From: Patescibacteria group bacterium
GTDB lineage: Bacteria; Patescibacteriota; Doudnabacteria; UBA920
NCBI GenBank assembly: GCA_023484515.1
Contig: JAMDAY010000017.1
Location: forward strand, 1-36,958
DNA length: 36,958 nt
Reading direction: 5' to 3'
Under the pieces are notes generated by a model. It was given only the letters and a program-made list of their open reading frames with translations. It was not told where the DNA came from and ran no database searches. A program made the translations under genes and the position numbers. This document shows positions 1 to 36,958 of this stretch, piece after piece. Each line of letters begins with the position of its first letter. Within the stretch, counting starts at the first letter, position 1.

Positions 1-96
1 CACCGTAGAATCCATACCAAATTAAAAATGCCGCCAGCGGTTTACGCCCAAGCGGCGCGACTATTAACAACTAATCAGGTATCCGTTAAACTGTAG
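1..96 (+). pseudogene. upstream fragment of surface-protein gene, frame 1
   Basis: Frame 1 is open from the window edge to a TAG at 94-96. Its translation ends in TTNQVSVKL, which looks like the lead-in to the repeat domain that continues in frame 3 from base 90 (TVDSVYKEW). Adding one base near the AAA run at 88-90 would join the two frames. I read this as the upstream part of the gene at 90-998, separated by a one-base deletion that is either real or an assembly error. An independent short gene is less likely because no start context is visible. Confidence 0.4.
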
Positions 97-998
97 ACAG
101 CGTTTACAAAGAATGGGATACATCCCAAGGCTTTGCCCTGCAAATCAACAACGGCCAGGCTTTTACCACCAACCCCAATGTTTCTTTGTCCTTAACCGCA
201 GGGCCTGATACCACAGCCATCGCCTTGTCCAATACTCCCGGCTTTGAAAACGCTGTCCCAGAGCCCTATGTTCCTAATAAAGCCTGGGACTGGAACCTGT
301 GCTGGACTAGTTCTGCCTTCCATAGCCCCGATAACTGTTCCTTTGGAACCAAGACTGTCTATGCCAAGGCCTTTAACGCCTTCAGCCGCCCTTCTGACCC
401 ATTCTTTGCCACTATCAGCTATGTGGCAGAGGACAATAACCAGGGGGATAATAACAATAACGACAACCAAGGCAATCACGATAATAATCAGAATAACCAA
501 GATAACCAGGATAATACTCAAAATCAGAATAACAATAACAACCAAGGCAATGACAATAACGGTAATCCTGGCAGTGATAACCAAAACCACCAAACAGCTG
601 ATGAATCAGCTAACTACAGCTCCAACGCCTTGATTAATGACCACGGCACCGTCTATTTGATCATGGGCCAGGCTAAGTATGGCTTTACCTCCCTTAAAGC
701 CTTCTTAGGCTTAGGCTATTTGTTAAAGCATGCCATCCCTGGCAATACTTCCGCTTATCCCCAAACAGGGGTAATCTCTTCAGCTACCCAGGCCCACATA
801 GACGGCTCCTGGATCATTTCCGGCCGCACAGTCTTTTACGTCTCCAAGACAGGCTATATCCCGGTCCCTGCCTGGGACATCTTCCTAAATAATGGAGGAT
901 TATCCATATACATTGTCAAGGCTAATTATGAGGATATTGTAGACAAAAGGCCCATCCTGCCGCTGATGGTGATGCATGATCCTAGGGTAGGGCAGTAG
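90..998 (+). CDS. surface/secreted protein, 3' part (Ig-like repeat, Asn/Gln/Asp linker, CPR wall-type C-terminal domain)
   Basis: The frame is open from 90 with no ATG. The first usable start is TTG at 186, so the gene probably begins upstream of the window. Three parts are visible. First comes a copy of an extracellular repeat of the type INNG-x-xFTTNPNVSLSL ... EPY ... KTVYAKAFN, roughly bases 140-430. Next is a linker of about 50 residues made almost only of Asn, Asp, Gln and Gly (about 430-590). Last is a C-terminal domain with the pattern NDHGTVYLIMGQAKYGFTS ... FLGLGY ... GSWIISGRTVFYVSKTGYIPVP, ending LMVMHDPR. I recognise this pattern from wall-associated proteins of Parcubacteria. 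It suggests export and attachment to the cell surface. The partner or ligand is unknown, and the signal peptide would lie outside the window. Confidence 0.6.
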   Translation, partial: TVDSVYKEWDTSQGFALQINNGQAFTTNPNVSLSLTAGPDTTAIALSNTPGFENAVPEPYVPNKAWDWNLCWTSSAFHSPDNCSFGTKTVYAKAFNAFSRPSDPFFATISYVAEDNNQGDNNNNDNQGNHDNNQNNQDNQDNTQNQNNNNNQGNDNNGNPGSDNQNHQTADESANYSSNALINDHGTVYLIMGQAKYGFTSLKAFLGLGYLLKHAIPGNTSAYPQTGVISSATQAHIDGSWIISGRTVFYVSKTGYIPVPAWDIFLNNGGLSIYIVKANYEDIVDKRPILPLMVMHDPRVGQ

Positions 999-1021
999 TT
1001 CTCGCTCTAACAATACCAACA

Positions 1022-1066
1022 ATACCAAGGGGACTCCTTGTGCTGCACAAGGAGTCCCCTTGGTAT
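1022..1066. repeat. perfect 22-bp inverted repeat
   Basis: Bases 1022-1043 (ATACCAAGGGGACTCCTTGT plus GC) are exactly complementary to 1045-1066, leaving one central base. It begins 24 bases after the stop of the surface-protein gene. It could act as a transcription terminator, but no T run follows. Confidence 0.8.
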
Positions 1067-1090
1067 CCTCGATTATGGTTATCGCTAAAA

Positions 1091-1128
1091 CTTAACGGCT
1101 CAACGGAAATTTCCGTTGAGCCGTTAAG
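1091..1128. repeat. 19+19 bp palindrome, family AACGGCTCAACG (copy 1)
   Basis: CTTAACGGCTCAACGGAAA is followed at once by its exact complement, with no loop. The core AACGGCTCAACG ... CGTTGAGCCGTT returns at 8927-8952 inside lepA and at 34204-34227. The centre differs in each copy: GGAAATTTCC here, GG/CC in lepA, nothing in the third. This is a dispersed palindromic repeat. Confidence 0.85.
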
Positions 1129-1161
1129 CAATAATCATAACCATACCGCTTATTACCAGAC

Positions 1162-1299
1162 GTAACTGCCCACTGTGTCATTGCGAGTTTTTCAGGGCTT
1201 TAACTGAAAAACAAAGCAATCTTTTCCTGGTTAGGATTGCCGCGGCCTCATATTTTAAAGCTAAAAATATGAGGCCTCGCAATGACAGTGAGCAGTTAC
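1162..1299. repeat. TGTCATTGCGAG palindromic element, cloverleaf-like intergenic copy
   Basis: The outer arms at 1162-1187 and 1276-1299 pair over about 24 bases (GTAACTGC-Y-CACTG, then TCATTGCGAG). Three hairpins lie between them: 1188-1195 with 1204-1211 (TTTTTCAG), 1216-1221 with 1235-1240 (GCAATC), and 1244-1256 with 1264-1276 (GGCCTCATATTTT). The whole element folds on paper as a four-way cloverleaf. Related elements lie inside murD (1799-1923) and the uvrD-like gene (31895-31971). The arm sequence resembles short palindromic repeats that I know from several unrelated bacteria. Confidence 0.8.
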
Positions 1300-1311
1300 T
1301 ACCTGGCAGTT

Positions 1312-1340
1312 TTTTCATTTTGCATAATTTATGGTAAAAT
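1312..1340 (+). promoter_or_regulatory. candidate promoter for murD
   Basis: TTTTCA (1312-1317), a 17-base spacer and TAAAAT (1335-1340). Transcription would start near 1347, which places the ATG at 1343 upstream of the RNA start and favours the ATG at 1358. Confidence 0.45.
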
Positions 1341-1357
1341 AAATGCAAGTTACCACT

Positions 1358-2905
1358 ATGGAAATAAAAGATCTTAAGGACAAATTAGTGGCAGTTTTAG
1401 GTTTCGGCCAGGAAGGGCGGTCGGTTACGGAGTATTTGATTAAACACGGGATAAAGCCGGTGCTGTTTGACCAAAAACCCTGGGAAGAGTGGTCAAGCGA
1501 AGAAAAAGAATACATAAGGTCGTTAAAAATAAATTTTATTTTCGGAACCGGATATTTGCAGGAACTAAAGGGGTTTGACGTGGCATTTCGCAGTCCGGGG
1601 ATTAGATTACATGATATAGCGCAAGCTATTGGCCTGCCTTCCCGCAGTGAAGCGACAGGACTGCATTACACCAGTCATAATATTGCCATTACCAGCCAAA
1701 CCAAATGGTTTTTCCAGCATTGTCCTGCTAAAATTATCGGAGTTACGGGCACCAAAGGCAAAGGTACTACGGCCAGCTTGATTTATGAGATGCTTTCAGT
1801 GTCATTGCGAGGAGCAGCATCAGCTTTTTCTAAGGCGACGAAGCAATTTCTTCCATTGGATGTTAAGATTATTTCGTCGGCGCACGATGATATTGCAAAT
1901 AATGCGCCTCCTCGCAACGACACAAGGGGTGGAGCATATTTAACAGGCAATATCGGTAAAACCCAGCCTTTGGAAATTTTGGACAATTTAAATCCGGATG
2001 ACTGGGTGGTTTACGAATTGTCCAGCTTCCAATTGCAGGACCTTAAGCGCAGTCCGCATATTGGCGTTGTATTAATGGTCACACAGGAACATTTGGATTA
2101 TCATCAGAATGCTGTAGAATACAGGGAAGCCAAAGCTCCCATCGCAAAATTCCAATCAGCCGGCGATTTTGCGGTGATAAATGCGGATTATCAAGAGTCG
2201 TTAAAAATCGGAGAGCAGGGAAAAGGGCAAAAATATTATTTCAGCAGGGAAAAAGAGGTGGAAAAAGGCTGTTATGTAAAAAATGGGCAAATTATCGTAA
2301 AAGGCATAGGCGAATCCAATTTCCAATATCCAATTTCCAATATCCAATTGCGCGGCCGGCACAACCTGGAAAATATCTGCGCTGCGGCCGCTGCTTCCGC
2401 TTTAGCCGGCGTTGATACCAATTCCATAAAATCAGCATTGCAAAATTTCAAAGGCCTGGAGCACCGCCTGGAATTTGTAGCGGAAAAGAATGGCATAAAA
2501 TTTTATAACGACTCTTTTTCCACCACGCCGGAAACGGCCATTGCCGCCATAAATTCTTTTTCAGAACCCTTGGTTGTTATTTTAGGAGGATCTTCCAAAT
2601 TTGCGGATTTTACGGACCTGGGCCGGACAATTGCAGAAACAAAAAACATCAAGGCCTTGGTATTAACCGGCCAAGAAGCCGGCAGGATTAAGGAAGCGAT
2701 TTTTAAGGCGGGAAAGGCCCTGCCAAAAATTATGGAAGGAGCGGCAAACATGAAGGGCATTTTTACACAGGCATTATCAGCCGCCCAAAAAGGGGACGTA
2801 GTGCTGCTAAGCCCGGCTTGCGCTTCATTCGGCATGTTCAAAAATTACAAGGACAGGGGAGAGCAATTTAAGCGGTTTGCAGAGTCTTTACAGAATACGG
2901 ATTGA
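1358..2905 (+). CDS. murD: UDP-N-acetylmuramoylalanine--D-glutamate ligase
   Basis: MurD adds D-glutamate to UDP-MurNAc-L-alanine in the cytoplasm, the second amino-acid step of peptidoglycan precursor synthesis. The N-terminal nucleotide-fold reads VAVLGFGQEGRS. The ATP loop is TGTKGKGTT at about residue 131, followed by GNIGKTQPLE, then HRLEFV and NDSFSTTPE in the C-terminal domain. At 515 residues it is longer than the usual 440-460. Much of the excess is an in-frame palindromic element (1799-1923) between the P-loop helix and GNIG, and a further short piece is a heptad repeat (2314-2348). I chose the ATG at 1358 over 1343 because of the promoter position and because MEIKDLKDKLVAVLG matches the usual start. 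The gene ends in TGA. Downstream ftsW and murJ form a wall-synthesis block with it. Substrate D-Glu would come from MurI at 15734. Confidence 0.93.
   Translation: MEIKDLKDKLVAVLGFGQEGRSVTEYLIKHGIKPVLFDQKPWEEWSSEEKEYIRSLKINFIFGTGYLQELKGFDVAFRSPGIRLHDIAQAIGLPSRSEATGLHYTSHNIAITSQTKWFFQHCPAKIIGVTGTKGKGTTASLIYEMLSVSLRGAASAFSKATKQFLPLDVKIISSAHDDIANNAPPRNDTRGGAYLTGNIGKTQPLEILDNLNPDDWVVYELSSFQLQDLKRSPHIGVVLMVTQEHLDYHQNAVEYREAKAPIAKFQSAGDFAVINADYQESLKIGEQGKGQKYYFSREKEVEKGCYVKNGQIIVKGIGESNFQYPISNIQLRGRHNLENICAAAAASALAGVDTNSIKSALQNFKGLEHRLEFVAEKNGIKFYNDSFSTTPETAIAAINSFSEPLVVILGGSSKFADFTDLGRTIAETKNIKALVLTGQEAGRIKEAIFKAGKALPKIMEGAANMKGIFTQALSAAQKGDVVLLSPACASFGMFKNYKDRGEQFKRFAESLQNTD
1799..1923. repeat. 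TGTCATTGCGAG palindromic element inserted in frame in murD
   Basis: The arm GTGTCATTGCGAGGA (1799-1813) pairs with TCCTCGCAACGACAC (1909-1923) with one mismatch. An inner hairpin joins GCGACGAA near 1834 to TTCGTCGGC near 1873. The translation (SVSLRG ... APPRNDT) has no counterpart in ordinary MurD proteins that I know, while the MurD sequence resumes directly after it. Confidence 0.8.
2314..2348. repeat. five tandem heptads WTCCAAT inside murD
   Basis: The units are ATCCAAT, TTCCAAT, ATCCAAT, TTCCAAT, ATCCAAT. They encode SNFQYPISNIQL. A four-unit version of the same heptad sits inside lepA at 8254-8281. Confidence 0.8.
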
Positions 2906-2913
2906 TACGCCTG

Positions 2914-2928
2914 CCCGCCTCTGGCGGG
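2914..2928. repeat. short GC hairpin CCCGCC-TCT-GGCGGG
   Basis: Six-base perfect stem with a three-base loop, 9 bases after the murD stop. No T run follows, so it is not a textbook terminator. Confidence 0.55.
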
Positions 2929-2948
2929 GATATACGGATTTAGATTAG

Positions 2949-3019
2949 ATTGTCGGATGCTGATTATCATCAACCTAACTTTAGAAGGCTGGTCTCGGAA
3001 GACAGTCTTCGCCAGCCTT
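2949..3019. repeat. intergenic repeat ending in a hairpin, related to 16619-16660
   Basis: The part from 2949 (ATTGTCGGATGCTGATTATC, then ATCAACC-T-AACTT) resembles 16621-16656 (TTGCCGGATAATAATCACCA, then TCAACC-A-AACTT) at roughly three of four bases by eye. It is followed by a hairpin: AAGGCTGG (2985-2992) pairs with CCAGCCTT (3012-3019), with GAAGAC-A-GTCTTC nested inside. Confidence 0.5.
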
Positions 3020-3048
3020 GCATACAGCCATAATTAGCGTTTGATTTC

Positions 3049-4146
3049 ATGAAAAAACAAACCAAAATTAATTATTCCCTGCTTGCCATCATTCTAGCCT
3101 TGTTGCTTTTTGGCTTGGCTGCGTTATATTCCGCTTCCACGGTTGATTCCTACCAAAAATTTGGAACGACTACCTATTATATTATTCACCAGTTCGTTTA
3201 CGGAGCCTTGCTCGGCATAGTTGCCATGTATATCGCCTCCAAAATAGATTACCACTTTTGGCAAAAAAACCTGCCTTGGCTTATCTTAATTTCCCTTGGC
3301 TTGCTGTTTATAGTCAAATTGTCCTCTTATAGTTTTTCATCAGGAGGGGCAACTCGCTGGCTGCGTCTGGGGCCCGTGGTTTTCCAGCCGGCCGAACTTG
3401 CCAAACTGGTAATAATATTCTACCTTGCTTCCTGGATAGACAAAAAACGCCACAAGCTGAACGATTTCTATTTCGGGCTGCTCCCGTCTTTCGTCATTAT
3501 CGCTTTGTTTTCCCTGTTAATCTTATGGCAGCCGGATTTAGGCACTATGTTCGTCCTGGTGGGTATTGCCGTGGCTTTATTGTTTGTCGGAGGCATTAAC
3601 TGGCGTTATTTATTTTGGACAGTCGCGGCGGGAATTTTAGGTCTTTATGCTTTGGTAAAACTGGAACCTTACCGCATGAAAAGGCTGACGACTTTTTTTA
3701 ACCGCAGCGTTGACCCGCAAGGCATAAGCTACCAAATTAACCAGGCCCTGCTTGCCATCGGGTCAGGCGGTTTATGGGGTTACGGCTACGGGCTGTCCCG
3801 CCAGAAATACAATTATTTGCCGGAAGTGATGACCGACTCCATTTTTGCGGTAATCGCGGAAGAGCTGGGCTTTGTCCGCATAATTTTTATAATTATCCTG
3901 TTTGCCTTGTTCGCCTTAAAAGGCTTCCAAATAGCCAAGGGCGCGCCGGACATGTTCGGCAAACTGACCGCATTCGGCATTGTTTCCTGGATTACCCTGC
4001 AGGCTATAATAAATATTTCCGCCATGGTCCATTTGATCCCTTTGACGGGAATTCCGTTGCCTTTTTTCAGCTACGGCAGTTCGGCGCTGGTTTTAAACTT
4101 GGCGGCCATTGGCATACTAATGAATATTTCCCGGCAATCTGCTTAA
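3049..4146 (+). CDS. ftsW: FtsW/RodA/SpoVE-family peptidoglycan glycosyltransferase, probably FtsW
   Basis: SEDS-family polytopic membrane protein that polymerises lipid II into glycan strands, at the septum if FtsW and along the side wall if RodA. At 365 residues it has the usual length and about ten hydrophobic segments. Family marks are GGATRWLRLGPVVFQPAEL (about residues 99-117), WQPDLGT, and YNYLPEVMTDSIFAVIAEEL near residue 255, then PLPFFSYGSS near the end. The YLPE-xxTD-xIFAVI-xEELG stretch is closer to FtsW than to RodA, and the murD neighbour also fits the division cluster. RodA cannot be fully excluded. Confidence 0.85.
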   Translation: MKKQTKINYSLLAIILALLLFGLAALYSASTVDSYQKFGTTTYYIIHQFVYGALLGIVAMYIASKIDYHFWQKNLPWLILISLGLLFIVKLSSYSFSSGGATRWLRLGPVVFQPAELAKLVIIFYLASWIDKKRHKLNDFYFGLLPSFVIIALFSLLILWQPDLGTMFVLVGIAVALLFVGGINWRYLFWTVAAGILGLYALVKLEPYRMKRLTTFFNRSVDPQGISYQINQALLAIGSGGLWGYGYGLSRQKYNYLPEVMTDSIFAVIAEELGFVRIIFIIILFALFALKGFQIAKGAPDMFGKLTAFGIVSWITLQAIINISAMVHLIPLTGIPLPFFSYGSSALVLNLAAIGILMNISRQSA

Positions 4147-4171
4147 GAGATAATGCGAGCCAGTATTAATT

Positions 4172-6367
4172 ATGCCCAAATTGAAACGGATAAAATTTTA
4201 TACCCACCACTTTGTCCACACAGCCTGGTATGTCCGCAAAGAGACAACCGCTGCGGAAGCGTTTTTAGCTGCTGCGCTAAGCAAGCCAAGGCATTTAATA
4301 GTATTTTTTGGAAAACTTTGTTTTGAAATTTGCTATCGCGTTGGCAATGGGCTGGTTAAAGGCTTTCTGGCCTTTTTGTCCAGGTTAAAGTGGGAAATTG
4401 AACGCACCGCCGCTTCCCTGAAACTGCGCTATCAATTGTTCTCCGCGCCGCAATACGCCAAGACTTTGGTTATTTTCTGCTTTATTTCCTTAATTGGGGC
4501 TTTTGGGTTTGTTTCGCTGCGCTTGGTAGCCCAAGGCCTGGACGTAAAAGGGAAAGTTTTGGGAGTTATGACCGCAGGCAGCCAGCATTTGGCTGACGCA
4601 AAAAATGAATTGCAAAACCAAAACTTGCAAGCCGCCCAGAACGAATTTATACTGGCCTACCAAAGTTTTGCCGGCAGCAGGCAGGAGATGGAGTCAGCCG
4701 GCAGTATTCTAAACGGCATTATGAACCTTTTTCCGCAAAAGCACGACGCGGAAAATTTAGCCAAGGCGGCTACTCTGCTTTCCCGGAGCGGGACTAATTT
4801 AATAGAATTTTACCGGTCAATAGAAGGATTAAAAATTTCACCGGAAGGGATTTCCGCCAGTAGCCCGGTCCGCGAAATTTTTTCCGGAGCGCAAACCCGG
4901 CTTGGCCAGGCCATTTCCGATTTGAACGCGGCGTCCTCGCTTATAGCGGAAATAAACGCAAAAAATATCCCTCTGCCCCAGCAGCAGCCGTTTTTGGAAC
5001 TTAAAGATAAATTGACAGTGCTGCAGAAAGGCATAAGCAATTTTCAGGGAATTTTTAATTTATTGCAAAATTTCAGCCTTGGCCGTAAAAATGTTTTGGT
5101 GCTTTTTGAAAATAATAACGAGCTGCGCGCCACAGGCGGGTTTATCGGCACTTACGGCAATTTTCAGATAAACGACGGCAAAATTGAAAATCTGGCAATT
5201 AGCAGCATATACGACTTGGACGGCCAGCTTTTGGACAAGATTGCCCCGCCCAGGCCGGTTTTGAACGTCAACAGCCAGTGGTTCATGAGAGACAGTAACT
5301 GGTTCGCCAATTTTCCGGATTCAGCAAAAAAAGCGTCAAATTTTTTTGAAAAGGAAGGCGGAGAAACTCCGGACGTGGTAATTGCCGTAACTCCCAATTT
5401 GATTTCCGACCTTTTAAGGCTGACCGGGCCCGTAAATCTGCCGAATTACAAAATAACTTTAGACTCTGACAACTTCTTGGAAACCATGCAAGTCATGTCG
5501 TCAGTCAATTATAACAAGGACCTAAACCAGCCCAAAGCGGTCCTGGCCGACTTTTTTCCGGCTTTGCTGCAAAAAATATCCGTGTTGCCGGCCAATCTTT
5601 GGCCGGCGCTGCTGGAAGGCTTGCAAAGCGACTTGAATGCCAAACACCTGGCTTTTTATTCCCGCGACCCTGAACTGCAAAAACAGTTTGAGGAATTCCA
5701 CTGGTCGGGATCGCTGCTCTCCAGCGACCGCGATTATTTGGATATAATCAGCAGCAATTTAGGCGGCACTAAAACCGACTTGTATATTGACCAGAGTGCA
5801 AGCTTAACCGGTAAAATAGACGAGCAGGGAAATATCACCAACGAATTGACCATTACCCGGACCAACAGGATGCCGAAACGCGAAGGCACGGAAAATATAA
5901 GCTACATTCGGATATACGTTCCGTTAGGCTCCAAACTTATTAGCAATACCGGTTTTGACTACAAAGCGCTTAATGGCGCCCAGCCTCCAACCGGGCAAAA
6001 AAATGACCCGGATGTTTACGAATGGGAAAAAAGTTCGGTTACCGACATGGTTACCGGAACCGCCATTGGCCGGGAAGCCGGCAAGACGTTTTTCGGCAAC
6101 TGGGTGGCGCTGCAAGGAGGGGAGACCAAAACCATCAAGCTGGCCTATACTTTGCCGTTCCGGCTTAACAGCATAGACCGTTATAGCCTGCTGGTCCAGA
6201 AGCAGATGGGCACCCTTGGCCAGCCGTTCAGCTTTAGCCTGGAATTTCCCGGAAGGAAAATGGAATGGCAAAATTTTAACCCAGACGTTTTGGATATAAA
6301 TAAAATTTCCCTAGGCCTTCCCTTGAACAAAGACGAATTTTTTGGTATTGTATTCAGTAAACGCTAA
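4172..6367 (+). CDS. DUF4012-containing membrane protein
   Basis: 731-residue protein. A cytoplasmic N-terminal stretch of about 95 residues precedes one transmembrane helix (about 97-118, VIFCFISLIGAFGFVSLRLV). A long, probably external part follows. The DUF4012 signature NNNELRATGGFIGTYG lies near residue 313, followed by IYDLDGQ and later SDLLRLTGPVNLPNYKI. The family is common in Patescibacteria and some Gram-positives, often beside cell-wall or polysaccharide genes, but has no settled function. It starts 26 bases after ftsW, and murJ starts at the base after its stop, so it is very likely co-transcribed with both. That context suggests a role in the envelope, which is inference only. Confidence 0.85.
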   Translation: MPKLKRIKFYTHHFVHTAWYVRKETTAAEAFLAAALSKPRHLIVFFGKLCFEICYRVGNGLVKGFLAFLSRLKWEIERTAASLKLRYQLFSAPQYAKTLVIFCFISLIGAFGFVSLRLVAQGLDVKGKVLGVMTAGSQHLADAKNELQNQNLQAAQNEFILAYQSFAGSRQEMESAGSILNGIMNLFPQKHDAENLAKAATLLSRSGTNLIEFYRSIEGLKISPEGISASSPVREIFSGAQTRLGQAISDLNAASSLIAEINAKNIPLPQQQPFLELKDKLTVLQKGISNFQGIFNLLQNFSLGRKNVLVLFENNNELRATGGFIGTYGNFQINDGKIENLAISSIYDLDGQLLDKIAPPRPVLNVNSQWFMRDSNWFANFPDSAKKASNFFEKEGGETPDVVIAVTPNLISDLLRLTGPVNLPNYKITLDSDNFLETMQVMSSVNYNKDLNQPKAVLADFFPALLQKISVLPANLWPALLEGLQSDLNAKHLAFYSRDPELQKQFEEFHWSGSLLSSDRDYLDIISSNLGGTKTDLYIDQSASLTGKIDEQGNITNELTITRTNRMPKREGTENISYIRIYVPLGSKLISNTGFDYKALNGAQPPTGQKNDPDVYEWEKSSVTDMVTGTAIGREAGKTFFGNWVALQGGETKTIKLAYTLPFRLNSIDRYSLLVQKQMGTLGQPFSFSLEFPGRKMEWQNFNPDVLDINKISLGLPLNKDEFFGIVFSKR

Positions 6368-7993
6368 ATGAATACCGTTAGATTAAAAGCCGTGGCGTTA
6401 GAAAATAATTTCAGCATTTCCAGTGCTGCTTTTATTATTGGCTTTTTTTCCCTTTTAACCAAATTTTTGGCCCTTTACAGGGAAAAATTATTCGCTTCCA
6501 CTTTCGGACAAAACCGCATCCTTGACGCTTATTTTTCGGCCTTCCGCATCCCGGATTTTATTACCAACTTATTGATACTCAGCACTTTGTCAGTGGCATT
6601 TTTGCCGGTATTTACGGAACTGCTGACAAAAGACAAAAAGAAAGCCGAGGAAACGGCCAATTATACTTTTAACGCCACTATGCTGGCAGTTGCCGCCATC
6701 TGCCTGGCATTGTTAATATTTTCCGGGTATCTGACCAAAAAGCTGGTACCGGGTTTTGACGGGCAATCTTTTTACAATACCTTAAAGCTTACGCGGTTAT
6801 TTTTGCTATCGCCCTTATTGTTTACCGTTTCCACCTTATTGGGTGGCATCTTAAACGCGCAAAAGAAATTTTTAGTAACCAGCATAGCTCCCGCGTTATA
6901 TAATTTGGGGATAATTGGCGGCGTAATATTCCTGTACCCGAAATTCGGGATAATGGGGCTGGGATACGGGGTTATTTTAGGCGCTGTGGCGCAGGTGGCT
7001 ATCCAATGGGCGGCCGTGTTTAAATACGGTTTTGCCTGGCATTGGGGCATAAATTGGGCTAACCGGCATTTTAAAAAGATAGCCGCTCTTTATATTCCCA
7101 GAATTTTTACTTTTGACCTGTCTTTAGTGACATTAATGCTGGGAACCATTTTAGGATCCCAAATGGCCGCAGGTTCAATTGCCGCGCTCAACCAGGCATA
7201 CAATTTGGAAGCGGTTCCCATTGGCATTTTTGCTTTTTCCCTGGCCTTGGCGTCGTTTCCGGTCTTGTCGGAATATTACGCCACAAAAAATCCGCAGGCA
7301 TTCTTAAAAACCCTGCTAGCCACGGTCCAGCAAATCCTGTTTTTTATGGTGCCGATTTCCGTGCTAATGCTGGTTATGCGCGCCTATATTGTCAGGCTAA
7401 TTTTAGGCTATGGCAATTTTACCTGGCAGGATACCATTAGGACTTTTAACGTCCTGGGAATTTTCAGCTTTTCCCTGTTCAGCCAAAGCCTGACGACTTT
7501 TTTTTCTCGCGCGTTCTATGCCAGACAAAACACCAAAACGCCGGTTATTATAAATTTGGCGGCAATCGGCCTAAACATTATTTTGACTTTGGTCTTGTCC
7601 CGGCGTTTCGGCGTGGAAGGCATTACCGCGGCATTTACCATTTCCAGCATCTTTAGCGCCTTGGCGCTGTTTGCGGCAATCCGCCACGTACTGGCCAAAG
7701 AGCAATACGGGGAACTTAGCGGGCACCAGGCAACCAAAAATTTCGACAAAGCTCTGGCTTGGTCAACAGTCAAGATAGTCATTGCCAGCCTGGCAATGGG
7801 CCTTGCGTCTTACGGGTTAATTTACCTGGTTGAACCGTTGGTCAACACCAGGACTGTTATTGGCATTTTAGTCCAATCAGGCATGGCCAGTCTAGTGGGT
7901 ATTGGAGTTTATTTGGGAATTGGAAAATTATTAAAATTGAATGAAGTGGAATATTTTATAGACTTATTCCGGAAAATTTTGTATATTAAATAG
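6368..7993 (+). CDS. murJ: lipid II flippase MurJ (MviN family)
   Basis: 541-residue polytopic protein of the MOP superfamily that moves lipid II across the membrane. The N-terminus has SAAFIIGFFSLLTKFLALYREKL, matching the first helix of MurJ, and further on come AYFSAFRIPDFITNLL and FLPVFTELL. About 14 hydrophobic segments follow and the length is typical. GSIAALNQAYNLEAVPIGIF (about 270-290) matches the MurJ central region. The ATG directly follows the TAA of the DUF4012 gene, indicating tight coupling. Together with MurD, MurI and FtsW it shows that the organism makes peptidoglycan. Confidence 0.92.
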   Translation: MNTVRLKAVALENNFSISSAAFIIGFFSLLTKFLALYREKLFASTFGQNRILDAYFSAFRIPDFITNLLILSTLSVAFLPVFTELLTKDKKKAEETANYTFNATMLAVAAICLALLIFSGYLTKKLVPGFDGQSFYNTLKLTRLFLLSPLLFTVSTLLGGILNAQKKFLVTSIAPALYNLGIIGGVIFLYPKFGIMGLGYGVILGAVAQVAIQWAAVFKYGFAWHWGINWANRHFKKIAALYIPRIFTFDLSLVTLMLGTILGSQMAAGSIAALNQAYNLEAVPIGIFAFSLALASFPVLSEYYATKNPQAFLKTLLATVQQILFFMVPISVLMLVMRAYIVRLILGYGNFTWQDTIRTFNVLGIFSFSLFSQSLTTFFSRAFYARQNTKTPVIINLAAIGLNIILTLVLSRRFGVEGITAAFTISSIFSALALFAAIRHVLAKEQYGELSGHQATKNFDKALAWSTVKIVIASLAMGLASYGLIYLVEPLVNTRTVIGILVQSGMASLVGIGVYLGIGKLLKLNEVEYFIDLFRKILYIK

Positions 7994-8050
7994 AAAAAAT
8001 ATCTTCCAATAAGCGGAGAATGTACAGTTCTCTGATTGTAAAGTTGTCTT

Positions 8051-9886
8051 ATGTCCAATCAAAATAATATCCGCAACTTTTGCATTATTGCCCACATTGA
8101 CCACGGGAAGTCCACGCTCGCGGACCGGCTTTTGGAAATTACCAATACCGTGGAAAAGCGCGATATGAAAGACCAGTTATTGGACCAGATGGATTTGGAA
8201 AGGGAGCGGGGCATTACCATTAAACTGCAGCCGGTAAGAATGCAATACAAAATATCCAATATCCAATATCCAATATCCAATGAAGATACAAAATTTGGAA
8301 ATTCGGAATATATTCTAAATTTAATTGATACTCCCGGGCACGTGGATTTTACTTACGAAGTTAGCCGTTCGCTGGCTTGCTGCGAGGGGGCAATTTTGGT
8401 GGTAGACAGCACGCAGGGCATAGAAGCGCAGACCTTGGCTAACGTGTATTTGGCCCTGGAACACGATTTGGTTTTAATTCCGGTAGTCAATAAGATTGAC
8501 CTTCCGAATTCCGACCGGCAGAAAACCGCGGCAGAGCTTAAAGCCGCTTTCGGGTTTAAGGAAGAAGAAATAATATACGCTTCGGGCAAGACCGGGGAAG
8601 GCGTGGAAGAGATTTTGCAAGCCGTGGTTAAACGCGTGCCGCCGCCCAAGGGCGAACAGGAAAAGCCTTTCCGCGGGTTAATTTTTGACTCGGCCTATGA
8701 CATTCACCGCGGCGTAATTGTTTTTGTCCGGTGTTTTGACGGCAAGCTTAACCCCAGACAAAAAATTTACATGATAGGCAGCCAGACCCAGGCGGAAAGC
8801 CTGGAAGTCGGCTATTTCCATCCCAAAATGGAAAAATGCGACGGGCTTAAAACCGGCGAAGTGGGGTATATTGTCACCGGCCTGCGCGACGTCAGCAAGG
8901 CGCGGGTAGGCGACACCGTAACTTTTAACGGCTCAACGGCCGTTGAGCCGTTGCCCGGCTACAAGCACATTAAGCCCATGGTTTACGCCACAATTTTTCC
9001 GGTCAGCGGCGACGACTATCCCTTGCTTCGCGACGCCATGGAAAAATTAAAGCTTTCCGACGCGGCCTTGGATTTTGAGCCGGTCAATATTCCTTCCATC
9101 GGCTTTGGTTTCCGTACGGGCTTTCTGGGCTTGCTGCATATGGATATTGTGCAGGAGCGCCTGACTCGGGAATATAATCTGGACTTGGTCTTAACCGCGC
9201 CTTCTGTGGCGTATCGCGTCATAAAAACCGACAACAGCGGCGTTTATATCCATAATCCTGCGGAGTTTCCCGACCCTTCGGTAATTAAAGAAATTTACGA
9301 GCCGTGGATGGCGGTAAATATTTTAACGCCTTCCGGTTACATTGGACCGATAATGGAAATAGCTACGCAGCGCCGGGCAATATCCAAGGACATTAAATAT
9401 ATTGGCAAAGACCGCGTGGACATGCATTTTGAAATGCCTTTGGCCAACATTATTTTGGATTTTTACGATAAATTAAAGAGCGTATCTTCCGGTTATGCGT
9501 CCTTAAATTACGATTTTATTGAAGAAAGGCTCGGAGACTTGGTTAAAGTGGATATTTTAGTCGCTGGAGAGCCGGTTCCGGCCTTGGCTGCCATTATGCA
9601 CCGCAGCGTGGCGCAAACAGAAGGCAAAGAATTGGTGGAAAAATTAAAGAGATTAATTCCCCGCCACCAGTTTGAAATTGCCCTGCAAGCCGCCATTGGC
9701 GGCAAGGTGATAGCCCGCGAAACCATTTCCGCGCTGCGCAAGGACGTAACCGGCTACCTCTACGGCGGCGATGTTACCAGAAAAATGAAGCTTTTGAACA
9801 AACAAAAAAAAGGAAAAAAGCGCATGAAAAAAATCGGGAAAGTTGACATACCGCAGGAAGCGTTTTTGGCGGTTCTAAAGAAATAA
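8051..9886 (+). CDS. lepA: elongation factor 4 (LepA), ribosome-associated GTPase
   Basis: LepA is a translational GTPase linked to ribosome back-translocation and initiation or biogenesis effects. Motifs in order are G1 AHIDHGKST (about 14-22), DLERERGITIK, G3 DTPGHVDF, G4 NKIDLP, and the LepA-specific C-terminus YLYGGDVTRKMKLLNKQKKG ending IPQEAFLAVLKK. It has 611 residues, slightly above the usual 598-605. The excess fits a short in-frame heptad repeat (8254-8281) between the switch I region and ILNLIDTPG. A 26-bp palindrome lies at residues 293-301 (NGSTAVEPL) without adding length. It starts 57 bases after murJ. No clear Shine-Dalgarno sequence is seen. Confidence 0.95.
   Translation: MSNQNNIRNFCIIAHIDHGKSTLADRLLEITNTVEKRDMKDQLLDQMDLERERGITIKLQPVRMQYKISNIQYPISNEDTKFGNSEYILNLIDTPGHVDFTYEVSRSLACCEGAILVVDSTQGIEAQTLANVYLALEHDLVLIPVVNKIDLPNSDRQKTAAELKAAFGFKEEEIIYASGKTGEGVEEILQAVVKRVPPPKGEQEKPFRGLIFDSAYDIHRGVIVFVRCFDGKLNPRQKIYMIGSQTQAESLEVGYFHPKMEKCDGLKTGEVGYIVTGLRDVSKARVGDTVTFNGSTAVEPLPGYKHIKPMVYATIFPVSGDDYPLLRDAMEKLKLSDAALDFEPVNIPSIGFGFRTGFLGLLHMDIVQERLTREYNLDLVLTAPSVAYRVIKTDNSGVYIHNPAEFPDPSVIKEIYEPWMAVNILTPSGYIGPIMEIATQRRAISKDIKYIGKDRVDMHFEMPLANIILDFYDKLKSVSSGYASLNYDFIEERLGDLVKVDILVAGEPVPALAAIMHRSVAQTEGKELVEKLKRLIPRHQFEIALQAAIGGKVIARETISALRKDVTGYLYGGDVTRKMKLLNKQKKGKKRMKKIGKVDIPQEAFLAVLKK
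8254..8281. repeat. four tandem heptads ATCCAAT inside lepA
   Basis: Four exact copies of ATCCAAT encode ISNIQYPISN, between YK and the strand YILNLIDTPG. Most LepA proteins I know have only a few residues here. Same family as 2314-2348. Confidence 0.85.
8927..8952. repeat. 26-bp palindrome, family AACGGCTCAACG (copy 2), inside lepA
   Basis: AACGGCTCAACGG is followed at once by its exact complement CCGTTGAGCCGTT. It encodes NGSTAVEPL, a variable loop just before PGYK. Copies without coding function lie at 1091-1128 and 34204-34227. Confidence 0.85.
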
Positions 9887-9988
9887 TTTTATGTAAGACT
9901 GAAGCCTCTGGCCGAAATATAAACAAATACCAAGAATGCCTCATAGACAACATTTTACTCTCATAGGTTCATTTTATCAACAGCTATT

Positions 9989-9997
9989 TGCTATAAT
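9989..9997 (+). promoter_or_regulatory. extended -10 promoter for the aldo/keto reductase gene
   Basis: TGCTATAAT, a TGn-TATAAT extended -10 box. A weak TTCATT lies 18 bases upstream (9968-9973). Transcription would start near 10004, giving a leader of about 26 bases. Confidence 0.5.
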
Positions 9998-10029
9998 AAG
10001 GACAGCCTTTAATTTATGTCTAAAATAAT

Positions 10030-10878
10030 ATGCAAACGCTTAACATAAACTCCAAAGTACAACTTAATAACAAAACTTCAATTCCAATTATTGGCCTGGG
10101 AACCTGGCAATCGCAGGAAGGAGAACAAGTGGAAAATGCGGTGGTTTGGGCTTTGCAGGCTGGTTACCGGCATATAGACACGGCCAAGGCTTATAATAAC
10201 GAGGAAGGCGTGGGCAGGGGCATAAAAAAATCCGGCATTCCCAGGGAAGAAATTTTTGTAACCACCAAGCTTTGGAATGAAGATCAGGGATACGACAGCA
10301 CTTTAAAGGCGATTGACGAGTCTTTAAAACGCTTGGGCTTGGATTATGTGGATTTATATTTAGTGCATTGGCCGGCCAACATTTGGGGGGATATGTCCAA
10401 CAAGCGGGAGGAAACCTGGAAGGCCATGGAAGAAATTTACAAATCCGGCAAAGCCAAAGCCATAGGCGTTTCCAACTACATGGTTAAACATTTGGAAGAG
10501 ATGAAAAACTACGCTTCCATCCAGCCGGCGGCAGACCAGGTGGAATACCATCCGTTTTTATACCAAAAGGAATTAAGCGATTATTGCGTTAATCATAATA
10601 TTGCCATAGAAGCATACAGCCCGCTGGCTCGTGGCAAATATATGAATGACGAGAGGATTGCATCAATAGCCGCCAAATACGGGAAAACCAATGCCCAGGT
10701 AATGATCCGCTGGCATCTCCAGCACGGCAATGTGGCCATACCAAAATCTACCCATAAAGAAAGGATTGAGGAAAATATTAATGTATTTGATTTTGAATTG
10801 AGCCGGGAAGATATGCAGGCCCTGGACGGCTTAAACCAGGATTTGCACATTGTATTTGACCCAAATACCGTTCCGTAG
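10030..10878 (+). CDS. aldo/keto reductase
   Basis: NADPH-dependent (beta/alpha)8-barrel oxidoreductase that reduces aldehydes and ketones in the cytoplasm. The true substrate cannot be read from sequence. The catalytic tetrad is visible as Asp50 and Tyr55 (HIDTAKAYNNE), Lys80 (TTKLW) and His113 (LVHWP). GVSNY and the cofactor-binding IPKSTHKERI are also present. At 282 residues it is full length and resembles the 2,5-diketo-gluconate reductase/YvgN type. It has its own promoter upstream and a terminator directly downstream, so it is probably a single-gene unit. It seems unrelated in function to its neighbours. Confidence 0.9.
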   Translation: MQTLNINSKVQLNNKTSIPIIGLGTWQSQEGEQVENAVVWALQAGYRHIDTAKAYNNEEGVGRGIKKSGIPREEIFVTTKLWNEDQGYDSTLKAIDESLKRLGLDYVDLYLVHWPANIWGDMSNKREETWKAMEEIYKSGKAKAIGVSNYMVKHLEEMKNYASIQPAADQVEYHPFLYQKELSDYCVNHNIAIEAYSPLARGKYMNDERIASIAAKYGKTNAQVMIRWHLQHGNVAIPKSTHKERIEENINVFDFELSREDMQALDGLNQDLHIVFDPNTVP

Positions 10879-10883
10879 CGCAT

Positions 10884-10907
10884 AAATCGGCAAAAAGCCG
10901 ATTTTTT
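10884..10907 (+). terminator. rho-independent terminator of the aldo/keto reductase gene
   Basis: AATCGGC (10885-10891), loop AAAAA, GCCGATT (10897-10903), then a run of T to 10907. Its tail overlaps the next promoter. Confidence 0.85.
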
Positions 10908-10915
10908 GTTATAAT
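10907..10915 (+). promoter_or_regulatory. extended -10 promoter for the 10928 gene
   Basis: TGTTATAAT (TGn-TATAAT) begins in the T tail of the preceding terminator. The start would fall near 10922, only about six bases before the ATG at 10928, so the transcript would be nearly leaderless. Confidence 0.45.
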
Positions 10916-10927
10916 TCAAATTATTAT

Positions 10928-11230
10928 ATGAACCCCAAAGGCCCTGAACTGAAACAAAATTTACATAAAACCTACCTTAACGCTGAAGAACGGCATTTAA
11001 TGGAAACGGCCAAAGGGCAGCTTAAACTGATTCAAAACAATGTTCACAGCGGCCAAGATTACAGCTTTTTAGCCGACAATGCCATTAACCACACCATCCC
11101 GGAACTTAAAGATATATTAAGCCGGAACCCGAATTTGCAGCCTGAACTTATGGATGCCATCCGGAGTTTAATTGCAGGTTTGGACGATGCCATTCCAGAC
11201 TCCTATGAGTCTAGTCGGCAAACGCGCTGA
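10928..11230 (+). CDS. small helical protein of unknown function
   Basis: 100 residues, soluble, mostly predicted helix by eye (NAEERHLMETAKGQLKLIQN, then IPELKDILSRNP and LMDAIRSLIAGLDDAIP). No signal peptide, no membrane segment, no cysteine. I do not recognise a family. It has its own extended -10 box and no obvious ribosome binding site. A hairpin AGACTC-CTAT-GAGTCT (11197-11212) lies inside the last codons. Real coding is supported by an uninterrupted frame with normal composition between two transcription signals. Confidence 0.65.
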   Translation: MNPKGPELKQNLHKTYLNAEERHLMETAKGQLKLIQNNVHSGQDYSFLADNAINHTIPELKDILSRNPNLQPELMDAIRSLIAGLDDAIPDSYESSRQTR

Positions 11231-11233
11231 TTT

Positions 11234-11262
11234 TTGCTATTTTAAGGTTTTAACGGTATAAT
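11234..11262 (+). promoter_or_regulatory. promoter for the 11285-11949 pair
   Basis: TTGCTA (11234-11239), 17 bases, TATAAT (11257-11262). Start expected near 11269, 16 bases before the ATG at 11285. Confidence 0.6.
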
Positions 11263-11284
11263 AAAAACATAAGACCAACCATCT

Positions 11285-11395
11285 ATGAGCTTTTTTAATA
11301 ATCGCAAGCGGATAAACCAAATAATGTATGTGCTGGCCATTATTATGATCCTGTCCATGCTGATTTTAACCTTAGGCCCGAGCATGTTCCGGTAA
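11285..11395 (+). CDS. 36-residue single-helix membrane peptide
   Basis: ATG at 11285, TAA at 11393-11395. The peptide has a basic N-terminus (NNRKRINQ), then one hydrophobic helix (about residues 13-30, MYVLAIIMILSMLILTLG) and a four-residue tail PSMF-R. It lies between a good promoter and the PH-domain gene 14 bases later, so it probably shares a transcript with it. Function unknown. It could be a small membrane partner of the PH-domain protein, which is a guess from position. Confidence 0.55.
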   Translation: MSFFNNRKRINQIMYVLAIIMILSMLILTLGPSMFR

Positions 11396-11409
11396 AAGTT
11401 TTTTTACTT

Positions 11410-11949
11410 ATGTTTAAATTTGACCTCCAGGAAAACGAAAAGCTGCTGCAAATGCACAGGCAAACGGAGTGGGTGCTGGTCAAGCCGGTTTTAATTATAT
11501 TTGTTTTGCTATACTTGCCCTGGTATCTTTTGGCCAAAAATGAAATATTTTATGAATTTGACAGGTATTTTTTTGCTTGGGTAATACTGGTATTATTTTA
11601 TGGAATAAATAGATATCTCCTTTGGCTTCTTAACCTGGTTCTTATAACCAACAAAAGGGTCGTTAAAGTAAAATACCTTAGTTTGTTTAAAAAAGAAATT
11701 ACCGATGCTCTTATGGGGCAAATAGCCAACACCAGTTTTGCGACTACCGGTTTTTTTTCTTCCTTATTCCATTTCGGGAAATTGGAAATTAAAGCCATGG
11801 GATTAAACGAGCCTTTGGTATTACAAAATGTCAGGGAACCTGCTAAAATCAAGTCGTTCATAGCCAAGATCCAGCAATTCCAAAATGCATCGTCTTCCAA
11901 TCCCGCTGCTCCCCGCATTGTGCAGATGCCAAGGCGAAGGATTGTCTGA
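11410..11949 (+). CDS. PH-domain membrane protein (bacterial PH/YdbS-like)
   Basis: 179 residues. Two transmembrane helices lie at about 24-42 (LVKPVLIIFVLLYLPWYLL) and 54-78, followed by a bacterial PH-like domain: LLNLVLITNKRVVKVKYLSL, then DALMGQIANTSFATTGFFSS and FGKLEIKAMG, ending with a helical tail (AKIKSFIAKIQQF). This layout is that of membrane-anchored bPH2/YdbS-type proteins. Their biochemical role is unsettled; some act in envelope stress or lipid homeostasis. It follows the 36-residue membrane peptide and precedes a repeat element. Confidence 0.75.
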   Translation: MFKFDLQENEKLLQMHRQTEWVLVKPVLIIFVLLYLPWYLLAKNEIFYEFDRYFFAWVILVLFYGINRYLLWLLNLVLITNKRVVKVKYLSLFKKEITDALMGQIANTSFATTGFFSSLFHFGKLEIKAMGLNEPLVLQNVREPAKIKSFIAKIQQFQNASSSNPAAPRIVQMPRRRIV

Positions 11950-12107
11950 GGCTGTCTAAAAACTCCATTTGGGCTGCAACTGCAAAATTTCGGCCATTTG
12001 GGCCAAAAATTTCTCCGCTTAGCCTACGGCTAAACATCAAAATTTATTTGCCCCAACTGCCTTGAAATTTTGCAATTTCGCCTACAAAGCGAGTTTTTAG
12101 ACCACCT
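11949..12107. repeat. 159-bp element with long imperfect terminal inverted repeats
   Basis: AGGCTGTCTAAAAACTC (11949-11965) matches the complement of 12091-12107 at 15 of 17 bases, and pairing continues inward with gaps to GCAAAATTTC on the left and GAAATTTTGC on the right (12064-12073). The centre has further short palindromes. It starts in the stop codon of the PH-domain gene. It looks like a non-coding miniature repeat. No transposase is present. Confidence 0.6.
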
Positions 12108-12130
12108 CTCTGAAAATATGATTCCTGTTT

Positions 12131-12505
12131 ATGACATACAAACGCCTGCTTTCTTCAAAACTAGTTTTTTTATTACTGCTCGCTTTTCTGGCATTTTTAG
12201 GGAATTTAAAATATCAGCAGTTCAAAAGCCAAAAAGCCATAGACGCTGAAAAACAAAACCTGCTCCAGCAAACGAACGCCTTGCAGGAAAAAAACGATGA
12301 ATTAAGCCAATCATTGTCTTATTTGAATTCCGAGGGTTTTAAAGAACGGGTGGCGCGGGAACAGCTAAACCTAAAAAAAGAAGGGGAAACGGTTTACAAC
12401 ATTTCTGAAGGTCCGCCGTTAAAAGGCGGCTCAACCGCACCGGCAGCGGGCCGCTCCGCGCATAATTACGAAAAATGGTGGAATTATTTCATGCACAATG
12501 ACTAA
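12131..12505 (+). CDS. septum formation initiator, FtsB/DivIC family
   Basis: 124-residue bitopic membrane protein of the divisome, which links FtsQ/DivIB and FtsL and helps activate septal synthesis by FtsW. A short cytoplasmic start is followed by one helix (about 9-27, SKLVFLLLLAFLAFLGNL). A coiled coil follows (about 33-70, AEKQNLLQQTNALQEKNDEL), then the family motif EGFKERVAREQLNLKKEGETV. The C-terminal 25 residues contain a hairpin-coded stretch (GPPLKGG) and are not conserved in family members I know. It overlaps the next gene by eight bases. Confidence 0.85.
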   Translation: MTYKRLLSSKLVFLLLLAFLAFLGNLKYQQFKSQKAIDAEKQNLLQQTNALQEKNDELSQSLSYLNSEGFKERVAREQLNLKKEGETVYNISEGPPLKGGSTAPAAGRSAHNYEKWWNYFMHND

Positions 12506-13406
12506 AACCGGCAGTTTAAAAAAATATTTAAAGCCGTTGGCTTGGGCGCTGACACTGCTTGTAGTTATTTTTTCAATATCCCTGGCATGGCTGTTTACCG
12601 GCAGGCTCTCTGCGGCAAAAATTGGCATATTCCGGAAAATCCCGCTGCCTCTGGCCCTGGTCGGGGGGCAAACCGTTTCCGCCAAAGACTTCCTTGCGCG
12701 GTATGATATTGCCGCCGCGTATTCGGCCAAACAGGGAATGTTGGAAGAAAGCAAGCTCAAGCAAGACATTTACAGCAATTTGTTGAAAGACAAAATAGCA
12801 GAAATGGTGGCAAACCATTATGGCGTTCAAGTTTCCCAAAAACAAATTGATTGGGAATTTCAGGCAGAACAGGGCCTTCAAGCTCAAAATTCCCAAAACG
12901 GAGGACAGTTTCTTTCCGGATATGGCATAAGCGAGGCGGATTATAAAAGATATATAACCAAACCCCAATTAACCTTCGCAAATTTACAAGCCTGGTTTAA
13001 CAGCCAACGGCCATTAAACGAGGCATCATATAGGTTGGCGGATGCAATGCTGGCGGACATCCGCAGCGGGCAAGATATGGGGCTGCTGGCGGAAAATTTC
13101 AGCGAGGATCCCCAAAGTAAAATTATGCAAGGGGACCTGGGTTTCATGCAAATGGATGAAATTATACCGGAAATGAGACAAGGCATTGACGCATTAGGCG
13201 CAGGAGAGGCGGAAATTATTTCCAGCCGCAACGGTATTCATGTCATAAAATTGGAGGGAAAGGACAATAACGGCCAACAAGGCTCCGTGCGGTACCATCT
13301 AAGGCAAATTTTCATAAAGCCCGCCAATTTTCAGGATTGGTATGGCAAAGAAACCCAAAATTATAAAGTTACGCTATTAATTAACAGCTTAATTAAATCA
13401 AAATAA
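12498..13406 (+). CDS. membrane-anchored peptidyl-prolyl isomerase, PrsA/SurA (parvulin) type
   Basis: 302 residues. One N-terminal helix (about 16-34, WALTLLVVIFSISLAWLFT) anchors an external chaperone. A SurA-like N-terminal helical domain follows (about 50-165: QTVSAKDFLARYDIAAAYSA and so on). Then a parvulin domain (about 175-270) shows LLAENFSEDPQSKIMQGDLG, then FMQMDEIIPEM, and NGIHVIKLEGKD, all typical of the PpiC rotamase fold. It probably assists folding of exported proteins. It starts inside the end of ftsB, so the two are translated together. Confidence 0.85.
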   Translation: MTKTGSLKKYLKPLAWALTLLVVIFSISLAWLFTGRLSAAKIGIFRKIPLPLALVGGQTVSAKDFLARYDIAAAYSAKQGMLEESKLKQDIYSNLLKDKIAEMVANHYGVQVSQKQIDWEFQAEQGLQAQNSQNGGQFLSGYGISEADYKRYITKPQLTFANLQAWFNSQRPLNEASYRLADAMLADIRSGQDMGLLAENFSEDPQSKIMQGDLGFMQMDEIIPEMRQGIDALGAGEAEIISSRNGIHVIKLEGKDNNGQQGSVRYHLRQIFIKPANFQDWYGKETQNYKVTLLINSLIKSK

Positions 13407-13422
13407 AATTAAGCGTAAAAAT

Positions 13423-15309
13423 ATGGAAAACGAAGTAGTAAATTATATCAAAGAGGCCAAAACCCATGGCCTTAGCGAAACGGAAATCAAGCAAAACTTG
13501 CTAAATGTCGGCTGGGAAGCCGGAGTGGTGGAAGAAAGTTTTGCCTATGTCAAAGCTGCTGAAAACCATACCCCTCCCGCCGGCCAAAATATGCCGGCCG
13601 GACAGCAAAAGCCGGCCGCGGATACACAAGAGCCAATCCGCCCGGTCCAGCAGCAAAACGGCAATACCGCTACAAAACAGAACGGGAATGTCCAGCCGCT
13701 GACTAACGACAATTTGTATCCCAGCCTGGCCGCAAGCGACAGCCATTTTCAAAACCAGAACATTAAAAAGCCTTTTTACAAAAGGCCGCTGCTATATGTT
13801 GCCCTGTTAGCCATGATCCTGGTTGCCGGCGGCGCCTATGCTTACTATACTTACATATTTAACAGTCCGGCCAAAATTTGGGTTAAATACCTCCAGGGCC
13901 AGGCAAGCAACGTATACCAGACAAATTTTGCTTTAAGCTATACTGACAAAGGGGAATTAAAAAGCGGCGGATTAAACTTGAAGGATATTAAATTAAAAAT
14001 TAACGGCGACTTGTATACCGACATTACCAACCCTAACGAACCGCAATCCAGCGCCAAATTGGATTATTCCTTCAGTTCCGGCAATACCGGCTTTAATACC
14101 GGCTTTGAATACCGGCTGGTTAACCAAAAGCTTTATGTCAATATCGGGGACAACCCGTTTTTAAACAATATAATCCAATCCGCCGCCAAAGGCAAAAAAA
14201 TCGATTGGGTGAGCTTGGACTTAGTACAAATGCAAAACGAGATGCAAAAAAGCGGCGCGACGGAAAACGATCTGTTCAATGAAATTTTCAATCCCGGCTT
14301 TAAGGATGAGCTGCAAAAGATGTGGGCAGACGCCTCGTTCGTAAAAATGGACAAATTTTTGGGCAGGGAAAAAATAGGAAACGCCAATACTTTCCATTTC
14401 CAAAATTCCTTAGACAAGCAGGCCATTAAAAATACTTTAAATGCGACAGTTACCAAAATAGTCAAAGCGTTCAATGAAAAATCCGGCCAGGCGGCTTCTT
14501 CCACTCCGGAAGGACTGCCAACAGCCATCTCGGACAAAGAATTGGAAACCGTAAACAATATTGTCAATGCGCTGGTAGACAAGATTGAAATTAAAGATTT
14601 CCAGACTTGGGTGGGGGTAAAGGATATGCGCCTTTATAAGGTGCATTTGGTCAGCAATGCGCCTTCCGTAATATCGGCTATTAGCGTTCCCTTGGAAGCC
14701 GCCCAGGCAAGCAGCCGAGACGCCAAGCGGTTGTCTGACATGAGGCAAATGTCCAGCGCCTTGGAGCTTTATTTCAATGACAAGGGCGGTTATCCTGAAA
14801 GCAAAGACGGCATTCCCCAAGGCCTAACCCCAAGCTATATTTTCCAAATCCCCGCCGCTCCTTCTCCGGCAGACAACGGCTGCACCGATTACTATAATGC
14901 TTACTGGTATGAGCCTGCCGGCAAGAAATCCGTCATAAACGGCAACACGGTTTACGAATCTTATGAAATGACATTTTGCCTGGGAAGCAACATTGGCGGA
15001 TACGCCAATGGCATAGCCAAAATAACCCCGCAAGGGATACAGGGCAACATTAGCTGCCCGTCCACCCCGGAAAACTGCGGCAACATTGTCCCGGTTGCCG
15101 AAGAACCCGAATTAACCCCGGAACAGCAAATTACCGAATATATTTCCAAAATGCCATTCAGTGCGGAATTCAACATTGACGCGACCTACTCAAATTACGG
15201 ACAAAAATCCGGCTTACAGCCTCCTGCCAATACTACGGATTTGATGGAATTAATGCAAAGCGGGTCTGTTCTTGGCGCATTCACTAACGCGCTAACCAAG
15301 CAATATTAA
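13423..15309 (+). CDS. large membrane protein with UBA-like N-terminus and pilin-like head domain
   Basis: 628 residues. The first 45 residues (VVNYIKEAKTHGLSETEIKQ, then LLNVGWEAGVVEESF) form a short three-helix motif often seen at the start of Patescibacteria membrane proteins. A Pro/Gln-rich linker follows to about 120, then one transmembrane helix (about 125-147, YVALLAMILVAGGAYAYYTY). A large external domain lies at about 150-420. From about 428, SSRDAKRLSDMRQMSSALEL is followed by YFNDKGGYP and a Cys-containing loop. This matches the head of type IV pilins and closely resembles the adjacent gene at 15321. There is no prepilin leader, so the domain seems to have been captured from a pilin. 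Function unknown; a surface or pilus-associated role is inferred. Confidence 0.7.
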   Translation: MENEVVNYIKEAKTHGLSETEIKQNLLNVGWEAGVVEESFAYVKAAENHTPPAGQNMPAGQQKPAADTQEPIRPVQQQNGNTATKQNGNVQPLTNDNLYPSLAASDSHFQNQNIKKPFYKRPLLYVALLAMILVAGGAYAYYTYIFNSPAKIWVKYLQGQASNVYQTNFALSYTDKGELKSGGLNLKDIKLKINGDLYTDITNPNEPQSSAKLDYSFSSGNTGFNTGFEYRLVNQKLYVNIGDNPFLNNIIQSAAKGKKIDWVSLDLVQMQNEMQKSGATENDLFNEIFNPGFKDELQKMWADASFVKMDKFLGREKIGNANTFHFQNSLDKQAIKNTLNATVTKIVKAFNEKSGQAASSTPEGLPTAISDKELETVNNIVNALVDKIEIKDFQTWVGVKDMRLYKVHLVSNAPSVISAISVPLEAAQASSRDAKRLSDMRQMSSALELYFNDKGGYPESKDGIPQGLTPSYIFQIPAAPSPADNGCTDYYNAYWYEPAGKKSVINGNTVYESYEMTFCLGSNIGGYANGIAKITPQGIQGNISCPSTPENCGNIVPVAEEPELTPEQQITEYISKMPFSAEFNIDATYSNYGQKSGLQPPANTTDLMELMQSGSVLGAFTNALTKQY

Positions 15310-15320
15310 CAAACATCATT

Positions 15321-15728
15321 ATGACTGGAATAAAAAATAAGCAAGCGGGTTTTATGGAAATAGCCGCAGTGGGATTTTCCATTTTGGGAATGCTCGCTTC
15401 GGTAGTTTTGCTAAGCTTGAATTCCGCAAGGGCCAAATCGCGCGACACCAAACGTTTGGCGGACGTCCGGCAAATTGCCAGCGCCCTGGAACTTTACCGC
15501 AACGATTACAAATCATATCCGGCCGCGCTTAAAACTTTGGAACCTGTTTATATAGGCATTGTTCCGCAAGCCCCGGCTCCGGCTGACGGAACGTGCAGCG
15601 AGCAAGAAAACCAATACCAGTACGCGGTAAAGGCCCAAGCGGGATTTGAGCTGAGCTTTTGTTTGGGGGAACAAGCCGGAGGCTATGCGGCGGGAAAGCA
15701 CGTTTTGACGCAGGAAGGCATTAAATAA
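15321..15728 (+). CDS. type IV pilin-like protein
   Basis: 135 residues. A basic start (KNKQAGF) is followed by a hydrophobic helix (about 12-31) and SLNSARAKSRDTKRLADVRQ, then IASALELYRNDYKSYP, the common layout of Parcubacteria pilins and pseudopilins. The head has two cysteines (GTCSEQ and LSFCLG) spaced like a disulfide loop. The usual leader GFTLIE is replaced by GFMEI, so the glutamate is at position +3 rather than +5 after the cleavage glycine. Processing by prepilin peptidase is therefore uncertain. Eleven bases separate it from the preceding gene, whose C-terminal domain is similar. Confidence 0.75.
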   Translation: MTGIKNKQAGFMEIAAVGFSILGMLASVVLLSLNSARAKSRDTKRLADVRQIASALELYRNDYKSYPAALKTLEPVYIGIVPQAPAPADGTCSEQENQYQYAVKAQAGFELSFCLGEQAGGYAAGKHVLTQEGIK

Positions 15729-15733
15729 AATAG

Positions 15734-16534
15734 ATGAAGATAGGGATTTTTGATTCCGGATTGGGCGGGTTGGTAATAACTAAAGCCGTCATTAATCGCT
15801 TACCGCAATACGACTACGTTTATCTCGGTGACACCAAGCGCGTGCCTTACGGCAACCGGTCACCGGAAACCGTTTATGAATTTGCCAAAGCAGCGGTAAA
15901 TTTTTTATTCCAGCAGGATTGCCTGCTGGTTATTTTGGCGTGCAATACCGCTTCCGCCCTGGCTTTGCGGAAAATCCAGCAGGAATTTATGCCGAAAAAT
16001 TACCCAGGCCGGCGGATCCTTGGGGTAATTATCCCGACGGTTGAAGCTTTAGGCGAACAGTCCCGGAAAGTCGGCATATTAGGCACGGCCGGCACAGTAA
16101 AAGCAAAAATTTATAACAGTGAGATTAACAAGATATACCCGAATACCAAAGTTATTTCCCAGGCAGCGCCTTTGCTGGTGCCGCTCATAGAAAATAACGG
16201 GTTAAAGTGGGCGGGTGGCATATTGGAATCTTATCTTGAGCCGCTTAAAAAAGCGGGCGTGGACAACATTATTTTGGGCTGCACGCATTATCCAATCTTA
16301 AAGACCAAAATTAAAAAGTTAGCCGGGAAGAAAATTAAAATAAATTCCCAGGATGAAATTGTCCCCGAAAAACTGGCTGACTACTTGCGCCGGCACGCGG
16401 AAATTGCCGAAAAGTTGTCCAGGCGCAAAAGAAGATTGTTTTTAGTTACGGACAAAAACACTAATTTCAATGAGGTGGCAGGGCAATTATTTGGCAAAAA
16501 AATTAAGTTCAAATTGGTAAATTACAAAGTTTAA
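15734..16534 (+). CDS. murI: glutamate racemase
   Basis: Converts L-glutamate to D-glutamate, the substrate of MurD at 1358. The N-terminus is MKIGIFDSGLGGL. The two catalytic cysteines are seen in ACNTAS (Cys70) and GCTHYP (Cys183), with GDTKRVPYGNRS and the ILGTAGTV strand also present. At 266 residues it has the usual length. It begins five bases after the pilin-like gene, so it is probably on the same transcript, though functionally it belongs with the wall genes. Confidence 0.95.
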   Translation: MKIGIFDSGLGGLVITKAVINRLPQYDYVYLGDTKRVPYGNRSPETVYEFAKAAVNFLFQQDCLLVILACNTASALALRKIQQEFMPKNYPGRRILGVIIPTVEALGEQSRKVGILGTAGTVKAKIYNSEINKIYPNTKVISQAAPLLVPLIENNGLKWAGGILESYLEPLKKAGVDNIILGCTHYPILKTKIKKLAGKKIKINSQDEIVPEKLADYLRRHAEIAEKLSRRKRRLFLVTDKNTNFNEVAGQLFGKKIKFKLVNYKV

Positions 16535-16541
16535 CTTATGG

Positions 16542-16569
16542 GAACGCCACAACACGTGTTGTGGCGTTC
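16542..16569. repeat. perfect 28-bp palindrome after murI
   Basis: GAACGCCACAACAC followed directly by GTGTTGTGGCGTTC. It starts seven bases after the murI stop. It may stop transcription by hairpin, though no T run follows. Confidence 0.8.
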
Positions 16570-16590
16570 AGGAGGCGTATGTTGGGCGAC

Positions 16591-16678
16591 GACGCACATC
16601 TGGGATAAGCGGTCTTTAAATTGCCGGATAATAATCACCATCAACCAAACTTAAGGAAGATTGTCCCAGATGTGCGTC
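16591..16678. repeat. 15-bp inverted repeat enclosing a dispersed repeat
   Basis: GACGCACATCTGGGA (16591-16605) is the exact complement of 16664-16678. The enclosed sequence 16619-16660 resembles 2947-2990, between murD and ftsW. No gene is visible between murI and the tRNA. Confidence 0.7.
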
Positions 16679-16792
16679 ATCTCACAAATCTGGCTTTAGT
16701 AGGCTAATCCCGGAATGGCGTCTTTGCTTACGTTTTTTGGATATTTTCTCTTTTCAAACCAGCCCAAAAATGCTAAGATAACTTGGGAATAA

Positions 16793-16868
16793 GCCGGCTT
16801 AGCTCATCTGGTAGAGCAGCGGTATCGTAAACCGCAGGTGGTCGGTTCAAGTCCGACAGCCGGCTCCA
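16793..16868 (+). tRNA. tRNA-Thr (CGT)
   Basis: 76 bases including an encoded CCA. Acceptor GCCGGCT pairs with AGCCGGC. D stem GCTC/GAGC. Anticodon stem GCGGT/ACCGC with loop ATCGTAA, giving anticodon CGT. T stem GTCGG/CCGAC with loop TTCAAGT. All stems are perfect. Confidence 0.96.
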
Positions 16869-16936
16869 TATAATTTTTCTGCAATTTTATTGCCGTTGAC
16901 TGATATTATAGGAAATGAAATTGCAGAAAAATTATA
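16869..16936. repeat. perfect 19-bp inverted repeat abutting the tRNA-Thr 3' end
   Basis: TATAATTTTTCTGCAATTT (16869-16887) is exactly complementary to 16918-16936. It begins at the first base after CCA. It may serve as terminator or 3' processing signal of the tRNA. Confidence 0.75.
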
Positions 16937-16994
16937 AAAAGGCAAATAAAAGCACAAATCAATTAATGTCAAGACCCCTTAAAAAACGCCGCCC

Positions 16995-17023
16995 TTGCCA
17001 AATTTGGAATTTTCTGTTAAACT
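16995..17023 (+). promoter_or_regulatory. candidate promoter of the ATP synthase operon
   Basis: TTGCCA (16995-17000), 17 bases, TAAACT (17018-17023). Start expected near 17030, 46 bases ahead of atpI. A GGAGG at 17068-17072 lies close to the atpI ATG. Confidence 0.5.
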
Positions 17024-17075
17024 CTACGCGTTAGGCTGAAAAAACGGTAAAATTTACCTTTAAATACGGAGGACC

Positions 17076-17351
17076 ATGGAACCGGATTCTCAAAAATTAC
17101 CGTCGCCGGCTGATGAAAAGGATCAAAAGAAGTCCAGGATGAACGCAGCCAGGCTTATGGCGCTGGAAGCGGCCACAGAATTTGCGTTTCTAATTGCCGT
17201 GCCTTTAATAGGCTTTCTTTATCTGGGGAAATGGCTTGGAGCGCGTTACCACACCAAACTTTTTATAGTCCTAGGTTTTTTACTGGCCTTAGCCGTAAGT
17301 TCCATTAGCATTGGCAAAAGAATCCAGGATATCCGGAAAAAGCTTAAATAA
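17076..17351 (+). CDS. AtpI/AtpZ-like ATP synthase accessory membrane protein
   Basis: 91 residues with two transmembrane helices (about 30-46, ATEFAFLIAVPLIGFLYLG, and 59-76, LFIVLGFLLALAVSSISI) joined by a short GARYHTKL loop. A charged N-terminus (DEKDQKKSR) precedes them. Size, topology and its place as first gene of the operon match AtpI/AtpZ, thought to help assemble the c-ring or carry magnesium. GGAGG lies three bases before the ATG, a tight spacing. Confidence 0.75.
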   Translation: MEPDSQKLPSPADEKDQKKSRMNAARLMALEAATEFAFLIAVPLIGFLYLGKWLGARYHTKLFIVLGFLLALAVSSISIGKRIQDIRKKLK

Positions 17352-17417
17352 TCCTGGTCCGCAGGCCATCAAATGACGTTAAATGGCAGACATTAATCGT
17401 TAATCTTTAATTAATAC

Positions 17418-18275
17418 ATGCTAGCAGTTCCACCTTTAGCCGCAGAACAAATTTTACATATTGGTCCGCTGCCCGTAACCAATTCTTACGTAAATTCCAC
17501 AATTGCCTTGGTCGGCTTTGTGGTCTTTGCTTTATTTATAAGAGCAGGCGTAAAAAAATACGGCGGCCGGGCGCCCAAGGGCATTGTGAATTTTTTTGAA
17601 AGCATTTTGGAATTTATTTTGGGATATATTGACAATGTCACCCACGACCGGAAAAAATCCCTGAAATTTCTACCCATTGTCGGCAGTCTGTTTTTGTTTA
17701 TATTAATTTCCAACTGGATGGGACTGTTGCCCGGCGTAGGCTCTATTGGCATCCAAAAAGGGAGCGAATTTATTCCTTTGCTCCGTCCGGCCAATACCGA
17801 CCTGAATATGACTTTGTCCATGGCAGTCCTGGCCGTAGTAGCTTCCCATATATTAGGCGTTGCCACAATCGGCTTTTTCAAATACGCCAACCGTTTCATT
17901 AAGATTGGGGATTTATATCATGCTTTCAAAAGCCTGAAACCGGTAAATATTTTAACCGCGATTATAGAATTTTTTGTCGGCTTAATTGAAATTATTTCCG
18001 AAATCGCCAAAATGGTTTCCCTGTCGCTCCGGTTGTTGGGCAACATTTTTGCCGGCGAAGTCTTAATGACCGTCCTGGCGGGGCTGGTGCCGTATCTGGT
18101 CCCTTTGCCGTTCATGGCTTTGGAACTATTGGTCGGGTTTATCCAGGCAGTGGTATTTGCCATGCTTGCCTTGGTATACCTTTCCATGGCTACCGTTGAA
18201 ACCCACGGCCATGCCGAAGCCGGCAAAGGCGAGGCCGAAGCCGAAGCGGAAGAAAACCAGGTGCCGGCGGTATAG
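17418..18275 (+). CDS. atpB: ATP synthase Fo subunit a
   Basis: Membrane stator subunit that forms the ion half-channels against the c-ring. 285 residues with about six hydrophobic segments. The essential arginine is in SLSLRLLGNIFAGE (about residue 204). LPGVGS and FVGLIEIISE are also family features. The C-terminus after the last helix (VEHGHAEAGKGEAEAEAEE-like, Glu/Ala-rich) is a low-complexity tail not usual for the family. It is followed by a gap with an AATTCAT heptad repeat. Confidence 0.92.
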   Translation: MLAVPPLAAEQILHIGPLPVTNSYVNSTIALVGFVVFALFIRAGVKKYGGRAPKGIVNFFESILEFILGYIDNVTHDRKKSLKFLPIVGSLFLFILISNWMGLLPGVGSIGIQKGSEFIPLLRPANTDLNMTLSMAVLAVVASHILGVATIGFFKYANRFIKIGDLYHAFKSLKPVNILTAIIEFFVGLIEIISEIAKMVSLSLRLLGNIFAGEVLMTVLAGLVPYLVPLPFMALELLVGFIQAVVFAMLALVYLSMATVETHGHAEAGKGEAEAEAEENQVPAV

Positions 18276-18301
18276 TGGATTGCAGATTAGGGATTGTGAC
18301 T

Positions 18302-18336
18302 AATTCATAATTCCTAATTCATAATTCATAATTCAT
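18302..18336. repeat. five tandem heptads AATTCAT
   Basis: AATTCAT, AATTCCT, then three times AATTCAT, between atpB and atpE. The period of seven is the same as for the WTCCAAT repeats in murD and lepA, but the unit differs. Confidence 0.7.
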
Positions 18337-18389
18337 TAGTAGGGGACTTTAAACAAGATAAGCAGAAAAATATAGTCCACCGAACGTGA

Positions 18390-18623
<234 letters not shown>

Positions 18624-18637
18624 TTGAATGATTTTAC

Positions 18638-18679
18638 GATTTATTGATTTGGCATTCTATCGCGCTTAATCAATAAATC
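18638..18679. repeat. 12-bp inverted repeat between atpE and atpF
   Basis: GATTTATTGATT (18638-18649) pairs with AATCAATAAATC (18668-18679) around an 18-base loop. An AT-rich hairpin here could protect or attenuate the message after atpE, letting c-subunit be made in excess. That role is inference. Confidence 0.6.
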
Positions 18680-18707
18680 AATTAATCATTTAATCGCATA
18701 ATTTACC

Positions 18708-19274
18708 ATGATTATCAATTTGCCACATTTAGCCCAATTAGTCATTCCCGTTGCCCATGCTGCGGAAGAAGCTTCTTCCGGCGGCGTTATGGAAACCTTG
18801 GGCATTAACTGGAAATTATTCCTTGCCCAAATTGTCAATTTCGGGATAATTTTGCTGGTCCTCTGGAAATGGGTATTTATCCCGGTCGCTAAAAAATTGC
18901 AGGAAAGGACCGACAAAATTGAAAAATCGCTGAACGATGCGGAACGCATAGAAAAGGAGAAAAAGGAATTCGAGGCCTGGAAAAACGAGCAAATGGCCAA
19001 TGCCCGCAAGGAAGCCGGCTCCATTATTACCGCGGCGCAGGCCGATGCCGGCAAGGCCAAAGAGCAGATACTGCGGGAAGCCAAAACCGAACAGCAAAAA
19101 ATTGTTGACCAGGCCAAGCAGCAAATTGAAGAAGAAAAAACCCATGCCCTTTCCCAGGCCAAAACGGAGATTGCCAACATGGTGACCGTTGCCGCGGAAA
19201 AAATCTTAAGAGGCAAGCTAAACGAGAAAAATGACCAGGAATTGATCAAAGAGTCGCTGGCGCAGACAAAGTAA
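18708..19274 (+). CDS. atpF: ATP synthase Fo subunit b
   Basis: 188 residues, peripheral stalk. One membrane helix (about 41-58, IVNFGIILLVLWKWVFIP), then a long charged coiled coil to the end (RTDKIEKSLNDAERIEKEKK and onward). The first 27 residues before METLGINWKLFLAQIVNF look like a short extra hydrophobic or signal-like piece (LVIPVAHAAEE). The ATG at 18789 is a possible alternative start giving the usual length. It precedes atpH by 37 bases. Confidence 0.9.
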   Translation: MIINLPHLAQLVIPVAHAAEEASSGGVMETLGINWKLFLAQIVNFGIILLVLWKWVFIPVAKKLQERTDKIEKSLNDAERIEKEKKEFEAWKNEQMANARKEAGSIITAAQADAGKAKEQILREAKTEQQKIVDQAKQQIEEEKTHALSQAKTEIANMVTVAAEKILRGKLNEKNDQELIKESLAQTK

Positions 19275-19311
19275 AGGGTTTATATATTTAGAGGCCGTAA
19301 TATTTGGAAAT

Positions 19312-19719
19312 ATGAAATTTACAAGCCAACAATACGCGCAAGCCTTATACGACGCCGTTTCGGAAACAAACCCGAAAGACCACGGTTTGGTAATGGACAA
19401 TTTTGCGAAAATTCTGGCGCAGAACGGCGATCTGGGCAAATTTCCGGAAATTGAGGCGGCCTACAAAAAAATTGACCGGGAAGCCAAAGGCATTAAGGAA
19501 GCGGAAGTTACGGTAGCCAGGGAAATGGAACTGAACCAACAAATTATCAAGGAGCTCAATAATGCGGTACAGGCCTCGGGCCTGTCTTCCCAATTGGAGG
19601 TTAAGAAAAAAGTTGACGAGTCCATAATCGGGGGCGTAATTGTCAGGGTAAACGATACCTTAATTGACGCCAGCGTAAAGAATCAGTTGGAAAATTTAAA
19701 TAAATCATTAAAAAATTAA
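19312..19719 (+). CDS. atpH: ATP synthase F1 subunit delta, shortened
   Basis: Connects F1 to the b stalk. 135 residues against the usual 175-180. The first helix (QQYAQALYDAVSE) and the C-terminal part (EAEVTVAREM ... VDESIIGGVIVRVNDTLIDA, then SVKNQLENLNKSL) are clear. About 45 residues of the N-terminal six-helix domain seem to be missing between the first helix and NFAKILAQNGDLGKFPEIEA. The frame is intact and the position in the operon is standard, so I consider it functional. Confidence 0.85.
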   Translation: MKFTSQQYAQALYDAVSETNPKDHGLVMDNFAKILAQNGDLGKFPEIEAAYKKIDREAKGIKEAEVTVAREMELNQQIIKELNNAVQASGLSSQLEVKKKVDESIIGGVIVRVNDTLIDASVKNQLENLNKSLKN

Positions 19720-19744
19720 TTTGCCCCATCCCAATATACGGATA

Positions 19745-19804
19745 AATCCGGATCTGCAGATAACCGTGCATACTCGGATCCGCATATATCCGTTGATCCG
19801 GATT
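19745..19804. repeat. nested inverted repeats ahead of atpA
   Basis: AATCCGGATC (19745-19754) pairs with GATCCGGATT (19795-19804). CGGATC/GGATCCG and ATACGGAT/ATATCCGT pairs nest around it. The ATATACGGAT stretch just upstream also occurs after murD (2930-2939), so this may be part of another dispersed family. Confidence 0.6.
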
Positions 19805-19836
19805 AAATCTGTAAATTTGGATCGGAGAAAAATTTT

Positions 19837-21336
19837 ATGGCCAATTCAAATATTGTAGAACAGCTTAAAAATAAAATCGCCCAATTCCAGCCTGACGTTA
19901 AGGTGGAAAAAGTCGGCACGGTGTTGGAAGTGGGAGACGGCGTGGCGCGCGTAAGCGGGCTTAGGGAAGCCGCCAGCATGGAAATGCTGGATTTTGGCAA
20001 TAACGTTTATGGCGTGGCGCTGAACCTGGAGGAAAATGTCATTGGCAGCATTATTCTGGGTGACTGGCAAAAAGTAAAAGTGGGCGACGTGGTCAGGCTG
20101 ACCGGGCGCGTATTATCCGTGCCTGTCGGCGAAGCTTTGGTTGGAAGGACTGTAAATGCTTTGGGACAGGCCATCGACGGCAAGGGCGAGATTAAGATGG
20201 AAAAATTTTATCCCGTGGAAAAAATTGCGCCCGGCGTTATTACCCGCCAGGGCGTAAACCAACCGGTGCAGACCGGGATTAAGGCCATTGACGCGCTTAT
20301 CCCCATTGGCCGCGGCCAGCGCGAACTTATAATCGGCGATCGCCAAACCGGCAAAACCGCCATTGCCATTGACGCCATTATAAACCAAAAAGGCCAGAAT
20401 ATGGTTTGCATTTACGTGGCTATTGGGCAAAAAGAAGGCAAGGTCGCCAAAATCGTATCGGAATTGGAAAAACACGGGGCTATGGAATATACCATTGTAG
20501 TCAGCGCTTCGGCTTCCGAGCCTGCCGCGCTTTCTTACATTGCGCCTTATGCCGGCTGCGCCATGGGCGAATATTTTATGGACCAGGGCAAGGACGCGCT
20601 TATAGTTTATGACGACCTTTCCAAGCAAGCGGTCGCTTACCGCGAAATTTCATTGCTGCTCAGGAGGCCTCCGGGACGCGAGGCTTATCCCGGGGATGTG
20701 TTTTATCTTCACTCCCGTTTGCTGGAACGCGCGTCTAAATTGAATAAAGACTTCGGCGGCGGGTCTCTGACCGCCCTGCCGATTATTGAAACCCAGGCCG
20801 GCGACGTTTCCGCTTATATTCCGACCAATGTAATTTCCATTACCGATGGGCAGATATTTTTGGAATCCGACTTATTCTATAAAGGCATTCGTCCGGCTTT
20901 AAACGTCGGCATTTCCGTATCCCGCGTAGGGTCTTCCGCCCAGACCAAGGCCATGAAAAAAGTGGCTGGCAAACTAAAATTGCAATTGGCGCAGTTCCGA
21001 GAATTGGAAGCTTTTGCCCAATTCGGTTCTGACCTGGACGAAAATACGAAAAAAACCTTGGATTTGGGCCGCCGCTTGACCGAAATTCTAAAGCAGCCCC
21101 AATACCAGCCATATGCCCTGGAAAAAGAAGTGACCATAATTTACGCGGTCAACAACGGCTATTTTAACGAAATCCCGGTGGAAAAAATGGCGGAAACCGA
21201 AAGCAAGTTCCACCAGTATATGTCCGTAAACGCCAAAGACGTCCTGGATGAAATCCGCACAACCAAAGAATTGTCCGAATCCACGGAAGGTAAATTAAAA
21301 TCGGTGATAGAGCAGTTTGTGCATAACATAAAATAA
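19837..21336 (+). CDS. atpA: ATP synthase F1 subunit alpha
   Basis: 499 residues, non-catalytic nucleotide-binding subunit of F1. Walker A is [10 protein letters not shown] (about 169-178). [20 protein letters not shown], then [12 protein letters not shown], and [17 protein letters not shown] are the expected family blocks. The length is typical. GGAG stands about nine bases before the ATG. Its TAA shares its last base with the ATG of the P-loop gene that follows. Confidence 0.97.
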
Positions 21337-21812
21337 TGCCTGAATATCCAAAAAATCCTGAAAGAAAGGAACCATTCTTTTGCGAAAACATGAAAGAAGG
21401 TTTTAACAAACTTTTTGAAATAGCCAATCAAAAAAGAACGGAACTAAAACGCCGTATAAATATAGTTTTAGATGGTCTGCCGAATTCGGGAAAATCGTAT
21501 TTAGGAAAAATATTTTCAGATAATCATTTCGATCAGAAAAGCGGAATAGAAAAATCGGTTCATTTGGTCGGCATGCAAAAATATGTTTGGCCGACATTCC
21601 AAGAGCGTTTGAAACATGCAGATTTTATAACCATAGAAGAGATTGGGCCAAGGGATGGAATTGATTATCAATTAAAAAGAATAACAGGAAACGATTCGGA
21701 CATTTTTGTGTACTTATACAACCCAAGAAGAAAAAAAGGAATTGACGGTACATATATGAAAGATGCGGATATTGTTATACAAAACGTCGAAGCGAATTTA
21801 AAAGTTAAATAA
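21336..21812 (+). CDS. P-loop NTPase/kinase-like protein inside the ATP synthase operon
   Basis: 158 residues. Walker A is GLPNSGKS (about 47-54) after INIVLD. ADFITIEEIG is a possible Walker B strand, and the C-terminal KDADIVIQN resembles the last strand of small-molecule kinases. The layout is like nucleotide/nucleoside kinases or AAA_33-type P-loop proteins, but the substrate cannot be told. It starts in the last base of the atpA stop and ends 21 bases before atpG, so it is translated with the operon. It is visibly more AT-rich than atpA and atpG. ATP synthase operons normally have no gene here, so it is probably an insertion. Confidence 0.7.
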   Translation: MPEYPKNPERKEPFFCENMKEGFNKLFEIANQKRTELKRRINIVLDGLPNSGKSYLGKIFSDNHFDQKSGIEKSVHLVGMQKYVWPTFQERLKHADFITIEEIGPRDGIDYQLKRITGNDSDIFVYLYNPRRKKGIDGTYMKDADIVIQNVEANLKVK

Positions 21813-21833
21813 TATAATTTTGTCAATTAATCT

Positions 21834-22772
21834 ATGCCTGGAATTAAGGAACTAAAAACCAGAATACGCTCCATTCAAGGCACTCGCAAGGTGACCCGCG
21901 CGATGCAGATGGTTAGTGCCGCTAAAATGCGCAAGGCCCAGGACGCGACTTTAAGGAGCCGCACCTATTCCACGCTGGCCTGGGAGCTAATTTTGAATTT
22001 GTCCGCGACAAAAGACATTAGAACGGCCTTTTTTAAAACCCATCCGAAAGCGGGGAGGCTTGGAATAATATTACTAACTTCCAACCGCGGCATGGTCGGC
22101 AGCTTAAACGTGAATTTGATAAACAAGATGAACAAGGCGGCCCAAGATTTCATTTTCGGCAAAAAGGGAGAAGAGATTGGACAGGCAGATGTTATCACAT
22201 ACGGCCGCAAGGGCCGGGAAGCGGTTGTCCGCAGCCACAAGGAAGTCTTGGCGGACTATGAAAAATTTGACCGCACTATTTCCGTGCAGGAAATTTACCC
22301 TTTGGCAAAAATGGCCGGCGACTTGTATAAGACCGGCAAATACCAAAAAATCCTGGTAGTTTACAACCATTTTGTCTCTACTTTGGTCCAAAAGCCCACT
22401 GTAAAGCAAATTTTGCCCTTTGCCCAGGACTTTGTTAAGCATCCGCAAGATTGGCGGGGACAGGAAGAATTAAGGGAAACCAGGGAAAAGGGCGTTTCCG
22501 TAAACGGCAGCGGGTTTAATTATATATTTGAACCGGACCCCAAAGCGGTTTTAAGGCATTTATTGCCAAGGATTATTGAAAGCCAAATTTACCAGGCTAT
22601 CTTAGAAGCCGAAGCCTCGGAACAGTCCGCTCGCATGATAATGATGAAAAATGCCACGGACGCGGCAGGGGACTTGATAGACGATTTGACTTTGACTTTC
22701 AACAAGATGAGGCAAAATAAGATCACAACCGAACTTGCCGAGATTACGGCAGGCAAAATAGCATTAGAGTAA
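21834..22772 (+). CDS. atpG: ATP synthase F1 subunit gamma
   Basis: Central rotor shaft. 312 residues. The N-terminus KELKTRIRSIQGTRKVTRAM, then QMVSAAKMRKAQ, is the family mark, as is the C-terminus SARMIMMKNATDAAGDLIDD, then LTLTFNKMRQNKITTELAEI. The central block SNRGMVGSLN stands where SDRGLCGxxN is usual. Slightly longer than the E. coli protein because of the middle domain. It is flanked on both sides by orphan genes. Confidence 0.95.
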   Translation: MPGIKELKTRIRSIQGTRKVTRAMQMVSAAKMRKAQDATLRSRTYSTLAWELILNLSATKDIRTAFFKTHPKAGRLGIILLTSNRGMVGSLNVNLINKMNKAAQDFIFGKKGEEIGQADVITYGRKGREAVVRSHKEVLADYEKFDRTISVQEIYPLAKMAGDLYKTGKYQKILVVYNHFVSTLVQKPTVKQILPFAQDFVKHPQDWRGQEELRETREKGVSVNGSGFNYIFEPDPKAVLRHLLPRIIESQIYQAILEAEASEQSARMIMMKNATDAAGDLIDDLTLTFNKMRQNKITTELAEITAGKIALE

Positions 22773-22774
22773 AT

Positions 22775-24530
<1,756 letters not shown>

Positions 24531-24561
24531 ACTATACCATTAACCATGGATCTGGAACATA

Positions 24562-25017
24562 ATGGCTAAAATTCATTTTCAACTTGTTACCCCGGAGCGC
24601 ACCCTCCTGAACCAGGAGTTGGATAGTTTGTCTTGTCCCAGCAAATTGGGCCAATTGACTATTTTGCCTAATCATATCCCGTTGGTGGCGAATTTGGTAC
24701 CGGGAGAATTGATTGCCCGATCGGAAGGAAAGGAAAATTACGTTTACGTTACCGGCGGTTTTATAGAAATCAGGCCCCACAACCAGGTTATAGTGCTGGC
24801 CGACGCTGCCGAACACCATTATGAAATAGACGAACAGCAGGCGCAAGAGGCCCTGCGGAGAGCCAAGAAAGCCATGGCGGAAACGAAAAGATCCGCGGAA
24901 GAATACGCTGCCGTGGCGGCAAGTTTGGAAAAAAGCCTGGTCCGCCTGCATGTTGCCCGCAAGCGCGCCCATACCCGCACCGCTCCCATAACCGGCGAAG
25001 GCGTTCTGAAAGAATAA
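24562..25017 (+). CDS. atpC: ATP synthase F1 subunit epsilon
   Basis: 151 residues. An N-terminal beta-sandwich (KIHFQLVTPERTLLNQELDS ... GQLTILPNHIPLVANLVPGE) is followed by the helical hairpin (ALRRAKKAMAETKRSAEEYA and onward) that can inhibit ATP hydrolysis. The C-terminal tail (ARKRAHTRTAPITGEG) is a few residues longer than usual. Last gene of the operon; the next gene starts three bases later. Confidence 0.93.
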   Translation: MAKIHFQLVTPERTLLNQELDSLSCPSKLGQLTILPNHIPLVANLVPGELIARSEGKENYVYVTGGFIEIRPHNQVIVLADAAEHHYEIDEQQAQEALRRAKKAMAETKRSAEEYAAVAASLEKSLVRLHVARKRAHTRTAPITGEGVLKE

Positions 25018-25020
25018 AAA

Positions 25021-25728
25021 ATGAAATTTTGTTTTCGACCAAAAAACAAACTGGAAATTTTTGGAATAAAAATTTTCAGTTTGCTTGTGGAAAACTTTCC
25101 GCAAACTTATTTTGTCGGGGGCATGGTAAGGGATTTGCTGCTAAAGAAAAAAATTACGGACATAGATATTGCCACCCAGGCCGAACCTGACAGCGTGATT
25201 GGCATCCTAAAGGAAAATAATGTCTCATTCCAAAGCCTTAACCAAAATTTTGGTGCAGTAACCGCCCAAAAAGGCAATTTTAAAATTGAAATTACGACCT
25301 TTCGCAAGGATCTAAAATCTCTGAATAGATATCCGCGAGTAAAATTTGTTAAGGATATAAAGTTAGACAGCAACAGAAGAGATTTTACTGTAAATGCCTT
25401 ATATTTAAGCCCAAATAGCAATAAAATTCTGGACTTTCATAACGGCCTTGCCGATTTAAAAAGCAGAAAAATCAAATTTATCGGGAATCCCGTAACAAGG
25501 ATCACGGAAGACCCGTTAAGGATAATCCGTGCTTTAAGGTTCGCCTTGGTCTTAAACTTTAATTTGGAAAAACGGACAAGGACGGCAATAAAAAACAATT
25601 GGGACCGGTTAAGATTAATTACCGAATCTAGGACAAAAAAAGAAATTGACAAAATAAAGGACGTGAGGAAAAAAAATTTTTTGCGCAGAATGCTTGACAG
25701 CAATGTTTTTCTTGACAAAATAATTTAA
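25021..25728 (+). CDS. CCA-adding enzyme/poly(A) polymerase head domain, without C-terminal domains
   Basis: Nucleotidyltransferase of the class II CCA/poly(A) polymerase family. Motifs are FVGGMVRDLLL (about 32-42), the metal-binding DIDIAT (47-52), RRDFTVNALYL and EDPLRIIRALRFALVLNF. At 235 residues it ends soon after the neck region; usual family members have 380-480 residues with further helical and often HD domains. Composition is AT-rich. The frame is intact up to TAA. It could be a minimal enzyme with narrowed function (for example tRNA end repair, although all four tRNA genes here encode CCA) or a truncated remnant. It starts three bases after atpC. Confidence 0.75.
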   Translation: MKFCFRPKNKLEIFGIKIFSLLVENFPQTYFVGGMVRDLLLKKKITDIDIATQAEPDSVIGILKENNVSFQSLNQNFGAVTAQKGNFKIEITTFRKDLKSLNRYPRVKFVKDIKLDSNRRDFTVNALYLSPNSNKILDFHNGLADLKSRKIKFIGNPVTRITEDPLRIIRALRFALVLNFNLEKRTRTAIKNNWDRLRLITESRTKKEIDKIKDVRKKNFLRRMLDSNVFLDKII

Positions 25729-25740
25729 TTGCGCTATTAT
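25712..25740 (+). promoter_or_regulatory. strong consensus promoter
   Basis: TTGACA (25712-25717), 17 bases, TATTAT (25735-25740). It overlaps the end of the nucleotidyltransferase gene and drives the two mini-genes downstream. It is the best -35 box in the window. Confidence 0.75.
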
Positions 25741-25804
25741 AAAAATGTAATTGCAGTTTATTGAAACGAAATTGCGAAAACACAATATTTAGGAGAAGGC
25801 CGGA

Positions 25805-25876
25805 ATGTCGGAAAACCAAACTACGCTACTCAACTTGGAAATTTATTTCCAAGATAAAATAAGAGTAGAAAATTAA
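25805..25876 (+). CDS. possible 23-residue leader peptide
   Basis: ATG at 25805, TAA at 25874-25876. A strong Shine-Dalgarno sequence AGGAGAAGG (25791-25799) precedes it. The peptide begins MSENQTTLLNLEIYF and has no known relatives to me. A 9-bp hairpin, CTTGGAAAT-TT-ATTTCCAAG (25834-25853), lies within the frame. It may be a leader peptide for the lysine-rich gene 43 bases downstream, or only part of a structured 5' leader. Confidence 0.4.
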   Translation: MSENQTTLLNLEIYFQDKIRVEN

Positions 25877-25919
25877 GAAGCGGGACCAAAACAGTTTCGC
25901 TTCAGGGAGACTAGCTAAA

Positions 25920-25982
25920 ATGGCTACCAAGAAAAAGGCTGCAAAGAAGAAGAAAGTGGCGAAAAAGAAGAAGCGCCTCTAG
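25920..25982 (+). CDS. 20-residue lysine-rich mini-protein
   Basis: ATG at 25920, TAG at 25980-25982. It is made of Lys (13 of 20), Ala, Val and one Arg, in runs KKK-AA-KKKK-V-A-KKKK. GGGAG stands 10 bases before the ATG. A consensus promoter lies upstream and a strong terminator directly downstream, so the unit is a real transcript. Such peptides may bind nucleic acid, like the tails of histone H1-type proteins. I know similar tiny basic genes in Patescibacteria, but no proven function. Confidence 0.65.
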   Translation: MATKKKAAKKKKVAKKKKRL

Positions 25983-26011
25983 TTCTTCTCTTCCCGGCTT
26001 GCCGGGATAAC

Positions 26012-26044
26012 AAAACCGCCCCAAAATCAGGGCGGTTTTGTGTT
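26012..26044 (+). terminator. rho-independent terminator of the lysine-rich mini-gene
   Basis: AAAACCGCCC (26012-26021), loop CAAAATCA, GGGCGGTTTT (26030-26039), then GTGTTT. A second small hairpin, CCCGG-CTTG-CCGGG, lies at 25993-26006. Confidence 0.88.
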
Positions 26045-26049
26045 TAGGC

Positions 26050-26078
26050 TTGCACATAACGAATGTTTACTGTATAAT
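26050..26078 (+). promoter_or_regulatory. promoter of the tRNA-fMet gene
   Basis: TTGCAC (26050-26055), 17 bases, TATAAT (26073-26078). Start near 26085. A hairpin TAATTCTATTATAGAATTA lies between start and tRNA (26089-26107). Confidence 0.75.
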
Positions 26079-26118
26079 ACATGAGGTCTAATTCTATTAT
26101 AGAATTAAGACCCGATAT

Positions 26119-26194
26119 CGCGGGATAGAGCAATTGGCAGCTCGCAAGGCTCATAACCTTGAGGTTCCCGGTTCGAGTCCGGGTCCCGCAACCA
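26119..26194 (+). tRNA. initiator tRNA-fMet (CAT)
   Basis: 76 bases with encoded CCA. Initiator marks: C1 opposite A72 unpaired (CGCGGGA with TCCCGCA) and an A11-T24 pair in the D stem (GAGC/GCTC). The anticodon loop is CTCATAA. The anticodon stem is CAAGG/CCTTG, so the three pairs next to the loop are A-T, G-C, G-C rather than the usual three G-C pairs. Confidence 0.93.
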
Positions 26195-26271
26195 CGGGCC
26201 GATCACCCTTTAATAGTATTTGGGGTATCGTCCTATTTCACAAATTCCAGTTATGGTTGGCCCGTGGTTGC
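26188..26271. repeat. 13-bp inverted repeat including the fMet CCA end
   Basis: GCAACCACGGGCC (26188-26200) contains the last seven tRNA bases and is exactly complementary to 26259-26271. The spacer is 58 bases and holds no gene. Confidence 0.75.
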
Positions 26272-26354
26272 GCAAGCGACAGTATATAAACCTAAAATCG
26301 TGACAGATTTTTCCCTCTGTCAGAGGGTTTTTATTTAATCAGCCATGATATTTT

Positions 26355-26431
26355 GGCGGCGTAGCTCAGCTGGTTAGAGCGTGGGACTCATAAGCCCAAG
26401 GTCGGTGGTTCGATCCCACCCGCCGCTACCA
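26355..26431 (+). tRNA. elongator tRNA-Met (CAT)
   Basis: 77 bases with encoded CCA. Acceptor GGCGGCG pairs with CGCCGCT (a G1-T72 wobble). D stem GCTC/GAGC. Loop CTCATAA, anticodon CAT. The acceptor and D arm closely match Bacillus elongator tRNA-Met, so I favour Met over the lysidine-type tRNA-Ile. The anticodon stem TGGGA/GCCCA has an A-G mismatch at its last pair. Confidence 0.9.
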
Positions 26432-26487
26432 AATATAAAAAAGAAAATCACATTTATTGTAATATTATTTTAGCTAAATAATTTTTT

Positions 26488-26564
26488 GGGAGCGTAGCTC
26501 AATTGGTTAGAGCACTCGCCTGTCACGCGAGAGGTTACGGGTTCGAGCCCCGCCGTTCCCGCCA
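26488..26564 (+). tRNA. tRNA-Asp (GTC)
   Basis: 77 bases with encoded CCA. Acceptor GGGAGCG pairs with CGTTCCC (one G-T). Anticodon stem CTCGC/GCGAG with loop CTGTCAC, anticodon GTC. T arm ACGGG-TTCGAGC-CCCGC has an A-C mismatch at the outermost pair. Confidence 0.94.
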
Positions 26565-26625
26565 CACTTCGCTAAAGCTTCGTGTGGCTTTCAGCCGCAT
26601 CACTTGCAGGCTTTAGCGAAGTGTG
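26561..26625. repeat. inverted repeats including the tRNA-Asp CCA end
   Basis: CACACTTCGCTAAAGC (26563-26578) overlaps the last two tRNA bases and is exactly complementary to 26610-26625. A competing stem GCCACAC (26561-26567) with GTGTGGC (26582-26588) would take in the whole GCCA end. Confidence 0.75.
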
Positions 26626-26652
26626 TAACCCGAAATTTTAGTGAAGGGTTAC
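26625..26652. repeat. short hairpin after the tRNA-Asp repeat
   Basis: GTAACCC (26625-26631) pairs with GGGTTAC (26646-26652), loop of 14 bases, directly before the short reading frame at 26654. Confidence 0.5.
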
Positions 26653-26653
26653 T

Positions 26654-26713
26654 ATGTATTACGTTTATTTACTAAAATTAAAATCGCCAGCATTAATGCT
26701 GGCGATTTTTTAA
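26654..26713 (+). pseudogene. possible N-terminal remnant of a GIY-YIG endonuclease
   Basis: ATG at 26654 followed by MYYVYLLKLK, the usual first residues of GIY-YIG (UvrC-like, URI type) small nucleases. After ten codons the frame runs into the hairpin at 26680-26709 and ends with TAA at 26711-26713. The rest of the domain is absent. Only about ten residues match, so chance cannot be excluded. Confidence 0.35.
26680..26711. terminator. bidirectional terminator between the tRNA cluster and hsp20
   Basis: AAAATCGCCAGCATT followed directly by AATGCTGGCGATTTT (26680-26709), with TT continuing. T-rich tails exist on both strands, so it can stop the tRNA-Asp side transcript and the leftward hsp20 transcript. 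Confidence 0.85.
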
Positions 26714-26732
26714 TATTTATACTTTTTGCTAT

Positions 26733-27143
26733 TTATTCTTTTTTCACATTTATCTTTTTCGGTTGCGTTTGGGGCTTTTTGTTAAAGACGACTTTCATTA
26801 CGCCGTTTTTGCTGTAAGCCTCCGGCTCCTTTGACTCGTCAATTTCGCCCGGAACAGCTACCCGGTAAGAAAAAGACGAGGAAGCTTTGCGGTAATACTT
26901 CTTGTTGGCGTCTTTTTCCTCGGCCTCCTGATTGCCGCGAATCCACAATACGCCTTTGTCAAAGGTAATTTCCACTTTGTCCGGGTCCAGTCCCGGCACG
27001 GCGGCTTCCACATAAACATGGTCGTCGTCTTCGGAAACTGTGAGGCCGGAAGAAGGAAGGAACGAAGTCCAGTCTTCCTCGTCCAGGAAATTTGACCACC
27101 TGGACGGGCCAAAAAACGAGCGGGGGATAATATCAAATGCCAT
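26733..27143 (-). CDS. Hsp20/alpha-crystallin small heat-shock protein
   Basis: 136-residue holdase chaperone that binds unfolding proteins without ATP. The alpha-crystallin domain covers about 32-125: LTVSEDDDHVYVEAAVPGLD, then KVEITFDKGVLWIRGNQE, SYRVAVPGEIDE and GVMKVVFNKKP. The C-terminus KKINVKKE carries an I-x-V type tail motif used for oligomer contacts. A strong GGAGG stands seven bases before the ATG. The promoter and a 5' inverted repeat lie in the gap to rmuC. It is the only gene on the minus strand in this window. Confidence 0.93.
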   Translation of the reverse strand: MAFDIIPRSFFGPSRWSNFLDEEDWTSFLPSSGLTVSEDDDHVYVEAAVPGLDPDKVEITFDKGVLWIRGNQEAEEKDANKKYYRKASSSFSYRVAVPGEIDESKEPEAYSKNGVMKVVFNKKPQTQPKKINVKKE

Positions 27144-27160
27144 TTGGCACCTCCGTTAAT

Positions 27161-27194
27161 TTATAACAAACAATAATCGCTTTATTCGTTATAA
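27161..27194. promoter_or_regulatory. inverted repeat in the hsp20 leader
   Basis: TTATAAC (27161-27167) pairs with GTTATAA (27188-27194), with weaker symmetry inside. It sits between promoter and ribosome binding site of hsp20. It could be an operator or an RNA thermometer. It does not match the CIRCE sequence. Confidence 0.35.
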
Positions 27195-27214
27195 ATACTT
27201 AATTGTTATTATAA

Positions 27215-27243
27215 ATTATACCACAAAACAGCAATTTTGTCTA
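27215..27243 (-). promoter_or_regulatory. promoter of hsp20
   Basis: On the minus strand TAGACA (27243-27238), 17 bases, TATAAT (27220-27215). The -35 box overlaps that of the divergent rmuC promoter. Confidence 0.65.
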
Positions 27244-27264
27244 GTAATAAAAATGTGCTAAAAT
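27237..27264 (+). promoter_or_regulatory. candidate promoter of the rmuC operon
   Basis: TTGTCT (27237-27242), 16 bases, TAAAAT (27259-27264), preceded by TGC (extended -10 form). Start near 27271, about 53 bases before the rmuC ATG. Confidence 0.45.
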
Positions 27265-27323
27265 TAATTGGTAAAAGGCTGTTTAACCGCTAAAGTTATT
27301 TACAAATAATCAGAAACAAAAAT

Positions 27324-28358
27324 ATGCAAAATGTTATTCTGTATTCCATTATTGTTGTATTACTTGGCGGTTTTGGCATATTGCTGTATTTTTTACTTTC
27401 TATAAAAAAACAGAGTGAAAAACCGGCAGACGACGCCAGCTTGAAAGTAATGATGGAATGGATGAAAGAAATTAAGCAAGGCACGGAAAAGACTAGGGAA
27501 GGCATGCAGCAAAGCATTAACGAAACCAACAAGGCCATTAACGAGCGACTGGATAACGCCGCGCGCGTAATTGGCGCCCTACAAGGCAAGCTGGGGGAAA
27601 TGACGCAAATCGGGCCGGACATCCGCCGGCTTAGCGAAGTTCTGGCTAGCCCCAAAGCCCGCGGGAATTTTGGGGAAGAAATGCTGGAAAGCCTTTTGGC
27701 CGAAACCTTACCTAAGTCGGTTTATGGCATCCAATATAAATTTAAAAATGGCGAAACCGTTGACGCATACGTATCCATAGACGGTAAAATTCTTCCCATA
27801 GACAGTAAATTCAGCATGGAAAATTTCCGCCTTTACAAGGAAGCCAAGGACGACGATACCGCGGAAACTTTAAAAAAAGCATTTTTCAAGGACGTAAAAA
27901 AGCGCATAGACGAAATCCACAAAAAATACATTTTGCCGCAGGAAAATACTTTTGATTTTGCCTTAATGTATGTGCCAAGCGAGGGCGTTTACAGCGAAAT
28001 AGTGGAGTCGTTGGATTTGATGGGGTATTGCCGCAAGCAGAATGTTATTCCCGTCAGCCCCAACACTTTATTTGCCTATATGCGGATAATGATAATTTCC
28101 CTGCGCGGCCAGCAAATTAACGAAGCTGCCCAGGAAATTATGAAAATGATCTCCGGCATAAAGCAGGAAAGCGACAAGTTCGGCCGGAATTTGGAAATTT
28201 TGGGAAAACATATAGTAAACGCCGGCAATGCCTATACCACCGTTGGCACGGATTTTGCCAAGCTGAAAACCAGCATTACCAATGCGGCCACGCTACAGCT
28301 TAAAGAAGCCGCAGAACCGGAAAAAGCAGCATTAGAAACGCAAAAATTACTGGAATAA
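27324..28358 (+). CDS. rmuC: RmuC-family DNA recombination protein
   Basis: 344 residues. One N-terminal membrane helix (about 5-25, ILYSIIVVLLGGFGILLYFL), a short helical stretch, then the RmuC domain: LASPKARGNFGEEMLESLLA, then YGIQYKFKNGETVDAYVSID, GKILPIDSKFSMENF, and FALMYVPSEGVYSEIVES. RmuC proteins are predicted nucleases of the PD-(D/E)XK type that limit inversions between short inverted repeats in E. coli. This is notable in a region full of inverted repeats, though the link is inference. First gene of a rightward run that ends with uvrD. Confidence 0.9.
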   Translation: MQNVILYSIIVVLLGGFGILLYFLLSIKKQSEKPADDASLKVMMEWMKEIKQGTEKTREGMQQSINETNKAINERLDNAARVIGALQGKLGEMTQIGPDIRRLSEVLASPKARGNFGEEMLESLLAETLPKSVYGIQYKFKNGETVDAYVSIDGKILPIDSKFSMENFRLYKEAKDDDTAETLKKAFFKDVKKRIDEIHKKYILPQENTFDFALMYVPSEGVYSEIVESLDLMGYCRKQNVIPVSPNTLFAYMRIMIISLRGQQINEAAQEIMKMISGIKQESDKFGRNLEILGKHIVNAGNAYTTVGTDFAKLKTSITNAATLQLKEAAEPEKAALETQKLLE

Positions 28359-28382
28359 AACTACGCAAGGAGGCGCTGCCAA

Positions 28383-28667
28383 ATGCAAAAACTACAAAAA
28401 ACTACGTCAGGAACACCTCAAGTAGAATATTTGTACCCGGAATTATCATATAAGCTAAATGGTATACTAATTGTTGATTTTACTATTGAAGAACTGATCG
28501 CACTTGAACTAAAAACAACAGCTTATTTGATCAACGAACATTATGATCAAGTTAAGCGTTATTTGCATGAGACGGGGCTGAAACTTGGGATATTAGTTAA
28601 TTTTCGTAATAAGAAAATTTATCCAAAAAGAATTTTAAATATTAACAACCTCATAAGGACTATTTAA
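28383..28667 (+). CDS. shortened GxxExxR-family protein
   Basis: 94 residues. The N-terminal YPELSYKLNG and the C-terminal DFTIEELIALELKTTAYLIN, then YLHETGLKLGILVNF and KRIL, match the two ends of the GxxExxR family (about 125 residues, related to PD-(D/E)XK nucleases). The middle part, with the GxxExxR motif itself, is missing, as if deleted in frame. LELKTT keeps the E-x-K pattern. A very good AAGGAGG lies nine bases before the ATG. Composition is AT-rich. Likely inactive or altered. Confidence 0.6.
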   Translation: MQKLQKTTSGTPQVEYLYPELSYKLNGILIVDFTIEELIALELKTTAYLINEHYDQVKRYLHETGLKLGILVNFRNKKIYPKRILNINNLIRTI

Positions 28668-28700
28668 GTGTAGTTTTATGTAGGTCTTTATTGTAGATTT

Positions 28701-29219
28701 ATGCCTATTCGCAATCCCGACCAGCGGGTCGGAGTGTTCGTGGACGTGCAGAATTTGTATTATTCCGCGCGCAATATTTATAATGCCAGGGTTAAATTCA
28801 ACGAAGTGTTGAATGCGGCCGTGGCAGGCAGAAAATTAATCAGGGCAATTGCATACGTAGTCAGGGCGGACATGCCCGAAGAACACACTTTCTTTGAAGC
28901 CTTGGAAAAGGCCGGATTTGAGGTGCGCATGAAAGAACTGCAAACCTTTGCCGGCGGCCACCAGAAAGGCGACTGGGACGTGGGAATTACCATGGATATT
29001 ATTAAATTAATGAACAAATTGGATGTTGTGGTGCTTTGCAGCGGCGACGGCGATTATGTTCCATTGCTGGAATACCTGCAAATGTCCGGCCAATTTACCG
29101 AAACTCTGGCTTTCGGCAAATCCTGCAGCGGCAAAGTAAAAGAGCTGACCGATTATTTTATAGACCTGGACGAAAATCCGCGCAAATATTTAATGCCCAT
29201 TAGGAACGGCAGAAAGTAA
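28701..29219 (+). CDS. NYN-domain (LabA/DUF88) predicted ribonuclease
   Basis: 172 residues. PIN-like fold of the NYN family, which cleaves RNA with metal bound by aspartates. VGVFVDVQNLYYSARNIYNA gives Asp15 and Asn18. DWDVGITMDIIKLMNK and VVLCSGDGDYVPLLEYLQ supply the other acidic residues. All expected positions are present. It is followed after five bases by an orphan gene and then a PIN-domain gene. Cellular target unknown. Confidence 0.88.
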   Translation: MPIRNPDQRVGVFVDVQNLYYSARNIYNARVKFNEVLNAAVAGRKLIRAIAYVVRADMPEEHTFFEALEKAGFEVRMKELQTFAGGHQKGDWDVGITMDIIKLMNKLDVVVLCSGDGDYVPLLEYLQMSGQFTETLAFGKSCSGKVKELTDYFIDLDENPRKYLMPIRNGRK

Positions 29220-29224
29220 ACTAT

Positions 29225-29860
29225 ATGAAGGATAACGAATTCCCATACAAAGATGATTCCCTAGAGGAAGTCGTTACCGAAAATGGAACAGGTGACGAAT
29301 TTGGCCAGCCTGCAGATTTCGGGTCAATAGACCGCGATATCAAATTGTATTTGGAAGACACGAAATTCAGGAAAACGAAAGATACAGAAATAGAAAAAGA
29401 ACAATCCAGGGAGGAAAGGTTGGCTGAAAACAAATTCCAGAGCAACCTGGCAAGCCTAAAGCGCCAAAAACCGTATACCATAGACCAATTAGAGTTTATC
29501 TTCAACATTCGCTGGTATAAATTGTCACGCAAGCTGCGGGCGAATACTCCAATGGAAATAAATGGAAATAATGTGATTTTTCTTGAGAAGGATCCCGCGT
29601 TGGAAAAGCCGAAAAAACAATTCTTGTCAGATTCGGAAATTAAATTAACTGCCGATAAATTAAAAACAGTTTTGCTAAATGATACCGGTAATGGAAAATT
29701 GCACTCAAAGCAAGAAATTTTGGGAATTTTAAAAAAATATTTTCCTGCTTTCACTGAAGCCGGCAGGCTCAAGGTTTTTCGCGAACTTAATCATTACGGC
29801 TTTAAACCGGTGGTCAGCAAAAATTCGGAAGGGAATTTTTCCACGTTTTATAGATTATGA
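29225..29860 (+). CDS. protein of unknown function preceding a PIN-domain gene
   Basis: 211 residues, soluble, charged. An acidic N-terminal third is followed by a Lys/Glu-rich stretch (EIEKEQSREERLAENKFQ), a middle part IDQLEFIFNIRWYKLSRKLR, and a C-terminal part SKQEILGILKKYFPAFTEAG that looks like a small helical domain. No family recognised. Its TGA overlaps the ATG of the PIN gene (ATGA), the coupling typical of toxin-antitoxin pairs. It is larger than most antitoxins, so a TA function is only a possibility. Confidence 0.65.
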   Translation: MKDNEFPYKDDSLEEVVTENGTGDEFGQPADFGSIDRDIKLYLEDTKFRKTKDTEIEKEQSREERLAENKFQSNLASLKRQKPYTIDQLEFIFNIRWYKLSRKLRANTPMEINGNNVIFLEKDPALEKPKKQFLSDSEIKLTADKLKTVLLNDTGNGKLHSKQEILGILKKYFPAFTEAGRLKVFRELNHYGFKPVVSKNSEGNFSTFYRL

Positions 29861-30303
29861 AAATTGTATTAGACACCAACGTTCTCATTAACGGCTTTAA
29901 AGACGAATATTCTTATGAAAAAAGGATAATTGACGCCGTAATCGCCGGGGAATTGGAAGCTTATGCCAACCGGCAGACTTTGCGTGAAAACAAGCTGATC
30001 GTTTCGCAATTGATCAATAACGACGAGTACCGCAACCAGCTTAATGACTTATTCGCACAGATAAATTGGGTGGTAAACCGCAGGCAGATCCGTATTGTCC
30101 GCGACCCGGAAGACAACAAAATTCTGGAAAGCGCGGTGGAAGCCAAGGCGGATTACTTAGTGACTTCGGATAACGATCTATTAGCGCTAAATGAGTATCA
30201 AAATGTTCAAATAATTAACCCCGCCCAATTTTGGATAAAATACAAAGACGAAGGCGGGGATTTATGGAAACAGTGGACGAACTTTATTAGAGGACAAAGA
30301 TAA
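29857..30303 (+). CDS. PIN-domain protein (putative toxin-type ribonuclease)
   Basis: 148 residues. Starts MKIVLDTNVLINGF with the first catalytic Asp at position 6. RDPEDNKILESAVEAKADYL carries the central acidic residues and VTSDNDLL the last one. It resembles the PIN family known as putative toxin-antitoxin toxin component. PIN enzymes cut RNA. The start overlaps the previous stop by four bases. Confidence 0.87.
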   Translation: MKIVLDTNVLINGFKDEYSYEKRIIDAVIAGELEAYANRQTLRENKLIVSQLINNDEYRNQLNDLFAQINWVVNRRQIRIVRDPEDNKILESAVEAKADYLVTSDNDLLALNEYQNVQIINPAQFWIKYKDEGGDLWKQWTNFIRGQR

Positions 30304-30327
30304 TATATTCAAGGTTTTAGTAAAAAT

Positions 30328-30741
30328 ATGCGCAAAGAAATTTTAAATTCGGACAGCAGGCTAATTTCGGAAACATTAAAAAATACTGAGAAGGCCACTA
30401 TTGACGACGAACTGCTTAGGATCGAGTATGCTGAAAAAGAACATGGACTGGATGCGAAGTCTAAAAATGTGACTTCTGAGGCATACGAACAATCACGGCG
30501 AAGAGAAATTAATTCCTCGATAAACGAAAAAAATAATAAATCTATAATGCAGGATACCGAATATAATAATTATATTATTTCGGTAATGCCGGAAAATATT
30601 AGAAATAACAAACAACTAAGAGAGGAGATACTGCAAACATCACAGCAGCCGATACTTTTGAAAATTTGGGCTTACCGCAATCCTGTTTTAGAAAAAAACA
30701 AACAGATAAGGATTTTATTCAAAATATTGCCAAATCATTAG
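30328..30741 (+). CDS. unknown charged protein, possibly the front half of a frameshifted gene
   Basis: 137 residues, rich in Glu, Lys, Asn, AT-rich coding. It shows helical stretches (IDDELLRIEYAEKEHGLDAK) and no known domain. Its last 76 bases overlap another open frame (from 30666), whose reading looks more protein-like over that part. The end KIWAYRNPVLEKNKQIRILF is therefore doubtful. Confidence 0.5.
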   Translation: MRKEILNSDSRLISETLKNTEKATIDDELLRIEYAEKEHGLDAKSKNVTSEAYEQSRRREINSSINEKNNKSIMQDTEYNNYIISVMPENIRNNKQLREEILQTSQQPILLKIWAYRNPVLEKNKQIRILFKILPNH

Positions 30742-31010
30742 ACAATTTAGAAAAAATAAGCCACTTTCCGTTTCGAGGCAATCAAGTGGCAAATGCTGAT
30801 GATCTTGACGGAGCCAGTATAATAATGGCAGGAATAATTTTTCAGCTTGAAAGATTGGCTGGCGATTCTTTCGGACAACTCTATAAAACAAGGGAACGTA
30901 CAGACTTAGGACCACTTTCTTATTATTATTTTAGAAATACCTTTTTACTTCGTAAAGTCTGCGAACTGGCCCGTCTCTTGCAGGACCGAAGAATAAAAAA
31001 TAATGTCTAA
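30666..31010 (+). CDS. unknown protein, possibly the back half of a frameshifted gene
   Basis: 114 residues from a TTG at 30666. The frame is already open from about 30607, reading RGDTANITAADTFENLGLP, with a good AGAGGAGAT (30619-30627) but no proper start codon behind it. The C-terminal part (LDGASIIMAGIIFQLERLAG, then YYYFRNTFLLRKVCELARLL) looks like a folded helical domain. It overlaps uvrD by eight bases. No family recognised. Confidence 0.45.
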   Translation: MGLPQSCFRKKQTDKDFIQNIAKSLDNLEKISHFPFRGNQVANADDLDGASIIMAGIIFQLERLAGDSFGQLYKTRERTDLGPLSYYYFRNTFLLRKVCELARLLQDRRIKNNV

Positions 31011-34000
31011 TCTACTAGAAAATTTAAATAAAGAACAAACCGAAGCCGTTACACACACAAAAGGGCCTTTACTGATTGTGGCCGGGGCGGGGACGGGCAA
31101 GACTACGGTGATTACCAGGAAGATTGCCTATTTAATAGAACAAGGGCTGGCCAAACCGGATGAGATACTGGCTTTGACGTTTACGGAAAAGGCGGCCGGG
31201 GAAATGCGGGAGCGCGCGGACATTCTTTTGCCCCTGGGGTATTACGATATGTGGATTTCCACATTCCACAGCTTTTGCCAGAGAATCCTTGACCAGCACG
31301 GCCTGGACATTGGCCTGCCAGGGGATTTTAAAATTTTAACCGAAACGCAGCAGTGGATTTTAATCCATAATAATTTGGATAAATTTAATCTTGATTACTA
31401 CCGCCCCCTGGGCAACCCGAAAAAATTTATTTCCGCGCTGCTGAAGCATTTTTCCAAATGCAAGGACGAACTGATTACGCCGGCCGAATACTTGGAATAT
31501 GCGCAAAGCTTGAGGCTGCGGACGGATATGCCGGAAAAGACTAAGCGCATAGCGCTAAGCGCTAAGAAAAAAAACAAGGTAAACAGGGATCAACAAACCG
31601 CAGTCCTTATCCCCAGCCCCTTAACTCTTAACCCTGACATTGACGAGACCGAAATTGCCAGGCTTGAGGAAGTCGCCAATGCCTACCACGTCTATCAAAA
31701 ATTGCTTTTAGACAATAATTCTCTGGACTTTGCGGACTTGATAAATTATACTTTGGAGTTGTTTAAAAAACGGCCGAAAATTTTATCCCATTACCAAAAT
31801 AAGTTTAAATATATCCTGGTAGATGAGTTCCAGGACACAAATTATGCGCAATATCAATTGGTAAAACTACTAACAATGGTATCTGCTCAATCGATGTCAT
31901 CGCGAGTGCAGCCGAAGCGATCTTTATCCGGAGAAAAGATTGCTTTGTCGGATGCGCTCCTCGCAATGACACCCCCTTCCCATTTCAACCTCACCGTGGT
32001 CGGCGACGACGACCAGTCAATTTACAAATTTCGCGGCGCTTCGGTTTCTAACATTTTAAAATTCCAGGAAGACTTCCCCGATTTAAAGCAAACTACCCTG
32101 GTGGAAAACTACCGCAGCAGCCAGGAAATTTTGGATTTGGCTTATAATTTCATCCAGCTCAATAATCCCGACAGGCTGGAAGTTAAATTAAAAATTGACA
32201 AGCGGTTAAAATCGCGAAACAGTCCGGAAAAACCTAATTTTTCATCTTTTTTAGATAATCACCATTCGGAGAGCGCGGTTCAGGTCTTGGAAGGCAAAGA
32301 TTTAAGCGATGAATTAAACGGCGTGGCAAAAAAGATTTTGGAACTTAAATCCCAAAACCCCAAACAATCTTGGAACGATTTTGCAATACTTATTAGGAGC
32401 AATTCCGCATCTGACGAACTATTGCCCATCCTGTCGTCTTATGGCATTCCGCACACCTTTGTCTCCAGTACCGGCCTGTATAAAAAACCTTTAATAGCCA
32501 ATCTGATCGCTTACATGAAGCTGCTGGGCAATTTTCACGATTCCCTCAGCTTATACCGGGTTTTAACTTTTGCAGATTTCGGGATTAAGCCAAAAGACTT
32601 GTCCACCCTAATGGAGCTTTCCGTAAAAAAAACTTTGTCCCTCTACGAAGTGTTGCAGCAAGCCCAGGCCCTGCCTGAAGCGGATGCGGAAACGAAGAGT
32701 AAGATTACGGAATTCCTGGAAATCTTGCATTGCCACGCCCGCGAAAGCCAGGCCAAGGCCGCCACGGAAGTATTTGTAGACATTATTGACGGCTTAAAAT
32801 TAAGAAGTAAGCTGGAAGCGTCAAGTTTGGAAAATGCGGAAAACCGCGAATTGTTGGAGCAGTTTTACAAAAAAATGGAAAGTTTTGTGCAGGAAAATGC
32901 CGACAAGAGCCTGCATTACTTTTTGCATCTGCTGGACCTGGAACTGGAGGCCGGGGACGAAGGGCAGATAAAGTTTGACCCGAATTTGGGGCCGGAAAAC
33001 CTTAAGGTTTTAACCGTACACGCGGCCAAGGGCCTGGAATTTGCCTATGTCTTTATTGTTAACCTGGTAGACCAAAGGTTCCCGACCCGCGCGCGCAAAG
33101 ACCAGATAGAAATCCCTTCCGCGCTGGTCAAAGACATTTTGCCGGAAGGCGATTTCCATTTGCAGGAGGAACGTCGCCTTTTTTACGTTTCCCTGACCAG
33201 GGCCAAACAAAAACTTTTCCTAACCTGGGCCAAGGATTACGGCGGCAAAACGCTAAAAAAACCTTCGCAGTTCCTGCTGGAAACGCATCTGGTGCCGGGC
33301 GAAAAAGTAAGCGCCGCCACCGGCAAGGTAATTTTTACAAAAGTTGAACAGCGCCCCGCAGTATACCGCGACCTGCCCAAAAATTTTTCGTTTTCCGCCA
33401 TTAAATCCTTTAAAAATTGCCCTTTGGAATATAAATATAAATATTTTTTGAAATTTCCGGCCAAGGGCAACCATTATTTAAGTTTTGGCCAGACTATCCA
33501 CGCCACATTTGAACTGTTCTTGAAAGATTTTCAAAACCGTTTAAACTCCAAACAGCGGGATCTGTTCGGCGGAGATAGCGGCAGAATAGAAACCGGCTCG
33601 TTTGAATTGCTGGAGGAGCTTTACCGAAAAAATTGGGTGGATGAATGGTATTTAAACAAGGAGGACAAGGAAAAATACCGTAAAAGGGGTTTGGATATGC
33701 TCAAAATTTTTTATGCCGATACTAAAATAAATCCTCCCGCGCCAAAATATATTGAGCAAAGATTCAGTTTAAAATTAGGCGACTACTCTTTTAACGGAAA
33801 AATTGACCGGGCAGACCTGCTGCCTAGCGGCGGTTTGAAAATTTTGGATTACAAAACTTCGGAAAAAGTTCCTAAAAAGGCCGCCAAAGACGACTTGGAC
33901 CAACTGTACATTTACCAGTGGGCGGCGCAGGAATTTTTAAACGAAAAAGTTTCAGAACTGTCCTACTGGTACTTAAACGAAAACAAAATAGTCCCGGAAG

Positions 34001-34149
34001 AAATTGCTCCCGAAGAGAAAATTGCAAAACTAAAAAATAGCCTTTTTGAAACCATTGAATTAATTAATTACACCATTGAGCACGATCTTTTCAGGCAAGA
34101 ACATGCCAAGCTCCGCGACCACAAGTGCCAATACGAAGGGCTGGAATAA
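31003..34149 (+). CDS. UvrD/Rep-family DNA helicase fused to a PD-(D/E)XK nuclease
   Basis: 1048-residue superfamily 1A helicase with a C-terminal RecB/AddB-like nuclease. Motifs in order: Q motif NLNKEQTEAV, Walker A AGAGTGKTT (about 27-35), Walker B VDEFQDTN (about 273), motif III VVGDDDQSIYKFRGA (about 332), NYRSSQEIL, TVHAAKGLEFAYVFIV and RRLFYVSLTRAKQKL. The nuclease domain starts at FSFSAIKSFKNCPLEYKYKY (about 793); the metal site is IDRAD and KILDYKTSEK (about 945), with a Q-x3-Y motif, DQLYIYQWA. This architecture suits double-strand break processing. There are two unusual insertions: residues about 180-210 (variable, Pro-rich) and 298-323, a palindromic repeat element translated in frame. 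Confidence 0.92.
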   Translation: MSNLLENLNKEQTEAVTHTKGPLLIVAGAGTGKTTVITRKIAYLIEQGLAKPDEILALTFTEKAAGEMRERADILLPLGYYDMWISTFHSFCQRILDQHGLDIGLPGDFKILTETQQWILIHNNLDKFNLDYYRPLGNPKKFISALLKHFSKCKDELITPAEYLEYAQSLRLRTDMPEKTKRIALSAKKKNKVNRDQQTAVLIPSPLTLNPDIDETEIARLEEVANAYHVYQKLLLDNNSLDFADLINYTLELFKKRPKILSHYQNKFKYILVDEFQDTNYAQYQLVKLLTMVSAQSMSSRVQPKRSLSGEKIALSDALLAMTPPSHFNLTVVGDDDQSIYKFRGASVSNILKFQEDFPDLKQTTLVENYRSSQEILDLAYNFIQLNNPDRLEVKLKIDKRLKSRNSPEKPNFSSFLDNHHSESAVQVLEGKDLSDELNGVAKKILELKSQNPKQSWNDFAILIRSNSASDELLPILSSYGIPHTFVSSTGLYKKPLIANLIAYMKLLGNFHDSLSLYRVLTFADFGIKPKDLSTLMELSVKKTLSLYEVLQQAQALPEADAETKSKITEFLEILHCHARESQAKAATEVFVDIIDGLKLRSKLEASSLENAENRELLEQFYKKMESFVQENADKSLHYFLHLLDLELEAGDEGQIKFDPNLGPENLKVLTVHAAKGLEFAYVFIVNLVDQRFPTRARKDQIEIPSALVKDILPEGDFHLQEERRLFYVSLTRAKQKLFLTWAKDYGGKTLKKPSQFLLETHLVPGEKVSAATGKVIFTKVEQRPAVYRDLPKNFSFSAIKSFKNCPLEYKYKYFLKFPAKGNHYLSFGQTIHATFELFLKDFQNRLNSKQRDLFGGDSGRIETGSFELLEELYRKNWVDEWYLNKEDKEKYRKRGLDMLKIFYADTKINPPAPKYIEQRFSLKLGDYSFNGKIDRADLLPSGGLKILDYKTSEKVPKKAAKDDLDQLYIYQWAAQEFLNEKVSELSYWYLNENKIVPEEIAPEEKIAKLKNSLFETIELINYTIEHDLFRQEHAKLRDHKCQYEGLE
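31895..31971. repeat. TGTCATTGCGAG palindromic element inserted in frame in the uvrD-like gene
   Basis: TGTCATCGCGAG (31895-31906) pairs with CTCGCAATGACA (31960-31971) with one mismatch. The inner stem pairs AGCGATCTTT with AAAAGATTGCTTT. It is translated as SSRVQPKRSLSGEKIALSDA and so on, just before the strand NLTVVGDDDQSIY. Related to 1162-1299 and 1799-1923. Confidence 0.82.
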
Positions 34150-34203
34150 TTTTTACCGGCACTTTTAGTTCCCGCAAGACAAATACGTTAGCCGATCAAG
34201 GTT

Positions 34204-34227
34204 AACGGCTCAACGCGTTGAGCCGTT
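34204..34227. repeat. 24-bp palindrome, family AACGGCTCAACG (copy 3)
   Basis: AACGGCTCAACG followed directly by CGTTGAGCCGTT. Outer bases AGGTT and AACCT extend the symmetry. It lies in the gap after the uvrD-like gene, 23 bases before a promoter. Confidence 0.85.
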
Positions 34228-34250
34228 GAAATAACCTGTTTATGCGGGTT

Positions 34251-34279
34251 TTGGCGAATAGAATTTATTGTGATATAAT
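34251..34279 (+). promoter_or_regulatory. promoter producing a leaderless transcript
   Basis: TTGGCG (34251-34256), 17 bases, TATAAT (34274-34279), preceded by TGA (extended -10). A start seven bases on falls at 34286, inside the ATG at 34284. Confidence 0.55.
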
Positions 34280-34283
34280 CTAA

Positions 34284-34658
34284 ATGACAAATAACCCCAA
34301 GCAACAAGTAGTTTTTATTATTTTCAGCTCAATCTTAGCCGTTTTTTCGCTTGGGTCAATAATTACCTTTACCGACCCTTTTGGCAGTTCATGGATAACA
34401 TTCCTGTTTTTTTATCTGAGCTTGTTTATTGCGGTATTGGGGACATTTACAATAATCGGGTTGGGGCTGCGGCAGTGGCTGTGGCCTAAAACATACGTTA
34501 TAAATTTAAGCAATAGTTTCAGGCAGGGATTTTTAGCGGCAATTTTAGTAGTTGTTTCTTTCCTGCTCTTAGCCAATAATTTATTGTATTGGTGGGTGGA
34601 AGCCAGCCTGATCCTGTTCTTATTGTTTGTAGAAGCTTTTTTAAACCTGCAGATATAG
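34284..34658 (+). CDS. four-helix membrane protein of unknown function
   Basis: 124 residues, four hydrophobic segments (about 9-27, 37-60, 84-101, 104-121). Little sequence lies outside the membrane apart from the loop LRQWLWPKTYVINLSNSFRQ. No cofactor motif is seen. I know similar four-helix proteins in Parcubacteria, but no function. The transcript is probably leaderless. The next gene starts 22 bases later. Confidence 0.7.
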   Translation: MTNNPKQQVVFIIFSSILAVFSLGSIITFTDPFGSSWITFLFFYLSLFIAVLGTFTIIGLGLRQWLWPKTYVINLSNSFRQGFLAAILVVVSFLLLANNLLYWWVEASLILFLLFVEAFLNLQI

Positions 34659-34680
34659 CTGGCGTTAAAAATTAAAATAT

Positions 34681-36156
34681 ATGCTCGATAACAATATAAA
34701 TTCAGACAATAACGATGCTGGCCAGCAGGAGCAGCCGGTATTCTTTAACGTAATGCCCAAAGTTGCCAGTTCCGACCGGATTAAGGAACCGGTTTTGCAA
34801 ACCGAACAAGCAAGTCCGGCAGCCGCCGAAAAACCCAAAAGCGGCGGCTTTCCGGAAATTTGGAAAAAATATAAAATTTATATTATTTCCGGGCTGGCTT
34901 TGCTAATTTTGGGCCCGGCCGCTTATTTTGGTTCAGGCATGCTCACAAGGCAGCCGCAACAAGATGATGATAATCTGTTGCTAAAAACCGTTCCTTTAAA
35001 ATCTTTGCAGAATGACGCAAGCAGCCCGACCGGCACTCCTGCAACGGAAGAAAAACATATTACCCAGCAATGGAAAGACAAATATTTTCCGGGATGCCAG
35101 GACGAAAACTTATGCGGCGAACAAGCGGATCCCGACCGCGACGGCTTGGACAACCTTGCGGAATTTAACCTGCAAACCGATCCCAACAATGCCGATTCCG
35201 ACCAGGACGGCCTGGCGGACGGCGACGAAGCCATGGTATTTGGCAGCGACCCTTTGGAAAAATATTCCGCGGGCGACACAAAATATTCCGACGCCGATTT
35301 TATTAAGGGCGGCTACAGCATAACCCATCCGGACAGGTTGCTTACTCCCGAAGAATTAAATGCGCTGTCGCAAAAAATGAACCAGGTAAAATTGCACCAG
35401 CCCACGGTTTCAACCTTGGGACAGTCCCTGTCTGACTTATACCGCTTTGGCGATCCGGCAGCGGCAAACAGCGCCAGCAGCACTCCGGGCACTACCGCCT
35501 CCACAACCGCACCCAGCAAGTTAAACGTAGACTTGTCCCCGGAAGCCAAGCAGGACCGCGACACCCAGCGCTCCCTGGCTATAAAAAGCCTTGGCATCGC
35601 CTTGGTAAAATATTTTGAAGATAACAAAATTTTTCCCTCAACTTCCAACTTTAAACTTATGGCTGACGCAGTCAAGCCTTATTTAAAGACTGCCGTCAAT
35701 ACTGACGATCCCTTAAACCAGGACCAATACGTATATTCTTACGAAACAGCCGAAAACACTAATGATTTTACCTTGTCGTATTACAGCGAATCCGTCGGGC
35801 AAATTATAAAAAAACATTACAGTGACGCGCAAAAAGACAAAAATACGGAAGACGCCGCCATATACGACAACCAGAGAAAGACCGACCTGGAAATGCTCCG
35901 CACCGCGCTTTTGCTGTATTCCAACAATAACATTGCCGGAAACCAAGATTATGTTTTTCCCATCACCGACAAGTATAAGACTTCCTTAGTTCCCAGTTTT
36001 ATCAGCCAAATTCCCAAAGACCCCAAAACCGGCCAGGATTACGAATACCAGGTTTCCGGCACCTTTAATACCTTTACCCTTAAAACGCCCTTAGACAACC
36101 CCGCCGCCGGCACAACGGGATATTTGTGCAACCAGGAAGAATGCAGGAATTATTGA
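34681..36156 (+). CDS. membrane protein with calcium-type TSP3 repeats and two pilin-like domains
   Basis: 491 residues. An N-terminal cytoplasmic part of about 60 residues is followed by one membrane helix (about 66-84, YIISGLALLILGPAAYFG). Thrombospondin type 3-like Asp repeats lie at about 150-190 (DPDRDGLDNLAEF, DSDQDGLADGDE), which bind calcium in known proteins. Two tandem domains follow, each opening like a pilin head after its N-terminal helix: DTQRSLAIKSLGIALVKYFE (about 293) and DNQRKTDLEMLRTALLLYSN (about 395), the second with DYVFPITDKYKTSLVPSFIS and IPKDPKTGQDYEYQ. No prepilin leader. Probably surface-exposed; function unknown. Confidence 0.75.
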   Translation: MLDNNINSDNNDAGQQEQPVFFNVMPKVASSDRIKEPVLQTEQASPAAAEKPKSGGFPEIWKKYKIYIISGLALLILGPAAYFGSGMLTRQPQQDDDNLLLKTVPLKSLQNDASSPTGTPATEEKHITQQWKDKYFPGCQDENLCGEQADPDRDGLDNLAEFNLQTDPNNADSDQDGLADGDEAMVFGSDPLEKYSAGDTKYSDADFIKGGYSITHPDRLLTPEELNALSQKMNQVKLHQPTVSTLGQSLSDLYRFGDPAAANSASSTPGTTASTTAPSKLNVDLSPEAKQDRDTQRSLAIKSLGIALVKYFEDNKIFPSTSNFKLMADAVKPYLKTAVNTDDPLNQDQYVYSYETAENTNDFTLSYYSESVGQIIKKHYSDAQKDKNTEDAAIYDNQRKTDLEMLRTALLLYSNNNIAGNQDYVFPITDKYKTSLVPSFISQIPKDPKTGQDYEYQVSGTFNTFTLKTPLDNPAAGTTGYLCNQEECRNY

Positions 36157-36218
36157 CCAAAAATCGCTTTAAAAATTTTAGATTTGATTTTAGTCCAGTA
36201 ATTTAATTTTGAAGATCT

Positions 36219-36623
36219 ATGAATTTTCTCAGACGATTATTTTCCAAAAAAATAACCTATCCGAATATTGTCGCGGCCAAGGTCGTAGATATCCAAAAAC
36301 ACCCCAACGCCGACCGCCTAAGGGTGGTTAGAGTTAATGTGGGCGATAAAATTATTGAACCAGTAGTTTGCGGCGCGTTTAATTTTGAAATTGGCGATAC
36401 GGTAGCGCTGGCTTTGCCGGGGGCCGAAATCAAGCAGGACATACATTCCGAAGATCACCAGCCATTTAAATTACAAAAAGCAAAAATTCGCGGCATTGAG
36501 AGCCAAGGCATGGTCTGCGCGGCGTTTGAACTCGGGTTGTCAAAAGAGCCGGAGCAGGGGATTATGGTGTTAAAGTCGGACGTTAAACCAGGAAGCCAGT
36601 TTGAACCAACAATGATAAAATAG
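36219..36623 (+). CDS. free-standing tRNA-binding (PheT B1-type) domain protein
   Basis: 134 residues. After a basic start (MNFLRRLFSKKI) it matches the N-terminal EMAP/OB-fold domain of phenylalanyl-tRNA synthetase beta: VVDIQKHPNADRLRVVRVNV, then PVVCGAFNFEIGDTVALALP and KIRGIESQGMVCAAFELGLS. In usual PheT this domain is the first 150 of about 800 residues, but here the frame stops. pheS begins 33 bases later. It may supply tRNA binding to the synthetase in trans, or be a YtpR/CsaA-like protein. Confidence 0.8.
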   Translation: MNFLRRLFSKKITYPNIVAAKVVDIQKHPNADRLRVVRVNVGDKIIEPVVCGAFNFEIGDTVALALPGAEIKQDIHSEDHQPFKLQKAKIRGIESQGMVCAAFELGLSKEPEQGIMVLKSDVKPGSQFEPTMIK

Positions 36624-36656
36624 GCAATAATTTAATATAAATCACAATAATATCTT

Positions 36657-36958
36657 ATGAGCCAAATTATTAAAATTTCTACTGACGAAGAAAACCGCCT
36701 AAAAAAAGAATTGGAAAAACGCACGGACTTTGAAGCGCAGCGTATCAAGCGCTATTTAAATATGCCGGATTTGTCCCGCACCCCGGGCAGCCCGCTTTAC
36801 GATATGGTTCAACGGATTCTCGCGATCCCGGATTTTAATAATTTTGATATTGTGCAAACGCCGGAAATTGTCCCGGCGGATTTAAGCTTTGACTTATTTG
36901 ATTTCCCCGCCGACCATCCGGCTCGCAGCAAGTCCGACACGTATTATGTAGACGACAA
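36657..36958 (+). CDS. pheS: phenylalanyl-tRNA synthetase alpha subunit, 5' part
   Basis: Runs off the window after 100 codons. LSRTPGSPLYDMVQRIL, then IVQTPEIVPADLSFDLFDFP and ADHPARSKSDTYYV correspond to the start of the PheS catalytic domain (HP-V-R-I and NFDAL-x-xPADHPAR blocks). These lie at residues 38-98, whereas bacterial PheS has about 85-100 residues of N-terminal coiled coil before them. The tRNA-contacting arm is therefore largely missing here. Directly preceded by the tRNA-binding domain gene. Confidence 0.85.
   Translation, partial: MSQIIKISTDEENRLKKELEKRTDFEAQRIKRYLNMPDLSRTPGSPLYDMVQRILAIPDFNNFDIVQTPEIVPADLSFDLFDFPADHPARSKSDTYYVDD

Follow-up and report, generated by a model that had tools for sequence, protein, structure and literature searches.

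A dispersed palindromic element carried in frame within murD and other housekeeping genes of Doudnabacteria

A TGTC-tagged palindromic element is dispersed in Candidatus Doudnabacteria. Its distribution among sister species is patchy; many genes carry it in frame, and most of their orthologues lack it. It is very probably a non-autonomous, REP- or MITE-like mobile element that multiplied in this lineage and lands without target-site duplication, with the copies that survive in genes being translated as loop inserts and decaying there. We characterized it starting from a window of 36,958 nucleotides (the whole stretch of DNA that was analysed) from a Ca. Doudnabacteria genome of 1.3 Mb (the source genome, G000), a member of Patescibacteria with the small genome that the first-pass annotation of the window had supposed.

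The copy in murD lies within a gene for a UDP-N-acetylmuramoylalanine–D-glutamate ligase whose product matches Pfam Mur_ligase_M (residues 134–351) and Mur_ligase_C (374–493). It measures 123 bp, or 125 bp (1799–1923) with an extra outer G/C pair, and its extended arms (1799–1820 and 1902–1923) are 86% complementary. A 125-bp palindrome with arms and an inner hairpin had been described here from the sequence; the arms were found, and the inner palindrome is present in an eroded form, GAAGCAATTTC...GATTATTTC, degraded relative to the GAAGCAATCT...AGATTGCTTC of the family. The single strand of the element folds better than its shuffled versions (z = −4.4; 0 of 200 shuffles equally good). The MurD frame reads it as VSLRGAAS...PPRNDT, after the P-loop helix and before the strand leading to GNIG—a placement given correctly at first pass and borne out by relatives, model and solved structures—and the open, in-frame, stop-free insert suggests that the element is translated within MurD. 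The enzyme exceeds the median length of its relatives (520 versus 468 residues) by 52 residues rather than by the 60 or so first proposed, and 42 of these do come from the element. A 7/14-nt tandem repeat (CCAATATCCAATTT) is found in frame elsewhere in murD (2312–2350; NFQYPISNIQL); the same unit occurs at 8238–8288, in frame in lepA (YKISNIQYPISN), where the repeats appear to extend a loop of the GTPase domain.

Table 1 Copies of the palindromic element in the window, their parts and their host genes
Feature	Position	Strand	Evidence
murD (UDP-N-acetylmuramoylalanine--D-glutamate ligase), 520 aa, host gene	1343..2905	+	ORF; Pfam; MurD PDB structures
Palindromic element TGTC...GACA in murD, residues 153-194	1800..1922	+	Arms, fold, frame, absence in relatives
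Left arm TGTCATTGCGAG of murD element	1800..1811	+	Arm search of window
Right arm CTCGCAACGACA of murD element; one mismatch, minus-strand reading TGTCGTTGCGAG	1911..1922	-	Arm search
Inner palindrome, left half GAAGCAATTTC (family form GAAGCAATCT), eroded	1840..1850	+	Comparison with family
Inner palindrome, right half GATTATTTC (family form GATTGCTTC), eroded	1867..1875	-	Comparison with family
Intergenic element copy upstream of murD	1176..1287	+	Arm search, copy comparison
UvrD/PcrA-like helicase, C-terminal PD-(D/E)XK nuclease domain, host gene	31003..34149	+	Pfam UvrD-helicase 10-361, UvrD_C, PDDEXK_1
Third copy, in frame in UvrD/PcrA-like helicase, 26 aa MSSRVQPKRSLSGEKIALSDALLAMT	31895..31971	+	Arm search; frame; PcrA comparison

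As the first-pass annotation had anticipated, alignment with close relatives revealed a clean insertion of residues that they lack, rather than a stretch conserved among them. At least 25 MurD sequences of relatives align without the insert and have 8–24 residues where the source MurD has 50; solved MurD structures have 5 residues (137–141 of 3lk7) versus 45. The sole relative with an insert of the same element is G019 (L031, Ca. Doudnabacteria AlinenLipids bin-7426), at the same codon; its insert is 33 residues long, that of the source genome 42, and the two have little in common beyond the element's own arms. In an AlphaFold2 model built on a 26-sequence alignment (mean pLDDT of 87), the insert formed the expected low-confidence loop (residues 161–190 below 50, between helix 140–166 and strand 198–201), and it is thus predicted to be a disordered surface loop on an enzyme that is well folded elsewhere. 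An ordinary loop, specific to the lineage and under selection for a function (for example, regulation or docking), with only a secondary likeness to repeats, would suit a stop-free insert in an essential enzyme and its recurrence at one codon in a second species, but is very improbable given that the same DNA family recurs dozens of times at unrelated sites and in unrelated genes, that the two inserts diverge outside the arms and that the model gives the insert no fold. The common codon could also reflect one ancestral insertion in the two genomes, lost in all relatives, instead of two independent insertions. The AU test left a clade of G000 and G019 standing (not rejected, p = 0.068), and one site in AtpG has apparently decayed copies common to several species (see below); however, a MurD tree inferred with the insert columns left out did not join the two genomes and placed G019 with the insert-free G005, requiring two changes (moderate support), the inserts differ in length and the same loop carries unrelated repeats in other relatives. 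We consider a single ancestral insertion rather unlikely and prefer two independent ones.

The first-pass annotation had identified the murD copy and missed two others in the window, one intergenic and one in a helicase gene (Table 1). Arm-like sites with up to two mismatches number 8 in the window (1.9 expected; maximum of 5 in 100 shuffles), and an Rfam search of the window returned tRNAs only, with no match to the element. The helicase copy follows motif II (DEFQDTN) and precedes VGDDDQSIY, in a stretch of 38 residues (293–330) that corresponds to 5 in PcrA (240–244). Other palindromes were also observed: the region upstream of murD at 1022–1145 contains a perfect hairpin with 22-bp arms (ATACCAAGGGGACTCCTTGTGC) and a palindrome with 36-bp arms, making four palindromes in 900 bp together with the element copies at 1176 and 1800. 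The motif TTAACGGCTCAACG occurs both in the upstream palindrome (1083–1105) and close to where the helicase gene ends (34193–34215). At the start of the contig, an ORF (186–998) encodes a long low-complexity stretch rich in Asn, Asp and Gln (DNNQGDNNNND...).

Far from being confined to murD, the element occurs in many copies across the source genome, which has 36 exact GTCATTGCGAG arms versus 0 for the reversed control (58 versus 6 with one mismatch allowed). Arm counts varied across 22 genomes of the same family (0–52), and one genus could include both species rich in arms and species with none. An arm search of 380 Patescibacteria genomes from across the phylum found at least one arm in 150 and at least ten in approximately 42 (hand count of the table), and the control never exceeded 6. 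From this patchiness between species, rather than from observed movement, we infer that the element is mobile. When an idealized 75-nt dimer, composed for the search, was compared with plasmids, it matched a half-element in Methylosinus (100% over 32 nt) and dimer-like sequences in cyanobacteria, a hint, based on likeness rather than on a test of descent, that the hairpin class may extend across phyla. Several copies in the source genome (on contigs C10, C20, C3 and C27; L143, L148, L002 and L132) lie within a longer repeated unit that exceeds the element, and the units on C10 and C20 are nearly identical. One 239-bp copy (C27:42967–43205; L133 1467–1706) contains a further, nested palindrome of the GTAGTTGCC...GGCAACTAC type, which resembles an unrelated palindrome in the M24 peptidase gene of G019.

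To describe the family, we used 139 paired copies from seven rich Doudnabacteria genomes (G000, G003, G011, G014, G018, G019 and G020). All are head-to-head pairs with the tags outside, and few single arms occur besides. The ends read TGTC in 247 of 278 cases and CGTC in 16, a terminal tag that is partly built in because the copies were chosen by their arms. Each half (approximately 40 nt; median GCAAT offset, 35 nt) consists of ATTGC...GCAAT around a long, variable inner hairpin, usually with GAAGCAATCT, and is followed by the inverted half; the tail is CT in 175 of the approximately 190 halves scored and CCA in 3. The element would thus consist of two TGTC-tagged hairpins joined head to head, the first reading TGTC-ATTGC...GCAAT-CT and the second its inverse. 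The flanks show a preference for YYTN|...|NAAA (pyrimidines before, A or G after), and a search of the copy ends for target-site duplications (k = 2–5, offsets 0–4) detected no enrichment of direct repeats. The lengths of coding copies modulo 3 are spread 13/17/10, and therefore no fixed length is added, as a fixed-length duplication would do. A classical DDE-type MITE, which needs a fixed-length target-site duplication, was rejected on the basis of these two results. A GTAG-type REP or REPIN mobilized by a RAYT (Y1) transposase encoded in the same genome would likewise be a hairpin dimer without target-site duplication, such repeats also lie inside ORFs in some species, and Y1_Tnp genes do occur in the genome. 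This origin is nevertheless improbable: the tags are TGTC or CGTC rather than GTAG, and GTAG REPs are linked to RAYT genes, whereas the numbers of Y1_Tnp genes do not follow those of the element (47 arms and no Y1 gene in G011; 8 Y1 genes and no arm in G001). No mobilizing enzyme emerged from this comparison with Y1_Tnp genes. As a guess, the REP- or MITE-like element that we favour might move by hairpin-based single-strand transposition in trans.

Forty of the 139 copies (seven genomes) are in frame within long ORFs, here those that contribute 110 or more residues besides the element and stay open throughout it, a criterion that itself accounts for part of the enrichment of open frames among coding copies. 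The hosts, for the most part core enzymes, include MurD, a second Mur ligase, CarA, CarB, AtpG, RsmI, KsgA, Dus, an MnmA-type tRNA methyltransferase, RNase HII, DnaX, UvrC, the UvrD-like helicase, PrmC, YmdB, M24 and M16 peptidases, an oxidase subunit, ABC ATPases and a TDH-like dehydrogenase with two copies. All but 3 of the 40 hosts matched Pfam domains, many of which span the insert. A ninth case in the source genome, an RluA-type pseudouridine synthase with one degenerate arm, comes in addition to the 40. Coding copies are slightly shorter than the others (median, 96.5 versus 109; p = 0.017). The inserts start with VSLR (SLR), VIA or CHCE and finish with RND or LAMT; the left arm has no stop codon in any of its three frames and the right arm is open in two of three, which may aid survival in genes. 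Survivors in genes would be copies that lack stops, restore the reading frame and sit in a loop at the protein surface, probably to be translated as a mostly disordered extension. Removal of the insert at the RNA level, or its bypass by the ribosome, is suggested by the strong mRNA hairpin, but is scarcely credible: genic copies are in frame and free of stops, which neither process needs, and the other 99 copies included no convincing frameshifted host. Just two of these were flanked on each side by at least 60 open codons of the same strand, and the peptides were not protein-like.

We examined recurrence at the same loops in four proteins chosen for having copies (M24 peptidase, CarA, AtpG and MurD). 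The new finding is that in sister species these loops can be occupied by palindromes unrelated to the element or by 7-nt repeats. Five species have the element at the M24 peptidase site (G000, G003, G014, G020 and, with a degenerate arm, G010), four have unrelated in-frame palindromes (G012, G021, G019 and G001; z of −3.6 to −7.5) and about five have a short loop. The G018 insert, taken for a palindrome by eye, folds no better than shuffles (z = −1.1) and was not counted. The CarA linker has the element in G000 and G014, other palindromes in G019 and G018 (z = −5.4 and −4.5), a weaker one in G021 (z = −2.3) and none in G020; in several species, the insert loop of MurD contains tandem repeats of 7 nt. 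A second palindrome family, CTCCCCTNNAGRGGGGAG, is dispersed in G000, G021, G019 and G018 and lies in frame in the M24 peptidase of G021. At AtpG site 1, G014 and G011 have the element, and the sequences in G020 and G021 look like decayed copies, judging by their ends (SRMHSAGMT and SRMLLPGMT). The site in G014, G020 and G021 looks vertically inherited, so not every common site need be a fresh insertion. Given the unrelated palindromes of sister species, the loops look like recurring landing sites, and the simplest reading is that they accept insertions and are filled time and again, with some copies being inherited vertically and decaying. Insert-tolerant loops would be reused by the element and by unrelated palindromes, old copies decaying to ordinary-looking loop sequence. 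We lean towards a broader proposal, in which loops of essential Doudnabacteria enzymes (MurD, M24 peptidase, the CarA linker and AtpG) may be recurring safe harbours for several unrelated families of palindromic selfish elements, which insert in frame in different species, persist and decay, and in which selfish palindromes may be one of the principal origins of new loops in the core proteins of this lineage.

The best-known in-frame selfish palindromes are those of Rickettsia. At the peptide level, none of ten insert peptides matched a model of the NCBIfam library, which probably includes models of the Rickettsia palindromic elements (RPEs). As cited in PMC10969869, RPEs are palindromes of approximately 100–150 bp that occur in a small genome, in frame within housekeeping genes that are unrelated to one another (Ogata 2000, 2002). 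The parallel drawn at first pass stands as a likeness in how the elements work; the peptide comparison gave no sign of membership in one of the RPE families. The Doudnabacteria element is found in a different phylum, uses all three reading frames and occupies sites where sister species can have unrelated palindromes instead. Nor are RPEs the only parallel, as had been thought, given that CGTC- and GTAG-tagged REPs lie inside ORFs in many species (PMC3733652), with a GTAG REP at about the same site in Xanthomonas recB. According to the same survey (Di Nocera et al. 2013), most of whose examples are from Proteobacteria, CGTC-tagged REPs often have CGTC changed to TGTC, a stem that starts with AT and is 8–9 bp long, loops of 4–5 nt and a CCA tail; they are mostly head-to-head dimers with no dedicated transposase found, include intragenic copies, some of them in repair genes, and occur in five phyla, without Patescibacteria, and RPE-4 and RPE-6 are CGTC-4 and CGTC-1 (PMC3733652). 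By anatomy, CGTC/TGTC-tagged REP dimers are the nearest described class, with the same head-to-head arrangement and a tag that arm selection partly built in. We call the Doudnabacteria element a variant rather than a member because its ATTGC/GCAAT stem encloses a long, variable inner hairpin instead of a 4–5-nt loop and its tail is CT instead of CCA; it also belongs to another phylum. A literature search of limited coverage found no published Patescibacteria examples of such elements, and a text search with the arm sequence returned unrelated primer matches only.

In-frame selfish palindromes are abundant in this small-genome member of Patescibacteria, in enzymes that cannot be lost. Its copies range from young to old, and unrelated palindromes occupy the same loops across sister species. 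The system therefore offers a direct way to ask which parts of a protein accept inserts, whether insertions occur at random before selection sorts them, and whether selfish DNA turns into ordinary protein. A caution follows for CPR proteins: insertions specific to one lineage may be repeats in decay, to be masked before trees are built or functional claims are made.

Follow-up and report, generated by a model that had tools for sequence, protein, structure and literature searches.

In-frame palindromes in protein genes were first reported in Rickettsia, and afterwards in scattered genomes rich in REP sequences. The Rickettsia elements (RPEs; Ogata et al. 2000, 2002, via PMC10969869 and PMC2229807) are summarized there as palindromes of ~100–150 bp with inverted ends of ~12 bp, which lie in frame in unrelated conserved genes whose proteins tolerate the insert. 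For one enzyme modified by an RPE, both translation and activity have been reported (PMC2229807). The super-family of CGTC/TGTC-tagged REPs (Di Nocera et al. 2013, PMC3733652) is characterized by a YGTC tag, a stem starting with AT and an arrangement mostly in head-to-head dimers. The published families have stems of 8–9 bp, loops of 4–5 nt and CCA-like tails. Intragenic copies of them lie in genes of DNA repair, UvrD/REP helicases among these. They are described without a dedicated transposase, and what moves them is a question raised in that paper. Two RPEs, RPE-6 and RPE-4, have been classed there as CGTC-1 and CGTC-4.

Here we have analysed a palindromic element in a stretch of 36,958 nucleotides (the window) from a Patescibacteria genome (G000, 1.30 Mb in 36 contigs). 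It lies inside a UvrD/PcrA-like helicase gene. Judging from the sequence, it is very probably a dispersed, YGTC-tagged, REP-like hairpin repeat, which has inserted into the gene and has been kept because the frame stayed open and the loop between motifs II and III is floppy. To us the most interesting points are that the same protein loops are reused by different repeat families, and that many copies occur in genomes without a Y1_Tnp match.

Comparison with described repeats

The window element resembles the CGTC REPs in its tag, in the AT start of its stem, in its dimers, in having intragenic copies that include one in a UvrD-like helicase, and in having no flanked transposase. It differs from them by a base stem of 5 bp, where a stem of 8–9 bp was not found, by the internal step GAG/GAA and by an apical hairpin that is both long and variable. 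In addition, its tail is CT, unlike the CCA of the CGTC REPs (the family of a related genome, G011, does end in CCA), and its host belongs to the Patescibacteria, with the pattern present in many other phyla as well. Since tag, stem start, dimers and the lack of a transposase agree while the 8–9 bp stem, the small loop and the CCA tail do not, we describe the element as a variant and not as a member of any of the published CGTC families, a comparison made by description and not by consensus sequence.

With the RPEs, the window family shares the habit of in-frame insertion into conserved protein genes that are not related to one another (here seven genes and one remnant). The hosts are different, Patescibacteria versus Rickettsia, and the sequences would differ as well. 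Moreover, the accounts of RPEs speak of a conserved peptide that they encode; the window family uses several frames. The RAYT-associated GTAG REPs are hairpin repeats too, and some lie in frame in genes of relatives (the GTAGGGGCGG palindrome in the helicase of G003); they carry the tag GTAG and accompany Y1 transposases, while the window element does neither. Literature searches with the 12-mer of the element and related strings returned unrelated papers only, and no Patescibacteria-specific account of such repeats was found in the literature searched.

The element in the helicase gene

The sequence-only reading had reported an in-frame hairpin element in a uvrD-like gene just before the sequence VVGDDDQSIY. 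Both arms were indeed located within the open frame of the gene (Table 1), the left arm TGTCATCGCGAG at 31895–31906 and the right arm CTCGCAATGACA at 31960–31971. The element ends directly before VVGDDDQSIY and adds ~26 predicted residues to the helicase. The base stem of its left unit, ATCGC/GCGAT, is a compensated change relative to ATTGC/GCAAT. The folding energy around the element is -22.8 kcal/mol, which is the lowest among windows of equal length in the helicase gene.

Table 1 Positions of the element, its units and related features in the window
Feature	Position	Strand	Remark
Host gene, UvrD/PcrA-like helicase, 1048 aa, with C-terminal RecB-type nuclease region (AddA/AdnB-like)	31003..34149	+	open frame, structural matches
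Palindromic element, 77 bp, two inverted units, in-frame translation MSSRVQPKRSLSGEKIALSDALLAMT	31895..31971	.	
Left unit, TGTC-ATCGC-GAG-TGCAGCC-GAA-GCGAT-CT	31895..31923	+	
Right unit, inverted, TGTC-ATTGC-GAG-GAGCGCATCCGAC-AAA-GCAAT-CT	31937..31971	-	
Enlarged loop, motif II to motif III, residues 292-328	31876..31986	+	~5 residues in relatives
Element copy in frame within murD (gene 1343-2905)	1800..1922	.	
Intergenic copy, 56 bp upstream of murD	1176..1287	.	

The best structural matches of the helicase are PcrA/UvrD, and the helicase-nucleases AdnB and AddA match too. In the comparison with PcrA, the insert is placed between PcrA residues 239 and 245. Compared with relatives, the loop has ~33 additional residues. 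The palindrome accounts for ~26 of them, and the loop extends beyond the palindrome by ~22 bases of unassigned flank; part of the flanking sequence is thus left over. The structure model shows the insert as a coil of low confidence, with a helix on one side and a strand on the other. A location on the surface, which the sequence-only reading had proposed to test, is thereby supported indirectly. Segments of low confidence (178–210, 295–326 and 408–421) coincide with the three variable loops of the protein. Since the conserved stretch 336–347 is likewise of low confidence, the model supports the disorder of these loops without proving it. An Rfam search of the window gave tRNAs only, and a plasmid search returned a single partial helicase match.

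The repeat family and its conserved unit

The 12-mer TGTCATNGCGAG occurs 57 times in G000 at no more than one mismatch, versus 5 occurrences of a reversed-pattern control. In a looser search with two mismatches, confined to the window, the count is not above chance, and the exact matches form facing pairs. We have examined 24 element sites in G000, of which 21 have both inverted ends; the tally of coding and intergenic copies covers these 24 sites.

The consensus unit consists of TGTC, ATTGC, GAG, a variable apical hairpin, GAA and GCAAT, followed by CT, and units mostly form head-to-head pairs with a short spacer. All aligned units start with TGTC or CGTC, which is descriptive only, as the search pattern demanded the tag. 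The first two stem positions are complementary AT, mostly as ATTGC/GCAAT or ATCGC/GCGAT, with G-T at the first position in a few units. In G000, most apical parts are short stems of variable sequence with GAGTGCATCCGA or AGGGCTTTRTCT as the closing loop; others are just a short TGCATCC/TGCAGCC stretch. The pattern is present in at least the Chloroflexota, Bacteroidota, Desulfobacterota, Omnitrophota and Nitrospirota, the taxon counts in the reference genome collection being lower bounds.

We have counted pairs in the base and apical stems by script. In the base stem, 152 of 160 cells are paired with 5 double compensations, and 1 of 2000 shuffles is equally good. The mean apical stem in G000 is 4.8 within a unit and 3.0 between units, and for 64 units of other phyla it is 4.1 within and 2.5 between (0 of 200 shuffles reach the observed value in either set). 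Between the two outer arms of one copy, a deviation from the consensus in one is usually unmatched in the other. Since compensation is found inside units while the outer arms diverge without it, the single hairpin, and not the whole dimer, is by this pairing pattern the conserved unit.

These observations bear on the possibility that the element is a classical MITE with 12-bp terminal inverted repeats, moved by a DDE transposase. The outer arms TGTCATTGCGAG/CTCGCAATGACA do resemble terminal inverted repeats, and the entire window dimer can be folded as one long hairpin (-35.5 kcal/mol). Against this, compensation works within the unit while the outer arms often differ uncompensated, and copies often join units with unlike apical parts. 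Moreover, the target-site duplication expected of a DDE MITE was absent at every length from 2 to 10 in the flanks of 19 copies. We have therefore rejected the classical MITE, which we consider highly improbable. The base preceding TGTC is G at 25 of 38 ends.

Several further arrangements were seen in the same genomes. The rpoB-rpoC spacer of G000 holds a compound copy of the element of 239 bp (L029:8968-9206), and intergenic compound arrays of near-identical units with common flank pieces, e.g., GACGCAATGACACGGGAC, occur at L013, L016, L024, L028 and L012. A second YGTC family in G000 has four near-identical units TGTCATTCCGGACAATTTGTAAGATATCAAATTGATCCGGAATCCA (C6:38688, C12:13917, C12:35539 and C17:3113). 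Base and apical parts look modular, since the apical GAGTGCATCCGA, or a close form of it, is shared by units of TGTCATTCC type in the relative G017 and units of TGTCATTGCGAG type in G000 and G003.

In-frame copies in conserved genes

In all, eight copies with both arms were found in frame, spread over seven conserved genes, i.e., uvrD-like, murD, a threonine-dehydrogenase-like gene (tdh-like, twice), carA, rsmI, an M24 peptidase gene and ymdB, and a remnant is found in an rluD-like gene. For a reduced Patescibacteria genome, in-frame palindromes are a common feature here, with no fewer than seven conserved genes affected. The inserted residues are absent from solved homologues of UvrD, MurD, RsmI, YmdB and CarA, and the murD insert is absent from murD of four relatives as well. 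In some relatives, the rsmI and M24 peptidase genes have short loops at the insert site.

Two of these sites have been hit again in other genomes. Inserts of TGTCATTGCGAG type occupy the M24 peptidase loop of both G003 and G010, and one of TGTCATTCC type is found in the rsmI loop of G017. As a separate observation, the murD loop that is occupied by the palindrome in G000 contains short tandem repeats in G003 and G010 (L240 and L238; ATTTCGAATTTCG and AAATCTCAAATCT).

According to the sequence-only reading, the helicase copy would use a different frame of the repeat from the murD copy. This holds for the right arms, with codons CTC GCA ATG ACA in uvrD versus.CT CGC AAC GAC A.. in murD, but the left arms, with codons ATG TCA TCG CGA and GTG TCA TTG CGA, respectively, are both read at offset 1 and hence in the same frame. 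Its broader argument, that the DNA or RNA element and not the peptide is copied, is borne out by the whole set. Over the eight intragenic copies, each of the three frames occurs in left arms (MSSR/VSLR, GVIA/SVIA and CHCE), and two occur in right arms (LAMT and RND), the third right-arm frame containing TGA and being unused. As several frames are used, it would be a nucleic-acid element that is copied, and a conserved peptide as the copied entity is rejected. Among the intergenic copies, 25 of 78 frames are open, which suggests that the tolerated intragenic copies are a filtered set.

Probable independent insertions in one helicase loop

We have compared the loop between motif II (DEFQDTN) and motif III (VVGDDDQSI) across the order. 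The distance is 19 residues in nearly all directly read relatives, versus 52 in the window gene. Among 44 long-form helicase genes, the loop is bare in 39 and interrupted in five (G000, G004, G007, G011 and G015). That is, the extra residues are wholly absent in those 39 genes, and homologous residues without the palindrome, which would have spoken against the sequence-only reading, were not observed. A class-level helicase search returned the identical 49 genomes to the order-level search, and in the short helicase paralogue no such break of the loop was seen.

The inserts at this loop are 19 to 37 residues long, and three of the five are palindromes of different families. The insert of G007 is TGTCATCCTGAG...GAAGGATC...CTCAGAATGAC, and TGTCATCCTGAG occurs 23 times in that genome, while a search of seven other genomes gave no copy. 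The insert of G011 is TGTCATTCCGG...CCGGAATCCAG...CCGGGATGACA; the TGTCATTCC..GGAATCCA family was found 57 times in G011, versus 0 to 11 times in the other genomes searched. The general layout of the G011 insert (TGTCATTCCGG..CCGGAATCCA) is as described for CGTC repeats, while both its genome and its sequence family are other than those of the window copy. It may be similar to dRS3 of Neisseria, among the CGTC-1 REPs. The inserts of G004 and G015 are not clearly palindromes of the YGTC class.

Since the family of each insert is the one common in its own genome, the sequences indicate independent insertions of different families at one permissive helicase loop. A single ancestral insertion, inherited by the family and since diverged, would account for the fact that interrupted loops are confined to one family of the order, with three of the five in one genus. 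Nevertheless, the repeat family differs between the inserts and is in each case the one common in the genome concerned, and the loop is bare in the nearest relative, G003, at 75–80% identity. A single ancestral insert has thus been rejected, as the families match each genome, and we give it very little credence.

Another explanation is that selection maintains the hairpin or the peptide in the helicase for a function, be it through mRNA structure, in regulation or in enzyme activity. Such a role would fit with the fact that this one loop is used repeatedly, and likewise with the recurrence of palindromic inserts in DNA repair genes of distant bacteria, including UvrD/REP helicases, in the account of PMC3733652. 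However, families, frames and lengths vary at this loop, most helicases of the order do without any insert there, and conserved genes outside DNA repair carry copies too, so that we regard a selected role as most improbable. 

Different families that land independently in the same helicase loop seem to provide a natural experiment on insertion-tolerant protein loops, and selfish DNA of this kind, which is known from elsewhere, may land in some protein loops again and again.

The helicase has two further variable loops, near residues 188–206 and 409–422, with palindromes in some relatives; a second TGTC dimer of the G011 helicase lies in one of them. In the G003 helicase (L212), an in-frame GTAG-type palindrome GTAGGGGCGGATCTCATCCGCCC...CTTCCCCTAC is found at about residues 188–209, and other inserts occur there in relatives.

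Presumed mobility of the repeats

In the reading that we favour, a REP-like hairpin repeat inserted in the helicase gene and tolerated there, copies would arise by transposition-like copying through a single-stranded hairpin, carried out by some enzyme that may since have been lost. Insertion would be broadly distributed, selection would retain in-frame copies in permissive loops only, and the peptide would be translated as a disordered, near-neutral loop.

Could the enzyme be a resident Y1 (RAYT or IS200-like) transposase, with the repeats being the REPs that it moves? Three Y1_Tnp genes are found in G000 (L029:2495-3196, L029:15254-15934 and L031:2490-2993), and head-to-head hairpin pairs without target duplication fit the single-strand chemistry of HuH enzymes. 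On the other side, the window family was not seen to enclose any Y1 gene in the manner of a REPtron: symmetric YGTC flanks were found at 0 of 17 Y1 genes of G000 and its relatives. Y1 genes with clear hairpins have their own ones instead, which are unrelated to the YGTC repeat, and this includes all three genes of G000. In addition, no Y1_Tnp match was obtained in G007, G011 and G015, all of which have YGTC repeats, and the copy number in such genomes is 11 to 57. For G007, with its 23 copies, an absence through missing sequence is less likely, as the genome is estimated to be 100% complete. Because these three genomes give no Y1_Tnp match, a resident RAYT is unlikely as the present mobiliser there, and we hold transposition of the window family by resident Y1 enzymes to be improbable in general.

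A lost enzyme or host enzymes are possible as the mobiliser. One specific form of this idea is that the YGTC palindromes of Patescibacteria spread without a transposase of their own, by host replication and repair enzymes acting on single-stranded hairpins, with the same few loops of DNA-repair and housekeeping enzymes as recurrent acceptor sites; we propose it only tentatively and regard it as rather unlikely. The question raised in PMC3733652 on the mobiliser of CGTC repeats is sharpened by these genomes: with 11 to 57 copies and without a Y1_Tnp match, they speak against a RAYT in residence, at least at present.

Apart from the YGTC repeats, each of the three Y1_Tnp genes of G000 has a hairpin of its own alongside and a related one in frame inside (GGGCACCATTGTG..CACAATGGTGCCC, CCCTTGAAGGGTCTCTTCAAGGG and GTAGGGGCGGATATTATCCGCCCCTAC).
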